Of a stretch of DNA of 64,000 bases, positions 1 through 64,000 are shown piece after piece. Origin of the DNA: Flavivirga sp. 57AJ16 (lineage in GTDB: Bacteria; Bacteroidota; Bacteroidia; Flavobacteriales; Flavobacteriaceae). The notes below the pieces were generated by a model. That model saw nothing but the letters and a program-made list of their open reading frames with translations, did no database searches and was not told the origin of the DNA. The position numbers and the translations under genes were made by a program. The first letter of the stretch is position 1, and each line of letters opens with the position of its first letter. The stretch is from assembly GCF_028736925.1 (NCBI RefSeq), contig NZ_JAQZAT010000001.1, positions 372,001-436,000 on the forward strand, written 5' to 3'.

Positions 1-364
1 CATAGATATCCGATAGGCTCCCTACATTAATTTCCAATTTAATACCAAGCCTGGGGTCATGATCTGGGTTCTCCGCATCTATCTTATTTTGAATAATGAG
101 CTCTTCAAAGAAATTCCCTGCTTGATCACTGGAAACAACATAACCTTCAATATATAAATCTTCATTTATAACCGCTATAAGGTTTCCATTGTTCTTTTCT
201 TGTTCATACCTTTCATAAATAGCTTTAAATGTTGTTAGTTGGTTTGTTGGAATGACTATGTTTTCTACATCATCAGGACTTGGGATGCTATAATCTTCAT
301 CTACACAAGAAAAAAACAGGATCATCATGTTTAAAATTAAAAGTCTATTTCTATAATTCATCAT
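1..364 (-). CDS. DUF5689-type lipoprotein, 3' part outside the window
   Basis: The reading frame starts at 364 (or at the adjacent ATG at 361) and runs off the left edge, so only about 120 N-terminal residues are visible. The N-terminus is a lipoprotein signal ending in ILFFSC, with the acceptor Cys at about residue 20, followed by acidic residues. The segment around YVVSSDQAGNFFEELIIQ is typical of DUF5689 proteins, surface lipoproteins that accompany TonB-dependent receptors in Flavobacteriia. It begins 6 bp after the stop of the receptor gene upstream on the same strand, so the two are probably one operon and one outer-membrane complex. The ligand is unknown. The family call rests on memory of the motif; the lipoprotein call is direct. 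Confidence 0.75.
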   Translation of the reverse strand, partial: MMNYRNRLLILNMMILFFSCVDEDYSIPSPDDVENIVIPTNQLTTFKAIYERYEQEKNNGNLIAVINEDLYIEGYVVSSDQAGNFFEELIIQNKIDAENPDHDPRLGIKLEINVGSLSDIY

Positions 365-370
365 ATCTTT

Positions 371-3220
371 TTAAAAATTAACATAGAGGTTTAGAAAATA
401 CGTAGCGCCCCTTCCGTACCAATACTTGGGTCCAAAAACAGGTTTATTTAAAGCTTGATCCTCTCTTAGTTGTCTATAGTTTGCTTGCCGCCCTTGTTCA
501 AAGCCTCCTGTTTTAAAAACTTCATCCAGAACATTATTTATACTTGCAAAAAATCCCATGTAATACTGATTGACTCGCCACGATTTCCCTCCCACAAGGT
601 TTACAACCATATAATCATCAAAAGAGGCTTGTTTTAACAATGCTTTAGCGATAGTTTCATCATAATCAACAAATGGTAAGCCATCAACATCTTTAAAAAA
701 ATTATCGGTTCTGGTCAATGGACTTATATCGACATAGATTTTATCAAAAAAATTGACCGTAGCTCCAAACCACCAATATTCCGGATCACGATATTCAAAG
801 CCAATAGAGTAAGCCCGATGTGGACCAACAGCTAACTTATAGTCTTTAAGTTTAGAAGTTCCTAGATAAACATTTTCAAACCTATCTGAAGACAGGTATA
901 GGTCTGGGTTATTAGCATAAGTGTATCCCCCTAAGGCAGCCACTCCTTTTAATTTAACGGTTGGTGTTACCTGAGCTTCTATGCCCAGTTCTATGCCTAA
1001 ATGATTTTTATGTATGCCTTGTAGAATCTCTTGAATAAACTCGTTGTCATCATAGCCCGATCGTTGTGTTCCAGATTCGGCAATGACATGCCCTATGCCA
1101 TCTGCAAAAAAGAATGAGATATCATTGGCATCTTTAAGTTGTGTATAAAACCCTGTAAGTTTAGCTTTAACAATGGGTGACCTAAAAATATAACTCGCAT
1201 CTAAAGACATTATTTTTTCTTCGGAAATATTCGGAACGATATTGTGATTCGCTCTGGAATTAGAATAGCTATTGCGAATAGAAGGTGCTTTTATAATATA
1301 ACCTGCATGTATATCTACGATGTGTTTCCCCGTGATTTTATATGTACCGCCAACTTTAAGACCTAACCCTGTAAAAGATAATACTTCACCTTTGCCAAAG
1401 GAATTATCTTTAAATGTTTCGTATTGAAATAACCCTTCTCTTTGATATTGTGTATTGGTAACACTTCCAGACACAAAAAAATCTACAGGATTATATGTAA
1501 ACTGTGCTTGTGCATAACCAGAAATAATATTGGCAAACATATTATAATGGTAGCCATAAGTACCTCCTACACCAACCATGGTATTCGGGTTTTTTAAATC
1601 GAATTGAACGCCATCAAAGCTATCTACATTTAAAAAGCCGGAACCGCCAAGAAGATCTAGAACTTGAGCATAATTTTTAGATTCCAGCTTTTTATAATTA
1701 ATAGATGCATTAAATAGAAGATGCTCGCTTAACTCACTACTAAAAATAGTATTTAGGGTTAATTGATCGTCATCTACCCTATCTTCATACAACATATACG
1801 TTGCAAGTCTTTCTTGGGATGTGCTAATTAAATTTGCACGGTACATTTCTTCCCAATTAACCTGTCCATTATTTAAAAAGGCCTGTTGCGCACCATAAGC
1901 GAACTCTAAATCATTCGGAAAGTTCCTTTCAAAATAGCTTGGAAGTTTTTGGTAATAGGTCGGACTCGGATTTTGTCCGCCACTTTCAAAAACTACAGTC
2001 CCATCATTATTCACAATCCTATTGGGGCCACCGTATGCCAAACGACTGTTTCCTAGCTTTCCAAATTGATAACCAATATTCGTATTTAATTTTGTTTTAC
2101 TATTTATATGCCAATAATGATTTAACATCACAATAGGTTCTTCCACTTCTTTAATACGTGAATTACGTTTTTTGCCTCCTTGCCATCCCCAATATTCATT
2201 ATACTTTATGCCCTTTAAATTATAAACCTCTTGAGTATTTGCAGATGATTTGCCTCTTCTATTTGGTGCATAAATACCTGTAAAGCTCAAACTATGTTTA
2301 TCATTAATTACTTTTTCTGTGGACATAAAAACTGAATTGGAGCTATATATTGTCGCATCTTGATAGCCCTCGTTTCCCCAACGTCTTCCTAAAGATAATG
2401 TATAAGCCCACCCACTTTTTAATAATCCCGAGGCATAGGTCGCCATCAGCCTATTGGTATAGCTTCTATCAGAAGAGGAATAAGTCAGTCGTCTCCCCGA
2501 TCGCTTTTGTGATGCCCTGGTGTTTATATTTATGCTGCCCAACAAGCCTCCAAAATGGTAGTTAGAAGGTGCTAAACCGGTACTTAATTCCTGATGGCGT
2601 ATCACATCGTTTAAACCGCCCCAATGGCTCCATTGCGGACGTCCATTATAGATTTTATTCATTTCGATACCGTTGATCATAACCGATCCCTGATCTGAAT
2701 CCAACCCTCTTAACTTAAAGAAGGAAGCGCTAAACTCAAAAGCTGCTGTACGTTGAAAAATATCCGGAGACGCTTGTAATAATCCTGAAATACTGCCCAG
2801 ACCATTGGCATTATCGTCAAGTTCATCATCAGTAAGGCTTATTGTAAATAAGTCTTGAGACAGCGAGTTATCTAATTCCAAAGTCATATCGGTAATATTT
2901 ACAACCTCATGTTCATTAACGACTATAGGATACCTTTTAGTTATATATCCCAATTTTGAAATCTTTAAAATATGTTCGCCCAAGGGTACATTTACAGAGA
3001 ATACAAATTCACCCAAAGCGTCTGTTTGCGTTTGTTGTGTTGTTTCTTCTATATTAATGATGACATTTTCTATAGGCTGAAATGCCAGGGCATCTTTTAC
3101 ACTGCCTTTTATTAAAGTTTGCTGTGCCAACACAGGTCGTGTTGAAAATAATATGAATAGTATAATGGCTACTTTTTTAATAGGGCTTGTTTCTTTCCGA
3201 TTAAAAATATATTCACTCAA
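371..3220 (-). CDS. TonB-dependent receptor with carboxypeptidase-like regulatory domain
   Basis: A 949-residue outer-membrane transporter. A hydrophobic signal peptide ends near ALA/QQ at residues 14-33. A carboxypeptidase-regulatory-like beta domain follows (about 36-115; starts IKGSVKDALAFQPIENV), then a TonB plug (about 125-235; LRGLDSDQGSVMINGIEMNK) and a 22-strand barrel ending in an aromatic residue (LNLYVNF). The signal peptide starts unusually late, after 14 residues, but no nearer ATG is visible. The domain order is that of Bacteroidota receptors that import organic ligands or siderophores. The DUF5689 lipoprotein gene follows after 6 bp. The substrate cannot be deduced; no SusD gene is present, so a polysaccharide system is less likely. 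Confidence 0.93.
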   Translation of the reverse strand: MSEYIFNRKETSPIKKVAIILFILFSTRPVLAQQTLIKGSVKDALAFQPIENVIINIEETTQQTQTDALGEFVFSVNVPLGEHILKISKLGYITKRYPIVVNEHEVVNITDMTLELDNSLSQDLFTISLTDDELDDNANGLGSISGLLQASPDIFQRTAAFEFSASFFKLRGLDSDQGSVMINGIEMNKIYNGRPQWSHWGGLNDVIRHQELSTGLAPSNYHFGGLLGSININTRASQKRSGRRLTYSSSDRSYTNRLMATYASGLLKSGWAYTLSLGRRWGNEGYQDATIYSSNSVFMSTEKVINDKHSLSFTGIYAPNRRGKSSANTQEVYNLKGIKYNEYWGWQGGKKRNSRIKEVEEPIVMLNHYWHINSKTKLNTNIGYQFGKLGNSRLAYGGPNRIVNNDGTVVFESGGQNPSPTYYQKLPSYFERNFPNDLEFAYGAQQAFLNNGQVNWEEMYRANLISTSQERLATYMLYEDRVDDDQLTLNTIFSSELSEHLLFNASINYKKLESKNYAQVLDLLGGSGFLNVDSFDGVQFDLKNPNTMVGVGGTYGYHYNMFANIISGYAQAQFTYNPVDFFVSGSVTNTQYQREGLFQYETFKDNSFGKGEVLSFTGLGLKVGGTYKITGKHIVDIHAGYIIKAPSIRNSYSNSRANHNIVPNISEEKIMSLDASYIFRSPIVKAKLTGFYTQLKDANDISFFFADGIGHVIAESGTQRSGYDDNEFIQEILQGIHKNHLGIELGIEAQVTPTVKLKGVAALGGYTYANNPDLYLSSDRFENVYLGTSKLKDYKLAVGPHRAYSIGFEYRDPEYWWFGATVNFFDKIYVDISPLTRTDNFFKDVDGLPFVDYDETIAKALLKQASFDDYMVVNLVGGKSWRVNQYYMGFFASINNVLDEVFKTGGFEQGRQANYRQLREDQALNKPVFGPKYWYGRGATYFLNLYVNF

Positions 3221-3328
3221 ATATGTTATTTGACTTAATGTATATGCGAATATATATTATTTGTAGGAATTAACATCTTTTTATATTAAGAAATTATCTA
3301 CTTTTAGCTTAACCTAATCATTTCCTAT

Positions 3329-4381
3329 ATGAAATATTTAAGCTTCTGTTTTATTATATTGTATGTTCTCTGTACCGAAAACACTTATGCACAGAAAAAG
3401 AAACTATTTAAAATTCATACAATAGCCTTCTACAATTTGGAAAACTTATTCGATACTATTAATGATCCTAATAAATTGGATGAGTTTAGTCCTATCATGG
3501 AATTAAAAACAAATCGTACCTGGGTATATAAAAAGAAGGTGCAAAATATGGCCCGGGTCATTGCGGATATTGGCTATAAAATAACTCATAATAAACCCGC
3601 CATTATTGGAGTGTCTGAAGTTGAAAACCGTGAAGTGCTGGAAGATCTTGTTAATGATTCTTTACTGAGGGATACCGATTACGGGATTGTACATTTTGAT
3701 TCTCCCGATGCCCGGGGTATTGATGTTGGTCTGTTATACCAGAAAAAGATATTTATCCCTCTACACACAAGCAAACATAAACTTAAAATTTACGATGACA
3801 CTAATAGGAAACGAATTTACACAAGGGACCAATTATTAGTAAGCGGTTACCTAGAAGGGGAAATGATTCATATCATTATTAATCATTGGCCATCCCGCCG
3901 TGGCGGTGAGGCCAAAAGTAGACCAAAACGTATGGCAGCCGCTAAATTGAATAAATATTTAATTGACTCGCTTCAAGTAATAAACCCTTATGCAAAGATT
4001 TTTATTATGGGCGATTTAAATGACGATCCTACAAACAAAAGTATTAAAGCTATTTTAAAAGCCAAAAAAGAGAAAAACAAAACTGGTTTAAAAGGGCTTT
4101 ATAATCCTTTTGAAAGCTTTTATAAAAATGGATTGGGTACTACGGCTTATCGAGATACCTGGAGTTTGTTCGATCAAATTATCATGACCAGGCCCTTGCT
4201 TGAAAAGGAGTATTCTTCCTTTAGGTTTTATAAAGCTGGCATCTTTAATGAAAGCTACTTATTTTATAAAGATGGCCGCTATAAAGGCTATCCTTTTAGA
4301 AGTTTTTCCAATGGGCGCTTTACAAATGGTTATAGTGATCACCTTCCTGCTTATGTGTATGTTATTAAGGAAGTAAAGTGA
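3329..4381 (+). CDS. Secreted endonuclease/exonuclease/phosphatase (EEP) family protein
   Basis: A 350-residue protein with an N-terminal signal peptide (cleavage near TYAQ, residue 22). It carries the EEP-fold metal-dependent hydrolase signature in order: FYNLENLFDT (about 35-44, metal Asn), GVSEVEN (metal Glu, about 98), NHWPSRRGG (about 189), MGDLNDDP (catalytic Asp/Asn, about 227) and a C-terminal YSDHLP (catalytic His, about 338). All catalytic positions are present, so it should be active on a phosphodiester or phosphomonoester outside the cytoplasm; whether the substrate is DNA, a nucleotide or a lipid head group is not shown. It is transcribed divergently from the TonB receptor across a 108-bp gap and stands alone. 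Confidence 0.9.
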   Translation: MKYLSFCFIILYVLCTENTYAQKKKLFKIHTIAFYNLENLFDTINDPNKLDEFSPIMELKTNRTWVYKKKVQNMARVIADIGYKITHNKPAIIGVSEVENREVLEDLVNDSLLRDTDYGIVHFDSPDARGIDVGLLYQKKIFIPLHTSKHKLKIYDDTNRKRIYTRDQLLVSGYLEGEMIHIIINHWPSRRGGEAKSRPKRMAAAKLNKYLIDSLQVINPYAKIFIMGDLNDDPTNKSIKAILKAKKEKNKTGLKGLYNPFESFYKNGLGTTAYRDTWSLFDQIIMTRPLLEKEYSSFRFYKAGIFNESYLFYKDGRYKGYPFRSFSNGRFTNGYSDHLPAYVYVIKEVK

Positions 4382-4472
4382 TTTGGTTATTTAAAGGTTT
4401 GATGTATTATTCTAAATAAAAATAAATCTACCTGCCGTAATAGGGGAAATCTATTTAAAATTAAACATTTAA

Positions 4473-4616
4473 TTGATTGTCCGTAATTTGTCATAAACCT
4501 AAAAACATATTGTTTTTGTCATCCCGAGGCAACGAGGGATCTCATTGATTATAAACAGATTATTCACTTCGTTCTGAATGATAAAAATATCATTATGTAT
4601 GATTACGGACATTCAG
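4473..4616. repeat. Family A palindromic element, copy 1
   Basis: A block of about 144 bp bounded by inverted repeats: TTGATTGTCCGTAAT on the left (4473-4487) and ATTACGGACATTCA on the right (4602-4615). Nearly the same sequence recurs at 52580-52740, including the interior run with GTCATCCCGAGGCAACGAGG. It is non-coding and sits in the 340-bp gap between two convergent genes, where both transcripts end. Size and inverted ends suggest a MITE or REP-like element. The rest of this gap shows nothing recognisable apart from AT-rich sequence. Confidence 0.8.
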
Positions 4617-4721
4617 TAACATTTATATATCAATCCATTTCTTATTTAAAATTACTATAAAATAAAAATAGCCTGTCCCGTTGTAGAACAGAGGTGATTT
4701 TAATAACAATACAACAATGTT

Positions 4722-6968
4722 TTAAAACCAAAAGCCTATATTGAAAAACCAGATACTTTTTTTCTGTTCGGGAGAATAACTAAATTTTCCTTGAATGGGT
4801 CCAATAAAAGTATCTATGGCATAACCTAATGCATAGCCATTGTAATCTGAAAATGTAAACCATTCGCCCGTTTCAAATATATCATCATCTATATTTGCCC
4901 AGTTTCCTTCTAAACTAATGTGGTGATTTTTAAAAATTTCATAATCGGCAATAAGGGAGGTTTTTACATAACTGTTGCCTGTAAGTGAAATAAAGTCATA
5001 CCCTAAAAATGGAATAAAATTATTTATTAAGTTGTTACCATAACCACCAAGCGCAAAATCTAACGTTTGGGTAGATTTATCCCCCAATTTAAACCCACCA
5101 TGTGATTGTAAATTAAATGCTAATTTTTCCGAAACACTAAAAGCGTAACCCATATCTGCTCTGGCTATCGAAAATCTTTCAAAATTCTCATTGAATCTCG
5201 ATGCATATAAATAGAGATGTAAACTGCCATCAAAATAAAATCCTTTTCTTGGAAAATACTTATCATCATAAGTATCTAACTTTAAATTCCCAAAAACACT
5301 AAAATAGTCGGTGTTCTCGAATAAAAACTCTTCTTCTGGATTATCTGTCGCAATTGTTTGGGATTTTACTTTCAGGCGTTTATGCTCTGCACCTATAGCC
5401 AGGGCAAAATCTTTTCTAAATAATGTTTGCACATAAAACTGATTGGTTTGATCTTGTAACTTTGCATCTATTTTATTTAAGCCTGAACCCACAATTTGAT
5501 CGTCCTCTAGTAGTAATTGTGCGCTTATATTTTTATGAAATTGTTGAAACCTCGATTTAAATCCAACACTCCAATAAAACCCTTTATCAATTAAATATTC
5601 AAAATCATATCTAACATTATCGCCTAAGATAATGTCCAGGGAAGCCATATCATTATCAAATAACACATGATGTTGGGTTAAATTTATTAACAAAGCACTC
5701 TTATATAAATCATCGTAATGAATTCCTGCCTTTAAAAAAGTATTGTTTTCATTTTCGGTTAAGGTTGCAAATAAATCATATCCGTCTTTTTCTTTTGTTT
5801 TGCTAAACTCGTACTGGAATGTTTTAAAGTTATTTGTAGCTACTAAACTATTTATGCCATTATTAAAGTCTTTATAACTTATTTTTTTATTAAGTTTTAA
5901 CTTCAACTTACCTAAAACATAGGCCCTTGTGTAATGACTATTTCCCGCAAGAGAAACCTTATTGATTACAATACTGTCCAGTGGCTGTATTTTTACCTTG
6001 GGAACGACTGTCCCCATTTCTTCTTTTTTTATTAAAGCTTGCAAGGCTTCTACCTTATCTATGGCTGCTTGCTTGCCTTTTTTAATAATTTTAAACCCTT
6101 CACTAAAAGACACGACATTAAAATCTTTGATATCCGGTTTAATATAAACATCTGTTTTAGGAACCTTTAACTCCATAGCTTTAATGGTCCTAAAATTGTT
6201 GATTTGAAGTAAAACCTCTGGAGCAGAAACTAATTTTTCACGATCTGCTAATCCGTCTTGAACATCTACTCCAATAATAACATCCATCCCTTTGGCTTTC
6301 AATTCATCAATTGGGTAATTATTTACTACACCGCCATCTGTTAGGATTTTATCATTAATAACCACTGGTTGAAATATTGAAGGCAGCGCCCCACTGGCCA
6401 TTACGGATTGAGCCAGGTTTCCTTTATCGAGCATAACGGCTTCTCCTGTTTCAATATTGGTGGCAATACAGAAAAACGGAATAGGCAACTTGTTAAAATC
6501 GTTTATTTCGCTAACATGTAATGTTAACCTTGAAAGGAGGTTATATGTATTTTGACCTCTGGAAAGTGCCGATGGTAACGAAATTTTAAAATCATTAAAA
6601 GGAAGTTTTATAGCATACCTTTCATCATTATCCCGTTCGTAAAATGCTTTGGATGCTCTAGGTAAATTATCATTTATAATATTATTAAAATTGATTTCTT
6701 TAAAAATAGAATCAAGTTGATTACCCGAATATCCCGATGCATATAATGCACCTATAATAGCTCCCATACTTGTTCCAGCTACATAATCGACTTTCACCCC
6801 TAAACTATCAATGACTTTAAGAGCTCCAATATGCGCTAGTCCCTTTGCTCCTCCACCGCTTAGTACTAAACCAATTTTTGGTGTCGTTTTTTCTTCTGGT
6901 TTGTTTTGAGCTTTCGCGGAAAACAAAACGAGTAAAAATAGGGTCAATATGGTGATCTTTATTTTCAA
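4722..6968 (-). CDS. Patatin-like phospholipase fused to POTRA and outer-membrane barrel (type Vd-like)
   Basis: A 748-residue protein. A signal peptide (1-20, cleavage after AKA) is followed by a patatin domain with oxyanion loop GGGAKG (38-43), nucleophile Ser67 in GTSMG, and the dyad Asp211 in DGG. A POTRA-like segment (about 330-400; IVINKVSLAGNSHYTRAYVLG) and a C-terminal surface-antigen beta barrel ending in NIGFWF complete it. This is the architecture of PlpD-type autotransporters, in which the lipase is carried by its own Omp85-like barrel; length is close to PlpD. Whether the patatin domain is exposed at the surface or remains periplasmic is unknown. Catalytic residues are intact. 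Transcribed alone, convergent with the EEP gene. Confidence 0.9.
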   Translation of the reverse strand: MKIKITILTLFLLVLFSAKAQNKPEEKTTPKIGLVLSGGGAKGLAHIGALKVIDSLGVKVDYVAGTSMGAIIGALYASGYSGNQLDSIFKEINFNNIINDNLPRASKAFYERDNDERYAIKLPFNDFKISLPSALSRGQNTYNLLSRLTLHVSEINDFNKLPIPFFCIATNIETGEAVMLDKGNLAQSVMASGALPSIFQPVVINDKILTDGGVVNNYPIDELKAKGMDVIIGVDVQDGLADREKLVSAPEVLLQINNFRTIKAMELKVPKTDVYIKPDIKDFNVVSFSEGFKIIKKGKQAAIDKVEALQALIKKEEMGTVVPKVKIQPLDSIVINKVSLAGNSHYTRAYVLGKLKLKLNKKISYKDFNNGINSLVATNNFKTFQYEFSKTKEKDGYDLFATLTENENNTFLKAGIHYDDLYKSALLINLTQHHVLFDNDMASLDIILGDNVRYDFEYLIDKGFYWSVGFKSRFQQFHKNISAQLLLEDDQIVGSGLNKIDAKLQDQTNQFYVQTLFRKDFALAIGAEHKRLKVKSQTIATDNPEEEFLFENTDYFSVFGNLKLDTYDDKYFPRKGFYFDGSLHLYLYASRFNENFERFSIARADMGYAFSVSEKLAFNLQSHGGFKLGDKSTQTLDFALGGYGNNLINNFIPFLGYDFISLTGNSYVKTSLIADYEIFKNHHISLEGNWANIDDDIFETGEWFTFSDYNGYALGYAIDTFIGPIQGKFSYSPEQKKSIWFFNIGFWF

Positions 6969-7143
6969 ACTTTATTTTTAATCAAATCTAAATGGCTCAA
7001 AACTTTACTGAATTTGTCATGTTGAAATGAGGTACGATCAAGGCACTCCATGAGAGGTTTAAAGGTATGTTCTATATAATTTATTACGTTGTTCAAAGTA
7101 ACAAATAATTTTAAGATCATGTATTAAACATCTTTTTAAATTA

Positions 7144-7305
7144 AGAAGTGGTTTAAACTTTTTATAATTGGCTGCAAAATGTCCTTTTATCCCCATATTT
7201 TGTCTTTTTATTACTCCGTAGCGATGCTATGCAGCTCAAAAAAGCCTTCTTATGGGAACAAAATGATTATTTTTCGCTTCAATCAAAAAAGTTTAAACCA
7301 CTTCT
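7144..7305. repeat. Family B MITE-like element, copy 1 (perfect 20-bp inverted ends)
   Basis: Left end AGAAGTGGTTTAAACTTTTT (7144-7163) is the exact reverse complement of 7286-7305. The 162-bp interior, read on the minus strand, has the core GCATAGCATCGCTACGG followed by an AT-rich stretch with AAAAGACAAAATATGG. The same core occurs at 23631-23782, 32120-32266 and 42042-42274. No reading frame. It fills the 3' half of the gap between the patatin gene and uvrC, ending 10 bp beyond the uvrC stop, so it probably serves or replaces the uvrC terminator. Classified as a MITE from structure; no parent transposase is in the window. Confidence 0.85.
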
Positions 7306-7314
7306 AAAACTAAA

Positions 7315-9108
7315 TTACTTTTCATGATAATAATTATAAATCTTTTCAGCTCTTGAAACCCCTACAATAGTCTCCAACTCATCCAACTTAGCATTTGCTA
7401 CTCGTTTAACAGATTTAAAATGCTTTAACAACTCTACAACCGTTTTATCTCCTATGCCCGAAATATTTTCCAGCTCTGTATTTAATGCACTTTTACTACG
7501 TTTATTTCTATGGTGTTCAATCCCAAAACGATGTGCTTCGTTACGCAATTGTTGTATAATTTTTAAAGTTTCGCTTTTCTTATCCAAGTATAATGGAATA
7601 GGGTCGTCTGGATAAAACAGTTCTTCCAAACGTTTTGCAATGCCTATAATGGCTATTTTACCTCTTAAATTTAAAGCGTCCAAGCTTTTTAATGCTGAAG
7701 ATAATTGTCCTTTACCGCCATCAATAATAATAAGCTGCGGTAACGGCTGCCCTTCTTCAATCAAGCGTTTATAACGCCTGTACACCACTTCTTCCATAGA
7801 TGCAAAATCGTCTGGTCCAACAACCGTTTTAATATTAAAATGGCGATAGTCCTTTTTACTGGGTTTTCCATTTTTAAAAACCACACATGCGGCTACTGGA
7901 TTAGTGCCCTGAATGTTAGAATTATCGAAACATTCAATATGTCTCGGTTCTTTGGAAAGCCTTAAATCGGCTTTCATCTGCGCCATAATTCTATTGGCAT
8001 GCCTATCTGGGTCTACCATTTTGTCTTGCTTAAAACGCTCCATTCTGTAATATTTAGCGTTACGAAGAGATAAATCCAAAATATGCTTTTTGTCCCCTAG
8101 TTTTGGTACAGTTACTTTAATATCATCGCCTACATCAACTTTAAAGGGCACATAAATTTCTTTTGAATTAGAATTAAAACGCTGTCTAATTTCAATAATA
8201 GCCAGCTCTAAAAGCTGTAGATCTGTTTCGTCCAACTTCTTTTTAACCTCTAAGGTATGTGAACGGATAATAGAGCCATATGAAAGTTGTAAAAAGTTAA
8301 CATAACCATAACTTTCGTCACTCATTATAGAAAACACATCAACATTGCTGATTTTTGGATTTACAATAGTAGACTTTGCCTGATAATTTTCTAATATTTC
8401 TACTTTTTCCTTTATTTTTTGAGCTTCTTCAAATTGCATGGCTTCCGCAAACTGCTTCATTTGCAATTTAAATTGTGCCAGTGAATCTTTAAAATTTCCT
8501 TTTAAAATTTCTTTAATGGCTTTTATATTATCATGATATTCTTGTTCGGTCTCTAACCCTTCGCAAGCGCCCTTACAATTTCCTAAATGATATTCTAAGC
8601 ATACTTTGTACTTACCTGCCTCTATTTTTTCTTGAGATAAATGATAATTACATGTTCTTAAATGATATAGGCCTTTTATTAAATCCAACAAAGTTGAAAC
8701 CGTTTTCATACTGGTATAGGGACCAAAGTACTCGCTCCCATCTTTAAAGATTCGACGTGTTGAGAACACTCTTGGAAAACGTTCTTTTTTTATACAGATC
8801 CAAGGATAGGATTTGTCGTCTTTTAGCATAACATTATAACGGGGCATGTGTTTCTTGATCAGATTGTTTTCTAACAACAAAGCATCCGTTTCCGTTTCTA
8901 CTACAATATGTTTTATGTGCGCTATTTTTTTTACAAGCACCCTGGTTTTGCCATTATCATGGGTCTTTGTAAAATAAGAGCTTACACGTTTCTTTAAATT
9001 TTTAGCTTTGCCTACGTATAAAATGGTATCGTTAACGTCAAAATATTGGTATACGCCGGGGGCATTGGGTAAGGTTTTTAATTGTATTTCTAATGCAGGT
9101 ACATCCAT
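7315..9108 (-). CDS. uvrC: Excinuclease ABC subunit C
   Basis: The dual-incision nuclease of nucleotide excision repair, 597 residues, full length. The N-terminal GIY-YIG domain (about 12-95) shows PGVYQYFD and YVGKAKNLKKR. A UVR motif (about 204-238; FEEAQKIKEKVEILENY) should bind UvrB. The C-terminal RNase-H-like nuclease domain includes ECFDNSNIQGTNPVA and IIDGGKGQLSSA, and tandem helix-hairpin-helix motifs end the protein (ISGIGDKTVVELLKHF). It is divergent from the rimK-like gene across 88 bp and appears monocistronic. Confidence 0.98.
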   Translation of the reverse strand: MDVPALEIQLKTLPNAPGVYQYFDVNDTILYVGKAKNLKKRVSSYFTKTHDNGKTRVLVKKIAHIKHIVVETETDALLLENNLIKKHMPRYNVMLKDDKSYPWICIKKERFPRVFSTRRIFKDGSEYFGPYTSMKTVSTLLDLIKGLYHLRTCNYHLSQEKIEAGKYKVCLEYHLGNCKGACEGLETEQEYHDNIKAIKEILKGNFKDSLAQFKLQMKQFAEAMQFEEAQKIKEKVEILENYQAKSTIVNPKISNVDVFSIMSDESYGYVNFLQLSYGSIIRSHTLEVKKKLDETDLQLLELAIIEIRQRFNSNSKEIYVPFKVDVGDDIKVTVPKLGDKKHILDLSLRNAKYYRMERFKQDKMVDPDRHANRIMAQMKADLRLSKEPRHIECFDNSNIQGTNPVAACVVFKNGKPSKKDYRHFNIKTVVGPDDFASMEEVVYRRYKRLIEEGQPLPQLIIIDGGKGQLSSALKSLDALNLRGKIAIIGIAKRLEELFYPDDPIPLYLDKKSETLKIIQQLRNEAHRFGIEHHRNKRSKSALNTELENISGIGDKTVVELLKHFKSVKRVANAKLDELETIVGVSRAEKIYNYYHEK

Positions 9109-9196
9109 TAACTCAAAGGTATATTAAATTCTAGATAATGTAAAAATTCGTTTACCTTTTTTAGTATATTGCAGTACTTGGTTAACCCATATTTTA

Positions 9197-10075
9197 ATGA
9201 ATATAGTTATTCTATCACGAAATCCTAATTTGTTTTCTACCGAGCGCCTTGTTACAGAAGGTGAAAAACGGGGACATATTATGGAGGTCATAGATCCCTT
9301 AAAATGTGACCTTATTATTGAAAAAGAAAAGCCCACCATTTATTACAAGGATCGTTATCTGGACTATGTAGATGCCATTATCCCTCGCATTGGAGCTTCT
9401 TCAACCTTTTTTGGTTGTGCTGTTGTTAGACAATTTGAGATGATGAATGTATTTACTTCGGTCACATCGGATGCTATTATAAGGTCGAGAGACAAGCTAA
9501 GGAGTTTCCAAAGGCTTTCTAAAGCTGGTATTGGTATGCCAAAAACAGTATTTACCAATTACTCTAGAGATGTTGAGAAGGTCATTACCCATGTAGGGGG
9601 TACCCCTGTTATCATAAAGCTTCTTGAAGGGACTCAAGGGCTTGGCGTGGTACTGGCTGAAACTAAAAATGCTGCCGAATCCGTTTTGGAGGCTTTTAAT
9701 GGCTTGCAGGCAAGAGCTCTGGTTCAAGAATACATTTCGGAAGCTAAAGGTGCCGATTTAAGAGCTTTAGTCGTAGACGGTCAAGTTATTGGCGCTATAA
9801 AAAGACAAGGTAAAGAAGGGGAGTTTCGTTCTAACTTACATAGAGGCGGCTCCGCTAAGGTCATAAAACTTAATGAAGCCGAATTAAAAGTGGCCATGAA
9901 AGCATCGAGAGCTTTAAAACTTCCTGTTTGTGGTGTAGATATGCTACAATCTAAAAGAGGCCCTTTACTTTTAGAAGTAAACTCCACGCCTGGTTTAGAA
10001 GGCATTGAAGCCGGTACAGGCAAAAATATTGCTAAAAGCATCATTACTTACATTGAAAGAAATAGACACAGTTAA
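9197..10075 (+). CDS. rimK: RimK-family alpha-L-glutamate ligase (ATP-grasp)
   Basis: A 292-residue ATP-grasp ligase. RimK adds glutamate residues to the C-terminus of ribosomal protein S6; relatives act on other acceptors. Visible features are the N-terminal pre-ATP-grasp fold ([18 protein letters not shown]), the ATP-binding strand [20 protein letters not shown] (about 135-154), the adenine-contacting VQEYI (about 175), and the metal-binding end [24 protein letters not shown] (about 248-271). The next gene starts 9 bp downstream and encodes an aspartoacylase-like metallohydrolase, so the two are cotranscribed and likely act on the same modification. The acceptor is inferred from the family, not seen. 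Confidence 0.9.
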
Positions 10076-10084
10076 ACAAAATTA

Positions 10085-11056
10085 ATGGCGAATACTAAAA
10101 CCAACTTATTAACCATTCTTGGGGTATCTATTAAACCCGGAGAAAGTAAGGAAGCTAGTTTTGATGTTGCTAATTTACATACCTCTACTCCTGTAAATGT
10201 GCCGGTAATTATTGAGCGCTCTAAAAAACCAGGCCCCATAGTATTATTTACCGCTGGCATACATGGCGATGAGGTTAATGGGGTCGAGATTGTTAGGCAA
10301 CTCATTGCAAAAGGTATTAACAAACCAAAATGTGGCACTACTATTTGTATTCCAGTGATCAATGTTTTTGGTTTTATAAATTTAAAACGTGAATTTCCTG
10401 ATGGACGTGATTTAAATCGTGTATTCCCAGGAAGTTCAAATGGTTCTTTGGCAAGTAGGGTCGCGCATAAACTTATACATGAAATTGTACCATATGTAGA
10501 TTATATTATGGATTTTCACACGGGTGGTTCCGGCAGGTTTAATGCGCCACAAATTCGTATCATTGAAGGGGAAAAGCAACTTAACAAACTAGCTACCGTC
10601 TTTGGAGCTCCTTTTGTATTATACTCTAAGCATCTAACCAAATCTTTTAGGCACACTTGTTCTAAATTAGGAAAGCCCTTGCTTCTTTTTGAAGGAGGAA
10701 AGTCCTTTCATATAGACGATGTAATAACTAATTCTGGGGTGAATGGCGCTAAACGCATTCTAAATCATTTAGGTATGTTAAACTCTAAATTTAAAGTCTC
10801 AACCCCTAAAAAAGATTGTATTCTTATATATGGAAGCAAATGGAAACGTGCTAAATATTCGGGCATGTTTCAAACATCTGCAAAAATAAGCTCCAAAGTA
10901 CAGAAAGGCGATATTTTAGGTAACATTACAGACCCTTATGGCAAGTTTAATTATTTTGTGAAAGCGGACCATTCTGGATACATAATAAATGTAAACGAAG
11001 CGCCTATTGTTTATCAAGGCGATGCCCTTTTCCACATTTCAACAGCGTTTAAATAA
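10085..11056 (+). CDS. Succinylglutamate desuccinylase/aspartoacylase-family zinc hydrolase
   Basis: A 323-residue M14-fold metallohydrolase. The zinc site is visible: GIHGDEVNG supplies His and Glu (about 59-67), and DFHTGGSG supplies the third ligand His (about 140-147). Upstream of it, DGRDLNRVFPG (about 103-113) matches the substrate carboxylate-binding loop. A C-terminal beta domain follows the catalytic part. There is no signal peptide, so it is cytoplasmic. It follows rimK by 9 bp. The family removes acyl groups from amino acids or C-terminal residues from peptides. Pairing with a glutamate ligase makes removal of added glutamates a reasonable guess, but the sequence does not prove a substrate. 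Confidence 0.87.
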   Translation: MANTKTNLLTILGVSIKPGESKEASFDVANLHTSTPVNVPVIIERSKKPGPIVLFTAGIHGDEVNGVEIVRQLIAKGINKPKCGTTICIPVINVFGFINLKREFPDGRDLNRVFPGSSNGSLASRVAHKLIHEIVPYVDYIMDFHTGGSGRFNAPQIRIIEGEKQLNKLATVFGAPFVLYSKHLTKSFRHTCSKLGKPLLLFEGGKSFHIDDVITNSGVNGAKRILNHLGMLNSKFKVSTPKKDCILIYGSKWKRAKYSGMFQTSAKISSKVQKGDILGNITDPYGKFNYFVKADHSGYIINVNEAPIVYQGDALFHISTAFK

Positions 11057-11082
11057 ACCTATTAAACCTCTAAACCCATATA

Positions 11083-11222
11083 TAGTCAAACCAAGATAAA
11101 ATGTTATTCGAAGATATTTTTTTAAATTAGAAACAATATAGCCTTATCAGTTGTTTTTCAGCTTTAGACCTGACAGGTCTGGGCTGTGTAAATAAAAATG
11201 GCTTTTTATAATGATTTAGCTA
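11083..11222. repeat. Family C MITE with TA target duplication, copy 1
   Basis: Left end TAGTCAAACCAAGATAAAA and right end, read inward on the other strand, TAGCTAAATCATTATAAAA agree at most positions. The 140-bp unit is flanked by TA on both sides (11081-11082, 11223-11224). An internal perfect hairpin AGACCTGACAGGTCT lies at 11166-11180. Ends and TA duplication match the element that splits a GNAT gene at 62279-62436. TA duplication is the habit of the IS630/Tc1-mariner group; this is an inference, as no such transposase is in the window. It sits between the desuccinylase-like gene and the cyclo-ligase and ends 36 bp before the latter's ATG. Confidence 0.75.
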
Positions 11223-11258
11223 TAATTTGTTTCTTTTTGAAATTCAAACCGTCTCATT

Positions 11259-11822
11259 ATGATTAAAAAGGAATTGCGGCATAAATATAAAGTTCTTAGA
11301 AAACAGTTATCCCCAGAGCAAATGGATACGCTAAGCTTAAGTATAGCTAACCATGTTTTAAAACTGCCTATTTGGGAACATACTTTTTATCATTTGTTTC
11401 TGTCGATTGAAGAACAAAGGGAAGTCAATACTGATTATATTCTTAATATCTTATCAGGAAAGGATAAGAATATTGTTATTTCTAAAAGTGATTTTAAAAC
11501 GGGACTAATGACCCATTTTCTTTTAACCGATAACATAAAGATTAAAAAAAACAGTTATAACATTCCGGAGCCTGTTGATGGTATTGCCATTTCAAATGAT
11601 AAAATCGATGTGGCTTTTATACCCCTTTTAGGGTTTGATAAAGCTGGGAACAGGGTTGGCTATGGTAAAGGATTTTATGACCGTTTTTTGGCTGGTTGCA
11701 AGCCAGAAACCATTAAAATTGGTTTGTCTTTTTTTAAGGCTGAAGATAAGATTACAGATGTTTATGAAAGCGATATAAAGTTGGATTATTGTGTGACACC
11801 TGAGACTATCTACACATTCTGA
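11259..11822 (+). CDS. 5-formyltetrahydrofolate cyclo-ligase
   Basis: A 187-residue cytoplasmic enzyme that converts 5-formyl-THF to 5,10-methenyl-THF with ATP, returning the storage form to the active folate pool. The N-terminus MIKKELRHKYKVLRKQLS gives the usual helical start, and the diagnostic C-terminal motif GFDKAGNRVGYGKGFYDRFL (about 126-145) carries the nucleotide and folate binding residues. Length is normal. The upstream 140-bp MITE-like element may have displaced or supplied the promoter. The gene is convergent with lspA. Confidence 0.95.
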   Translation: MIKKELRHKYKVLRKQLSPEQMDTLSLSIANHVLKLPIWEHTFYHLFLSIEEQREVNTDYILNILSGKDKNIVISKSDFKTGLMTHFLLTDNIKIKKNSYNIPEPVDGIAISNDKIDVAFIPLLGFDKAGNRVGYGKGFYDRFLAGCKPETIKIGLSFFKAEDKITDVYESDIKLDYCVTPETIYTF

Positions 11823-11945
11823 TTAACGTAAGCTTCGATCTAAAACTGGCATATTTTAACGATAAATACACTTATATTGCTGCTTATTTCAACTGTGCTC
11901 AACCTGATGTTTAAATATAACTTATTGATTTTTAAATTGAGCTAA

Positions 11946-12584
11946 TTAATTATCCCCGTCGTGCTTTGTCTTTGGAAATGCTTTCTTATTAAAAACAATA
12001 AGCATGACGAAACCTACACTTATTGCAACATCGGCAACATTAAAAACAGGTTCGAAAAATGTGAAGAATTCACCGCCATAAAATGGTATCCAATCTGGCA
12101 AATAATCATTGTACAAAGGCAAATGTAACATATCTACGACCTTACCATGAAGCAAACCATCGTAACCTCCCGCTTCTGGTAAAAATGTGGCAACTTGATT
12201 GCGGCTACTGTCAAACAAAACACCATAGAAAACCGAATCTATTATATTACCTAAAGCACCGGCAAATATTAAAGCTATAGCTAATATCAATACTTTAGAA
12301 CTTTTATTTTTTGTAGCATTATACAACCAATAACCAATACCAAAAATAGCGAAAACCCTAAATAGTGTTAATATCACTTTGGCTGTTCTCTCTGATATAT
12401 ATGATGAGAAATCGCTAATTTTTGTGCCCCAGGCCATACCATTATTTTCGATAAAAAATATCTTAAACCAATCAAACACCTCAATACTATCCTGAAGTTT
12501 AAAATGGGTTTTTATATATATTTTACTTATTTGGTCGATAAGCAATACTAGAATGATAAGGATGATCGATTTTTTCAGGGACAT
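11946..12584 (-). CDS. lspA: Lipoprotein signal peptidase (signal peptidase II)
   Basis: An inner-membrane aspartyl protease that cleaves prolipoproteins after lipidation. It has 212 residues with four transmembrane segments, longer than the enterobacterial enzyme because of loop insertions between helices, as usual in Bacteroidota. The two catalytic Asp motifs are present: GALGNIIDSVFYG (about 110-122) and FNVADVAIS (about 180-188). At least four lipoproteins in this window would be its substrates. It is last in the run ileS - dksA-like - lspA. A terminator-like hairpin ends just before its start codon, so its expression probably relies on read-through or attenuation. Confidence 0.95.
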   Translation of the reverse strand: MSLKKSIILIILVLLIDQISKIYIKTHFKLQDSIEVFDWFKIFFIENNGMAWGTKISDFSSYISERTAKVILTLFRVFAIFGIGYWLYNATKNKSSKVLILAIALIFAGALGNIIDSVFYGVLFDSSRNQVATFLPEAGGYDGLLHGKVVDMLHLPLYNDYLPDWIPFYGGEFFTFFEPVFNVADVAISVGFVMLIVFNKKAFPKTKHDGDN

Positions 12585-12590
12585 AATTAA

Positions 12591-12622
12591 AAAAAGAACG
12601 TCTCGATTTAAATCGAGACGTT
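12591..12622 (-). terminator. Terminator-like hairpin directly before the lspA start
   Basis: Read on the minus strand, the stem AACGTCTCGATTT / AAATCGAGACGTT is followed by C and seven T, and lspA's ATG begins only about 6 bases later. This is a textbook intrinsic terminator for the dksA-like gene, but it leaves no room for a promoter between it and lspA. Seen directly; the attenuation role is inferred. Confidence 0.8.
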
Positions 12623-12634
12623 GTGAATATATAT

Positions 12635-13015
12635 TTATTGCATGTTTTTAGCTTCAATACTTAAAGTAGCATGAGGCACTAATTTTAAGCGTTCTTTATT
12701 GATTAGTTTTTTTGTTACACGACAAATGCCATATGTTTTATTTTCAATTCTAATCAATGCATTTTTAAGATCGCGAATAAACTTTTCTTGTCTAATGGCC
12801 AATTGAGAATTGGATTCCTTGCTCATAACTGCACTTCCTTCATCAAACGCTTTAAAAGTAGGCGATGTATCTTCAGTCCCATTATTATGGTCATTCATAT
12901 ACGCACTTTTTATAAGCTCTAAATCATGTTTTGCTTTCTCTATTTTTTCTGTAATTAACTCTTTAAACTCGGCTAAATCCTTATCAGAATATCTTACACT
13001 TGCATCTGTACTCAT
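12635..13015 (-). CDS. DksA/TraR-family regulator with degenerate zinc finger
   Basis: A 126-residue protein with an N-terminal coiled coil (about 15-90, rich in Lys/Glu) and the C-terminal DksA/TraR region starting TYGICRVTKKLI. Classical DksA binds zinc with four cysteines; here only one Cys (residue 98) remains, and positions of the others are Lys, Leu and Ala. The tail ending HATLSIEAKNMQ is one I associate with flavobacterial homologues. The family acts on RNA polymerase through its secondary channel, with ppGpp in proteobacteria. The gene begins 4 bp downstream of the ileS stop, so it is in one transcript with ileS. Confidence 0.85.
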   Translation of the reverse strand: MSTDASVRYSDKDLAEFKELITEKIEKAKHDLELIKSAYMNDHNNGTEDTSPTFKAFDEGSAVMSKESNSQLAIRQEKFIRDLKNALIRIENKTYGICRVTKKLINKERLKLVPHATLSIEAKNMQ

Positions 13016-13019
13016 AACT

Positions 13020-16000
13020 TTAATGTTTTTGTATAAACAATTTGGTACTTACATCATCAAAAACAATTTCTATACCATTATCTAATTTGTCAATAATTTC
13101 AAGTTCATTGGTTAACGTTTCCGATTTAATATAGGTCATATTTGCATTAACAGCATTTATAACATGGTCATCTTTTTGAAGCCTTACATCAATTCTATCT
13201 GTGACTTCAAACCCTGAATCTTTACGCAGATTTTGTATCCGATTAATTAGTTCTCTCGCGATACCTTCCTTTCGTAAATCATCAGATATTGTAACATCTA
13301 AAGCCACTGTTAACGATCCTTCGTTTGCAACCAACCAACCTTCAATATCTTGAGATGTAATCTCTACATCTTCAAGCCCTAAAGTAATATTTTTTCCATT
13401 AATTTCAACATCTAAAATACCATTTTGTTCAATTTTTTTAATATCGTCAGAATTAAGGGCTTTAATCGTGTTGGCAATTAGTTTCATTTCTTTACCAAAA
13501 CGTGGTCCAAGCGCTTTAAAATTGGGCTTTATCTGCTTTACCAGGATCTCTGAAGCCTCTTCTAAGAGCTCAACACTTTTAACATTTACTTCATGTTTTA
13601 TTAACTCCGACACAGCCAATATCTCTTCTTTTTGTTGATCACTATCTACAGGGATCATTATTTTTTGGAGTGGTTGGCGCACTTTTATTTTTTCCTTTGC
13701 TCTTAACGATAAAACCAATGATGATATTGTTTGAGCGCTTTCCATTTTTCGTTCTAAACTTTTATCGACAAAAGCTTCATTGTAAATGGGAAAGTTTGCT
13801 AAATGGACACTTTCAAATGGTTCTTTTTGGGTAGCCGAATTTAAATCCAAATACAGTCTGTCCATAAAAAATGGTGCTATGGGTGCTCCTAACTTAGCAA
13901 TAGCAACCATACAGGTATAAAGTGTTTGGTATGCCGATATTTTATCTTGTTGGTAATCCCCTTTCCAAAAACGTCTTCTGCTTAAACGAACAAACCAGTT
14001 ACTTAAATAGTCTTGCGTGAAATCCGAAATAGCACGTGCTGCTTTTGTAGGCTCATAATCTGCATAAAATGCATCTACTTTCTTTATTAATGTATGCAAT
14101 TCAGACAAAATCCAACGGTCTATTTCAGGGCGATCTTTTAAAGCTATATCTGCTTCAGAATAATTAAAGTTATCTAAATTAGTATACAGGGTAAAGAACG
14201 AATACGTATTATAAAGGGTCCCAAAAAACTTGCGTTTTACTTCTTCAATACCTTCTAAATCGAATTTTAAATTGTCCCAAGGATTTGCATTGCTAATCAT
14301 ATACCAACGTGTCGCATCTGCTCCATAATTCCCTAAGGTTTCAAACGGATCGACAGCATTTCCTAAACGCTTCGACATTTTCTGTCCGTTTTTGTCTAAT
14401 ACCAATCCATTAGACACCACACTTTTGTAAGCCACAGAATCGAAAACCATCGTTCCAATAGCGTGCAATGTATAGAACCAGCCTCTTGTTTGATCAACGC
14501 CTTCTGCTATAAAATCTGCTGGAAAAGTTGTCCCCTTATCAATTAAATCTGCATTTTCAAACGGGTAGTGCCACTGTGCATAAGGCATAGAGCCAGAATC
14601 GAACCACACATCTATCAAGTCGCTTTCTCTAAACATTTTTTGACCTGATGGTGATACCAATACGATAGCATCCACAATGTTTTTATGTAAATCTATTTTA
14701 GCGTAGTTTTCTTCGGAATTGTTTCCCACTTCAAAATCCTCAAAGATATCCTTTGCTAAAACACCTGCAGAAACAGCTTTATCCATTTCTGATTTTAATT
14801 CTTCAACAGACCCAATACAAATTTCTTCTTTACCATCTTCGGTTCTCCAAATTGGCAATGGAATGCCCCAATAACGTGAACGGGATAAATTCCAATCGTT
14901 AGCATTGGCTAACCAGTTACCAAATCGTCCTTCGCCCGTACTTTTTGGTTTCCAATTAATAGTGTTGTTAAGTTCGTGCATACGATCTTTAACATCGGTT
15001 ACTTTAATAAACCAGGAATCTAAAGGATAATATAAAATGGGTTTATCGGTTCTCCAACAGTTTGGATAGCTGTGCTTATATTTTTCGACCTTAAAGGCTT
15101 TATTTTCTTCTTTTAATTTGATAGCAATCTCAACATCAACAGAACGCTCTGGTGCTTCCCCTTCATTGTAATACTCATTCTTTACGTACTTGCCTGCGTA
15201 TTCTCCCATTTCTGGTCTAAAACGTCCTTGTAAATCTACAAGTGGCACCAAATTACCATTTTCATCTTTTACCAACATAGGTGGTACTTCCGGTTTTGCC
15301 TGTTTTGCAACTAAGGCATCATCTGCCCCAAAAGTAGGTGCCGTATGTACAATTCCCGTACCATCTTCCGTCGTTACGAAATCACCGGAAATGACCCTAA
15401 AAGCATTTTCTGGATGGTCGTTTGGCAAAGCATAGGGTAATAATTGCTCGTACTTTATGCCTACTAAATCATCCCCTTTACATTCTGCAATGACTTGAAA
15501 AGGTATTTTTTTATCTCCCGATTTATAACTTAATAATTCTGATCTATCTTCTACTTGATTGAATTTTCCAGAGAATTGATAATCGACCAGTTTCTTAGCT
15601 AAAACCACTTTAATTGGCTCGAATGTATATTGATTATAGGTTTCAACTAAAACGTAATCAATTTTTGGTCCAACGGTTAAGGCAGTATTACTCGGTAATG
15701 TCCAAGGTGTGGTTGTCCAAGCTAGGAAAAAGGCCTCCCCCGACCCCTCCAAAGGAGGAGAGAGCTCAAACGCATTTGCTATTGAGTTTTCAATTCCCCC
15801 TTTGGGGGTTAGGGGGCTTTTAAACTGAGCAACCACCGTTGTATCGGTAACATCTTGATAGGTTCCCGGTTGATTTAACTCATGAGAACTCAAACCTGTT
15901 CCTGCTTTTGGTGAATATGGCTGTATGGTATACCCTTTATAAAGCAACGCTTTATTATAAATTTCCTTTAATAACCACCAAACACTCTCCATATACTTAG

Positions 16001-16463
16001 GCTCGTAGGTAATATACGGATCGTCCATATCTACCCAGTAGCCCATTTTTTGAGTGAGATCGTTCCAAACATCGGTATAACGCATCACAGCTTTACGACA
16101 AGCTGCATTATAATCTTCTACCGAAATCGTTTTACCTATATCTTCCTTAGTGATACCTAATTCTTTTTCAACTCCCAATTCAATAGGCAACCCGTGAGTA
16201 TCCCACCCCGCTTTACGCTTTACTTGGTAACCTTTCATGGTTTTGTAACGTGGGAAAATATCTTTTATAGCGCGTGCTAAAACGTGATGTACTCCAGGAA
16301 GTCCATTTGCCGATGGTGGCCCTTCATAAAACACATACGATTCTTTACCCTCTCGGGTAGAAACACTTTTTTCAAAGATGTTATTTTCTTGCCAATATTG
16401 TAGTATCTCATTTGCCACATTTGGCAAGTCAAGTCCTTTATATTCAGGAAATTTAGTGCTCAT
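13020..16463 (-). CDS. ileS: Isoleucyl-tRNA synthetase (long, eukaryote-like type)
   Basis: A class I synthetase of 1147 residues, charging tRNA-Ile. The HIGH-equivalent motif is NGLPGVHHVLAR (about 53-64), the KMSKR loop is GQKMSKRLGNAVDPF, the CP1 editing domain contains LAWTTTPWTLPSNTALTVGP, and a long C-terminal anticodon-binding region follows. The length and motif form are those of the second IleS type. Residues of about 215-244 are an in-frame insert starting KSPLTPKGG and ending LEGSGEAF, encoded by a palindromic repeat at 15732-15821, just before the editing-site motif. It leads an operon with the dksA-like gene and perhaps lspA. The start gives the expected MSTKFPEYKGLDLP. Confidence 0.97.
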   Translation of the reverse strand: MSTKFPEYKGLDLPNVANEILQYWQENNIFEKSVSTREGKESYVFYEGPPSANGLPGVHHVLARAIKDIFPRYKTMKGYQVKRKAGWDTHGLPIELGVEKELGITKEDIGKTISVEDYNAACRKAVMRYTDVWNDLTQKMGYWVDMDDPYITYEPKYMESVWWLLKEIYNKALLYKGYTIQPYSPKAGTGLSSHELNQPGTYQDVTDTTVVAQFKSPLTPKGGIENSIANAFELSPPLEGSGEAFFLAWTTTPWTLPSNTALTVGPKIDYVLVETYNQYTFEPIKVVLAKKLVDYQFSGKFNQVEDRSELLSYKSGDKKIPFQVIAECKGDDLVGIKYEQLLPYALPNDHPENAFRVISGDFVTTEDGTGIVHTAPTFGADDALVAKQAKPEVPPMLVKDENGNLVPLVDLQGRFRPEMGEYAGKYVKNEYYNEGEAPERSVDVEIAIKLKEENKAFKVEKYKHSYPNCWRTDKPILYYPLDSWFIKVTDVKDRMHELNNTINWKPKSTGEGRFGNWLANANDWNLSRSRYWGIPLPIWRTEDGKEEICIGSVEELKSEMDKAVSAGVLAKDIFEDFEVGNNSEENYAKIDLHKNIVDAIVLVSPSGQKMFRESDLIDVWFDSGSMPYAQWHYPFENADLIDKGTTFPADFIAEGVDQTRGWFYTLHAIGTMVFDSVAYKSVVSNGLVLDKNGQKMSKRLGNAVDPFETLGNYGADATRWYMISNANPWDNLKFDLEGIEEVKRKFFGTLYNTYSFFTLYTNLDNFNYSEADIALKDRPEIDRWILSELHTLIKKVDAFYADYEPTKAARAISDFTQDYLSNWFVRLSRRRFWKGDYQQDKISAYQTLYTCMVAIAKLGAPIAPFFMDRLYLDLNSATQKEPFESVHLANFPIYNEAFVDKSLERKMESAQTISSLVLSLRAKEKIKVRQPLQKIMIPVDSDQQKEEILAVSELIKHEVNVKSVELLEEASEILVKQIKPNFKALGPRFGKEMKLIANTIKALNSDDIKKIEQNGILDVEINGKNITLGLEDVEITSQDIEGWLVANEGSLTVALDVTISDDLRKEGIARELINRIQNLRKDSGFEVTDRIDVRLQKDDHVINAVNANMTYIKSETLTNELEIIDKLDNGIEIVFDDVSTKLFIQKH
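15732..15821. repeat. Palindromic repeat inserted in frame within ileS
   Basis: Two GC-rich arms face each other: GGCCTCCCCCGACCCCTCC followed by AAAGGAGG, and CCCCCTTTGGGGG followed by TTAGGGGGCTTTT. About 35 bases of ordinary composition separate them. The unit is about 90 bp, a multiple of three, and is translated as about 30 residues of IleS. The C-runs are out of character with the surrounding AT-rich gene. It resembles the mobile palindromic repeats that are usually intergenic in Bacteroidota and, by analogy, the protein-coding palindromic elements of Rickettsia. Confidence 0.8.
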
Positions 16464-16701
16464 TTACTCTTTATTCTAATAAGGATGCGAATTTAAGGAA
16501 TTTTGATAAAAAAGAAGTTAGTTTATTGTAAAAAGAAGGACATGATTTTTAAATCATGGGGTTACACAAAAAACACTGTTACGGGTTTGAACCGTCTTTT
16601 TTCCTTATCAAAATCCTCTTAGGTTAATTCATAAAAAAGAATCTCTTGTAAAATAGACTTTTCAGACCTTTAGTCTTTGTTATATTTTTCAAGAAAACAG
16701 A

Positions 16702-19700
16702 TTAGTTAAAAACAATCTTTTTGGTGAGCACCTCATTCTTTTCTGTTCTTAAACATACTATATAGGCTCCCGTCGCCATATTATCAAACTTAAAACCATT
16801 CTCTAAACTTTCTGTCGGTACATTTTCGGCTTCTAAAACAGTTTGCCCCCTCATATTAATCAAGGCCAACTTTTTAACTTGACTGCTTAACTTTTTGGCA
16901 AACAGGGTATTTGTCCTGTTCTGATAATAAATATAATTCTCCGTAAACGTGGCTTCTTCAGCACTCAAAGTTTTGGATTCATTTTGGAAAACGATTTCGA
17001 ATCTTTTATTAAACTTACCTTGTTCTGAACTAAAACCATACACTTCCTCTGTTGTTAATTCAAAATAGTTCCCTGTTAAATTGTCCCTTAAATAAATCGC
17101 TTGATCTTCATCTAGACTTTCTGCTTCCGTCATTCTAATTTCAAATGCATTATCTCCAGAAGATTTAAAATTCAACGGTATGACCTTATCAACAGTAATG
17201 GGACCATATGCCTGCATATTCATATTCTTGCCCTCTAAGTTTAAATTAAAGTCGTTGTTAGTAGATTCGTCACATTCTGCATCGTATCCGTAATCAAACC
17301 CATCTGTAGTGGTTTCACTAAAGCCCAAAAGTAGCTCTCTTCTCGTTTTTGGCCCTGATGTTGAATTGAACTCTATGCGGATTTTCTGCATACCGCTTTG
17401 CGCTTCGCTTTCTTTGGAGATCTTACCTTTTTTGGATTTTGTATTACTCGATTTAAAAAATGTCGATCCGTTGTCATAGGTCCCATCTGCTTCCGACTCT
17501 TTTATGAATATCCGCTGGTCATTGTTAAACTCTACCTGGCCATCTGCAACAATTTCTGTAATAAACCCTTGACCAACTGGAAGGTATCTTGAAGGGGTTA
17601 TGGTCCCATCTTGAGAACCGTTATGGGCGCCATAGAAGCCTACAAATTGATAGGCCCTTACCGACCCCAATTTATTTACTTGTGCATAGCCTCCTTTATA
17701 CTGGTCAAGATAGTGGGAATCTCCCGCCCATTGTTGCCATAATTGTAAGGTCCCATCTATGACCCCGGCATTGTCGTCAATAAATTTATGGATATCTAAA
17801 GCCGATGGATATGGATTTCCTAACAGGTATTCTGTTTTTGACACGGATGTGACCGATCCCGGTCCGCCTACATCGGTGACATTTACCAATATGGTCCCGT
17901 TATTTGGTTTACCCTCAAAAATATATTGCTGCTCTATTCCCGCATTCCCTGTTCCTTTATGTATGTACCCTACTCCAGATTCCAGCGGTGTATTGGGCGA
18001 AAGAAATGCCCAGTCCCAATACGTCATAGCATTTTTGTAAGTGTAAATCCAATAGGTACTGATCTTTCCAACTTCGTCATAGGCAGAAGTAAAAGAAAAA
18101 TTAATTCCTGCCTCGTCCTTGATCATGTTCAAGCTATACGGTGTATTATTCGTATTGTTTGTAGATGCATTGTTATCTGTCAAACTTGTAACGCCCATAG
18201 CCCCGACTGGCGATCCCCAATAGTTATACCTGTACACATTCGAAGTGCCCTCCTGGCGTCTTAAAAGCTTACCGGTTGCAGAGGTAACCAGATCGCTATT
18301 TACGGTCTGTATTAGCTGGCAATCGTCTTCTAAGTCAAGCGTTCCATTCAACTCCAAATACCAGGTGTTTTCGACAAGGTTTTCACTGTGAACCCTAAAA
18401 GTATACCCAGTGTCAATTATGAGCCCTGCTGTTTCTACGGAGTGGCAAGCTGAAACATCACTTGCTATTTTTACAATACTCCAATCTTTATTGGTTGCTA
18501 TATTTTCAATATCCCAAACATCGCCGTGCTGCCATGTAGATTGTGCTGTCCAATCGCCATTATTTGAAGAAACATAAGGCATGGGGGCTGTTTGATCTTG
18601 AACGGTATCAATATAATTTAAATACAGTTTCTTATCATAACTTGAATAATCTGAAGTCGTCCCTGTTATAATATTTGTCATGGGATAATAGGCTATCAAA
18701 TTAGTCCAAGGTACGGTAGCACCCGTAGCCGTGTCTTCAATATTCTTTCCTACGATGGCACCTATCGTATTTCCGGAATTGTTTTCAATTTCCTGATACA
18801 CCATCTTTTTTAGTTGCTCCTGTGTCAATACCACATCAAATACCCTTACCTCATCAATATCACCTTTAAAATACTCTTTATCCGATACATTATTTGAAAA
18901 CCTACCTACCTCAAAATTCCCGTTAGAGTTTTCAGTGTTCTCAATAGCCGCTCCTGTACTTGCAACCGTTGCCGAAGCTAATAATTCGCCATCAACAAAA
19001 AGCTGCATTAACCCTGTTGTACTTGTATAAGTGCCTGTTATATGGTGCCATTCATCAAAATTAATAGTACTACAACTTATAGTTTCCTGAGAGTTTCCTG
19101 ATGTTTTAATAGTAAATGTAGGGGTATTTCCATTTTGTAACCATACTTTACACCCTGTGTCTTCTCCCACAACAGTCATATTTGTAGAATTACCTGAATC
19201 TGACTTTACCCAAGCCATAATGGTAACATCATTTAAACCATCTATAAAAGAAGCCCGTGACAAATAATCATCTACACCATCAAAATCTATGGAGGCTATT
19301 GGTGGTGGATTACCGTCAAATAAATCTCTATAATCCAAATCTCCTCCTGAAAACAAGTCTCCATCTGCATCCGGCAAAATTGACAAATCGGTAGGATCCT
19401 CAATATCTTCATTAACATCTAAAAAAGCATCCATAACACCATTTGTTTCAAATGCATTATTCAAACCATCTCCATCTACATCGGCAGCGGTAAAAGTGTC
19501 TGCCATACCATTTTCCTGTATATCTGCATAGCCATCATTATCAGAATCTCCATCTAAATAATCTTTTAGGCCATCTCCATCGGTGTCTTCTAATTGATTT
19601 AAGTCTTTTCCTCCCATGGCAGATTCGTATACATCGTCTAATCCGTTACCATTTACATCTGTAATACTTCCTCCCATTGCATTACTAGGCGGAATATATC

Positions 19701-21642
19701 CAATGGTAGGCTGGGCCTCTACATTGTCCGGGATCCCATCATTGTCACTATCAATATCTATCGTATCTGAGATCGTATCATTATCAAAATCACATCTAGA
19801 ACTAACTCCAAAATTTGTCAATCTCACACCTGTATTGGTATGTGTTCCCGTGGCACCATATAATAAATCGACATGAGAAAACTTATCGAACTCCATATAC
19901 AAATAAAAATCTGGATCATCACCTTGCGTACCGCCATCATCTGGCTCATACACCCAATCTGTATTGGGAGCAGTAATTGTAGGGTCTAATCTATATAAAG
20001 TATAGCCGGCTGGATCTGGCCCGTTAACAAAGCCTGCTTGCTCTAAATTTGTTGTATTGCTTAAATATGGGGTTACCGTAGATGTTACCGTGGATGGATT
20101 AAACCCTGCTATTTCTGTAAAATCCCTGTAAGACCTGGTATCAATATCCCGTAATTCTAAAATAATGTCGTATAAAGCCGCTGGAACCCCTATAGGATCC
20201 CCTGAAGTTGCAGTTCCCGCTTCAACCAAGTCAAATGAATACGTCACATAATCATCACTACTGGAATTAAAAGTACTTATCCTTAACTCATTATTACAAT
20301 CTACGGTATAGGATCCATTAATGGCAATAACCGTAAGAACAATATCATAATATTGATTTTGAAAGTACAAAGCATTGGAATACACTACTTTTTCGCCAGC
20401 TTTTACGTCACTCAAATCTGTAGCTGTTAGTAATGATGCATTGTTAAACTGAATAGCTGCCGAACATTCGTAAGAATCTATGATACCATCATTATCATCG
20501 TCTATATCGACTGAATCGGGTATTCCATCTCCATCTGTATCTTGTGATGACGAAACGCTACTAGAAAGGCCACTACTCGAAACAAAGCTCATATTATAAT
20601 CTTCTACTTCTCCTGCCTCATACGAAAAATTACATGACGAGAAATTTGTATTATTACCTCTCACTACACCAACTCTTATTAATGAAGACCCTGAATCAGC
20701 ATTCTCAGGAACAGGAATTTCAATTGGCACCTCTATTGATTTTGTTCCTCTTACGTTTCTTCTATCCCTTGCATTAAATAAAAACCGTTCTCCACTATCA
20801 TCAAAATCATCATCTGTCCCCTCATTAAAATTCATCCAAACGGCAACTGTATTTACGTCTGTATTCCAACCGTCTAACTCTAAAGTAATAGTTCCTTTAA
20901 TGGTCTCGCCAATACTCACCTCACCATCAGGTAAAGACGAATTATAGGTATAACTTCCTGTAGGTTCCGAACTCGTATTACTTATTCCTGCCAAATCAAC
21001 TTTGGAAATAGTTACAATATTATTACTATTTATATTATTAGGAACGCAGTAATTAAATTGATTTTGTCCCGATGAAGCCGAGTTATCTGACAGTATGTTT
21101 ATATTATAATCTTCTATTTCTCCTGCTTGATATTTATAATCACATGATGTGAAATTGGTATTCTTTTCTGTTCTAAAACCAATACGCATCATTGAAGCTC
21201 CTGCTAAAGCCGAACTAGGAACAGGTATAGAGATAGGGATATCAATTGTTTTATTACCTCTTTTATTACTTCCATCTTGCACAGTAAAAAAGAATGCTTC
21301 ACCATCATCTTCAAAATCATCGTCTGTATTATTAAAATTTATCCATACGACTAAGGTGTTCTCATTTTTATTCCATCCGTTTAGTGTCACTGTTACGGTT
21401 CCCTCAATGGTTTCACCAGCAGTAAGATCTGTTGCAGATATTGATGAAAAATAAGTATACCCTCCTGTTGAGCCAGAGGTAGAATTATTGATACTTCCTA
21501 TACTTACATTAGAAATATAGTTTGTGTTAAACGTTCCAATATTTTTTGGAGTACAGTATTGACCATAAAGGTTTTCTGCTAAAAAGAATTGAACAATAAT
21601 TAGATAGAAAATCCAATGGTAGGTTTTATAATTCATTTTCAT
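16702..21642 (-). CDS. T9SS-secreted multidomain surface protein (GEVED, TSP3-like repeats, LamG, sorting domain)
   Basis: A 1646-residue exported protein. In order: signal peptide (about 1-27); two GEVED domains (about 30-185 and 195-352), each ending in an AGE(I/V)EDYN motif; calcium-binding type 3 repeats (DTDGDGIPDSVDIDDDNDG, about 368-388; more at about 640-760); a LamG/concanavalin-like domain (about 785-950; FDGVDDYL, FDEWHHITGTY, FKGDIDEVRVFD); a long beta-rich region; and a C-terminal type IX sorting domain (about 1570-1646) with the conserved MRGQTV, MATGAYIVCL and ending KKIVFN. It should cross the outer membrane through T9SS and be anchored or released. Likely adhesive or glycan-binding; no catalytic site was recognised. 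Confidence 0.92.
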   Translation of the reverse strand: MKMNYKTYHWIFYLIIVQFFLAENLYGQYCTPKNIGTFNTNYISNVSIGSINNSTSGSTGGYTYFSSISATDLTAGETIEGTVTVTLNGWNKNENTLVVWINFNNTDDDFEDDGEAFFFTVQDGSNKRGNKTIDIPISIPVPSSALAGASMMRIGFRTEKNTNFTSCDYKYQAGEIEDYNINILSDNSASSGQNQFNYCVPNNINSNNIVTISKVDLAGISNTSSEPTGSYTYNSSLPDGEVSIGETIKGTITLELDGWNTDVNTVAVWMNFNEGTDDDFDDSGERFLFNARDRRNVRGTKSIEVPIEIPVPENADSGSSLIRVGVVRGNNTNFSSCNFSYEAGEVEDYNMSFVSSSGLSSSVSSSQDTDGDGIPDSVDIDDDNDGIIDSYECSAAIQFNNASLLTATDLSDVKAGEKVVYSNALYFQNQYYDIVLTVIAINGSYTVDCNNELRISTFNSSSDDYVTYSFDLVEAGTATSGDPIGVPAALYDIILELRDIDTRSYRDFTEIAGFNPSTVTSTVTPYLSNTTNLEQAGFVNGPDPAGYTLYRLDPTITAPNTDWVYEPDDGGTQGDDPDFYLYMEFDKFSHVDLLYGATGTHTNTGVRLTNFGVSSRCDFDNDTISDTIDIDSDNDGIPDNVEAQPTIGYIPPSNAMGGSITDVNGNGLDDVYESAMGGKDLNQLEDTDGDGLKDYLDGDSDNDGYADIQENGMADTFTAADVDGDGLNNAFETNGVMDAFLDVNEDIEDPTDLSILPDADGDLFSGGDLDYRDLFDGNPPPIASIDFDGVDDYLSRASFIDGLNDVTIMAWVKSDSGNSTNMTVVGEDTGCKVWLQNGNTPTFTIKTSGNSQETISCSTINFDEWHHITGTYTSTTGLMQLFVDGELLASATVASTGAAIENTENSNGNFEVGRFSNNVSDKEYFKGDIDEVRVFDVVLTQEQLKKMVYQEIENNSGNTIGAIVGKNIEDTATGATVPWTNLIAYYPMTNIITGTTSDYSSYDKKLYLNYIDTVQDQTAPMPYVSSNNGDWTAQSTWQHGDVWDIENIATNKDWSIVKIASDVSACHSVETAGLIIDTGYTFRVHSENLVENTWYLELNGTLDLEDDCQLIQTVNSDLVTSATGKLLRRQEGTSNVYRYNYWGSPVGAMGVTSLTDNNASTNNTNNTPYSLNMIKDEAGINFSFTSAYDEVGKISTYWIYTYKNAMTYWDWAFLSPNTPLESGVGYIHKGTGNAGIEQQYIFEGKPNNGTILVNVTDVGGPGSVTSVSKTEYLLGNPYPSALDIHKFIDDNAGVIDGTLQLWQQWAGDSHYLDQYKGGYAQVNKLGSVRAYQFVGFYGAHNGSQDGTITPSRYLPVGQGFITEIVADGQVEFNNDQRIFIKESEADGTYDNGSTFFKSSNTKSKKGKISKESEAQSGMQKIRIEFNSTSGPKTRRELLLGFSETTTDGFDYGYDAECDESTNNDFNLNLEGKNMNMQAYGPITVDKVIPLNFKSSGDNAFEIRMTEAESLDEDQAIYLRDNLTGNYFELTTEEVYGFSSEQGKFNKRFEIVFQNESKTLSAEEATFTENYIYYQNRTNTLFAKKLSSQVKKLALINMRGQTVLEAENVPTESLENGFKFDNMATGAYIVCLRTEKNEVLTKKIVFN

Positions 21643-22218
21643 AATTTAATTGTTTTGAGTTCAATTAATTTACAGATACCAATAACATGAAGTACTTAAA
21701 TACACCATGAATAAATTTATTTATTAGTTTTTTGAATTTAAAAATTGAGGGAAAGATTCATTCAAAATGATGCACTAAGCATCTATATATATAGTATTTC
21801 GGTTACAATATTAATTTAAATAATCGACAAAAGCAATAAAAAATCAGATAAAAAGTGTAAATAATTCGACGAAGTGATATATGGCATTGTTTCTGTAAGT
21901 AAAATCAGGTTAAAAAAATATTGAAACGAACTATCCTAGAGACAGAGCCATAGAGGTATACTTCGACTTCGCTCCTGCACTGGTTTCACTCATTTCATAC
22001 CCAATCAAGTTGAGCACAAAGTTTTGACCTTTAGGGTCAAAAACCGAAATTTTGTATTTAGATTCCCGTTTTCACTTCGACTTTAGTTTATACCAAGCAT
22101 AGCCGAAGTACTCCGTGGCCTCATGGGAATGACAGTTCCATCGGAAACCCTGCCTTTGCCGGCTGGCAGGCCCGACGCAGAGCACCGGGGAATTCTTTTT
22201 CAATTAAAGCCTGTAGTA
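21643..22218. other. 576-bp intergenic region with degenerate repeats
   Basis: Between the start of the large secreted-protein gene and the end of radA. The first 250 bp are AT-rich and must hold the secreted gene's promoter. From about 21920 a mosaic of degenerate repeats begins: the block TTGAAACGAACTATCCTAGA recurs in variant form near 52757; TGACCTTTAGGGTCA (22027-22041) is a palindrome; CTTCGACTTTAGTTTATACC recalls the interior of 61380-61470; and a GCCGGC-containing hairpin lies near 22150. No coding potential was seen. Confidence 0.6.
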
Positions 22219-23577
22219 TTATATTAAAAACCCTATTAAATCTTCAATCTTAGAAATAAGTTGAATACGAATGGCAGTATTTTTAAGCGAGATTTTGTTA
22301 TACTTAGATACAAATATAGTTGAAAACCCAAGTTTTTCTGACTCTAGAATACGCTGTTCTACACGATGTACCGGTCTAATTTCTCCAGACAAGCCAACCT
22401 CGGCAGCAAAACAAAAGTCTTTCTGCAATGCCGTATCCTCATTAGAAGATAGTATAGCAGCGACAACTGCCAGATCAATAGCTGGATCGTCTACTGTAAT
22501 GCCTCCTGTAATATTCAAAAACACATCTTTTGCTCCCAACCTGAATCCAGCACGCTTTTCCAATACGGCCAACAGCATATTGAGACGTTTTGCATTAAAG
22601 CCCGTAGCACTTCGTTGCGGTGTTCCGTAAACCGCTGTACTAACCAAAGCTTGCACTTCTATCATTAATGGGCGCATCCCTTCTAGGGTTGCCGCTATGG
22701 CATTTCCAGACAATTCCTCATCTTTTTTAGAGATTAAAACCTCTGATGGGTTGGTCACCTCTCGAAGCCCAGAACCCTGCATTTCGTATATGCCCAATTC
22801 ATTGGTAGAACCGAAACGGTTTTTATGAGCTCTTAAAATTCTAAATACATGATTTCGGTCTCCTTCAAATTGCAATACGGTATCTACCATATGCTCCAAA
22901 ATTTTGGGCCCGGCAATATGTCCATCTTTAGTAATATGGCCAATCAACAAAACGGGTGTCGCTGTTTCTTTAGCAAACTTTATGAGTTCTGTAGTACATT
23001 CTTTTATCTGGGAAATACTTCCCGAGGAAGACTCAATATAATCACTATGCAGTGTCTGTATTGAGTCTACAATAACAATATCGGGCTCTAAAGCCTCTAT
23101 TTGTTTGAATATGTTTTGTGTTTTTGTCTCTGTTAGTATATAACAATGATTATTATTTGGGTTAATGCGCTCTGCTCGCATTTTTATTTGTTTCTGACTT
23201 TCTTCTCCAGAAACGTATAAAGTTTTATAAGGGAGCTTTAATGAAATTTGCAGCAATAATGTACTTTTACCAATGCCAGGCTCTCCACCTAACAATGTTA
23301 AAGACCCAGGCACTATACCTCCTCCTAATACGCGATTAAACTCACCGTCAAAAGTGTTAAGCCGTGGCTCTTTAGAAAGATCTATATCTTTGATTCGTAA
23401 CGGAACAGCTATTTTTTTGACAGTGGATGTTGGAGATTTCCAATCACTCTTTTCCGGCTTTTGAATAACTTCTTCAACGATAGTATTCCATTCTTTACAA
23501 GCATTGCATTGTCCTTGCCATTTTGCATATTGAGCCCCGCAATTTTGACAAAAAAAAGTCGTTTTTACCTTTGCCAT
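22219..23577 (-). CDS. radA: DNA repair protein RadA (Sms)
   Basis: A 452-residue RecA-like ATPase that promotes branch migration during recombinational repair. It has an N-terminal zinc finger with Cys10, Cys13, Cys24 and Cys27, a RecA core with Walker A GGEPGIGKST (about 91-100), the RadA-specific KNRFG motif (about 250), and a C-terminal Lon-protease-like scaffold domain. All hallmark motifs are intact. It stands alone on the minus strand. The upstream region carries family B repeat copy 2, which lies within about 50 bp of the gene start and so in or near its promoter. Confidence 0.97.
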   Translation of the reverse strand: MAKVKTTFFCQNCGAQYAKWQGQCNACKEWNTIVEEVIQKPEKSDWKSPTSTVKKIAVPLRIKDIDLSKEPRLNTFDGEFNRVLGGGIVPGSLTLLGGEPGIGKSTLLLQISLKLPYKTLYVSGEESQKQIKMRAERINPNNNHCYILTETKTQNIFKQIEALEPDIVIVDSIQTLHSDYIESSSGSISQIKECTTELIKFAKETATPVLLIGHITKDGHIAGPKILEHMVDTVLQFEGDRNHVFRILRAHKNRFGSTNELGIYEMQGSGLREVTNPSEVLISKKDEELSGNAIAATLEGMRPLMIEVQALVSTAVYGTPQRSATGFNAKRLNMLLAVLEKRAGFRLGAKDVFLNITGGITVDDPAIDLAVVAAILSSNEDTALQKDFCFAAEVGLSGEIRPVHRVEQRILESEKLGFSTIFVSKYNKISLKNTAIRIQLISKIEDLIGFLI

Positions 23578-23630
23578 TTAATTCTTTTGGAATTTAGAAA
23601 TTGAGATTTGAATCTTCATTATTAATGAAC

Positions 23631-23782
23631 TCATTTAAACTTTTTGGATTGAAGCGAAAATTAGTCATTTTGCGACCAATTGAAGGTTTTTTTAAATTGC
23701 ATAGCATTGCTACGAAATAAAAAAAAGACAAAAAATGGGTATAAAAGGGCAATTTTTTAGCCAATTATAAAAGTTTAAATGA
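23631..23782. repeat. Family B MITE-like element, copy 2
   Basis: Ends TCATTTAAACTTTT (23631-23644) and AAAAGTTTAAATGA (23769-23782) are perfect inverted repeats of 14 bp. The interior repeats the core of copy 1 at 7144 (TTGCATAGCATTGCTACGAA, AAAAGACAAAAAATGGG, AGCCAATTATAAAAGTTTAAA). It fills nearly the whole gap between the radA start and the end of the esterase-like gene. No reading frame. Confidence 0.8.
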
Positions 23783-23784
23783 TT

Positions 23785-24933
23785 TCAATACCCAAAATCT
23801 TCTTTAATTAAATTTATTTTCTCAATTAGTAAATCCTTTGTAATACCTCCAATTTCTTTTAAAGTATAAGCCGTTTCATAGGTCCGCATGGCCTTTTTTG
23901 GCTCTCCCATTTCTTCATAAAAACGTGCTAAATAATAACCTCCTAAAAGGGTTTTCGGATACTGATCCCTAGCTATTTTACCCAACGCTTCATAATATTC
24001 AAATTGTTCGGTTTTCTCTATGGCTGCCTCAATAGCTTTAAAATCATTAATTAGAATTTGTTTTTCGAGACCAAATAGACCGTTTATAGTTTTATACTTT
24101 TCTACCAAATAATCTACAGGAGACGTTTCCAGTTCAAGTATCGTCTCTTTATATTCCTTTTTGCTTATAGGCTGAAATACTCTAAAAATATTTTCAATGG
24201 CATTTGGCAGAGCGTGTAAAGGTGCCGAGTAGTGTGATGGTGCTTCAAAACTATCAAAACTATAATTTAAGTTCTCGTTTTCTATAGCGGAAATATCTTT
24301 ATTCAAAACTTCGGTCATTTCCTTTATAGAGCTTGGATCATTTTTAGTGTTTGCTAAATAATAGAACACTTTAGATTCCAACTTACTTAACCGCTCTGGC
24401 AAATAATCTATCATATTCGGGGCCAAATCTGGGCTAACAGCAATATAACCCTGAAACAATGGTTCGGGTTTTAATAAAAAGTAATTAATAAAATTAGCCG
24501 TTTCTCCATGGCCTACAACAACTCTAAAACGAGCCGTCCTATATGTTTTTTCTATATATGGAATAAGCTCTATCCCAATAAACTCAAAAAAATTAGACCC
24601 CGTATCAATGGGCAATGAGTTTTGTTCAGAATACATACAATCATCAAATCGTTTATCAATCTGGTTAATGCCTACAATAATGGATTCTGGCATATCTTCC
24701 CAATAGGAGAGATAATCTACATTTCCAACAACCCCTTCAAATAGATAATCACCATCCAGCACAATAAATAGCGGGTAATTTTTATCCTCATTGCTATTAT
24801 AACCTCTTGGTAATTGTATTTTAAGCTCCCTGGATGCTCCTAATTTCGAAGATTCAATAGTTTCATATTTAATCTGGGCTTCAGCTAAATGGATCGATAA
24901 CCCAAACAGTAAGACGTAAAATATTTGCTTCAT
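23785..24933 (-). CDS. Secreted esterase-fold protein lacking the catalytic serine, with C-terminal TPR-like helices
   Basis: A 382-residue protein with signal peptide (1-20, LAEAQ) and an alpha/beta-hydrolase domain of the putative-esterase (esterase D / enterochelin esterase) family: LPRGYNSNEDKNYPLFIVLD (about 41-60) and VVGHGETANF (139-148). The nucleophile elbow GxSxG reads G-H-G-E-T, so residue 143 is Gly rather than Ser. The C-terminal 60 residues (LARFYEEMGEPKKAMRTYETA) form a TPR-like hairpin. As it stands the usual serine hydrolase mechanism is not possible; it may be a binding protein or use another residue. Transcribed alone between radA and the panC-panD cluster. Confidence 0.8.
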   Translation of the reverse strand: MKQIFYVLLFGLSIHLAEAQIKYETIESSKLGASRELKIQLPRGYNSNEDKNYPLFIVLDGDYLFEGVVGNVDYLSYWEDMPESIIVGINQIDKRFDDCMYSEQNSLPIDTGSNFFEFIGIELIPYIEKTYRTARFRVVVGHGETANFINYFLLKPEPLFQGYIAVSPDLAPNMIDYLPERLSKLESKVFYYLANTKNDPSSIKEMTEVLNKDISAIENENLNYSFDSFEAPSHYSAPLHALPNAIENIFRVFQPISKKEYKETILELETSPVDYLVEKYKTINGLFGLEKQILINDFKAIEAAIEKTEQFEYYEALGKIARDQYPKTLLGGYYLARFYEEMGEPKKAMRTYETAYTLKEIGGITKDLLIEKINLIKEDFGY

Positions 24934-25022
24934 TTTGATTAAATGATTTGAAATTTAATATTGGCAAGGTAATAAATAATGAGAGAGATTAAAAGCAAAG
25001 TTTTGCAACCTTTACAGAGTTT

Positions 25023-25991
25023 TTAAACTTTCTTTTTTGATTTTTTCCTATTGTAAATAGGTAAATAAATTAAGGACATGCCTCCAAATATTATAATCAT
25101 AAGAGTTTGAGAGACCCACATAATCCAACCAAAAGCACGGCTCGGGTCTTCTGGAATATTAAATAACAAAAACGCCAGTACTATAGCTTCAGGATAAGAG
25201 CCAATACCTCCATTAGTGGCTGCAATGCTAAAACTAGCTGCTATAAAACCAATTAATATGGCCGCCAAAGGAATATTTTGAGTTTGCTCAAGAGAAAATG
25301 AAGTCACATAAAACATAAGAAGATACATCCCCCAAATAAATAGTGTATGGAAAATAAATGCCCACTTTTTTTTCATCTTAAAAATACTAAACACACCTTC
25401 AATGAGCCCATTGATAAACACTCTTATTTTTATAGCTATTTTGGAATTGCTCCGCTTTATAAACCTTAAAAAAAACACAATCAATACAACCCCCACAGCA
25501 AGGGCAACTACGACCTTAAATGGATCGAATTTTTTAATTAAAAACCCATATATAAAATCAAATTGAAGGAAAAGCGTCATGATGATGATGCCAAGCATGA
25601 CAACCATATCTGCAATACGTTCGGCGACAATAGTTCCAAAACCTTTCTCAAAAGGTACCCCTTCGTAATTTGTAAGTATAGAAGCTCTAGCTACTTCACC
25701 GGCCCTTGGTATCGTTAAATTTATTAAATAGGTGGCAAATACGGCCATAATACTATTGCCCAATCTAATATTATACCCCATGGGCTCCAATTGAAAACGC
25801 CAACGATAAGCTCTTGACAAATGACTTAAAAGCCCTAGAAACACACCTAAAAAAATCCATGTGTAATTTGCTTTTTTAAAATATTCTACTAATTTATCAA
25901 TAGAGATTTGAGACAACGAATACCAGACCAAAAAAACTCCCAATAATAATGGGAGCATAATTTTTAGTATTCTTTTTATCTTTTGGTTCAA
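25023..25991 (-). CDS. Flippase-like integral membrane protein (lysylphosphatidylglycerol synthase TM family)
   Basis: A 322-residue inner-membrane protein with about eight hydrophobic segments, of the family related to the membrane half of MprF (UPF0104/LPG synthase TM). It has no catalytic synthase domain. Conserved polar positions are visible in RAYRWRFQLEPMGYNI, in TIPRAGEVARASIL and in NGGIGSYPEAIVL. The family is associated with lipid transfer or flipping. It starts 5 bp after the panD stop and forms a tight panC-panD-flippase operon, a linkage I recall from other Bacteroidota, though a functional tie to pantothenate is not evident. Confidence 0.87.
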   Translation of the reverse strand: MNQKIKRILKIMLPLLLGVFLVWYSLSQISIDKLVEYFKKANYTWIFLGVFLGLLSHLSRAYRWRFQLEPMGYNIRLGNSIMAVFATYLINLTIPRAGEVARASILTNYEGVPFEKGFGTIVAERIADMVVMLGIIIMTLFLQFDFIYGFLIKKFDPFKVVVALAVGVVLIVFFLRFIKRSNSKIAIKIRVFINGLIEGVFSIFKMKKKWAFIFHTLFIWGMYLLMFYVTSFSLEQTQNIPLAAILIGFIAASFSIAATNGGIGSYPEAIVLAFLLFNIPEDPSRAFGWIMWVSQTLMIIIFGGMSLIYLPIYNRKKSKKKV

Positions 25992-25996
25992 AATCC

Positions 25997-26347
25997 CTAT
26001 TTTAATAAATTGGTTGCTTCATCTGGGAAAACTAATGAGGGCTTAAAACCTTTAGCGGCTTCAATATCCATAAAGGCATAAGTAATTAAAATTAATGTAT
26101 CACCGACCGAAACTTTTCTAGCCGCTGCACCGTTAAGCGTAATTTCACCACTTTTACGTGGGCCAGGAATACAATAGGTTTCTAAACGCTCGCCATTATC
26201 GTTATTAACAATTTGAACTTTTTCACCTTGTATGATATTGGCAGCTTCCATTAAGTCTTCATCAATGGTAATACTACCTATATAATTGAGTTCTGCACCT
26301 GTGCATTTTACTCTGTGAATTTTAGATTTTACTACTTGAATTTGCAT
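25997..26347 (-). CDS. panD: Aspartate 1-decarboxylase proenzyme
   Basis: Makes beta-alanine from L-aspartate for pantothenate. 116 residues, normal length. The self-processing site is Gly24-Ser25 in YIGSITID; Ser25 becomes the catalytic pyruvoyl group. Other conserved residues include Lys9 (SKIHR) and Tyr58 ([12 protein letters not shown]), with NGAAAR (about 72-77) completing the active site. It lies 13 bp downstream of panC, whose enzyme uses its product, and 5 bp upstream of a membrane protein gene on the same strand. Confidence 0.97.
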
Positions 26348-26360
26348 GTGGCAAAGATAA

Positions 26361-27212
26361 TTAATTTAGTGCGATATTATCAATAAGTCTAATATCATCT
26401 GCATATACTGCAATAAACGCTCTATATGATTTTTTGTTTGATTTTCGTTTCACTGGTTTTAAAGTTTCGGCATCAGCAATAATAAAATATTCCAATTCTA
26501 ATAAATCATGTTTCATGAACTGATTTTCAACCCATTCCAAAACTTTATTAGCACTATTTGTGCCAAAACACTTTTTGGCAGTTGTTAAAGTTTCATAAAT
26601 AAAAGGGGCTGCTTTTTTATACGCTGGTTTTAGTCGCGTATTGCGCGAACTCATTGCTAAACCACTATCCTCTCGATGTATTTCACAACCTACTACATTA
26701 ACTGGAATACGTTCCTTCTCAACTAGTTTTTTTATAATTTGCAACTGTTGAAAATCTTTCTCTCCAAAATAGGCATTATGCGGTTTCACAATATCAAAAA
26801 AACGTTTAACAATAGTACCTACTCCATCAAAATGACCACTACGAAACTTACCTTCCATTTCAAACTCCAATCCATCAAAATCAAAGTTCTGGGAAACCGT
26901 TTTGCCTTCGTAAATATCATCTATTGTAGGCGCATAAACCATGATGTTTTCTTTGCTAACGGTTTTAAGCAGGTTTAGATCATTCTTAAGTGTTCTTGGG
27001 TATTTTTCCAAGTCTTCTTTATTGTCAAATTGTGTGGGATTAACAAAAATACTAACAACCACTTTGTCATTATCTTCCAAAGCTTTTTTGACCAATTGTA
27101 AATGGCCTTCGTGCAAAGCCCCCATAGTAGGAACCAACCCTAATGTTAACTGTTTTGTTTTTAAAACATCAATGGCTGTTGTAATTTGTTGTTTTTCTGA
27201 GTATAATTCCAC
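26361..27212 (-). CDS. panC: Pantothenate synthetase
   Basis: Joins pantoate and beta-alanine with ATP to give pantothenate, the coenzyme A precursor. 283 residues. The nucleotidyltransferase signature is [11 protein letters not shown] with the HxGH-like residues at 34-37; FVNPTQF (about 57-63) and FGEKDFQQL (about 148-156) bind pantoate and ATP; the KMSKS-equivalent loop is SSRNTRL (about 186-192). First gene of the panC-panD operon, with a TAnnTTTG box upstream. Divergent from the starch-synthase-like gene. Confidence 0.97.
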
Positions 27213-27236
27213 TTTTTAATAAAAAATTAACGCGTG

Positions 27237-27244
27237 CAAACTTA
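27237..27244 (-). promoter_or_regulatory. Probable -7 box of panC
   Basis: Minus-strand TAAGTTTG followed by CACGCG matches the Bacteroidota sigma-A -7 consensus TAnnTTTG and lies about 25-32 bases before the panC ATG. A clear TTTG -33 element at the right spacing was not found. Confidence 0.5.
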
Positions 27245-27275
27245 AGATTTTACAGCCAATTTGCATAAAATTTTG

Positions 27276-27283
27276 TACTTTTG
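27276..27283 (+). promoter_or_regulatory. Probable -7 box for the starch-synthase-like operon
   Basis: TACTTTTG followed by CGTG matches TAnnTTTG. It is 130 bp before the ATG at 27413, leaving a 5' leader of about 120 nt without an obvious fold. Confidence 0.4.
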
Positions 27284-27412
27284 CGTGTTTTTTATTTTGA
27301 TTTTTTAAAAGTGATCCCATCAAAAAAATAAGCTTTATAAAATTTCTCTTTAAAAAAAAGACCAACGATTGCTAGTTATATTAGACTGTAAAATGTCAAC
27401 AAAAACAAACAT

Positions 27413-28222
27413 ATGAAAGATAAGAGGATATTATATGTATCATCTGAAGTAGTTCCTTATTTACCAGAAACCGAAATTTCTTCCATGTCTTTTGAAGCAC
27501 CTAGATTGGTGAATCAACAAGGCGGTCAAATAAGAATATTTATGCCCCGATACGGCAACATAAACGAACGTAGGCACCAACTCCATGAAGTGATAAGGTT
27601 ATCTGGTATAAACTTAGTGATAAATGATTTAGACATGCCTCTTATTATTAAAGTTGCGTCTATTCCCAAAGAACGTATACAGGTCTACTTTATTGATAAT
27701 GATGAATATTTTAAAAGAAAAGCGACGTTGACCGATGAAGCTGGCAAATTATTTTCAGATAACGATGAACGTGCTATTTTCTTTGCAAAAGGGGTTATTG
27801 AAACCGTTAAGAAATTAAATTGGTCTCCAGATATTATTCATGTTCATGGCTGGTTGGCATCATTACTGCCTTTATACTTGAAAGAATACTATAAAGGAGA
27901 GCCTTTATTTAACGAAAGCAAAATTGTTACTTCAATTTATAATCAAAGTTTTAACAATACCTTAAATAAAGATATGCTTAATAAGATTAAATTTGACAAC
28001 ATAAATGAAGATGCCATCAGTGTGCTTGAAGAACCTACATATAATAACTTAATGAAAATTGCTGTTGATTATTCTGATGCACTAATCGTAGGATCTGAAA
28101 ATATTCCCGAAGATTTAAAATCTTATTTAGAAGCATCTAACAAACCTATTTTAGAATACAAAAATAAAGATGAATTTGGTGAAGCTTACACAACATTTTT
28201 TAATACCAGCGTTTTAAGTTAA
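27413..28222 (+). CDS. Starch/glycogen synthase-like protein, N-terminal GT5 domain only
   Basis: A 269-residue protein matching the N-terminal half of GT5 glycogen synthases: ILYVSSEVVPYLPETEISS (about 5-23), VRIF/MPRYG-type motif IRIFMPRYGNI (about 43-53), and DIIHVHGWLASLLPLYLKEY (about 142-161). True synthases have KxGGL near the start to bind ADP-glucose and a second Rossmann domain of about 200 residues. Here the KxGGL position reads ETEISS and the second domain is absent, so it should not make glycogen. It heads an apparent operon with the DUF4270 lipoprotein, 25 bp downstream. Role unknown. Confidence 0.82.
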   Translation: MKDKRILYVSSEVVPYLPETEISSMSFEAPRLVNQQGGQIRIFMPRYGNINERRHQLHEVIRLSGINLVINDLDMPLIIKVASIPKERIQVYFIDNDEYFKRKATLTDEAGKLFSDNDERAIFFAKGVIETVKKLNWSPDIIHVHGWLASLLPLYLKEYYKGEPLFNESKIVTSIYNQSFNNTLNKDMLNKIKFDNINEDAISVLEEPTYNNLMKIAVDYSDALIVGSENIPEDLKSYLEASNKPILEYKNKDEFGEAYTTFFNTSVLS

Positions 28223-28247
28223 ACTATTATATTCATTCAACATATAT

Positions 28248-29930
28248 ATGAAAAAGACGATTAAAGCCTTTAAATTTCCTATTACTTTTCTACTAATCAT
28301 TTTATCTTTTATAGCATGTGATAAGGATTTTAGTGTTATAGAAAGTGACGTTTTAGGAAAAGGAAATGCAAACTTTAAAATAGACAGCTTAATGCTTCCT
28401 ATATCTGCATACAATAAAAAACTTAATGCTCTACAAATAAACAACTTAAACTTTAATTTACTTGGTTTTTTTGATGATCCAGAATTTGGGCAAACCACTG
28501 CCAGCATCGTTACCCAAATAGTCCCAACCTCTTTTAATCCTGATTTTGGTGACAATCCTGTTATCGACTCTGTTATTTTAAGTATTCCTTATGTTAACAG
28601 ACCTAATGGTGTTGATGATGAAGGTAATAGTGCATATTCTATTAAAGATTCTTTATATGGAGATGAGACTGCAACAATTAAATTAACTATTTACCGTAAT
28701 AATTATTTCTTAAGGAACTTTAATCCAAATTCAGAGAATAGTATTCAAAATTATTTTTCTAAGGCTGATGATGGAACAACCGACAATTTTGCGCTTACCG
28801 AAAACAATACCATAAATTTTGATAACCACGCAAGCGACATAATAAAGGATACTATATTTACTCCTAGCGGGGATGCTATTAAGACAACCGTTGGTGAAGG
28901 TGATGATGCCGTAACCACAAGAACCCCTCCTGCCTTTAGGACACGTCTCGATAAACCGTTTTGGAAATCTGTTATTATAGATCAAGAAGGACAACCTGAG
29001 CTGAGCAATGCCAGTAATTTTTACGACTATTTTAGAGGACTGTATTTTAAGGCAGAACCTGAAAACCCTGCGGATCCAAAAGGGAACATGGTCTTAATGA
29101 ATCTGGGTTCAACAGATGCTAATATTACGATACACTATACCAAAGGAGCAGACGATTCCAGAACACAAGCTACATATACTCTTAATTTTAGAGGCAACAG
29201 ACTTAACACCTTTATAAATAATTATAATGTAACTTTAACAGATGGAGACCCCCTTTTAGGAGATGAAAAACTTTATTTGAAAGGTGCGGAAGGCTCTATG
29301 AGCATTATCGATTTATTTGGCAATGAGGATACCGACAACAATGATATTCCAGATGCCTTAGAAGATTTTATTGATGATTTTAGGATGTCCGATGGCAATG
29401 GTGGCTATCTAAAAGATAATAGTACAGGAAACTTTCTATTAAAAAAACTTATTAACCAGGCACATTTGGTTGTTTATGAAGATAAAGACATAAATAACGG
29501 TACTTATGGAAATGATTTTCACAAATACGATAGAATTTATGCTTATGATGTTAAAAACAATATTCCTACTATTGATTATAGCATTGATCCGACCGAGAAC
29601 ACTCAAGCACCCTTCAATTCTAAAATAATTCACTTAAGTCAACGCGATACCGTTCAAAAAAAGTATAAAATACGTCTTACGGAACATTTAAATAATATTC
29701 TACTAAGAGACTCTACCAATACAAAAATAGGCTTGGTATTATCAACAAATGTCAATAACACTGCTAGTGCTCAAATATTAAATAGTAATGACGATGACCT
29801 TACAGGGATTCCAGCTGCTGCCATTTTAACGCCAAGAGGCACTGTTTTACATGGAAGCAATGAGAATGTTCTCCCAGAAGGCAGAAGAATGACATTAAAA
29901 GTATTTTTCACAGAGCCTGAAAATAACTAA
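28248..29930 (+). CDS. DUF4270 lipoprotein
   Basis: A 560-residue exported lipoprotein. The signal ends LSFIAC with lipidated Cys24. The segment from about residue 44 (KIDSLMLPISAYNKKLNALQ) through DDPEFGQTTASIVTQIVP (about 77-94) is the conserved N-terminal part of DUF4270, a family of secreted Bacteroidota lipoproteins of unknown function; beta-rich sequence follows. It is 25 bp after the starch-synthase-like gene and followed by a strong hairpin and then glmS. The arrangement suggests an envelope-polysaccharide link, but nothing in the protein shows a reaction. Confidence 0.88.
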   Translation: MKKTIKAFKFPITFLLIILSFIACDKDFSVIESDVLGKGNANFKIDSLMLPISAYNKKLNALQINNLNFNLLGFFDDPEFGQTTASIVTQIVPTSFNPDFGDNPVIDSVILSIPYVNRPNGVDDEGNSAYSIKDSLYGDETATIKLTIYRNNYFLRNFNPNSENSIQNYFSKADDGTTDNFALTENNTINFDNHASDIIKDTIFTPSGDAIKTTVGEGDDAVTTRTPPAFRTRLDKPFWKSVIIDQEGQPELSNASNFYDYFRGLYFKAEPENPADPKGNMVLMNLGSTDANITIHYTKGADDSRTQATYTLNFRGNRLNTFINNYNVTLTDGDPLLGDEKLYLKGAEGSMSIIDLFGNEDTDNNDIPDALEDFIDDFRMSDGNGGYLKDNSTGNFLLKKLINQAHLVVYEDKDINNGTYGNDFHKYDRIYAYDVKNNIPTIDYSIDPTENTQAPFNSKIIHLSQRDTVQKKYKIRLTEHLNNILLRDSTNTKIGLVLSTNVNNTASAQILNSNDDDLTGIPAAAILTPRGTVLHGSNENVLPEGRRMTLKVFFTEPENN

Positions 29931-29951
29931 AAAGTTTTTAAAAAAGTTTTT

Positions 29952-29991
29952 AATTCACTTATGTGTTTGCAAACAAACACATAAGTGAATT
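29952..29991 (+). terminator. Hairpin between the DUF4270 gene and glmS
   Basis: AATTCACTTATGTGTTTG pairs perfectly with CAAACACATAAGTGAATT across a short loop, an 18-bp stem. It is followed by TTC rather than a long T-run, so it may act as an mRNA 3' end stabiliser or as a moderate terminator separating glmS. Confidence 0.7.
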
Positions 29992-30086
29992 TCATCGTAT
30001 AAATCATTATTTCATATATTATTTAATCTTTTATTAATACTTATTTTGCATCTTCGCATTTAAAATTTAAAACCCAAATTAATATT

Positions 30087-31934
30087 ATGTGTGGAATTGT
30101 AGGGTATATTGGAACAAGAGAAGCTTATCCAATTATTATAGAAGGCCTCAAACGTTTAGAATATAGAGGTTATGATAGTGCTGGAATAGCACTATATGAT
30201 GGTAAAGACCTTAAAGTTTCTAAAACCAAGGGCAAAGTAGTCGATTTAGAAGAACGTTCTGAAAAAGAAATCACCAAACACGGAAATGTAGGTATTGGGC
30301 ATACACGATGGGCTACACACGGTGTTCCTAATGATGTGAACTCGCATCCCCATATTTCAAATTCTGGCGAGTTGGTTATTATTCATAATGGTATTATTGA
30401 AAATTATGAATCGCTTAAAAAAGAGCTAATATCAAGAGGTTACACATTCAAATCGGATACAGATACAGAAGTGTTGATTAATTTGATCGAAGATGTTAAA
30501 AGACAAGAAAATGTAAAGCTTGGTAAAGCTGTGCAAATTGCATTAAATCAAGTAATAGGTGCATATGCCATTGCTGTTTTTGATAAAAACAAGCCTGAAG
30601 AAGTGGTTATTGCACGCTTAGGAAGCCCTTTGGCCATTGGTGTTGGTAAAGACGATTTTTTTATTGCAAGTGATGCCTCTCCTTTTTTAGAATATACAAA
30701 AGATGCTATTTATTTAGAGGATGAAGAAATGGCCATCATTAGACTTCATAAAGGTATAAAAATCAGAAAAATTAAAGATGATTCTTTAGTTGATCCCTAT
30801 GTCCAAAAGCTTCAAATAAATTTAGAGCAAATAGAAAAAGGTGGTTTCGATCATTTTATGCTGAAGGAAATTCACGAACAACCTAAAGCGATCACAGATA
30901 CTTATAGAGGTAGGCTTCTAAGACAAGAAGCTATTATAAAAATGGCTGGGGTTGAAGATAATATGAAAAAGTTCTTAAATGCCGATCGTATTATAATTGT
31001 AGCTTGTGGGACTTCATGGCATGCCGGTTTAGTAGCAGAGTACATCTTTGAAGATTTAGCAAGAGTTCCTGTAGAAGTGGAATATGCTTCTGAGTTTAGA
31101 TATAGAAACCCCATTATTACAGAGAAAGATGTGCTTATAGCCATATCCCAATCTGGAGAAACAGCAGATACCTTAGCAGCCATTAAATTAGCAAAATCTA
31201 AAGGCGCTTTTGTATTTGGCGTTTGCAATGTTGTGGGCTCGTCTATTGCCAGAGAGACCCATGCAGGAGCTTATACACATGCAGGCCCAGAGATTGGTGT
31301 GGCCTCGACAAAAGCTTTTACGACTCAAATTACGGTTTTAACCTTAATAGCATTGCGACTAGCTAGAGCAAAGGGAACTATTAGCAGTACGGATTTCCGT
31401 CATCATTTGCTGGAATTAGAAATGATTCCTAAAAAAGTAGAAGAAGCTTTAAAATCGGATGCACATATTCGAAAAATATCCGAGATCTATAAAGAAGCCC
31501 CTAATATGCTATATTTAGGAAGAGGTTATAACTTCCCCGTAGCACTTGAAGGCGCTTTAAAACTAAAAGAGATTTCTTATATACACGCCGAAGGTTATCC
31601 AGCGGCAGAAATGAAACACGGCCCTATTGCTTTAATTGATGAAAATATGCCTATTATAGTTATCGCTACAAAAAAGGGACATTATGAAAAAGTAGTAAGT
31701 AATATTCAAGAAATAAAATCCCGCAAAGGAAAAATTATAGGAATCGTTACCGAAGGAGATGTTCAAGTTAAAGAACTGGCAGATCATGTTATTGAAGTAC
31801 CAGAAACTTTAGAATCACTTTCTCCGTTATTAACAACCATTCCCCTTCAATTACTATCTTATCACATTGCAGTGATGTTAGGTAAAAATGTAGATCAACC
31901 TCGTAACCTAGCAAAATCTGTCACGGTAGAATAA
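30087..31934 (+). CDS. glmS: Glutamine--fructose-6-phosphate aminotransferase (isomerizing)
   Basis: Makes glucosamine-6-phosphate from fructose-6-phosphate and glutamine, the first step toward UDP-GlcNAc for peptidoglycan and LPS. 615 residues. The N-terminal glutaminase starts MCGIVGYIG with nucleophile Cys2; HTRWATHG (about 72-79) and the RLGSPLAIG region are intact. Two SIS sugar-isomerase domains follow: CGTSWHA (about 307), SQSGETADT (about 353), and the C-terminal end NLAKSVTVE. No glmS ribozyme-like structure is apparent in the 95 bp before the gene. Confidence 0.98.
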   Translation: MCGIVGYIGTREAYPIIIEGLKRLEYRGYDSAGIALYDGKDLKVSKTKGKVVDLEERSEKEITKHGNVGIGHTRWATHGVPNDVNSHPHISNSGELVIIHNGIIENYESLKKELISRGYTFKSDTDTEVLINLIEDVKRQENVKLGKAVQIALNQVIGAYAIAVFDKNKPEEVVIARLGSPLAIGVGKDDFFIASDASPFLEYTKDAIYLEDEEMAIIRLHKGIKIRKIKDDSLVDPYVQKLQINLEQIEKGGFDHFMLKEIHEQPKAITDTYRGRLLRQEAIIKMAGVEDNMKKFLNADRIIIVACGTSWHAGLVAEYIFEDLARVPVEVEYASEFRYRNPIITEKDVLIAISQSGETADTLAAIKLAKSKGAFVFGVCNVVGSSIARETHAGAYTHAGPEIGVASTKAFTTQITVLTLIALRLARAKGTISSTDFRHHLLELEMIPKKVEEALKSDAHIRKISEIYKEAPNMLYLGRGYNFPVALEGALKLKEISYIHAEGYPAAEMKHGPIALIDENMPIIVIATKKGHYEKVVSNIQEIKSRKGKIIGIVTEGDVQVKELADHVIEVPETLESLSPLLTTIPLQLLSYHIAVMLGKNVDQPRNLAKSVTVE

Positions 31935-31944
31935 TTACATTCTA

Positions 31945-31990
31945 AATATTATCATTATACCTGAGATGATTAAGGTATAATGATAATATT
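31945..31990 (+). terminator. Hairpin after glmS
   Basis: AATATTATCATTATACCT (31945-31962) pairs fully with AGGTATAATGATAATATT (31973-31990), loop of 10 nt. A strong stem without a long T-tract, 10 bp past the glmS stop; likely the operon's 3' end. Confidence 0.7.
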
Positions 31991-32119
31991 CAGAACTCAT
32001 TTAAAGTTTGTGAATTATACCATTTTTGCTTTAAAATGACTTAAATAAAATACAGTCACTTTTTGTTTAGGCAAAAAAAAGCAAGCATAACCTCAACTAC
32101 GGTCAATTTTATTTTAAAC

Positions 32120-32266
32120 CATAAGCGAAAAAGAACCTGTTTTAGTGGGTCATTTTTTATATAGGTAAATACTTTTTAATTGCATAAACATCGCTACGGA
32201 ATTAAAAAGGACAAAATATAGCTAAAAAAGGCCCCTTTTTTAGTCAATTGAAAAAATTCAAATAAG
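32120..32266. repeat. Family B MITE-like element, degenerate copy 3
   Basis: Contains the family core TTGCATAAACATCGCTACGG followed by AATTAAAAAGGACAAAATAT, the same order as the copies at 7144 and 23631. AAAAAAGGCCCCTTTTTT at 32224-32241 is a perfect palindrome. End repeats are eroded compared with copies 1 and 2. It lies in the 489-bp gap before a TonB receptor gene. The rest of that gap has a glmS terminator, the palindrome TATGCATGCATA (32335-32346) and AT-rich promoter-like sequence. Confidence 0.6.
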
Positions 32267-32423
32267 TTCTCAATAAATCTTTACTTTTTTTGCACATAAA
32301 CCAATTTATAACACAGTTTTTTGTTAAAAAATACTATGCATGCATACTTTTTTATATTTTTATATTGAAGTAACATTTAATCTTTTTATATTGTTATCTA
32401 AAATATAAACTAATTCTTACTAA

Positions 32424-35264
32424 ATGAAGACAATTTTATCAATTTTAATGTTGTTGTTTTGTGGTTTATCCTATTCTCAAACAACTATTTCTGGATCTGT
32501 TGTAGACGATAACAATCAACCCATTCCTGGAGTTAATGTTATTATTATTGGTACATCAACAGGTGTTGTAACAGATTATGATGGTAATTTCTCTCTTACT
32601 TTAAACCAAGCCCCCCCGTTTAGCGTTCAAGCAAGCAGTGTAGGTTTTGAAACCGTTACTAAAGAAGTAACGTCAAATAATCAAACTTTAAGTTTTATTC
32701 TCAAAGAAGGAACTTCGTTGGATGAAGTAGTCATTTCTGCCTCGAGAACTCCAGAACGGATCTTTGAATCGCCCGTTACCGTAGAGCGTTTTGGGTTAAA
32801 AGCAATTAAAAATACAGCTTCCTCAGATTTCTACGATGGGTTAGAAAATTTAAAAGGTGTAGATATTAATACAAATAGTTTGACCTTCAAATCTATTAAC
32901 ACAAGAGGTTTTGCAACGTTCGCAAATACGCGTTTTATGCAATTAGTAGATGGCATGGACAATGCTGCACCGGCTCTTAATTTTCCTTTAGGTAATTTAT
33001 TGGGAATGGTAGAAACAGATGTATTAAGCGTAGAGCTCTTACCGGGAGCTGCCTCAGCACTATACGGTGCTAATGCCTTTAATGGGATACTATTTATGCG
33101 AAGCAAAAACCCTTTCGATCATTCGGGTATAAGTGCATATTACAAACAAGGCATTACCTCCCAACAAGCAGCTGGCGATAATGATTATAAAGATTATGGT
33201 ATTCGGGCAGCCCACAAATTCAGTGAAAAATTTGCCGCAAAAGTTAATTTTAGCTACTTACAAGGAACCGATTGGGTCGCTAATGACACCAGGGGCAAAG
33301 ATCGAAATACTTCTTTCGTAGAAAACAATAGCACTAGAGAAAATGATATAGATTATGATGGTGTAAACATATATGGTGATATCGCTTCGATTAATATTAA
33401 AACGGTTGCTGATAGGCTAGCTGCACTAGGGAGACTCCCTAATCCCGATTTGGCTAATTTGGTACCTTCTGTAAGTGTGAGTAGGACAGGTTACGATGAA
33501 GCGGATTTAACAGATTATGATGCTAAAAGTATCAAAGCGGATTGGGGTTTATATTTTAGACCCTGGGAAGATGATTTTGAAATTCAATATGTAGGTAAAA
33601 TAGGCTCTGGGTCTACCGTATATCAAGGCTCTAATAGGTACTCCATAAAGAATTTCTTTTTACAACAACACAAATTGGAAATAAAAAATGACCATTTTTT
33701 TCTTAGGGGCTACATAACTGCCGACAATGCAGGTGACTCCTACGATATGGTATTTACAGGTGTGAATATAAATAGACAATGGAAAGCAGATGAGGTTTGG
33801 TTTGGTGAATATACAGCTGCTTTTATAAGTGGTACATTGGCTGGATTAAATGCAAATGAAGCACATGCGAGTGCAAGACAAGCAGCAGACACTGGAAGAT
33901 TTGAGCCTGGCACCCCCGAATTTAAAAATGCTTTTAATACCGTAACCAACGATCCGGATGTATTAACGGGGAGTAAATTTAGAGACGAGTCTAAAATCTA
34001 TCATTCTGATGCAAACTATAACTTTAGTCATTTAACTGATTTTGCCGAAATTCAAGTTGGAGGATCCTACAGAAAATATGTTTTAAATTCGTTTGGCTCC
34101 ATTTATACCGATAAATTAGGGGAAATTCCATATTCTGAAGTTGGTCTATATACGCAGCTTCAAAAGAAATTTTTAGAAGATGACCGCTTAAAATTGACCG
34201 CATCGATACGTTACGACAAATCAGAACTTTTTGATGCATTTTTCTCCCCAAGATTATCCGTTGGTTATAATTTAGGAGAAGACAACAACCATAATTTAAG
34301 GGCCTCTTTTCAAACAGGTTTTAGAAACCCAGATACTCAAGCCCTATACATTGGCTTTAATGTAGGAAGCATTATTTTACTTGGTAGTGCTCCAGATAAC
34401 CCTGAAAGGGATTTAAGAACGGTTAGTGGAGATGATATTTCGACCACTGGGCAAAGCATTATTGGTAATAGTTTTGATTATGATGGCACCGGTGCTTATA
34501 ACAACTCATTTACAAGAACTTCGGCGGCGGCATTTGCAGCTTCCCAAAACCCAGCAGATTTAAAAATAGCCAATCCTAATATCGTAAAACCAGAACAGGT
34601 GAGTTCTTATGAAGTGGGTTATCGAGGCAAACTAGATAAAGTGATTATAGATTTTAGTGCGTATTTAAACCAATATAAAGATTTCATTACAACTGTAGAT
34701 GTTGTTAATCCATATTATGGCGATGTGCAATTAACACAAACAGCCCCAGTAAATGGTACTCCAACACCATTAGCTATCATTGCCCTGGCCAATAGTGACT
34801 TTCAAGCGTATAGAGCTTACACAAATACAACGGCAGATGTTAATTCCTATGGTGCTGCTTTAGGCGTGACAACTAAAATATTTGGAGACTACGATTTAGG
34901 AATGAACTACACGTATGCAAAATTAGATTTTGATCGTGATGCCAATCCAGATTTCCAAACAAACTTTAACACACCCGAACATAAGTTAAAAGCCTCTTTC
35001 GGGAATACAGACCTATTTAAAAACTTTGGCTTTAACGTCGCTTGGAGATGGAGCGACAACTATGTTTGGGAAGCTACCTTTGCTACGGCAGAAGTTCCTG
35101 CTTATCACGTTTTAGATGCACAAATAAACTTACGCGTACCATCCTTAAAATCAACATTTAAAGCAGGTGCTTCCAATCTTTTAGGCGATGAGTATTTTAC
35201 AGCTGTGGGAACAGGTATGATAGGCTCACAGTTTTACCTTTCATGGACCATTAATAACTTATAA
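32424..35264 (+). CDS. TonB-dependent receptor paired with an SGNH lipoprotein
   Basis: A 946-residue outer-membrane receptor. Signal peptide (1-18, LSYSQ), carboxypeptidase-regulatory-like domain (about 20-95; ISGSVVDDNNQPIPGVNV), TonB-box-like DEVVISASR (about 98-106), plug with NTRGFATFANTRFMQLVDGM (about 154-173) and LLPGAASALYGANAFNG, then a barrel ending LSWTINNL. The downstream gene, 12 bp away, encodes a large SGNH-hydrolase lipoprotein, so the pair probably takes up a product released by that hydrolase, for example from an ester-containing lipid. This ligand is inference. Confidence 0.93.
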   Translation: MKTILSILMLLFCGLSYSQTTISGSVVDDNNQPIPGVNVIIIGTSTGVVTDYDGNFSLTLNQAPPFSVQASSVGFETVTKEVTSNNQTLSFILKEGTSLDEVVISASRTPERIFESPVTVERFGLKAIKNTASSDFYDGLENLKGVDINTNSLTFKSINTRGFATFANTRFMQLVDGMDNAAPALNFPLGNLLGMVETDVLSVELLPGAASALYGANAFNGILFMRSKNPFDHSGISAYYKQGITSQQAAGDNDYKDYGIRAAHKFSEKFAAKVNFSYLQGTDWVANDTRGKDRNTSFVENNSTRENDIDYDGVNIYGDIASINIKTVADRLAALGRLPNPDLANLVPSVSVSRTGYDEADLTDYDAKSIKADWGLYFRPWEDDFEIQYVGKIGSGSTVYQGSNRYSIKNFFLQQHKLEIKNDHFFLRGYITADNAGDSYDMVFTGVNINRQWKADEVWFGEYTAAFISGTLAGLNANEAHASARQAADTGRFEPGTPEFKNAFNTVTNDPDVLTGSKFRDESKIYHSDANYNFSHLTDFAEIQVGGSYRKYVLNSFGSIYTDKLGEIPYSEVGLYTQLQKKFLEDDRLKLTASIRYDKSELFDAFFSPRLSVGYNLGEDNNHNLRASFQTGFRNPDTQALYIGFNVGSIILLGSAPDNPERDLRTVSGDDISTTGQSIIGNSFDYDGTGAYNNSFTRTSAAAFAASQNPADLKIANPNIVKPEQVSSYEVGYRGKLDKVIIDFSAYLNQYKDFITTVDVVNPYYGDVQLTQTAPVNGTPTPLAIIALANSDFQAYRAYTNTTADVNSYGAALGVTTKIFGDYDLGMNYTYAKLDFDRDANPDFQTNFNTPEHKLKASFGNTDLFKNFGFNVAWRWSDNYVWEATFATAEVPAYHVLDAQINLRVPSLKSTFKAGASNLLGDEYFTAVGTGMIGSQFYLSWTINNL

Positions 35265-35276
35265 AAAAAGATCATT

Positions 35277-36893
35277 ATGAATATTAGATATATATACCTT
35301 TTTGTCTTGGCTTTCGTTTTTTTTGCTTGCGACGAAGACGATAAGATATTACCAGGAGCAGTCATATTACCAGAATTAACAGCGGGTTCTGCAGACTTTT
35401 CAAATTACGTAGCTGTAGGAGCCTCATTTACGTCTGGTTTTACAGATGGTGGTTTATTTATAGCTTCACAAGAAAATTCATTCCCAAACATTTTATCAAA
35501 AGAATTTGCAAAAATAGGAGGGGGTACTTTTACACAACCTTTAATGAATGATAATACTGGGGGCATTCTAGTAGGCGGCAATGTGGCAAGAGGTTATAGG
35601 TTGACATTTAACAGCAACATCCCTGGACCACAACCGTTAGATGCTTTTTTAACAGGGCTGGGAGCTCCGGTTCCTCCTATCACCACTGAAGCGGGTGTAA
35701 ATATTGGCAGTGATTTTAATAATTTTGGAATTCCTGGTGCTAAAAGCTGGCACCTCGTACTGCCTGGCTATGCTAGCCTAAACCCTTACTACGCACGTAT
35801 GGCATCTGCTCCAACAGCTACTGTTTTAGCCGATGCCATGTCACAAAACCCTACATTTTTTACCTTATCTGAAATTGGAGGTAATGATGTGCTAGGTTAT
35901 GCTACCTCTGGTGGAGATGGATCAAATTCAATAACACCTTCTGCCGGAGACGCCGGAGTTGGTTTCGATGAAACATTTAACGCCTTAGTTGCCACCTTAA
36001 CTTCTGAAGGTGCTAAAGGCGCCGTAACGAACGTGCCTTATATTACAGATTTACCCCATTTTACAACAGTACCTTATAATCCTTTGGATCCAACAAATCC
36101 CGATTTTGGCCCTGAAATCCCTACCCTTAACGGTATTTTTGGTCAATTAAATCAAGTATATGCTTTTCTTAATGTACCAGAACGCTCCATTGTGTTCTCT
36201 ACAACAGAAGCTAGCGCTGTTGTTATTAAAGATGAAACTTTAGCAGATTTATCCGTTCAAATTGCTACTGTTCTAAACAACAGCCCTGCATTTCCTACTT
36301 TCGTACAATCATTTGGTTTACCTGCCGAGGCAGCACCCCTTGTAGCAGATTTATTAGGGCTTACCTATGGTCAAACTAGACAAGCTACCGAGGGCGACTT
36401 ATTTGTTTTACCAAGTAGTGCTATTATTGGGACCGTAAATGAAGATAATGTACAGGCACTGGTAGCACAAACTTTGCCTTTGGCATTGGCAGGACAGTTT
36501 TCGGTTGAAGGCATTACACTTCCATTAGCAGATAAATGGGTATTATTACCAAGCGAACAAGCAGAAATAAAAATGGCAACAGACGCATACAATGTAACTA
36601 TTGCCGCTGTTGCAAGTTCAAATGATAATATTGCTTTAGTAGATTTAAATAGTATTCTTAGCGAAACTGCAAGTACGGGCATTAATTTTGATGGCTTCAA
36701 TCTCAATGCAGATCTGGTTACAGGTGGTGCTATAGGACTCGATGGTATTCACTTAACAGCCAGGGGCTATGCGCTTATGGCAAACAAATTTTTAGAAGCT
36801 ATAGACAATGCTTTTGGATCTAACTTTATTGAATCCGGAAATGTTGCCAAAGCAAACGATTATCCCACAAATTACTCCCCTACATTACAATAA
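35277..36893 (+). CDS. SGNH/GDSL hydrolase-like surface lipoprotein
   Basis: A 538-residue lipoprotein (signal ending VFFAC, lipidated Cys18). SGNH blocks are: GASFTSG (48-54; Ser50 as nucleophile, with the block I Asp replaced by Ala), GIPGAKS (block II Gly region), IGGNDVLGY (block III Asn, about 200) and DGIHLTARGY (block V Asp/His, about 495). The catalytic Ser, Asn, Asp and His can be assigned, so activity is plausible. The protein is much longer than a minimal SGNH domain, with inserts between blocks. It is cotranscribed with the TonB receptor 12 bp upstream. A clear terminator follows. Confidence 0.88.
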   Translation: MNIRYIYLFVLAFVFFACDEDDKILPGAVILPELTAGSADFSNYVAVGASFTSGFTDGGLFIASQENSFPNILSKEFAKIGGGTFTQPLMNDNTGGILVGGNVARGYRLTFNSNIPGPQPLDAFLTGLGAPVPPITTEAGVNIGSDFNNFGIPGAKSWHLVLPGYASLNPYYARMASAPTATVLADAMSQNPTFFTLSEIGGNDVLGYATSGGDGSNSITPSAGDAGVGFDETFNALVATLTSEGAKGAVTNVPYITDLPHFTTVPYNPLDPTNPDFGPEIPTLNGIFGQLNQVYAFLNVPERSIVFSTTEASAVVIKDETLADLSVQIATVLNNSPAFPTFVQSFGLPAEAAPLVADLLGLTYGQTRQATEGDLFVLPSSAIIGTVNEDNVQALVAQTLPLALAGQFSVEGITLPLADKWVLLPSEQAEIKMATDAYNVTIAAVASSNDNIALVDLNSILSETASTGINFDGFNLNADLVTGGAIGLDGIHLTARGYALMANKFLEAIDNAFGSNFIESGNVAKANDYPTNYSPTLQ

Positions 36894-36917
36894 TTTAAAA
36901 TAAAAATGGCATTATAG

Positions 36918-36945
36918 AACACCTTCTAATAGAAGGTGTTTTTTT
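36918..36945 (+). terminator. Intrinsic terminator after the SGNH lipoprotein gene
   Basis: AACACCTTCT-AAT-AGAAGGTGTT stem with a following run of T residues, 25 bp past the stop codon. Confidence 0.9.
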
Positions 36946-36992
36946 ATTATAAAAAAGCTCAAAAAACAACTTTTATTTTCAATTAAAAAATA

Positions 36993-37000
36993 TATCTTTG
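36993..37000 (+). promoter_or_regulatory. Probable -7 box of atpD
   Basis: TATCTTTG followed by CACGCG matches the Bacteroidota -7 consensus TAnnTTTG, about 60 bp before the atpD start. The AT-rich stretch upstream lacks a perfect TTTG -33 element. Confidence 0.6.
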
Positions 37001-37057
37001 CACGCGAAAACTAAAACTGTTTTCACACAATTAAATCGCATAATATTAAACACATAA

Positions 37058-38569
<1,512 letters not shown>

Positions 38570-38576
38570 CCGAAGC

Positions 38577-38708
38577 TAATGCTGAATTTATTTCAGCATC
38601 TTTAAAAGAGCGTCTTTAAAGCATCTTTAAAGAGCATCTTTAAAATTGAATTTTCAATAAAAATTAAAGACCCTGAAACAAGTTCAGGGTACTAAAACGA
38701 GTTTTAGT
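38577..38708 (+). promoter_or_regulatory. Hairpin chain between atpD and atpC
   Basis: In about 130 bp four stem-loops follow one another: ATGCTGAA/TTCAGCAT (from 38579), ATTGAA/TTTCAAT (from 38645), ACCCTGAA/TTCAGGGT (about 38670-38690) and ACTAAAACGAGTTTTAGT (38691-38708). Short direct repeats of CATCTTTAAAGAG lie between the first two. The last stem ends at the base before the atpC ATG, so a folded leader would sit against the ribosome. No T-run, so not terminators. Confidence 0.65.
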
Positions 38709-38987
38709 ATGTATTTAGAAATTGTATCACCTGAAGCAACCCTATTTAGTGGAGAAGTAACTAGTCTTGCTGTTCCTGGAGTTAATGGAGATTTCGAAAT
38801 GTTAAATAATCATGCACCCATTGTATCTTTATTAAAAGAAGGTGTTGTTAAAATTTCAGGGAATATTGAATTAGATGAAGCCGTTCAGGACAAATTTACT
38901 AAAGGAGAAAAAAATACGACTTTATTAAAAATAAACTCTGGAACCATAGAAATGAAAGACAATAAAGTTATTGTTTTAGCAGACTAA
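38709..38987 (+). CDS. atpC: ATP synthase F1 subunit epsilon (short form)
   Basis: A 92-residue subunit of the central stalk. MYLEIVSPEATLFSGEVTSLAVPGVNGDFEMLNNHAP-type N-terminal beta sandwich is complete, while the C-terminal helical hairpin that inhibits ATP hydrolysis in E. coli is absent. The short form is common in Bacteroidota. The start codon follows directly on a stem-loop, and no Shine-Dalgarno sequence is present. A strong terminator follows. Confidence 0.95.
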   Translation: MYLEIVSPEATLFSGEVTSLAVPGVNGDFEMLNNHAPIVSLLKEGVVKISGNIELDEAVQDKFTKGEKNTTLLKINSGTIEMKDNKVIVLAD

Positions 38988-39010
38988 ATTTCTATTCATA
39001 AAATATATTA

Positions 39011-39040
39011 AAAACGCAAAGCAGTGCTTTGCGTTTTTTT
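39011..39040 (+). terminator. Intrinsic terminator after atpC
   Basis: AACGCAAAGCA/TGCTTTGCGTT stem followed by seven T. It lies 25 bp past the atpC stop and 14 bp before the end of the convergent GNAT gene. Confidence 0.95.
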
Positions 39041-39053
39041 ATTTAACATCATT

Positions 39054-39608
39054 TTATATCCATTTCCAGATAATCAACTCCCAATCTTCCCCCCCTTCGG
39101 TATGCACATCCAAAATATTAAACCCTACAGCCCGATGTGCTTGAGAAGATCGGCTGTTTTTAGAATTAACTTCCGTAATCACTGCATCAAAATCTGACTC
39201 TAATTCTGTTTTAAAATACTGGTATAGCCCTTTAAAAACACCTTGCTTTCGGTACGCTTTGTCTATACAAATTTGCCCCATAATCAAATAACGAAGGGCC
39301 GATAAATTTTTAGAAACGATGATACCATCCATATATTCAAACATGGGTATAAGTGTAGGGACATCTTTTCTAAAGGCATTGAGCATACACAGGGCATAGC
39401 CTATAACTTTTCCTTTATGTGTAGCAATAACATGCGGGCAAGCATCGTTCATGCGCTTTAAAACATCAAAAGTGTGCTTTACAGAAACAAACCCTTCCGT
39501 TTTAATAGTATCATTAGATAATAACTGCTTAACATTAAGCTGTTGTAAATCTAAAATTTGCTGTAGTTCCCCTTCCGATTCAGCCCGTTTATAAACAATT
39601 TGCAACAT
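39054..39608 (-). CDS. GNAT-family N-acetyltransferase in the umuC-umuD operon
   Basis: A 184-residue cytoplasmic acetyltransferase-fold protein. The acetyl-CoA loop is recognisable as QICIDKAYRKQGVFKGLYQY (about 111-130; motif A, with Q-x-G-V-F in place of the usual RGxGxG), preceded by the beta-4 strand KVIGYALCML. Substrate unknown. It starts 5 bp after the umuD stop, last in a four-gene run umuC, SGNH hydrolase, umuD, GNAT on the minus strand. Location suggests co-expression with translesion synthesis genes. Confidence 0.85.
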   Translation of the reverse strand: MLQIVYKRAESEGELQQILDLQQLNVKQLLSNDTIKTEGFVSVKHTFDVLKRMNDACPHVIATHKGKVIGYALCMLNAFRKDVPTLIPMFEYMDGIIVSKNLSALRYLIMGQICIDKAYRKQGVFKGLYQYFKTELESDFDAVITEVNSKNSRSSQAHRAVGFNILDVHTEGGEDWELIIWKWI

Positions 39609-39613
39609 GACTA

Positions 39614-40054
39614 TTATACTTTTTTAATCACATTTGTAACAATGCCCCAAATAACAAAATCATTATCGCTCGTAATTTTGATTATTGGATAATTAGGATT
39701 CTCTGGCTGTAACCACACTTCATCCCTATCTACTTTTAAACGCTTCACTGTAAATTCACCATCTAAAAAACAGACTGCTATTCTATTATTTGCAGGTTCT
39801 AAACTTCTATCTATAACTAATAAATCATTATCATCTAATCCGGCACCAATCATAGACTGCCCGCTTACTCTCGCAAAAAAAGTCGCCTCCTTATTTTTAA
39901 TGAGTTCTTTATCTAAAGACAAGCGCTGTTCCTTAAAATCTTCGGCAGGCGAAGGAAACCCTGCCGAAATTCCTGAGTCAATAAATATAGCTCCAGAATT
40001 TTCAGAAACTTTAGGCTTGAAAAAAGTAAGTCCTTGAGAAGCGGGAAGTATCAT
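39614..40054 (-). CDS. umuD: UmuD-like S24 self-cleaving protein
   Basis: A 146-residue LexA/UmuD-type serine-lysine protease. The cleavage site is Ala31-Gly32 in ISAGFPSPAED, the nucleophile Ser67 in SGQSM and the general base Lys104 in FTVKRLK. It lacks a DNA-binding domain, so it is UmuD-like rather than LexA. After self-cleavage the trimmed form joins UmuC as polymerase V. The order is unusual: umuC is upstream and an SGNH-hydrolase gene sits between the two, 4 bp from umuD. Confidence 0.93.
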   Translation of the reverse strand: MILPASQGLTFFKPKVSENSGAIFIDSGISAGFPSPAEDFKEQRLSLDKELIKNKEATFFARVSGQSMIGAGLDDNDLLVIDRSLEPANNRIAVCFLDGEFTVKRLKVDRDEVWLQPENPNYPIIKITSDNDFVIWGIVTNVIKKV

Positions 40055-40058
40055 AATA

Positions 40059-40748
40059 TTATTTATTTAAAGCTTTAGCAATTTCTTTTTGTATAATAGG
40101 TTCCATAATAGCATAGCCATCTTCATTTGGATGAACACCATCTTCTCCCAGCCCTTTTCTTAGTCCATTATTAGACACATCTACCATAGCAGAGAAATAG
40201 TCGACATAAACAATGTCCTGTTCACTTGCATAAGGCTCTAACAACATATTAAGCTCTATAATTTTTTTAGCTGGTTTTAGCCCAGGGTTCCAAGGAAAAT
40301 CAAAAACTGGTAGGACTGAGCATAATAGGACTTTTATTTTATTAGCCTTTGCAAGCTCTACCATAGACTTTATATTGTTAAAAATCATATCTATTGTAGA
40401 AGGTCCCGTATTGCCTGCAATATCATTAACTCCTGCAAGTATGACCACTGCTTTTGGATGCAACTCAATGACGTCTTGCCTAAAACGAAGTAACATCTGT
40501 GGAGTGGTTTGTCCACCAATCCCCCTATTTATATAATTATTGTTATTAAAAAACCCATTATTGATTATTGACCACCCTTCGGTAATTGAGTTGCCCATAA
40601 ATACAACTCTAGGTTCATTTGCTTCCAACGATACTAATCTCGCATTATCTTTTTGATATCGTCTTAAATTGGCCCAATCTTGAGCATATAATGTATGCAT
40701 ACTAAAAGTTGACAGTATTATACTTAAAATTAATCGTGAAAAACGCAT
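40059..40748 (-). CDS. Secreted SGNH/GDSL hydrolase between umuC and umuD
   Basis: A 229-residue protein with a signal peptide (1-22, LYAQ) and complete SGNH blocks: MGNSITEGW (51-59, nucleophile Ser54), RGIGGQTTPQM (block II Gly), ILAGVNDIAG (block III Asn, about 108) and DGVHPNEDGY (Asp/His, about 203-212). This form is typical of extracytoplasmic carbohydrate or lipid O-acylesterases. It starts 35 bp after umuC and ends 4 bp before umuD. A secreted esterase in an SOS polymerase operon has no obvious logic. Confidence 0.9.
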   Translation of the reverse strand: MRFSRLILSIILSTFSMHTLYAQDWANLRRYQKDNARLVSLEANEPRVVFMGNSITEGWSIINNGFFNNNNYINRGIGGQTTPQMLLRFRQDVIELHPKAVVILAGVNDIAGNTGPSTIDMIFNNIKSMVELAKANKIKVLLCSVLPVFDFPWNPGLKPAKKIIELNMLLEPYASEQDIVYVDYFSAMVDVSNNGLRKGLGEDGVHPNEDGYAIMEPIIQKEIAKALNK

Positions 40749-40783
40749 CCTTGAATATTATTTTGTAAAATAGTAAAGTTTAT

Positions 40784-42049
40784 TTACTTAACAACAATAA
40801 TCTCATTAATATTAGTTGTATACCTTGGAGACAATCGTTCTTGCCGCATTTTCCAGGTGCGCTTTAAATCTTGACTTCCAAACTTGATCTTATAATTTTC
40901 ATATTTAGCATTTAATCTGTCTATAGTATCCATCAATGGTCTATGTTTTGGATCTTCAGTTTCAAACAGATCCAATTGATGATTGCTTGTTGGAACCAAA
41001 CCTGTTACAATAACCCCCGCCCGTTTATATTTTATTCCTTTTTTAAAAATTGAAGCTACACTATTTATAGCACAATTACTAATAGTTAAAGATGAATTGG
41101 TTGGGTATGGTAAACTTACCGCTTTACTTGCTCTATGCTGTTGTGTTCCCTTTTTATGCCTGTCACTACTCAAAACAACATAAATAATATGGCAACTAGA
41201 ACCTTGTTTACGCAATTTTTCGGCACAACTTGTTGCAAACGTTGAAATACGTTCTTTAATATTATCTATATCAGAGTAAGTATACTCAAAGCTCCTGGTT
41301 GTTGCAATCGCTCTTTTTGTTTGAAATTCATCTAACTTTAATTTAGAAATTCCTTCCAAATCCTTTTTTAACTTCCATGCCGTTATTGAAAAATTTTTGC
41401 GTACCCATTCGTCTGGCAATTGAACAAAATCAAATGCTGTTATACATCCTTTTGCTTTTAATCGTTTTTGCAACCCACGACCAATACCCCAAACAGCTTC
41501 TAGCTTTATCCAATTTAAAGCTTTTATTCTTTTTTCTTCAGAATCAATCACATAAACACCTTTGGTTTCGTTTGGAAACTTACGGGCTATTTTATTGGCC
41601 ACTTTACTCAAGGCTTTTGTTGGTGCAATCCCCACACAAGTAGGAATGCCCGTCCATTTTAAAATGCGCTGCCTAATCTGGTTTCCGTACTCTTTAAAAT
41701 CGTAATTTTCAAAGCCTTTAAATTGTACAAACGCTTCGTCTATACTATACACCTCTACATTTGGGGTAAACTGTTCTAATATAGTCATGACCCGATTACT
41801 CATATCTCCATATAATGGATAATTAGAAGAATACACATGAATATTATTGGCCTTGCAAAAAGTTTCCCATTTAAAAATAGGGGCGCCCATAGGGAGATTT
41901 AATGCCTTAGCTTCATCACTGCGCGAAATAACACAGCCATCATTATTACTTAAAATAGCAATGGGCTTGTTGCGTAAATTAGGGTTAAAAGCACGTTCGC
42001 AAGACGCATAAAAGTTATTACAATCTACTAAAGCATACATAGAACTCAT
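40784..42049 (-). CDS. umuC: Y-family DNA polymerase V catalytic subunit
   Basis: Translesion polymerase, 421 residues. YALVDCNNFYASCERAF carries the first metal Asp, YSIDEAFVQF (about 101-110) the second Asp-Glu pair; HhH and little-finger regions (about 180-340) and the UmuC-specific C-terminus follow. Two starts are possible: ATG at 42049 (MSSMYAL...) and ATG at 42040 (MYALVDC...). The upstream one lies inside the arm of a 233-bp inverted-repeat element, so the conserved N-terminus favours 42040 as ancestral. First gene of a four-gene operon including an SGNH hydrolase, umuD and a GNAT. Confidence 0.95.
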   Translation of the reverse strand: MSSMYALVDCNNFYASCERAFNPNLRNKPIAILSNNDGCVISRSDEAKALNLPMGAPIFKWETFCKANNIHVYSSNYPLYGDMSNRVMTILEQFTPNVEVYSIDEAFVQFKGFENYDFKEYGNQIRQRILKWTGIPTCVGIAPTKALSKVANKIARKFPNETKGVYVIDSEEKRIKALNWIKLEAVWGIGRGLQKRLKAKGCITAFDFVQLPDEWVRKNFSITAWKLKKDLEGISKLKLDEFQTKRAIATTRSFEYTYSDIDNIKERISTFATSCAEKLRKQGSSCHIIYVVLSSDRHKKGTQQHRASKAVSLPYPTNSSLTISNCAINSVASIFKKGIKYKRAGVIVTGLVPTSNHQLDLFETEDPKHRPLMDTIDRLNAKYENYKIKFGSQDLKRTWKMRQERLSPRYTTNINEIIVVK

Positions 42050-42274
42050 CTTGACTTTTACTATTTCCTAAAACCTGCCGGCAGGCAGGAATGGCTAAAA
42101 TCCGTCCATATTTCGTTACTTTTCTTATCCGTAGCAATGCTATTGCTATGCCTTTCAAAAAGTGCCTCATCTGGACAAATTTTATCTCATTTTAGTTCTC
42201 TTAACTCTTATTATCATAAATCGGAGTTCATGAATCTTCGATTTCGGTTAAACATAAAAAGTCAAGATGAGTTC
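42042..42274. repeat. Family B-related inverted-repeat element overlapping the umuC start
   Basis: Arms GAACTCATCTTGACTTTT (from 42042) and AAAAGTCAAGATGAGTTC (ending 42274) are perfect inverted repeats of 18 bp. The interior holds the family B core (minus strand: GCATAGCAATAGCATTGCTACGG) and a CCTGCCGGCAGG palindrome at about 42075. The left arm includes the first possible start codon of umuC, so the element forms the promoter and leader region of that operon. Beyond the element, 42275-42569 is AT-rich with no gene. Confidence 0.75.
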
Positions 42275-42569
42275 ATAATAAATACACAGCAGCGAAATCG
42301 AAAGATCGCTAAGGTCCATTTTATAGTGAAATAGACAAGGAAGATTTTTTATATTTTGTGAGTTTTTATATATTTGTGTCTATATATTTGAAATATTTAT
42401 ATTACAAAAAAATATTTTTTCCTCCCAAATCTTACACTTACTAGTTTTCTTGATTTTATGGTGCTATTTAACCAAAAATAAATAATACGAATTATAAAAG
42501 TAAAGTTTTTTTCTAAAAAAAGTAAATTGCTGTTCCTAATTATTGTCCGCTAATAATTAGGACAATTAA

Positions 42570-42597
42570 AAAATGCGAACTTTTTAGTTCGCATTTT
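42570..42597 (-). terminator. Intrinsic terminator of fbp
   Basis: AAATGCGAACT/AGTTCGCATTT stem with T-runs on both strands; its edge touches the fbp stop codon. It probably works for minus-strand transcripts. Confidence 0.85.
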
Positions 42598-43604
42598 TAT
42601 TTCGCTTTGCGCATAAATTCCTCAGCTTTATTGACCATATTCTTGCTTCCACAAATAAAGGGTACCCGTTGGTGTAATTCTGTAGGTTGAATATCCATAG
42701 TTCGAACAAATCCATCACTGGCTTTTCCATTGGCTTGTTCAGCTAAAAAGGCCATGGGGTTACATTCGTATAACAAACGTAATTTCCCTTTAGGGTTTTT
42801 TGAACTTTGTGGATATAAATAAATGCCCCCTTTAATCATGTTTCTATGAAAATCTGAAACCAATGATCCAATATATCTAGAAGTATACGGCCTGTCTTCC
42901 TCTTCTAACTGGCAATACTTAATATAATCCTTAATCCCTTGTGGAAAATGAATATAGTTGCCTTCATTTACAGAATAAATGGATCCATCCTTAGGAAACT
43001 GCATATCTGGATGCGATAAATAAAATGAGCCTATTGCAGGGTTTAACGTAAATCCGTTAACACCATCGCCAGTTGTATAAACCAACATAGTAGATGTTCC
43101 ATATACCACATAACCGGCAGCTACTTGTTCACTCCCTTTTTGTAAAAAATCTTTAAGTGTTACCGGGGTTCCAACTGGCGTAACCCGCCTGTAAATTGAA
43201 AAAATAGTTCCCACAGACACATTCACATCAATATTTGAAGACCCGTCTAAAGGATCTATTAATACGACATATTTATTTTGGTGATTTTCATCCTGACTAT
43301 TAATCGAGATAAAATCGTCTTCTTCCTCGCTCGCAATCCCACAAACAATGTTTCTATTGGTCAATGTTTGTATAAACTTATCGTTAGCATAAACATCCAA
43401 TTTCTGTTGATCTTCACCTTGGACATTCGTATCTCCAACTGCTCCAATAATATCTACCAGCCCAGCTTTATTAACTTCATGGTTAACCACTTTTGCTGCT
43501 AACCTAATGGAATTGATAAGACTGGATAGTTCACCCGAGGAATATTTAAAAGATGACTGGTTTTCAATAATAAATTCTCCTAAAGTTTGTTTTTTATGAG
43601 ACAT
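42597..43604 (-). CDS. fbp: Fructose-1,6-bisphosphatase class I
   Basis: Gluconeogenic phosphatase making fructose-6-phosphate. The frame is open to 43682, but ATG at 43604 is chosen because [16 protein letters not shown] is the usual N-terminus and the 26 residues before it are not family-like; this gives 335 residues. Metal and phosphate motifs include [27 protein letters not shown] (catalytic region) and the substrate loop [20 protein letters not shown]. Divergent from the GNAT-aspartate kinase operon. Confidence 0.95.
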
Positions 43605-43727
43605 AAAATGTTGGATTGGTTTGTGCAAATATCCACTATTTTTTAATGAACTACAACGTTTTCGTAAAAGATTAATGTCCATAAATAATCAACTTTAAGC
43701 TATATTTGAAATAATTATAATGATCCT

Positions 43728-44207
43728 ATGAGTTACTCTATACGAAAAGCTACCAAAGATGATATGCCTCAAACATTTCTTTTAATAAAAGAACTAGCCC
43801 GTTTTGAAAAGGAAACCAATGCTGTAGAAATTACTGTAGAAGATTTGCAAGCGGATGGGTTTGGTGACACACCTAAATTTCAATGTTTTGTAGCTGAGGC
43901 AAACAATACCATCGAAGGTATTGCCCTAGTTTACAACCGATACTCTACATGGAAAGGGGAAACATTGCATTTAGAAGATTTAATAGTAAGTGAGCAAATG
44001 AGAGGTTCTGGCTTAGGAACTGCCCTTTTAAACGAAGTTATTAAATATGGTTATGATTTAGGGGTAAAACGGATCAATTGGGAGGTCCTTGATTGGAACG
44101 CGCCTGCTATTGCTTTCTATGAAAAAAAGGGCGCGCAGGTAAAACGTGATTGGGATGTTGTTCATTTAGACGAACAAGGGATTAAAGATTATATATCAAA
44201 ATTATAA
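43728..44207 (+). CDS. GNAT acetyltransferase, diamine acetyltransferase-like
   Basis: A 159-residue GNAT protein resembling spermidine/spermine and thialysine acetyltransferases: IRKATKDDMPQTFLLIKELA at the start, LHLEDLIVSEQMRGSGLGTALL (about 84-105; acetyl-CoA loop RGSGLGT) and RINWEVLDWNAPAIAFYEKKGA. The catalytic Tyr position (FYEKKGA) is conserved. Polyamine or lysine-analogue substrate is inferred from likeness only. It ends 1 bp before aspartate kinase and is cotranscribed with it. Confidence 0.88.
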   Translation: MSYSIRKATKDDMPQTFLLIKELARFEKETNAVEITVEDLQADGFGDTPKFQCFVAEANNTIEGIALVYNRYSTWKGETLHLEDLIVSEQMRGSGLGTALLNEVIKYGYDLGVKRINWEVLDWNAPAIAFYEKKGAQVKRDWDVVHLDEQGIKDYISKL

Positions 44208-44208
44208 C

Positions 44209-45459
44209 ATGCAGATATTTAAATTTGGTGGCGCATCTATAAAAGATGCCGCAGGTGTAAAAAACATAGCTACGGTATTGCAAAAAGTGGGATACGCCAA
44301 CACACTAATTATTGTTTCTGCTATGGGAAAAACAACGAATGCTTTGGAAACCGTTATCAAAAATTATTTTGAAAACAAACCCCAACTGCAAAGCTCTCTT
44401 CAAGAAGTTAAAAAATATCACCATATCATTCTATTAGATTTATTTGAAAACGAAAGCCATCCAGCTTTTAAAAAAGTAGCTGTTCTTTTTGATGAATTAA
44501 ATAACTTCCTTACAACAAATAAATCACCAGATTACAACTTTGTTTATGATCAGGTAATAGGTTTTGGCGAATTAGTTTCAACAACAATAATAAGCGAATA
44601 CTTAAACGCGATCAACATAAAAAATAATTGGATCGATGTTAGGACCCAAATTAAAACAGACAGTTATTATAGACGTGCCAATGTAAATTGGGAAGAAACA
44701 CAAAGCTTAATAACTTCAATATTCAACAAAACTGTTTTAAATATTACACAAGGATTTCTAGGTAGCGATTCTAACAACTTCACAACAACACTTGGTAGGG
44801 AAGGGAGTGATTATACGGCAGCCATTTACGGATATTGTTTAAATGCCGAAAGTGTTACTATTTGGAAAGATGTTCCTGGCGTTTTAAATGCAGATCCTCG
44901 CTATTTTGAAAATGCCCAACTGCTAAATAAAATATCGTACAGAGAGGCTATAGAATTGGCTTTCTATGGAGCATCGGTCATTCATCCTAAAACAATACAA
45001 CCACTACAAGGTAAAGAGATTCCATTATATGTAAAATCATTCTTAAACCCTGAAGCATCTGGAACAAGGATTGGGAAAAATGCTACTTTATATCCTATGA
45101 TCCCTTGTTTCATTGTAAAGAAAAACCAAGTTTTAATTTCTTTATCTTCTTTAGATTTCTCATATATAGTTGAAGAAAATATTAGCGATATTTTCAATTT
45201 ACTGCATCAATATAAAATGAAAGTAGATGTGATTCAAAATTCCGCTATTAGTTTTTCTGTTTGTGTAGATAATATTTTTAACAATCTTGATAAATTATTA
45301 CAGCATCTAAAAGCAAAATTTAAAGTAACTTGTAACGAAAATGTATCACTTTATACCATTCGTCATTATAATGGAAATACCATTAATCAAATTGAAGCAG
45401 GTAAAACCGTGTTATTAAAACAATTAACTCAAGAAACTGTTCAAATAGTAACTAAATAA
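44209..45459 (+). CDS. Aspartate kinase, monofunctional
   Basis: Phosphorylates L-aspartate, first step of the lysine, threonine, methionine and diaminopimelate pathway. 416 residues. The N-terminal kinase motif is FKFGGASIKDAAGVKN (4-19), with GFGELVSTTIISEYL (about 119-133), TLGREGSDYTAAIYGY (about 194-209) and WKDVPGVLNADPR (about 217-229). A divergent ACT region ends the protein (about 300-400). No homoserine dehydrogenase is fused. Between a GNAT gene (1-bp gap) and an OlsF-like gene (22-bp gap). Confidence 0.95.
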   Translation: MQIFKFGGASIKDAAGVKNIATVLQKVGYANTLIIVSAMGKTTNALETVIKNYFENKPQLQSSLQEVKKYHHIILLDLFENESHPAFKKVAVLFDELNNFLTTNKSPDYNFVYDQVIGFGELVSTTIISEYLNAINIKNNWIDVRTQIKTDSYYRRANVNWEETQSLITSIFNKTVLNITQGFLGSDSNNFTTTLGREGSDYTAAIYGYCLNAESVTIWKDVPGVLNADPRYFENAQLLNKISYREAIELAFYGASVIHPKTIQPLQGKEIPLYVKSFLNPEASGTRIGKNATLYPMIPCFIVKKNQVLISLSSLDFSYIVEENISDIFNLLHQYKMKVDVIQNSAISFSVCVDNIFNNLDKLLQHLKAKFKVTCNENVSLYTIRHYNGNTINQIEAGKTVLLKQLTQETVQIVTK

Positions 45460-45481
45460 ACAATTTAGTACATTTACACTC

Positions 45482-47311
45482 ATGACCAAACAACAAAACA
45501 CTGGGCTGGTAACCGCCAAAGAAGTCGCTAAAGCTATCCAATTAGGCAAATATGGGTTTATAGGTACTTTTATTGGTTGGGTTTTAATGAAAGTTCTTAA
45601 AATATCTACTCTAAATAGAATATACAAGCGCAACAAGCATCTTAGCGACTTGCCTTTTCTGGATGGTATTTTAGGGGATTTTCAGATTAAATTCGAAATT
45701 CCTGAAGAGGATTTAAAGCGCCTACCAAAAAATGGTGCTTATATTACTATTTCCAATCACCCTCTTGGCGGTATTGATGGCATACTACTTTTAAAGCTTA
45801 TGCTTGAACAGCGAGAAGATTTTAAAATAATAGCCAATTTTTTATTGCACAGAATAGAACCTTTGAAACCCTACATTATGCCTGTTAACCCTTTTGAGGA
45901 CAGGAAAGATGTAAAGTCCAGTATAGCTGGATTTAAAAATTCTATTTTACATTTAAAAAATGGCCACCCATTGGGTATTTTTCCGGCAGGTGAAGTATCG
46001 ACGTATAGAGATGGTAAATTAGTTGTGGACAAGCCCTGGGAAGAGGCCGCCATGAAACTTGTTAAAAAAGCTGAAGTCCCTGTAGTTCCTATTTATTTTC
46101 ATGCCAAGAACAGCAAATTGTTTTATAAGCTTTCTAAAATTAGTGACACCTTTAGAACGGCAAAATTGCCTTCTGAGCTATTAACCCAAAAAAGGCGTAC
46201 TATAAAAGTTAGAATAGGAAAGCCCATTTCTGTTGCCGATCAAAAAGAACATACATCCCTTGATAGTTTTTCTGGATTTTTAAGACGAAAAACCTATATG
46301 CTATCAAATGCCTTCGAGGACAAATCGAAGATTCTTGATAACCTTTCATCTACGTTAAAGACACCTAAAATACCTAAGCGTATTGTGACTCCTGTTGATA
46401 ATATGCTAATGACAAAAGAGGTGGAAGCTCTTACCAAGAATAATTTCAGGTTATTACAAAGTAAAAACTACGAAGTCTTTTTAGCAGAGCCTAAAAGCAT
46501 TCCTAACATTTTACGCGAAATTGGACGTTTGCGCGAAATCACTTTTAGAGAAGTCGGCGAAGGAACGAATGAAGCAATAGATTTGGATACCTTTGATACC
46601 TATTACCATCATATGTTTCTTTGGGACAATGAAAGAAAGTTAATAGCTGGTGCTTACCGAATGGGCTTAGGATCTAAAATTTTTGAACGCTACGGTATCG
46701 ATGGCTTTTATTTGCAGGATCTCTTTAGGTTTGAACCTGAATTACACAAAATGATGAGCCAGTCTATTGAAATGGGACGTGCTTTTATCATCAAGGAATA
46801 CCAACAAAAGCCTATGCCTTTATTTTTACTTTGGAAAGGTATTGTACATACTACACTGCGTTTTCCTGAGCATAAGTTTTTGATTGGCGGCGTTAGTATT
46901 AGTAACCAGTTTTCTAATTTCTCAAAATCATTGATGATCGAATTTATGAAATCGCATTATTACGACCCATATATAGCACAATATGTACGTCCTAAAAAAG
47001 AGTTTAAAGTTATCCTTAAAGATGCCGATAAGGATTTTGTCTTTGATGCAACCGAAGCCGATTTAAATAAATTCGACAAGATTATAGACGAGGTAGAACC
47101 AGGTGCTTTACGTTTGCCTGTACTACTAAAAAAGTACATAAAACAAAATGCTCGATTAGTCGCATTTAATGTAGATCCATTATTCAACAATGCTGTTGAT
47201 GGTTTGATGTATATTAAAATCGCCGACTTACCCGACAGTACTGTACGCCCTGTTATGGAAGAGTTCCAAGCAGAGTTGGAAAGTAAACTGGAGAATAATG
47301 GGGAAGCTTAA
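45482..47311 (+). CDS. olsF: Bifunctional acyltransferase resembling OlsF (aminolipid synthesis)
   Basis: A 609-residue two-domain protein. The N-terminal half is a PlsC-type O-acyltransferase: NHPLGGID (92-99, catalytic His93 and Asp99), FPAGEVSTYRDGKL (about 162-175) and a VPVVPIYF strand. The C-terminal half (about 310-590) is a GNAT-like N-acyltransferase of the OlsB/hemolysin type (LREITFREVGEG, SIEMGRAFI). The fusion matches OlsF, described as making ornithine lipids and reported in Cytophaga-Flavobacterium-Bacteroidetes. The amino acid (ornithine, glycine or other) cannot be told from sequence. Its 3' end overlaps the arsC pseudogene by 4 bp, tail to tail. Confidence 0.82.
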   Translation: MTKQQNTGLVTAKEVAKAIQLGKYGFIGTFIGWVLMKVLKISTLNRIYKRNKHLSDLPFLDGILGDFQIKFEIPEEDLKRLPKNGAYITISNHPLGGIDGILLLKLMLEQREDFKIIANFLLHRIEPLKPYIMPVNPFEDRKDVKSSIAGFKNSILHLKNGHPLGIFPAGEVSTYRDGKLVVDKPWEEAAMKLVKKAEVPVVPIYFHAKNSKLFYKLSKISDTFRTAKLPSELLTQKRRTIKVRIGKPISVADQKEHTSLDSFSGFLRRKTYMLSNAFEDKSKILDNLSSTLKTPKIPKRIVTPVDNMLMTKEVEALTKNNFRLLQSKNYEVFLAEPKSIPNILREIGRLREITFREVGEGTNEAIDLDTFDTYYHHMFLWDNERKLIAGAYRMGLGSKIFERYGIDGFYLQDLFRFEPELHKMMSQSIEMGRAFIIKEYQQKPMPLFLLWKGIVHTTLRFPEHKFLIGGVSISNQFSNFSKSLMIEFMKSHYYDPYIAQYVRPKKEFKVILKDADKDFVFDATEADLNKFDKIIDEVEPGALRLPVLLKKYIKQNARLVAFNVDPLFNNAVDGLMYIKIADLPDSTVRPVMEEFQAELESKLENNGEA

Positions 47312-47674
47312 ACCAAGTTATACTGCCCTACAAACTCCTTGAAATAAGTTTTTATTTCTTCTCGTGCTTTTAGAAATGCCGCATGTTTTTCTGCTCGGTG
47401 CCCATTACTTTTGATGGATCGAAAAATTATGGTGTAAACGCACGGCACTTTTACTTGGAATATAAGGGCAGTTTTCGTTGGTATGATCGCATACCGTAAT
47501 GATATAATCGAAGTCCACATCGGCATATTCATCTACATGATTAGAGGTGTGATGGTCTATATTTAACCCATCTTCTTTCATAATAGGCAAGGATTCAGGA
47601 TTTAAACCACGGGGTTCTATCCCAGCACTATATACGTTTATTGCGTTATAATCTAAAAAACGACAAACAGATTT
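47308..47674 (-). pseudogene. arsC: arsC-type arsenate reductase remnant
   Basis: Thioredoxin-coupled arsenate reductase/LMW phosphatase homology in two frames. The first piece, from about 47674, reads VYSAGIEPRGLNPESLPIMK and then TSNHVDEYADVDFDYIITVC; the second ends AAFLKAREEIKTYFKEF. Restoring the frame needs changes at two places, near 47420 (expected Asp-Pro-Ser-Lys) and near 47388, each like loss of one base. The N-terminal 20 or so residues with the catalytic Cx5R loop are missing: an IS110 element and repeats lie just upstream. Without the loop it cannot be active. It was the last gene of the arsR operon. Confidence 0.88.
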
Positions 47675-47889
47675 TCACGATTCACAAAAAAGCGAAACTC
47701 AGAATGACGTTCCAATTTAACAGTCAATAACCCCTGTCATTTATTTAACATAACGTAAACTCGATATGCTTTGCTTTGCAAGGCTTTGATTTTCAATTAT
47801 CTGAAAACAAATATAGAGTATCGTTGTCATTCCGAGAAATAATTTTTGCTAGGCAAACACACAAAATGGAATGACGTTTTTTTATTTTG

Positions 47890-48064
47890 CAAACCTTACA
47901 CAAAATAGCCGGACTGCGAATAGTGCCTAATGCCTGTTTTCGAGCATGGTTGGGAAGTAAGGAGTCACGAAACATGGTACTCTTTTTCATAAGATAAGAT
48001 GTCCGATCGGTAGCCTTTAGTGATAAATATTTCTTTCCGTGTAAGTATTAAAATTATTTTACAT
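47890..48064 (+). ncRNA. Candidate IS110 bridge RNA / left-end non-coding region
   Basis: About 175 bp of non-coding, less AT-rich sequence ends at the transposase start. It has local hairpin potential, such as ATGC/GCAT around 47930 and CCGATCGG at 48003. In IS110-group elements the left end encodes a structured bridge RNA that specifies target and donor. Position and length fit, but loops were not matched to flanks here. Confidence 0.3.
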
Positions 48065-49378
48065 ATGAAAAAACTAAGAGCAAATGCAGCCGGTATAGAT
48101 ATCGGCTCCAAGAAAATTTTTGTTGCAGTAGGATCGGGGCCCGTAGCATCCTTTGAAACCTTTACAGAGAGTTTTCATCAGGCCAAGGACTACTTGTTAT
48201 CAAAAGGTGTTGAAACAGTAGCCATGGAAGCTACGGGTGTTTATTGGGTAATCCTGTATGAGATCTTGTCGGGTGCAGGGTTGGAGGTATGGTTGGTCAA
48301 TGGATTTCAGACCAAGCAGGTTCCAGGCCGTAAAACAGATGTCAAGGACTGCCAGTGGATTCAACAGCTTCACAGCTATGGTTTGTTAAACAGGTGCTTT
48401 GTGCCCGATGAAAAGGTCAAGCAAATAAGGGTTTACCAGCGCATGAGAGAGGATCACATACGATCGGCCTCGATGCATATCAACCATATGCAGAAGGCGT
48501 TGACCGAGATGAATATCAGACTCAAAGAAGTGCTGAGCCAAATACACGGTGCAAGCGGGTTGGCGATGATAAAAGCTATTTTAGAGGGCGAAAGGGAAGC
48601 TAAAAACCTTTTAGCGCTTTGTCACACCAGTATTAGAGCCAAAAAAGCCGATTTGGTGCTCAAAGCATTAAATGGGCATTACACCGAAGCGGGGCTGTTT
48701 GCTCTAAAGCAGGCCTGCCAAGGTTATACGTTCTATCAGCAACAAATAGCCCAATGCGATCAAAAGCTTCAAGAGGCCATGGAGCAGATCAACGATTACC
48801 ATAATGATGCCAATGCTCAAAAAAAGATTCAAACTTCCAAAGCCCGCAAACCAATACGCCATAACAAACCAAGGATAGACCATTTGGGTGGTCACCTGCT
48901 TCAAATATTTACAGGTAGAGATGCTACTGATCTGCCAGGGATTACCGATTATACCTGGTTACAGCTTTATGCTGAGACGGGCAAGGACTTACAGAAATGG
49001 AAAACGGAAAAACACTTTACTTCCTGGTTGGGTCTCGCTCCGGGTCAGCACGAGTCAGGAAAAATGAAAAAAAGAGTAACTAAAAAACACAGGCCTAAGG
49101 CCGGGCAAATATTCAGACAGATTGCCCAAAGCCTGATCGAAAGTAAAAAGATCGCCTTGGGCGCTTTCGGCAGAAGGCTCAAGGCCAAACGAGGGCCAGG
49201 TATTGCCATAAAGGCCACAGCTAGAAAATTGGCTGAACTATATTGGAGGTTGATGGTCAAAGGGTTGGATTACACCGAAAAGGGTATTAAAGCCTATGAG
49301 GAAAAAGTCAAGCTCAATAAAGAAAAATGGCTTCGAAAAACAGCAAAAAACCTAGGGTATCAGATTGTTGATCAATAA
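48065..49378 (+). CDS. IS110-family transposase (DEDD recombinase)
   Basis: A 437-residue recombinase. The N-terminal RuvC-like DEDD site is GIDIGSKK (Asp12), VAMEATGVYW (Glu55), and KTDVKDCQWI (Asp92, Asp95). The C-terminal Tnp_20 domain has LPGITDYTWLQLYAETG and WLGLAPGQHESGK, whose Ser is the expected nucleophile. The frame is open 45 bases further upstream, but ATGAAAAAACTAAGAGC at 48065 gives the usual IS110 start. All catalytic residues are present, so the element may be active. G+C is higher than in its neighbours, consistent with arrival from elsewhere. Confidence 0.95.
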   Translation: MKKLRANAAGIDIGSKKIFVAVGSGPVASFETFTESFHQAKDYLLSKGVETVAMEATGVYWVILYEILSGAGLEVWLVNGFQTKQVPGRKTDVKDCQWIQQLHSYGLLNRCFVPDEKVKQIRVYQRMREDHIRSASMHINHMQKALTEMNIRLKEVLSQIHGASGLAMIKAILEGEREAKNLLALCHTSIRAKKADLVLKALNGHYTEAGLFALKQACQGYTFYQQQIAQCDQKLQEAMEQINDYHNDANAQKKIQTSKARKPIRHNKPRIDHLGGHLLQIFTGRDATDLPGITDYTWLQLYAETGKDLQKWKTEKHFTSWLGLAPGQHESGKMKKRVTKKHRPKAGQIFRQIAQSLIESKKIALGAFGRRLKAKRGPGIAIKATARKLAELYWRLMVKGLDYTEKGIKAYEEKVKLNKEKWLRKTAKNLGYQIVDQ

Positions 49379-49639
49379 CTAATGATAAAACGTCATCGGT
49401 AACGACAAAGGAGGAGGAATCTCATCACATTTGAGATTTCTCGTCGCTCGTTCCTCTCTCTGTCGAAATGACAAGTTTCTAAATTTCATCGTCTTATAAT
49501 TTAAAATAACACTGCCATTTACGTCGATCTCACATTAATATACTTTCTTCTTTATTCATTCAATAATACAAGAACTGTGCTTGGCTTTTTTATTAGTTAT
49601 AATGCTTCAAGCTAACTAAAAACAAGTCTCTATATAACA

Positions 49640-50131
49640 TTAATCTATCTTACAACTCCGTCTTTCCAAAAAATGATTATCATACCATTTTCCATATAGT
49701 TTTCCGATCTTTTCCCGTATTCCAACCACTCTAAAACCACATTTTAAATGTAAATTGATACTGGCTATGTTTTCTGAAAAAATACTTGCTTGCAAGCTCC
49801 AAAAGCCATTAGCTTCACTTTCATTAATTAAATGTCTTAATAATGTTTCACCAATATATTTTCCTTTAAACATCTTAGAAACATACACACTAACTTCTGC
49901 AACTCCTTTATAAACTTTTCGCTTTGAGGTTGGAGATAAAACCGCAAACCCTACGACTTTTCCTTTTATCAAAGCCACGAATCTACAAACCAAAACATAT
50001 TTGGCATCCCATTGTTGCCAACTGGGAGCTTCTGTTTCAAAAGTGGCTATTCCTGTGGCGATACCTTCTTTATAGATCTTTAAAACAGAAGGCCAATCGC
50101 TTTTTGTTAATGTCCTAACAACAATTTCCAT
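49640..50131 (-). CDS. arsN: ArsN-like GNAT acetyltransferase (phosphinothricin/arsinothricin type)
   Basis: A 163-residue GNAT of the phosphinothricin acetyltransferase subfamily: IYKEGIATGIATFETEAPSW (about 19-38), YVSKMFKGKYIGETLLRHLI (acetyl-CoA loop) and the C-terminal ERRS found in this group. ArsN1 proteins in arsenic operons acetylate arsinothricin; position here, overlapping the DUF6428 gene by 17 bp in an arsR-led operon, supports that assignment over general phosphinothricin resistance. The family normally has G-x-G in the CoA loop; here K-Y-I-G occurs. Downstream the operon is broken by the IS110 element. Confidence 0.82.
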   Translation of the reverse strand: MEIVVRTLTKSDWPSVLKIYKEGIATGIATFETEAPSWQQWDAKYVLVCRFVALIKGKVVGFAVLSPTSKRKVYKGVAEVSVYVSKMFKGKYIGETLLRHLINESEANGFWSLQASIFSENIASINLHLKCGFRVVGIREKIGKLYGKWYDNHFLERRSCKID

Positions 50132-50612
50132 TAGGAGAACAACAAGCTTCAGCTTCTGTTGATACTGCTTCTAAAGGTTCTGGCACACCACAAAGTTCTT
50201 TTGCTTTACAGTCCGTTTTTTCGATGGCTAATTTAATTATTAAATGATTCCCGCTTGTTTCAAAATCGTTAACAAATAGCTGTGCTGTGTGAAATGTTGC
50301 GTTGCTATATTCAAACCTTACCTCAGCATCTAAATGATAAGGTTTCATTTTTCCAACCTTGTTTAAAATAGCCAAGGCCTTATAAACAGACATATATTCT
50401 GTTTTACTTAATTCATTTGGGCTTTCCCAAAGTTGAATTATGGTTTCTTTCCAAGCATCAACCTGAGTGCCACAATCAACAGAATCAACTGTTAAATGCT
50501 TTACTTCTGTAATATGGTAATTAGCTCCAACTAATAGATTTGGCGCATATTCAAATAATAATGATTTATCTTGATTTTGTTCTAGTACTTTAAATAATTC
50601 TTGTGTTTTCAT
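50115..50612 (-). CDS. DUF6428 family protein of the arsenic operon
   Basis: A 165-residue protein of a family linked to arsR in Bacteroidota. The body (MKTQELFKVLEQNQDKSLLF; FEYAPNLLVGANYHITEVKH) is soluble. The C-terminus is rich in cysteine: Cys in DCKAKELCG and the tail EACCSPNGNCC, with paired cysteines that could bind arsenite or another soft metal. Function is not established. Its 3' end overlaps the arsN-like gene by 17 bp; upstream, 164 bp including a tandem repeat separate it from arsR. Confidence 0.82.
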   Translation of the reverse strand: MKTQELFKVLEQNQDKSLLFEYAPNLLVGANYHITEVKHLTVDSVDCGTQVDAWKETIIQLWESPNELSKTEYMSVYKALAILNKVGKMKPYHLDAEVRFEYSNATFHTAQLFVNDFETSGNHLIIKLAIEKTDCKAKELCGVPEPLEAVSTEAEACCSPNGNCC

Positions 50613-50636
50613 TTTATTTCGATTTAGATACCTGTA

Positions 50637-50729
50637 TACTGAAATACCGAAATACCGAAATACCGAAACAAGTTCGGCACAGGCAAGTTCGGCACAGGCA
50701 AGTTCGGCACAGGCGAGTTCGGCACAGGC
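50637..50729. repeat. Composite tandem repeat (8-bp and 15-bp units), locus 1
   Basis: Three copies of GAAATACC (50641-50664), then GAAAC, then four copies of a 15-bp unit AAGTTCGGCACAGGC (50670-50729; the fourth begins with G). The same composite occurs at 57974-58046 and, reversed, at 60938-60994, with different numbers of 15-bp units. It lies between arsR and the DUF6428 gene. Frames across it encode QVRHRQVRH-type repeats, which are artefacts. Confidence 0.9.
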
Positions 50730-50776
50730 AAGGGATTAAGAGTTTTAACAGGAATCTTGAGGAAATTATTTTTCAT

Positions 50777-51100
50777 TTAGCAACAATTTGATTTAGTGGT
50801 GTTAAAAAACGAATTTAATTGATCTTGAATGGTAGTCCACCGCTCAACATTAATGCAATAGCACATGCTTTTACCTTCCACTTCACCATTTAACAGCCCT
50901 ATACTTTTAAGTTCTTTTAAATGTTGGGAAATAGTAGCCTGTGCCAATCCTATTTCCTCAACTAAATCGTTACAAATACAGGCGTTTTGATTACTGATGT
51001 ATTGTAAAATAGCAACTCTGGCAGGATGTCCCAAGACCTTAAAAAACTGCGCTAAGTCGTTTTGCTTTTCGGAAAACATTTGAGTTTTGGTAATTCCCAT
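50777..51100 (-). CDS. arsR: ArsR-family metalloregulator
   Basis: A 107-residue winged-helix repressor. The DNA-binding core is FKVLGHPARVAILQYI and GLAQATISQHLKELKSIGLL. The metal site ACICNDLVEEIG (about 40-51) has the Cys-x-Cys of alpha-3 As(III)-binding ArsR proteins; further cysteines are MCYC and a C-terminal CC. It probably represses its own operon until arsenite binds. First gene of the arsR - DUF6428 - arsN - arsC operon; a divergent DUF805 gene starts 98 bp away. Confidence 0.93.
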   Translation of the reverse strand: MGITKTQMFSEKQNDLAQFFKVLGHPARVAILQYISNQNACICNDLVEEIGLAQATISQHLKELKSIGLLNGEVEGKSMCYCINVERWTTIQDQLNSFFNTTKSNCC

Positions 51101-51198
51101 TATTTTTTTGATTTATTTATATATTGCAATATTACGATAATATTTATAAATAAAAAAGTTATATTTGAAACTTATTAACCCCAAAATCAACTATTATC

Positions 51199-51561
51199 AT
51201 GAATTGGTACCTAAAAGTATTAAAAGAGTATGCAACGTTTACTGGAAGATCCAGAAGAAAAGAATATTGGATGTTTTTCTTATTCAATATAATTATTTCT
51301 TACGGAATTATGTTTATAGCAATAGGCTTAGAAATGCCTTCATTATCTATTCTAAGTTCAATTTATTCTTTAGCAGTTTTAATTCCAGGATTAGCTGTGG
51401 GCGTGAGAAGAATGCACGATGCTGGTAAAAGCGGCTGGTTCTTACTTATTCCCATTTACAATTTAATTTTAGCTTGCACAGATAGCGAAGCTGGATCTAA
51501 CAAATGGGGCCCAAATCCAAAATCTGATGCCGAAGAAATTGATCAGATTGGTAAAGAGTAG
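51199..51561 (+). CDS. DUF805 membrane protein
   Basis: A 120-residue inner-membrane protein with the DUF805 signature: WYLKVLKEYATFTGRSRRKEYW (start), two hydrophobic helices, and VGVRRMHDAGKSGWFLLIPI, followed by GPNPKSDA near the end. Function of the family is unknown. The start at 51199 (MNWYLKVL) follows a typical AT-rich leader. Single gene with its own terminator. Confidence 0.92.
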   Translation: MNWYLKVLKEYATFTGRSRRKEYWMFFLFNIIISYGIMFIAIGLEMPSLSILSSIYSLAVLIPGLAVGVRRMHDAGKSGWFLLIPIYNLILACTDSEAGSNKWGPNPKSDAEEIDQIGKE

Positions 51562-51589
51562 TTATAATCTATTTTTTATATAAAAAAAC

Positions 51590-51620
51590 AAAAGCCAGAA
51601 ATATAACTTCTGGCTTTTTT
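51590..51620 (+). terminator. Intrinsic terminator after the DUF805 gene
   Basis: AAAGCCAGAA/TTCTGGCTTT stem around ATATAAC, with a T-run, 29 bp past the stop. Confidence 0.9.
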
Positions 51621-51796
51621 ATATCTAAAAATAACAATAAAGAAAGAATTTCTTGAAATAAATTCGGAATGATGCTAAAAAATAATTTACGACATAAAAC
51701 GAAATATACATTTTTTTTACAAAAGCCTAAATACCAAATCGCTAATTTAACCCTCCTAAATTTCGATAAAATCGAAATTATCCTCCCTTTTTAAAA

Positions 51797-52003
51797 CTAC
51801 TGTGTGTACACAAATAATGCACAATAAAAAGATTAGACACGAATGGCACAAATTTTCACTAATTATTCTGTCTATTGACAGATTTCAAGCCTATATAGTC
51901 TAGGGATTCTTATTCATGCGGTGTCCAATCTATTCCATAATGTATTGGATTCGTGTGAATTTGTGCCATTCGTGTCTTTTTTATAGATGTGTACTCACGG
52001 TAG
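51797..52003. repeat. Family D MITE-like element, copy 1, with 9-bp target duplication
   Basis: Ends CTACTGTGTGTACACA (51797) and TGTACTCACGGTAG (ending 52003) are inverted repeats; both flanks carry TTTTTAAAA, a 9-bp direct duplication (51788-51796, 52004-52012). The interior contains inverted ACACGAATGGCACAAATT and its reverse. The element is also present, in the opposite orientation and with an extra insert, at 61151-61648. Non-coding. The remaining sequence of this 554-bp gap (51621-51787, 52013-52115) is AT-rich without visible features. Confidence 0.85.
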
Positions 52004-52115
52004 TTTTTAAAAGTGAGGAACAAGTCTGATTCATGTTTCGAATACTGTTTTAAATTTTAGTCATAATTTAATATTTCACACACAACTAACTTTTAGGATT
52101 GATCCCTTTTTCCAA

Positions 52116-52535
52116 TTAAAACCAGGGTTTTTGCCCTACTTGATAAGTGTTATAAAATTCTTCATCAGATTTGGTTAAGTATATAATGCCTTCTATTAAT
52201 CCTATAAGACCTGTTAACCCAGCACCTAAACCACAAGTAATAAATCCAAGAATAAAAGTAACCGCCAACAGAATAATACCTTCTTTGTTATATCCTAAAA
52301 TAAATTTATGTATTCCAAAAGGTCCCAGAACAATAGCTAAAACACCTGCCAGTACTTTTTTATTGTCACTGTTTACGCTATTAAAAGTTTCTTTTGCCCC
52401 CTCGGTAAACTCGGAAGCAGATTCTTTAACATCTTCGAATGTTTCTTTTGCTTTATCTGCAGCTTTTTTTGCTCCTTTTTTAGCATCCCCTAACATATCA
52501 TTAAGGTCATCGCTTAAATTCTTTTCATCAGACAT
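52116..52535 (-). CDS. TM2-domain membrane protein with amphipathic N-terminus
   Basis: A 139-residue protein. Residues 1-55 are charged and helical (KKGAKKAADKAKETFEDVKE), like apolipoprotein or YtxH-type stress proteins. Residues 58-125 form a TM2 domain, two transmembrane helices joined by a short turn: LGPFGIHKFILGYNKEG is the signature. Function unknown. It is on its own on the minus strand; upstream lies family A repeat copy 2. The next minus-strand gene upstream has a similar charged helical composition, so the two may be related in role. Confidence 0.85.
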   Translation of the reverse strand: MSDEKNLSDDLNDMLGDAKKGAKKAADKAKETFEDVKESASEFTEGAKETFNSVNSDNKKVLAGVLAIVLGPFGIHKFILGYNKEGIILLAVTFILGFITCGLGAGLTGLIGLIEGIIYLTKSDEEFYNTYQVGQKPWF

Positions 52536-52579
52536 AGTATTTAATTATTATTGGTTATCATATAAAGGTAATAAAAAAT

Positions 52580-52740
52580 TTGATTGACCGTAATTTGTCA
52601 TAAACCTAAAAACATATTGTTTTTGTCATCCCGAGGCAACGAGGGATCTCATTGATTATCAATAGATTCCCTGCCTGCCGGCAGGTTCACTTCGTTCTGA
52701 ATGACAAAAATATCATTATGCATGATTACGGACATTCAAT
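52580..52740. repeat. Family A palindromic element, copy 2
   Basis: Left end TTGATTGACCGTAAT, right end ATTACGGACATTCAA, with the interior almost identical to 4473-4616. The main difference is an extra piece of about 17 bp with the palindrome CCTGCCGGCAGG (about 52676). It lies upstream of the TM2 gene and may contribute to its promoter region. The rest of the 308-bp gap has a variant (ATTGAAACGAACCATCCT, near 52757) of a block at 21920. Confidence 0.8.
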
Positions 52741-52843
52741 TAAAAAATAAAGAATTTATTGAAACGAACCATCCTTGAAGGCAGCGCCCTTAGAGAGTTC
52801 TTTTCGATTAAACTCATTATAATAATGCCATATCAACAGACTG

Positions 52844-53299
52844 TTAATCTTTATCAAAAATATTTTTTATATACCCTTTTGCTTTTTTTGATACTTTAGA
52901 TAATGATGCTTTTGTTTCTTCTGCAAACTCCTCTAGTTTCTCATTTGCTTCGTCTACAAATACAGTTGTTTTTTCAGTAACTTTATCTAAGGTTTCTCCG
53001 GCTTCTTCTGCAAATTCTTTGGCTTTAACCTTGGCTTCTGCATACTTTACTTTAGTTTCAACAGAAAGCTTGGCACTTTTCTCTTTGGCTATTTCTGTAA
53101 AATCTTCTAATTTTTCGTTTGCTTCCTCCAAAAACACACTAGCCTTTTCTTTTGCTTTATAATAAATCTCCTTGGCTTCTGCTTTTAGCTTTTCTGTTTT
53201 ATCCTGCACATGGTTTTTATCATGATACGAATCGCCCCTTATAACTTCAGCTTCATAAACTTTATCTTTTGGTTCGCTCTTTTTAGATGCTCCAGACAT
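52844..53299 (-). CDS. Charged coiled-coil / apolipoprotein-like protein of unknown function
   Basis: A 151-residue hydrophilic protein made largely of Lys, Glu and Ala. It has three repeats of about 30 residues with a pattern such as KAKEFAEEAGETLDKVTEKT and FLEEANEKLEDFTEIAKEKS, so a long amphipathic helix or coiled coil is expected. It has no signal peptide, transmembrane segment or known catalytic motif. Such sequences recall LEA-like or YtxH-like stress proteins. It lies between the TM2 gene and the TSUP transporter on the same strand, but gaps of 65 bp or more make operon membership uncertain. Confidence 0.75.
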   Translation of the reverse strand: MSGASKKSEPKDKVYEAEVIRGDSYHDKNHVQDKTEKLKAEAKEIYYKAKEKASVFLEEANEKLEDFTEIAKEKSAKLSVETKVKYAEAKVKAKEFAEEAGETLDKVTEKTTVFVDEANEKLEEFAEETKASLSKVSKKAKGYIKNIFDKD

Positions 53300-53364
53300 G
53301 ACCTTTCTCTTTTAATATACACTATCTATATGTCTATCAATCCATAATAATGTTACAGAAAAGA

Positions 53365-54129
53365 TTATCTAAACAACATAACAAGACCTCCAAGGGCTGT
53401 CACAATTAATATAAAGCGTCTATAATTTACATTCGAAATTAATTTTACTACGGCAACTCCAACAATAAAACCAATAATTATTGATGGAATTAAAACAGTA
53501 TTTAAAATAAGTGTCTCTTTGGTAACTGTCTTCCAAACAAAAAAATGAAAGGGTAATTTAAACACATTAATAATGAAAAACAACCATGCGGCGGTGCCTA
53601 TGAACTCATTTTTTGGTAAGCGCATTGCCAAAAAATAAATATTGGAAATGGGGCCTGCTAAATTACCAACCATGGTTGTAAATCCTGCTAAAAATCCAGC
53701 ACCACTAGAAAACAATTTGTTTTTTGGTATATCTTTAGATGTTCTGTTTTCTGTATAAAACATAATTAGAACGGAGGCAATTATAATAATGGCCATGATT
53801 CTTTTAAATAGTACTTCCGAAATATCATTACCTACCCAAACACCTACTAAAACACCTACTATCATCCAGGGCATTAATTTTTTTATATATGCCCATTGTG
53901 CATGTCTATTATAATATATTACCGCAAAAATATCGGCTACGATCAGCATGGGAAGCAAAACACCTGTTGAGGCTTTCTCTCCAAAAACAAAGGCTAGTAT
54001 GACCACTATTAAGATCCCAATACCCTTAATTCCTGCCTTGGACAATCCCAATAAAAAAACCGCAAAACAAATAGCAGTCCATTGCAATGCCGTCAAATTA
54101 TATGATTCTAGTATTTCTAAATAAGTCAA
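53365..54129 (-). CDS. TSUP-family (TauE/SafE) membrane exporter
   Basis: A 254-residue inner-membrane protein with about eight hydrophobic segments in two halves. The family signature is seen in LSKAGIKGIGILIVVIL (about 29-45) and VGNLAGPISNIYFLAMRLPK (about 155-174). TSUP proteins export or import sulfite, sulfoacetate and related organosulfur anions; substrate is not evident. It is not adjacent to the arsenic genes and is not proposed as an arsenite pump. Confidence 0.9.
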   Translation of the reverse strand: MTYLEILESYNLTALQWTAICFAVFLLGLSKAGIKGIGILIVVILAFVFGEKASTGVLLPMLIVADIFAVIYYNRHAQWAYIKKLMPWMIVGVLVGVWVGNDISEVLFKRIMAIIIIASVLIMFYTENRTSKDIPKNKLFSSGAGFLAGFTTMVGNLAGPISNIYFLAMRLPKNEFIGTAAWLFFIINVFKLPFHFFVWKTVTKETLILNTVLIPSIIIGFIVGVAVVKLISNVNYRRFILIVTALGGLVMLFR

Positions 54130-54188
54130 TTAATTATACTTAAAGTCTTATTCTAATTTTGAGTGTAACATGTGATATGGGGGCTAAA

Positions 54189-54575
54189 TTACAAAAAGGC
54201 TTTATCTATTGGCTCCCAAAGTTCAATTTTGTTTCCATCATTATCTAAAATCCAGCCAAATTTTCCGTATTCATACGTTTCTACATCTCCAACAATAGTA
54301 ACGCCTTCTTCTTTTAAAACTTTAAGTAGCTCATCTAAATTTTCTACACGATAATTAAACATAAAATCTTTTTTAGATGGTTCGTAATATTTGGTATCTG
54401 CCGAAAACGGGCTCCATTGTGTAGAGCAATCGTTCCCGTCTTTGTCTTTCCACCAAAATGTACACCCATAATCGTCGGTATTAAACCCCAAATGTTTTTT
54501 GTACCAATCTTTTGATGCTTTTGGGTCTTTTGTTTTAAAAAACACGCCCCCAATTCCTGTTACTCGCTTTTTCAC
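54189..54575 (-). CDS. VOC-family protein (glyoxalase/bleomycin-resistance fold)
   Basis: A 128-residue protein with one pair of beta-alpha-beta-beta-beta modules: GIGGVFFKTKDPKASKDWYKKHLGF (N-terminal module, shown in part) and VETYEYGKFGWILDNDGNKIELWEP (C-terminal module, whose Glu in KIELWEP is a usual metal ligand). The family includes glyoxalases, dioxygenases and drug-binding proteins; the reaction is not predictable. Apparent single gene; a 212-bp tandem duplication occupies the upstream gap. Confidence 0.9.
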   Translation of the reverse strand: MKKRVTGIGGVFFKTKDPKASKDWYKKHLGFNTDDYGCTFWWKDKDGNDCSTQWSPFSADTKYYEPSKKDFMFNYRVENLDELLKVLKEEGVTIVGDVETYEYGKFGWILDNDGNKIELWEPIDKAFL

Positions 54576-54650
54576 ACGTTTAAATTTTAGGGTTCTACCA
54601 TTAATTGTATAGGTAAATTGATTAACGATTTTAGAATTCGCTACTTCAAA

Positions 54651-55074
54651 ATAACTTCACATAATTTTTATGTTTTAAAATGTGTTTGTTATTTCACAGA
54701 GCTTCACTGAGGTTTCACTGAATTACACAGAGAAAAATCGTCAAAATATGCCATTCATAAATCGTTATTCGTTAATCTCTATTCGTTAATTAAAAAATAG
54801 CTTCCACAACATTCGTGGTAGAACCAATTATAGTTATTATTTGACATTAAATTAATTATAAGATAACTTCACATAATTTTTATGCTTTAAAATGTGTTTG
54901 TTATTTCACAGAGCTTCACTGAGGTTTCACTGAATTACACAGAGAAAAATCGTCAAAATATGCCATTCATAAATCGTTATTCGTTAATCTCTATTCGTTA
55001 ATTAAAAAATAGCTTCCACAACATTCGTGGTAGAACCAATTATAGTTATTATTTGACATTAAATTAATTATAAG
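54651..55074. repeat. Tandem duplication of a 212-bp non-coding unit
   Basis: Two copies in direct order: 54651-54862 and 54863-55074. They start ATAACTTCACATAATTTTTA and differ at very few bases (one noted: T versus C near the start). Each contains CACAGAGCTTCACTGAGGTT and a TTCGTTAAT repeated motif. No gene. The near identity suggests a recent duplication. Confidence 0.95.
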
Positions 55075-55114
55075 TAATCTTTGGTAATTAAAGATTATTT
55101 TAATCATGTCGGTT

Positions 55115-55588
55115 TCATTTTTTTGCTTTTTTATTATGCTTAATAGTTTTTTCATAGATCTCTATCCACTCATCAGTACTAACTTTTGCGGTAAGCTCTC
55201 CTATCAATTCAAAAGGGATATCATGCATTTTTTTAAAACGAATACAACTTTTGCCCATATCTAACTTATACTTACACTGCTTAACATATTCTGAAACAAA
55301 CCAGTCCATTAACTCTTTTTTTGCATAAAGAGCCCCACTATAAACCGCTATAAAATTCTTTTGTGAAGCCAAACTCATAAACGGTAAGGGCCATTTAGGA
55401 TCGCAGTGATAGCCATCTGGATAGATGGCATGTGGTACAACATAACCCAACATACCATAATTCATCTGTTCTTCCATACCTTTTGGCAGGTTATTCAAAA
55501 TTTGCTGTCTTAATTTATTAATTGGTTCTTTTCTTTCTTCTGGCAATTCGTCTAAATATTGTTGTGGTGAAGTGGCTTTTGATTGCAT
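55115..55588 (-). CDS. DUF1801 domain protein
   Basis: A 157-residue cytoplasmic protein of the DUF1801/YdhG-like fold: YLDELPEERKEPINKLRQQI (about 12-31), MEEQMNYGMLGYVVP (about 38-52) and MGKSCIRFKKMHDIPFELIG near the end. The family has no proven biochemical role; the fold may bind small molecules or DNA. It starts 4 bp after the DUF4199 gene, so it belongs to the run dehydrogenase - LuxR-type regulator - VOC - DUF4199 - DUF1801 on the minus strand. Confidence 0.9.
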   Translation of the reverse strand: MQSKATSPQQYLDELPEERKEPINKLRQQILNNLPKGMEEQMNYGMLGYVVPHAIYPDGYHCDPKWPLPFMSLASQKNFIAVYSGALYAKKELMDWFVSEYVKQCKYKLDMGKSCIRFKKMHDIPFELIGELTAKVSTDEWIEIYEKTIKHNKKAKK

Positions 55589-55592
55589 TGTG

Positions 55593-56102
55593 CTAGTTTT
55601 TACGCTGTAAGATTAAGGATGCTATTAAAGATACAATAATTCCGATTACGAATACCGTTATGAACATAATCAATCCAGCAAATACTGGATTTTCAAATAA
55701 TTTCATTTGTTCTTCCAAAGTTGCTTTCTCTAACTCAAATTCGGTTGCCGATAAGGTACTTTTCATACCTTCTAATGCATATGTTTTATATTCAATGACA
55801 AAATCCGGGTTTATTACGGTAACATAAACAACATCCAAAAGGCCTATGGCCATACCAGAAATCGCCGAAATCGCCAAACCAATGCATAAAGCGTTTTTAA
55901 ATGATATAATCCCATTATTTATTCGGTCTCTACAATGTTTTATCCCAAAGTATACGAAAGATAGTGAGACAAAAATGGATGCATAGCCAAGAACTTCCAA
56001 GGTTCCAAAATCGATATTCCAATCGAAAAAGTGCCCGCCAACAAAGATCAGTCCACCAACTAAAGCCGCATAACCGCCAAACTTTTTAATAGTGTCTTTC
56101 AT
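55593..56102 (-). CDS. DUF4199 membrane protein
   Basis: A 169-residue inner-membrane protein with four hydrophobic segments and the family-specific SFVYFGIKHCRDRINNGIISF (about 48-68, part shown) and KNALCIGLAISAISGM. The extracytoplasmic loop between segments 3 and 4 is charged. Function unknown; confined largely to Bacteroidota. It begins 7 bp after the VOC gene and ends 4 bp before the DUF1801 gene. Confidence 0.9.
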   Translation of the reverse strand: MKDTIKKFGGYAALVGGLIFVGGHFFDWNIDFGTLEVLGYASIFVSLSFVYFGIKHCRDRINNGIISFKNALCIGLAISAISGMAIGLLDVVYVTVINPDFVIEYKTYALEGMKSTLSATEFELEKATLEEQMKLFENPVFAGLIMFITVFVIGIIVSLIASLILQRKN

Positions 56103-56109
56103 AATTATA

Positions 56110-56481
56110 TTAAACGTGTTGATCGATTAGAATGACATTGCCATCGGGGTCTTTTAAAACTAGACTCGCTGGGCCAACAGTACTTTCGTCTGCTTCGCTT
56201 TCAATTTTGATTTCTTTGTTTTTTAAATGTTTTTGAATATCCCGAACGTCTGTAAAAGAATCTACCTTGTTTGCACTTTCGTCCCAACCAGGGTTAAAGG
56301 TCAAAATATTGTTCTCGAACATCCCTTGAAAAAGTCCTATTAAGGCATTACCGTTTTTCATAATGAGATAATTGCTTTCTATATCGCCTGCGAAAACCTT
56401 AAAGCCTAGGTTCTCATAAAATACTTTCGAAGCGTTAATATCTTGAACGCTTAAACTTGCCGAAAATGCTCCTAATGTCAT
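56110..56481 (-). CDS. VOC-family protein in the LuxR-regulator cluster
   Basis: A 123-residue VOC protein. The frame is open to 56541, but ATG at 56481 gives MTLGAFSASLSVQDINASKV, the normal start, after a typical AT-rich leader with AATAAACAATATG. The single VOC unit includes FYENLGFKVFAGDIESNYLI and a C-terminal LKDPDGNVILIDQHV in which the usual metal Glu is replaced (ILIDQ), so metal binding may be lost. Partner of the DUF4199 and DUF1801 genes downstream. Confidence 0.88.
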   Translation of the reverse strand: MTLGAFSASLSVQDINASKVFYENLGFKVFAGDIESNYLIMKNGNALIGLFQGMFENNILTFNPGWDESANKVDSFTDVRDIQKHLKNKEIKIESEADESTVGPASLVLKDPDGNVILIDQHV

Positions 56482-56588
56482 ATTGTTTATTTTTAAAAAG
56501 TTAGTGGTAAAACTACCTGTAATGGCTAGAGTAGGCTTCATACTAAAGTACCAAATACCTGTTAATTGGTATTACTTTTCTCTTAAAA

Positions 56589-56999
56589 CTATAAAATATT
56601 ATGGTCTTTTGCAATTTGAACAGCCTGTGTTCGTCTTTTTGCATCAAGTTTTACCAATAAATTAGAAACATGGGTTTTTATCGTGCTTTCCGATAAGAAC
56701 AACTTTTCAGCGATTTCCCTATTGGATAGACCTTCTGAAATAGCTTGAAGGACTTCATACTCCCTAGTGGTAATTTCTAGGGCTTTGATTTTTTGGTGAT
56801 CGATTTCCCTGGAAATATTTCGTGATTTGTAAAGACTCTTTTTATTAATATAAATACCAACAACAAAAAACACTAAGGCAATAGCAGTAATGATAAACTC
56901 CATTGAGGTCCCTCCGACAAGCCATGTGTATTTGCTAATTCTAAAAAGGGTATAGAGCGCAACAATTAAAAGTGTAAAAACTAAAATAGTTTTTTTCAT
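56589..56999 (-). CDS. Membrane-anchored LuxR-type transcription regulator
   Basis: A 136-residue protein with two transmembrane helices (about 4-20 and 31-52), a short linker and a LuxR/GerE helix-turn-helix at 72-136: TTREYEVLQAISEGLSNREI, followed by SESTIKTHVSNLLVKL. No receiver domain is present, so it is not a standard response regulator. The DNA-binding domain would be held at the inner membrane. Its start overlaps the end of the dehydrogenase gene by 4 bp (ATGA). It may control the small operon downstream. Confidence 0.88.
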   Translation of the reverse strand: MKKTILVFTLLIVALYTLFRISKYTWLVGGTSMEFIITAIALVFFVVGIYINKKSLYKSRNISREIDHQKIKALEITTREYEVLQAISEGLSNREIAEKLFLSESTIKTHVSNLLVKLDAKRRTQAVQIAKDHNIL

Positions 57000-57937
57000 A
57001 TACTAAATTTCACTTTTATTTTATCTACTATGGTTTGTGCTAGTTTCTCTTTACTTTCAATAGTCCAACCCGCTACATGTGGTGATAAAATAACGTTTTG
57101 CGAATTAATTAAATATTGAAAAGCCTCTGGCATCTCCATAGAACCAAATAAGTTTTCGAACGATGCCTTTTCGTATTCTAAAACATCCAGCCCAGCACCT
57201 AATATTTTCTTGGATTTTAGAGCTGAAACTAAATCTTTTGTGACCACACTTTTACCACGTGCGGTATTTATAAACCAAAATGGTTTTTTAAATTGATTGA
57301 TAAATGTTTCATCAATCATGTTTAAAGTTAAAGGTGTTTGCGGTGTGTGCAAGCTTACTACGTCTACCTTTTCTTGAAACGCTGTTAGGGACACTTGTTT
57401 CGCATTACTATCTCCTACGTGCTCTTTAATATCGTAGCATAGTACCTCGGTATCAAAACCCCGTAACTTTTTGGAAAAAGCTTTTCCCATGTTTCCATAT
57501 CCAATAATTCCAACGGTTCTTCCATCGAGTTCCATCCCTCGATTGTCTTCGCGTAACCATTTGCCTTGCCTCACTTCTAAATCTGCTTTATTGAGCTTAT
57601 TAAATAATGATAAGAGCATGCCTAATGCGTGTTCTCCAACGGCATTTCTATTGCCTTCTGGCGCAGCAATTAAAGTGATTCCTTTTTTTTCGGCATAATC
57701 GCAATCTATGTTTTCCAATCCTGCTCCCACACGACCTATAAACTTAAGATTTGTGGCTGCATCTAAAAATGGTTTATCGATAGTAAAACGACTTCGCAGC
57801 ACAATACCGTCGTAATCTTTAACCTTAGCTTCAATGGTTTTTTTTGATGCTGTGTAATCTTCGTGATTTGTATAGCCCAGGTCATTAAGTTGGTTGATCA
57901 ATAATTCATGATTGGTATCCAAGTGAAGTATTTTCAT
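56996..57937 (-). CDS. D-2-hydroxyacid dehydrogenase (phosphoglycerate dehydrogenase-like)
   Basis: A 313-residue NAD-dependent dehydrogenase. The Rossmann motif is GRTVGIIGYGNMGKAF (about 138-153), and the catalytic Arg, Glu and His are in NTARGKSVV (about 225), GAGLDVLEYE (about 250) and ILSPHVAGWT (about 285). It lacks the C-terminal ACT domain of longer SerA proteins; 3-phosphoglycerate is possible but other 2-hydroxyacids are not excluded. It is first in the minus-strand run with the LuxR-type regulator. Confidence 0.92.
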   Translation of the reverse strand: MKILHLDTNHELLINQLNDLGYTNHEDYTASKKTIEAKVKDYDGIVLRSRFTIDKPFLDAATNLKFIGRVGAGLENIDCDYAEKKGITLIAAPEGNRNAVGEHALGMLLSLFNKLNKADLEVRQGKWLREDNRGMELDGRTVGIIGYGNMGKAFSKKLRGFDTEVLCYDIKEHVGDSNAKQVSLTAFQEKVDVVSLHTPQTPLTLNMIDETFINQFKKPFWFINTARGKSVVTKDLVSALKSKKILGAGLDVLEYEKASFENLFGSMEMPEAFQYLINSQNVILSPHVAGWTIESKEKLAQTIVDKIKVKFSI

Positions 57938-57973
57938 AATGAAGTGATTTATTATTTAAAAGAAAGCTATGAG

Positions 57974-58046
57974 ATACTGACATACCGAAATACCGAAATA
58001 CCGAAACAAGTTCGGCACAGGCAAGTTCGGCACAGGCAAGTTCGGC
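57974..58046. repeat. Composite tandem repeat, locus 2
   Basis: TACTGACATACC followed by two GAAATACC units, GAAAC, two full 15-bp units AAGTTCGGCACAGGC (58008-58037) and nine bases of a third. Same structure as at 50637 and 60938. It lies between the dehydrogenase start and the cupin stop, in what should be the dehydrogenase promoter region. Confidence 0.9.
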
Positions 58047-58055
58047 GTAACAAAG

Positions 58056-58421
58056 TCAAATTTTTGGATAATGGGTTTGCGTTTTTTCATGTTTTACATT
58101 TCCTGTATGTGCTGTCGATAGTTTTTCGAAAAGTAACACATGCACTTCTTCTCCATTTTTTGTATATGGGTTATGCTCAACACCTTTTGGTACAACTATA
58201 ATTTCGCCCTCTTTGACTATTTCTGTCCTGTCGCGAAATTGCATATACAAAGTCCCCTTTACCACTTGAAATAACTCGTCTTCGTCATCATGACTATGCC
58301 ACACAAATTCACCTTTTAATTTTGCTAGAATAACTTGCATATTATCCACTACAGCTATTTGGTGCGGATGCCAGTTTTTATTAAATTTCGAAAACTTGTT
58401 TTTAATATTTATTGCTTGCAT
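58056..58421 (-). CDS. Cupin-domain protein
   Basis: A 121-residue single-domain cupin. Motif 1 is VWHSHDDEDELFQVVKGTLYM (about 55-75; metal ligands His57, His59 and Glu63 by pattern) and motif 2 VVPKGVEHNPYTK (about 92-104, His99). A mononuclear metal site is therefore likely. The substrate is unknown; small cupins of this kind include isomerases, dioxygenases and binding proteins. Monocistronic. Confidence 0.92.
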   Translation of the reverse strand: MQAINIKNKFSKFNKNWHPHQIAVVDNMQVILAKLKGEFVWHSHDDEDELFQVVKGTLYMQFRDRTEIVKEGEIIVVPKGVEHNPYTKNGEEVHVLLFEKLSTAHTGNVKHEKTQTHYPKI

Positions 58422-58669
58422 CTCGTAAAATTACAAAGTTTTATGTTAGGGCTGATAATCATTTTAAACTGTTTTTTGATGGATTTCTGTACAAAAAATA
58501 GTTGGTATTCTTTATGTGATTTCTCCTATCGTCGAAATGACACAGTGTGTTGAATTAGAAGGGGGTTATGTCGAACGAGGTAAAATCGAGATATCTCGCT
58601 ATATTGCCTTATATTATTCCGGGTTTCTCTCTGTGATCGAAATAACTGTGCTATTTGAAGAGAAATACC

Positions 58670-60073
58670 TTAACTATAAAGGCCTATTATTAATTCGGCT
58701 ATCCAAAAATAAAGAAGGATCCCTAAAATATCGTTACTGGTTGTTATAAACGGCCCTGTTGCAATGGCGGGATCGACGCCGCGCTTATTTAAGAATAATG
58801 GTACAAAAGTTCCAATTAAACCTGCTACAATGATCACAACGACCAATGAAACCGATATGGCTATAGCTTTATCCAACTCGCCTTTGTAAAACCAAACAAA
58901 TAAAAATAAAAATACAGCTAGTATGATACCATTTAGTGCCGCTAAAAGCATTTCTTTTATGAGCCTGCCATTAACGCTTCCCTTAACATCATCATTTGCA
59001 AGCCCCTGTACAATAATGGCACTGGATTGTACCCCAACGTTACCCGCCATTGCTGCAATTAAGGGCGTAAAAAAGAAAAGGATGGCTTTTTCTTTAAATG
59101 ATTCCTGGAATCCTTCCATAATCAAAAAAGCTCCCACACCTCCTACCAACCCTAAAACCAGCCATGGTAAGCGAGCTTTTGTGAGTTCTAGAATACTATC
59201 ATCGGCTTCTACATCTTGAGTAATACCCGCTGCTAATTGATAATCTTTATCGGCTTCTTCTTTTAAAACATCTACAATATCATCGATGGTTATTCTTCCT
59301 AATAAAACTTGATTTCCATCCACCACCGGAATGGCCTCTAAATCATACTTTGCCATGACTTTAGCAACATCTTCAACATTTTCGTCAACCTCAACATAAT
59401 CTACGTTTGAGATATAGATATCGGCAATTTTCTTTTCGTTCTTGGCAACAATAAGGTCTTTTAGGGAAAGACGCCCTATGAGCCTATCTTGCTTATCGAC
59501 CACATAAATGGAATGTACTCTGGTGACTTCTTTGGCCTGTCCTCTAATACGTCTCAAACACCCTGCAACCGTCCAGGTTTCATAAACTTTTACAAGTTCT
59601 TTGGCCATAAGTCCGCCCGCAGTATCTTCATCATACTTTAGAAGTTCTGTAATTTCTGCCTTATGCCCTTCATCTTCAATTCTCGAGATGACTTCTTGTT
59701 GACGTTCTTCCGGTAATTCCGAAATAATATCTGCAGCATCATCTGTATCTAATTCTCCAACTTCCTTAGCAATTTCTTTAGCAGAAAGGTTTTTTAATAC
59801 CTTTTCTCGATTGTCCTCATCGAGTTCCATCAAGACGTCTGAAGTCGTCTCTGAATCCAACAATTTAATCACATAGATAGCCTCTTCTAGATTTAATTCA
59901 TCTAAAATTTCGGCAATATCAGCATAGTGAAAATCTTTTAAAAGCTTTTGTAAAGCCTTATCATCGTTTGCTTCGATGAGATTCTCGACCTGATTGATTA
60001 AATCTTCCGTTAATTCAAATTGTATGTTTTCTAATTCTTCAGACAAATGATTGCATTTATATATCTTTTTCAA
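58670..60073 (-). CDS. mgtE: Magnesium transporter MgtE
   Basis: An inner-membrane Mg2+ channel/transporter, 467 residues. N-terminal MgtE_N superhelix (about 25-130), CBS pair that senses Mg2+ (about 135-265; [15 protein letters not shown] and [18 protein letters not shown]), plug helix, and five transmembrane helices (about 290-467) with [15 protein letters not shown] and the conserved [14 protein letters not shown]. The only visible ATG start (60073) overlaps the rsmA end by 17 bp, and the first 14 residues are not family-like. Cotranscribed with rsmA. Confidence 0.96.
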
Positions 60074-60851
60074 TTAGCTGTGTAAGTTCTATAAACTCGT
60101 GAACAGTTAATTGTTCTGGACGTTTGCCAAATATAACATTTGCTTTTAAATTATCTGATAATTTGAATGTTTTTAAACTGTTACGAAGTGTTTTTCTTCG
60201 CTGTTGGAATGCTGCTTTTACCACTTTAAAAAACAATGTATCGTCGCAAGGCAATGTGTAATCTTTTTTTCTGATAAGTCTTAATACGCCCGATTCTACC
60301 TTTGGTGGCGGATTAAAAACATTTGGTGGCACCGTAAATAAATATTCTGCATCATAATATGCTTGCGCTAAGACCGATAGAATGCCATAAATTTTACTTC
60401 CTTCTTTAGAACAAATACGTTGTGCAACTTCCTTTTGAAACATCCCGGAGAATTCTGGAATTTGGTCACGCATTTCTAAAGTTTTAAAAACTATTTGCGT
60501 TGAAATATTATACGGGAAGTTCCCTATAATAGCGAACGGTTCTTGATTAAAAACACTATTTAAATCATACTTTAAGAAATCTTTTTCTATAATTCTTGGG
60601 GCGAGGTTTAAGTAATTGGCCTGTAAATATTCCACCGACTCTGTATCGATCTCTATCACATAAGTCGTGATATCCTTTTTTAGCAAATATTTTGTTAGCA
60701 CCCCCATGCCCGGACCAATCTCTAAAACATTTTTATAGTTTTTTAAAGTAAGTGTATCGGCTATTTTTTGCGCAACGGATTCATCATTTAAAAAATGTTG
60801 TCCTAAGTATTTTTTTGCTTTTACCTGATGTTGGTTTGGGTTATGTGCCAC
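60057..60851 (-). CDS. rsmA: 16S rRNA (adenine(1518)-N6/adenine(1519)-N6)-dimethyltransferase
   Basis: KsgA/RsmA, 264 residues, dimethylates two adjacent adenines at the 3' end of 16S rRNA in late 30S assembly. It shows [12 protein letters not shown] (about 12-23), the SAM-binding [12 protein letters not shown] (about 41-52) and the catalytic [10 protein letters not shown] (about 114-123; NLPY type, here NFPY). The C-terminal RNA-binding helical domain ends the protein. Upstream of mgtE on the same strand. Confidence 0.97.
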
Positions 60852-60925
60852 GAATCATGGGTGTTTTATTAGTGAAACTCTGTTTTGAATGCACTGCTTC
60901 GTAACTTTTCAAAACAGATAGTTGT

Positions 60926-61007
60926 ATCCCGCTTTATGTGCCGAACTTGCCTGTGCCGAACTTGTTTCGGTATTTCGGTATTTCGGTATTTCAGGATCCA
61001 GCGGGAT
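60926..61007. repeat. Composite tandem repeat, locus 3, inside a hairpin
   Basis: On the minus strand: three GAAATACC-type units, GAAAC, one full AAGTTCGGCACAGGC and a partial second 15-bp unit (60938-60994). The whole block is enclosed by ATCCCGCT (60926-60933) and AGCGGGAT (61000-61007), which are perfect inverted repeats. Locus 1 and 2 lack this frame. It lies upstream of rsmA. Confidence 0.88.
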
Positions 61008-61150
61008 CTCAGGTTTAATACCTTTATATTACAATATGCGAAGATATGAAACTTAAAATCGATGGCGTGATGTCTTTTGGGGTTTGTTTTTAGTTCTTGT
61101 TTTTTTAAGCACCATAAAATCATATAAAAGAAGCCTTCGCTTATTTCAAA

Positions 61151-61648
61151 CTACCGTGAGTACACATCTATAAAAAAGACACGAATGGCACAAATTCACA
61201 CGAATCCAATTCTTTACGGAATAGATTGGACACAGCATGAATAAGAGTCCCTAGACCATATAGGCTTGAAATCTGTCAATAGTCTGAATAATTAACGAGA
61301 GTTCGATTTAAAACCTGTCTGCCGACCAGGCAGGCAAGGGAGTTTTTAACAATAAATTCACTAATAAAGCGATTGTCGCCTTGAGCCTATCGACTTTTAG
61401 TTTATACTGAGCCTTTCGACTTCGCTCAAGATAAACTATAGTCGAAGTACTCAAGATAAACTAAAGTCGAAAGGTCATTAAAACCTGCTATTTAAATGGG
61501 TTTCGACTGCGCTCCTGACAACCAAAATTAAATTATTGATAGTCTGTTTAATAATATTATGTTTACATCGAACTCACGTTAATTAGTGAAAATTTGTGTC
61601 ATTCGTGTCCAATCTTTTTATTGTGCTTTATTTGTGTACTCACGGTAG
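61151..61648. repeat. Family D MITE-like element, copy 2, carrying a nested element
   Basis: Ends CTACCGTGAGTACACA and TGTGTACTCACGGTAG are near-perfect inverted repeats; both flanks are TTATTTCAAA (61141-61150 and 61649-61658), a 10-bp direct duplication. The left half matches the inverted form of 51797-52003 (CACACGAATCCAAT, GGAATAGATTGGACAC, CTATATAGGCTTGAAATCTG). A second element of about 290 bp interrupts it. The whole fills most of the 976-bp gap between rsmA and the DUF4286 gene; 61659-61827 has no visible gene. Confidence 0.88.
61292..61582. repeat. Family E element nested within family D copy 2
   Basis: Inverted ends TTAACGAGAGTTCGAT and ATCGAACTCACGTTAA differ at one base. Compared with the uninterrupted family D copy, AATT (or TAATTA) is duplicated at the junctions, as expected for insertion. 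The interior has a GC-rich hairpin around CTGCCGACCAGGCAG and tandem-like repeats of CTCAAGATAAACTA and AGTCGAA. Related ends flank the IS110 region at 47753 and 49516-49534. Confidence 0.75.
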
Positions 61649-61827
61649 TTATTTCAAAGCAAAAGTTATTTGCCCGTTAATATCATTCCCCATTTGGAAT
61701 TCTTTTCTTTTTAAGAAGGAGTGAATTTGCCCCGAAGTATATTAAGATGAAGACAAAGTGATTTAGAAGTTTTTTGTTGGATTTTGATTCCTTTTTATGA
61801 GATTCCTGCCTACACAGGAATGATGGA

Positions 61828-62151
61828 CTATTTAAAGCTTACAGTGTACTCGTCAATAATTTCAAGTTCTGTTCTAAATGCTAGCATTTTATCTGCAAAT
61901 TTTTTCATGCCATCTGCCCTTAATTTTTCAGCATCTTCTTTATAATAAGCATCTAAGGCCTCTCGTGAGTATGAGCGATATTGAACAGAATAGGTGATGC
62001 CTCCCATGTCTTCTTCTACCAAAACCCTCGTTAGTGTTGCCTTCTCAAATTTTCCTGTAGCCAGTACCTGCGGAATATGTTCTTTTATCCAGGTTAGCCA
62101 TTCCTTATGAATGGACGCATCTATGTTTGCGGTGACGTTGTATATAATCAT
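61828..62151 (-). CDS. DUF4286 family protein
   Basis: A 107-residue cytoplasmic protein with a ferredoxin-like fold, MIIYNVTANIDASIHKEWLTWIKEH at the start (shown in part) and ITYSVQYRSYSREALDAYY in the centre. Widely conserved in Bacteroidota near rsmA, with no known activity; the fold is like dimeric alpha-beta barrel proteins. The start codon follows directly on the decayed 3' end of a GNAT gene, and the two frames run together. Confidence 0.9.
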   Translation of the reverse strand: MIIYNVTANIDASIHKEWLTWIKEHIPQVLATGKFEKATLTRVLVEEDMGGITYSVQYRSYSREALDAYYKEDAEKLRADGMKKFADKMLAFRTELEIIDEYTVSFK

Positions 62152-62154
62152 ACT

Positions 62155-62828
62155 TACAATTTTTTTTGCAAATAACAGGAGTTCTTCATCATCTTCAAAA
62201 GGTTTTGCTCTTTTTTCACAAGCGAAACCTAGTTTTTCTAATAGCTTTATTGAGTTTTTGTTATATGGTACTGTTATATAGCTAAATCAATATAAAATAA
62301 CATGATCCTTCAGAGTAAAAAACCGATTTTCTTCGTTATTAATACTCGCCGTAACTAGGCTATGACTACGCTTTTTGCCTTGAACTTCTTTTTTTTATTT
62401 CTAAATATTCTATGCCTTTTTATAGCGACTTAGCTATAGCTATAAGCTTATCTAGTTTGAAGGTTTCTTTTGCTAAAGTCATAACCTTCATTGAAGCTTC
62501 GTAACCAAACCCTTTGCCTTCATACCCTGGAAGAAAAGCAAATCCAAGATCCACATCATCCAATTCATCGCGCTTAGCAAGCCCACAGGTGCCAATGGGT
62601 TTGTTTTTTTCTCCTTTTAACTCCAATTTATAAAACCCAAAATTGAAATCTTTATAACTTTTAATGGTCTTATTTATAAGATATTTTTCTGCGTCTTCGA
62701 CACTTCTTAGTTTTTTGTCACCAATGTATTTACATGGAATGAGGTGCATTTGTTAGTTCTAGAAAAAATGGTGCATCTTTTATTGTGAATTCTGAAATAA
62801 GTAAGCGTTTGGTTTCTGTTATTACCAT
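62155..62828 (-). pseudogene. GNAT acetyltransferase gene, frameshifted and split by a MITE
   Basis: Reading from ATG at 62828: MVITETKRLLISEFTIKDAP and on to LELTNAPHS, then a +1 frameshift near 62745; KYIGDKKLRSVEDAEKYL through GYEGKGFGYEASMKVMTLAK (acetyl-CoA loop) to KLDKLIAI in the second frame; then family C element copy 2 (62279-62436); then VPYNKNSIKLLEKLGF and FEDDEELLLFAKK. The last codons have an extra A in a run of eight, removing the normal stop. Removing the element and one TA joins the halves exactly. Three separate lesions show that the gene is dead. Confidence 0.9.
62279..62436. repeat. Family C MITE inserted in the GNAT gene, copy 2
   Basis: Ends TAGCTAAATCAATATAAAA (from 62279) and, from the other side, TAGCTAAGTCGCTATAAAA. 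The 158-bp element is flanked by TA on each side (62277-62278, 62437-62438). Excising it with one TA restores the reading CTT-ATA-GCT-ATA-ACA-GTA across the junction, so boundaries are fixed by the interrupted gene. Relative at 11083-11222. Confidence 0.9.
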
Positions 62829-62830
62829 AT

Positions 62831-64000
62831 TTAATTAATAGCGTCTCCCCGTAGTGCTCTATATCTTTTTCTGGCATCAACAAAATAAATACTATCGGCA
62901 TGGTTAAAGATAATTAACTCATATAAAGCTTTAGCCTTTTCAGGTAGGTTCAATTTTTTTTCATAGATCTCGGCCAACTTAAAATAAGCATCATCTATTA
63001 AAATACCATCCCTATAATTAGCTATGATGGCCTCATAGTTGGCTTCTGCTTTTTCATATTGTTTTTCAACTTCAAACAATTGGGCTTGTTTATATAAAGC
63101 TTGAGCCACTATAGGTTCGGTTTTATGTTCGTTTAAAATCTTATCTAACAATAGTATGGATGCTTCATTTTTATTTTGAAAAGCGAGCAAATCTGCTTTG
63201 GCATAAAGTTTTAAAGCTGTTTGCAATGAGTCTTCATATTTATTATCAGAAATAAGCAGCTTTAAATCAAGAGCATCGTTGGCAATAAGTTGAGAGGTGG
63301 AAGCCTTTAAAATTTTAAGCTGCGATTCTGCCCATTTAAAATCACCTTTATAATAACTTGCTTTTGCTACTTTATAACGTGCTTCTTGAGATATCGTACT
63401 ATTTTTTAAATTACGCTGAATTTGTGTATAGTAAATTAAAGCTTTATTAAACTTTTCCTGTAATACCAAAATATCTCCCAGCTCTAATTTTACCTCTGCT
63501 TTCTGTAACTTGGTTAGAGGCAATTTTAATGTGTTTTCTAAAAATGCGGTGGCTTTATTGGTGTCATCCATATAGAATGCCAAAAAATGGGCGTAGGCCA
63601 TTTGTAGTTTTAAGGTTTGTGAAAATGTTCCAAACTCCTTAAACAGTTCTAGATATTTAGTATTAATAGCAGGATAATTGGCTTTTAAACTTTCTTTTGT
63701 CTCTAATTGAATTAAATTATAGTGCGCCTTTAGTTTGGTCTCTGAATCTTGCGCGGTTTCAATGATATAAGTGAAAATGGTTTTAGCAATATCATTTTCG
63801 TTTTCGTTAAAGGCTATTAATGCCAACTCTTCAATACGACCTAAATCATCTGGTTGTCTATTAAAAATTGCTTTTTCTTGAACGAATGCCTTATTAAAAT
63901 CTTTTTGCTGAATGAACAACCAACTTAACATTTCGTTCCAAAGTAAATTAGGGGCTTGCTGATTTTTTTTGAGTAAAACTTTTCGAAATATTATATTGTT
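62831..64000 (-). CDS. Tetratricopeptide-repeat protein, 5' part outside the window
   Basis: The frame is open across the right edge, so the start is not visible; at least 389 residues are present. The C-terminal 150 residues contain TPR units (LLAFQNKNEASILLLDKILN, ALYKQAQLFEVEKQYEKAEA, AYFKLAEIYEKKLNLPEKAK) and earlier units such as LELGDILVLQEKFNKALIYY. Helical hairpins of this kind mediate protein interactions, and related proteins work in envelope assembly. It ends 2 bp before the start of the GNAT pseudogene, so the two were cotranscribed. Product naming beyond the repeat is not justified. Confidence 0.9.
   Translation of the reverse strand, partial: NNIIFRKVLLKKNQQAPNLLWNEMLSWLFIQQKDFNKAFVQEKAIFNRQPDDLGRIEELALIAFNENENDIAKTIFTYIIETAQDSETKLKAHYNLIQLETKESLKANYPAINTKYLELFKEFGTFSQTLKLQMAYAHFLAFYMDDTNKATAFLENTLKLPLTKLQKAEVKLELGDILVLQEKFNKALIYYTQIQRNLKNSTISQEARYKVAKASYYKGDFKWAESQLKILKASTSQLIANDALDLKLLISDNKYEDSLQTALKLYAKADLLAFQNKNEASILLLDKILNEHKTEPIVAQALYKQAQLFEVEKQYEKAEANYEAIIANYRDGILIDDAYFKLAEIYEKKLNLPEKAKALYELIIFNHADSIYFVDARKRYRALRGDAIN

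Follow-up and report, generated by a model that had tools for sequence, protein, structure and literature searches.

Translated palindromes in the isoleucyl-tRNA synthetase gene of a Flavivirga strain and their likeness to the palindromes that border in-frame DUF559 nuclease inserts in Bacteroidota

The window, by which we mean the whole 64,000-nucleotide stretch of Flavivirga sp. 57AJ16 DNA that was analyzed, contains the only full ileS match in this genome; the four other matches are weak pieces that lie in ORFs of 935 and 1129 aa. A preliminary description of the window had claimed that palindromic repeats are translated in frame within this essential gene, and the uninterrupted ORF bears this out (Table 1). 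On the coding strand, the order of elements is AAGCCCCCTAACCCCCAAAGGGGGAA, spacer, TCCTCCTTTGGAGGGGTCGGGGGAGGC. Both palindromes are GC-rich, and their tags point outwards with the spacer between them. Leading up to AWTTTPW, a conserved motif of the editing domain, the protein encoded here reads AQFK-SPLTPKGGIENSIANAFELSPPLEGSGEAFFL. Other repeats in the window are listed in the same table.

Table 1. Features of the ileS gene and other repeats, in positions of the window
Feature	Position	Strand	Description
ileS, isoleucyl-tRNA synthetase	13020..16463	(-)	1147 aa; uninterrupted ORF; Pfam tRNA-synt_1 and Anticodon_1
First palindromic arm	15796..15819	(-)	AAGCCCCCTAA and hairpin CCCCCAAAGGGGG; translated SPLTPKGG
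Spacer between the arms	15761..15795	(-)	approximately IENSIANAFEL; S(I/V)xxAF core
Second palindromic arm	15733..15760	(-)	hairpin CCTCCTTTGGAGG and GGTCGGGGGAGGC; opposite facing; translated SPPLEGSGEA
Site A	15723..15818	(-)	codons 216-247; loop ending at AWTTTPW
Hairpin cores of ileS	15796..15808 and 15746..15758	(+)
Tandem duplication	54648..55071		212 bp; copies 99% alike
Inverted repeat pair	51851..52006 and 61148..61303		156 nt; 92% complementary; about 9 kb apart
Tandem 15-nt units, three places	50636..50726, 57974..58046 and 60937..61001		AAGTTCGGCACAGGC

When palindrome matches with at most two mismatches are counted across the 64 kb, just the two in ileS are found, against an expectation of 0.60. 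Since two or more matches also occur in 10 of 100 shuffles of the window, the count within the window alone is not decisive. Across the whole genome (4.92 Mb in 52 contigs), the same threshold yields 70 matches, compared with 24 for a reversed control pattern. The RNA fold of the palindromic stretch of ileS has an energy of -45.2 kcal/mol (z = -2.75). A search of the genome with the stretch of approximately 90 bp returns nine other matches, each of them to one arm or the other, and the middle of the spacer (query positions 64-87) is covered by none of the nine. Because recurrence elsewhere in the genome is limited to the arms, we reject a single repeated 90-bp unit. Thus, the two hairpin arms that had been described are present, but they do not form one unit; rather, two palindromes flank a spacer that has no repeats in the genome. 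A further in-frame palindrome of this genome, translated NPSPLGRSGGAYG, lies in a 735-aa ORF that is cut by the end of its locus (L119, G000:C34:141800-144800).

An AlphaFold model of the IleRS, which is of moderate quality (mean pLDDT 72.4, pTM 0.55, 19 sequences), places the insert with low confidence between predicted strands at residues 205-215 and 243-250, and a short helix is predicted at residues 227-231 in the spacer. The pLDDT of 54-59 at residues 221-240 agrees, weakly, with the loop that the preliminary description had suggested modelling.

The preliminary description had also proposed a comparison with the IleS of close relatives. In the 11 other Flavivirga, the site-A loop has 19 residues (for example, ANPDSLPDFLQNEGDIYFM) as compared with 32 in the window, and the palindromes are missing from the site in all 11, indicating that the feature is not ancestral. 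A 17-aa stretch of the relatives, ANPDSLPDFLQNEGDIY, stands opposite 30 aa of the window. The feature is therefore a loop replacement with a net gain of 13 residues: the roughly 30 residues said to precede AWTTTPW are there, but they are not 30 residues added to the protein. Among 96 distinct site-A loops, a sample that is not random (24 were picked up by a search that ranked loops on their similarity to that of the window, another 16 belong to DUF559-bearing loci, and unusual loops are enriched), 52 have the 19-residue form and 10, the window included, have a GC hairpin, leaving 86 without one. The hairpin test overlooks degenerate palindromes (L056, L211, L213 and L216), the loop pattern missed one loop that was read by eye (L215, in G194), and 5 of the 20 ileS stretches of one set yielded no loop. 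On another reading, flavobacterial IleRS would have had an aligned segment here from the start and the palindrome would be incidental to it, which would agree with the variable length of the loop at this place in the IleRS that were read. Given the shorter loop of the 11 congeners and the large numbers of 19-residue and hairpin-free loops, we consider it highly improbable and reject it; a segment of equal length throughout flavobacterial IleS was not found.

When the window's peptide was searched against 397 family genomes, 385 of them gave a match. The four that score highest (E up to 9.4e-25) are G000, which is the window's own genome, and G376, G207 and G083, all with the same cassette. Related or degenerate cassettes are found at site A in G331, G435, G204 and G294, and other site-A palindromes that lack the S(I/V)xxAF core are found in G194, G026, G359 and G095. 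The core is present in 10 of the 96 site-A loops (the window's and nine others), six of which have a GC hairpin and four an apparently degenerate one, as judged by eye. In an alignment, this core may correspond to the native SLPDFL helix, in which case the window's two palindromes may just bracket host sequence. Such a pattern could also arise if the window's loop were an alternative ileS allele, composed of palindrome, S(I/V)xxAF helix and palindrome, that ordinary homologous recombination of ileS had carried from genus to genus, its palindromes being old and inert. In addition to the recurring core, this reading has in its favor a patchy distribution, with the cassette in 1 of the 12 Flavivirga and an ordinary site-A loop in G052 and G179, which are congeners of G331 and G376. 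However, identity between the G000 ileS and that of other Flavivirga falls at residues 274-373 and is normal directly beside the loop, so any exchanged tract would probably be very short. The allele reading, which we judge to be unlikely, also leaves unexplained the core-less site-A palindromes and a DUF559 insert at site A of another IleRS (L313) that is described below.

Two isolates of other genera, Salegentibacter (S. echinorum, L301) and Galbibacter sp. (L305), carry a palindrome cassette at site A and a DUF559 domain at a second ileS site, site C. An assembly artefact is an unlikely source of the window's feature, since like cassettes are present at site A in other genera, these isolates included. 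At yet another place in ileS, site B (approximately residue 310), 8 of 21 aligned IleRS (L040, L041, L045, L046, L047, L049, L055 and L058) contain translated, in-frame repeats of a different family, with the peptide NLPAGKAG or variants of it.

Site C is the loop before PADFIAEG, and in G003, G004 and G009 it holds approximately 140 aa, in frame and between repeat peptides, that Pfam identifies as a DUF559 (PF04480) nuclease domain. The IleRS ORF reaches 1277 aa in G009 and in F. rizhaonensis (L289). A full DUF559 insert, confirmed by Pfam, lies exactly at site A in the IleRS of L313 (Bacteroidales UBA5266), which reads AQFK-ISSPSKSPQRGD...LKVSPLGGDLEGAYLL-AWTTTPW and has a palindrome at either end. 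Among the 150 DUF559 matches listed for the family, none is at ileS site A, and Pfam finds no DUF559 match in the window's ileS. The window's own genome encodes DUF559 in frame inside leuS (a 1129-aa ORF) and recG (an 853-aa ORF); a third domain is free-standing, and the fourth match, which is weak, corresponds to an ORF of its own, of 168 aa. The leuS of this genome (L100, G000:C1:245500-251500) also contains two further in-frame palindromes, SSPLGRLGGA and SSPPSEGLGEAS, beside the DUF559 domain.

A DUF559 match is present in 188 of the 397 family genomes. Out of a larger total, 150 matches were listed, and 60 of these sit in an open frame at least 300 aa long, which is our definition of a nested domain and one under which out-of-frame inserts would count as free-standing. 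Forty-nine of the 60 are internal, in LeuRS (25), MetH (11, two of which share one protein), RecG (11) and IleRS (2), and the remaining 11 are terminal fusions: nine genomes have the domain in front of a HemD-like ORF (L194-L202), and two have it at the end of HisD (L203-L204). The two domains that share a protein lie at two sites of a single 1159-aa metH ORF (L151, in G284). Beside the HisD fusion of L204, a HisC-like ORF also has repeat-like peptides. The leuS of G435 (L183) is open only from approximately 90 residues before its DUF559 domain.

We also scanned named genomes, in which the best 80 of 522 loci hold 81 DUF559 domains: 43 in RecG, 20 in IleRS, 4 in ValRS, 3 in LeuRS, 1 in MetH, 7 nested in hosts not identified by motif, 2 truncated at contig ends and 1 free, counts that are not frequencies because these are the best 80 of 522 and the query alignment was built from nested copies. 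Hosts were named by motif, and Pfam confirmed one of each named kind. Of the seven unnamed hosts, three were identified by Pfam: one is a PurL-type FGAR-AT, one a SpoIID protein, and one a LeuRS in which the insert follows the editing domain; by eye, two of the others are PurL-type-like and two LeuRS-like. The taxa among these best 80 loci include Flavobacteriaceae, Prolixibacteraceae, Bacteroidales, Prevotella, Dysgonomonas and others. Hosts in Bacteroidota include leuS, ileS (two sites), valS, recG, metH (two sites) and purL-like genes. Nineteen of the 20 IleRS domains among the best 80 loci are at site C and one, that of L313, is at site A; the DUF559 domain ends 18-66 residues upstream of TTRPDT in the 25 LeuRS and sits before ATTRPET in the 4 ValRS. 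We take TTRPDT and ATTRPET to be the counterparts of the AWTTTPW of IleRS.

Comparison of the 12 Flavivirga reveals that empty, full and remnant alleles coexist at recG. Four are full (G000, G004, G005 and G006), and three are empty, reading KKNTS or KKNMS (G002, G008 and G011). The recG of G003 has two palindromes without a nuclease, a 28-aa remnant (KKGGPPQSSQREEAKKSLPSGEISGASI) with the same architecture as the window's ileS insert, and a single palindrome is found in the remaining four, intact in G001 and G007 and degenerate in G009 and G010. At metH site 2, a DUF559 domain is present in G284 and G447, a solo palindrome in G245, and neither in G334. The leuS site is filled with DUF559 in 6 of the 12 Flavivirga; four loops of the six unfilled genes were read, several with unrelated repeats, and the emptiness of G002 and G003 rests on alignment coordinates. 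Site C of ileS is filled in 3 of the 12. Presence and absence at a fixed site, as expected of a homing element, is thus found among these 12 genomes at leuS, recG and ileS site C. Unrelated repeats (QPELVPGSHDEAPKQVRND, CHSECSEESH, TERHSELNSES and a perfect AT-rich palindrome) occur in loops that host DUF559 elsewhere, namely at ileS site C (L016 and L026) and at the leuS site (L252, L246 and L249).

The leuS inserts have a history apart from that of their host gene in three of the eight pairs tested (15 pairs are possible), in which the inserts are far more alike than the hosts (p below 1e-5); the other five pairs give p values of 0.02 to 0.84 and no strong signal. Third-position differences for G005-G008 number 15 of 160 in the insert versus 312 of 862 in the host (p = 6.7e-13), and the corresponding values are 31 of 160 versus 358 of 862 for G000-G005 and 30 of 165 versus 314 of 867 for G000-G008. 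Within G005-G008, the closest pair, the nuclease domain is 94-100% identical and high identity extends into the right end, where it falls to 79%; the left arm, at 89-90%, matches no better than the adjoining host sequence does. Of the 13 pairs that gave finite values, seven have a lower dS in the insert than in the host and six a higher one, indicating that the histories differ in both directions. The dN/dS ratio is 0.02-0.14 for the leuS insert (13 finite values from 15 pairs) and 0.07-0.09 for the ileS insert (3 pairs), and the inserts compared in these two genes are under purifying selection. The recG insert mostly tracks its host (Mantel r = 0.66, n = 42, with 0 of 999 permutations as high).

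A GC hairpin (stem of at least 5, loop of 3-5) lies within 150 nt upstream of 100, downstream of 105 and on both sides of 86 of 129 nested DUF559 domains, a total of 51 + 78 from two overlapping sets in which shared loci (for example, L041/L289, L186/L312 and L188/L320) are counted twice. Control windows of the same ORFs contain such a hairpin in 78 of 1535 cases, corresponding to Fisher odds ratios of 64 and 82. For nine free-standing DUF559 genes, within 250 nt, there is one upstream hairpin, of another sequence, and none downstream. The metH inserts of L151 end in AGCCCCCCAACCCCCAAAGGGGGAG and CTCCCCCTTTGGGGGCGGGGGGGGCT, which have the form of the window's arms, and in general the window's palindromes are the same in form as those that close off nested DUF559 inserts. 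Housekeeping enzymes of Bacteroidota contain DUF559 inserts that are in frame, lie at fixed sites and have a palindrome at their ends.

Palindromes of this kind, solo and paired, are also found outside long ORFs, and the window's genome has seven Y1_Tnp matches. Together with the several unrelated repeat families that use the same loops, and with the intragenic REPs that are described in several species in PMC3733652, these observations are what one might expect if the palindromes were ordinary REP-like repeats moved by a different enzyme, perhaps a Y1 (RAYT) transposase. In that case, they would reach permissive loops by chance, and DUF559 would be a captured passenger, caught between two repeats. 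We regard this as possible but rather improbable. This palindrome is absent within 500 nt of each of the seven Y1_Tnp loci, one of which has another hairpin; the association of the palindromes with nested DUF559 is strong; and a passenger is not predicted to be under purifying selection or to have its own history at leuS.

DUF559 is still labelled as being of unknown function in Pfam. A profile built from five domains has two clear matches among solved structures, to the endonuclease-like 3hrl (E = 1.3e-24) and to 3r3p, a Mobile intron protein (E = 4.2e-6). We take 3r3p to be the EDxHD homing endonuclease I-Bth0305I, and presumably the EDxHD/DUF559-type nuclease domain is linked to Vsr. These profile matches show a relation to known homing endonucleases. 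Across 63 DUF559 domains, the aspartates of I-x-D-F and E-x-D-G are invariant, and the glutamate, the glycine and a following histidine are kept in at least 90%. The host reading frame continues through the inserts, which measure approximately 150 aa in recG and 156-214 aa in leuS, the nuclease domain being most of the insert. Pfam finds no Hint or intein family in 11 DUF559-bearing proteins (nine nested, L313 included, and two terminal fusions), and a search of four loci (L100, L101, L039 and L009) at Rfam gathering thresholds gives no match to group I or group II intron RNA. An AlphaFold model of RecG with its DUF559 domain is of moderate quality (mean pLDDT 71.8, pTM 0.43, 23 sequences); a PDB fold search with it returned, in 50 rows, RecG and other helicase-type chains and none for the nuclease domain.

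Given that like palindromes end the in-frame DUF559 inserts of Bacteroidota, the window's feature is most likely a nuclease-less member of this family, either a scar or a non-autonomous relative. Our account of it, namely that an outward-facing pair of translated palindromes replaced an editing-domain loop of IleRS and belongs to the DUF559 family without the nuclease, is somewhat more probable than its negation. We infer that the ileS pair descends from a nuclease-bearing insert. No nuclease or trace of DUF559 was found in the feature, whose spacer carries another core and is not derived from DUF559, and we favor a scar or non-autonomous relative with the caution that the S(I/V)xxAF core urges.

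Homing appears to be the best mechanism in view of the fixed sites, the conserved neighboring motifs, the patchiness and the histories apart from the host. The DUF559 nuclease (Vsr/EDxHD-like) would cut an insert-less allele next to a conserved motif, and repair from a filled allele would copy the insert into the same site. Because nothing splices the inserts out, the survivors would be those in frame in permissive loops, in which the Pro/Gly-rich peptides encoded by the palindromes would serve as linkers from host enzyme to nuclease. The nuclease would later be lost, with one or two palindromes staying behind. DNA cleavage, homing and retention of the insert in the protein are steps that we infer.

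These elements may represent a new class of homing element, with an unspliced, in-frame Vsr/EDxHD-type nuclease, palindromic linkers, homing between species and palindromic scars, and we give this proposal an even chance of being correct. That its hosts would comprise LeuRS, IleRS, ValRS, RecG, MetH and PurL-type enzymes, with the inserts in surface loops, seems to us equally open to being right or wrong. In open-access PMC literature, no title or opening of an abstract that our searches returned describes DUF559 nested in such genes. If the proposal is true, loops of core enzymes have been repeatedly rewritten by a selfish gene, translated palindromes gain a concrete source and life cycle, and a testable prediction can be made about DUF559.

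Translated palindromes are known from Rickettsia, and the parallel drawn in the preliminary description captures part of what is found here. As with Rickettsia palindromic elements (RPEs), or intragenic REPs, short palindromes are translated in frame in conserved genes; the likeness to RPEs is one of description, and it leaves out the main point, which is that palindromes here also flank nuclease ORFs lying in frame at fixed sites, the DUF559 inserts of like genes. The intragenic REPs of R. conorii correspond to RPE-4 and RPE-6, according to PMC3733652. RAYT/REP systems likewise have GC palindromes, often in inverted pairs, that are tied to a flanking enzyme (PMC3733652). Here, in contrast, the enzyme would be the DUF559 nuclease, the palindrome being at none of the seven Y1 loci of the one genome searched.

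Among nuclease-based systems, the EDxHD (Vsr-like) homing endonucleases, of which I-Bth0305I is an example, would have a related nuclease domain, as judged from the 3r3p match. PMC3943268 describes such enzymes as phage-encoded, located in group I introns and equipped with long DNA-binding parts, whereas Rfam finds no intron RNA at four DUF559 loci. The WHO elements of yeasts resemble the inserts in homing without protein or RNA splicing and in replacing a piece of the host gene; according to PMC7282813, WHO genes lie downstream of FBA1, have their own transcription and encode an intein-type nuclease. The DUF559 inserts differ in being internal and in frame, and profile matches point to a different nuclease family. 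Inteins with homing endonucleases are similar in that a nuclease lies inside a conserved protein, beside conserved motifs, and is patchy among relatives. Unlike inteins, however, the DUF559 inserts lack Hint in the 11 proteins searched, and the nuclease is most of the insert. Homing nucleases are described in PMC3943268 and PMC7282813 as owing their persistence in conserved genes to removal by a self-splicing intron or intein; unspliced in-frame nucleases in LeuRS, IleRS, ValRS and RecG would show persistence as a tolerated extra domain.
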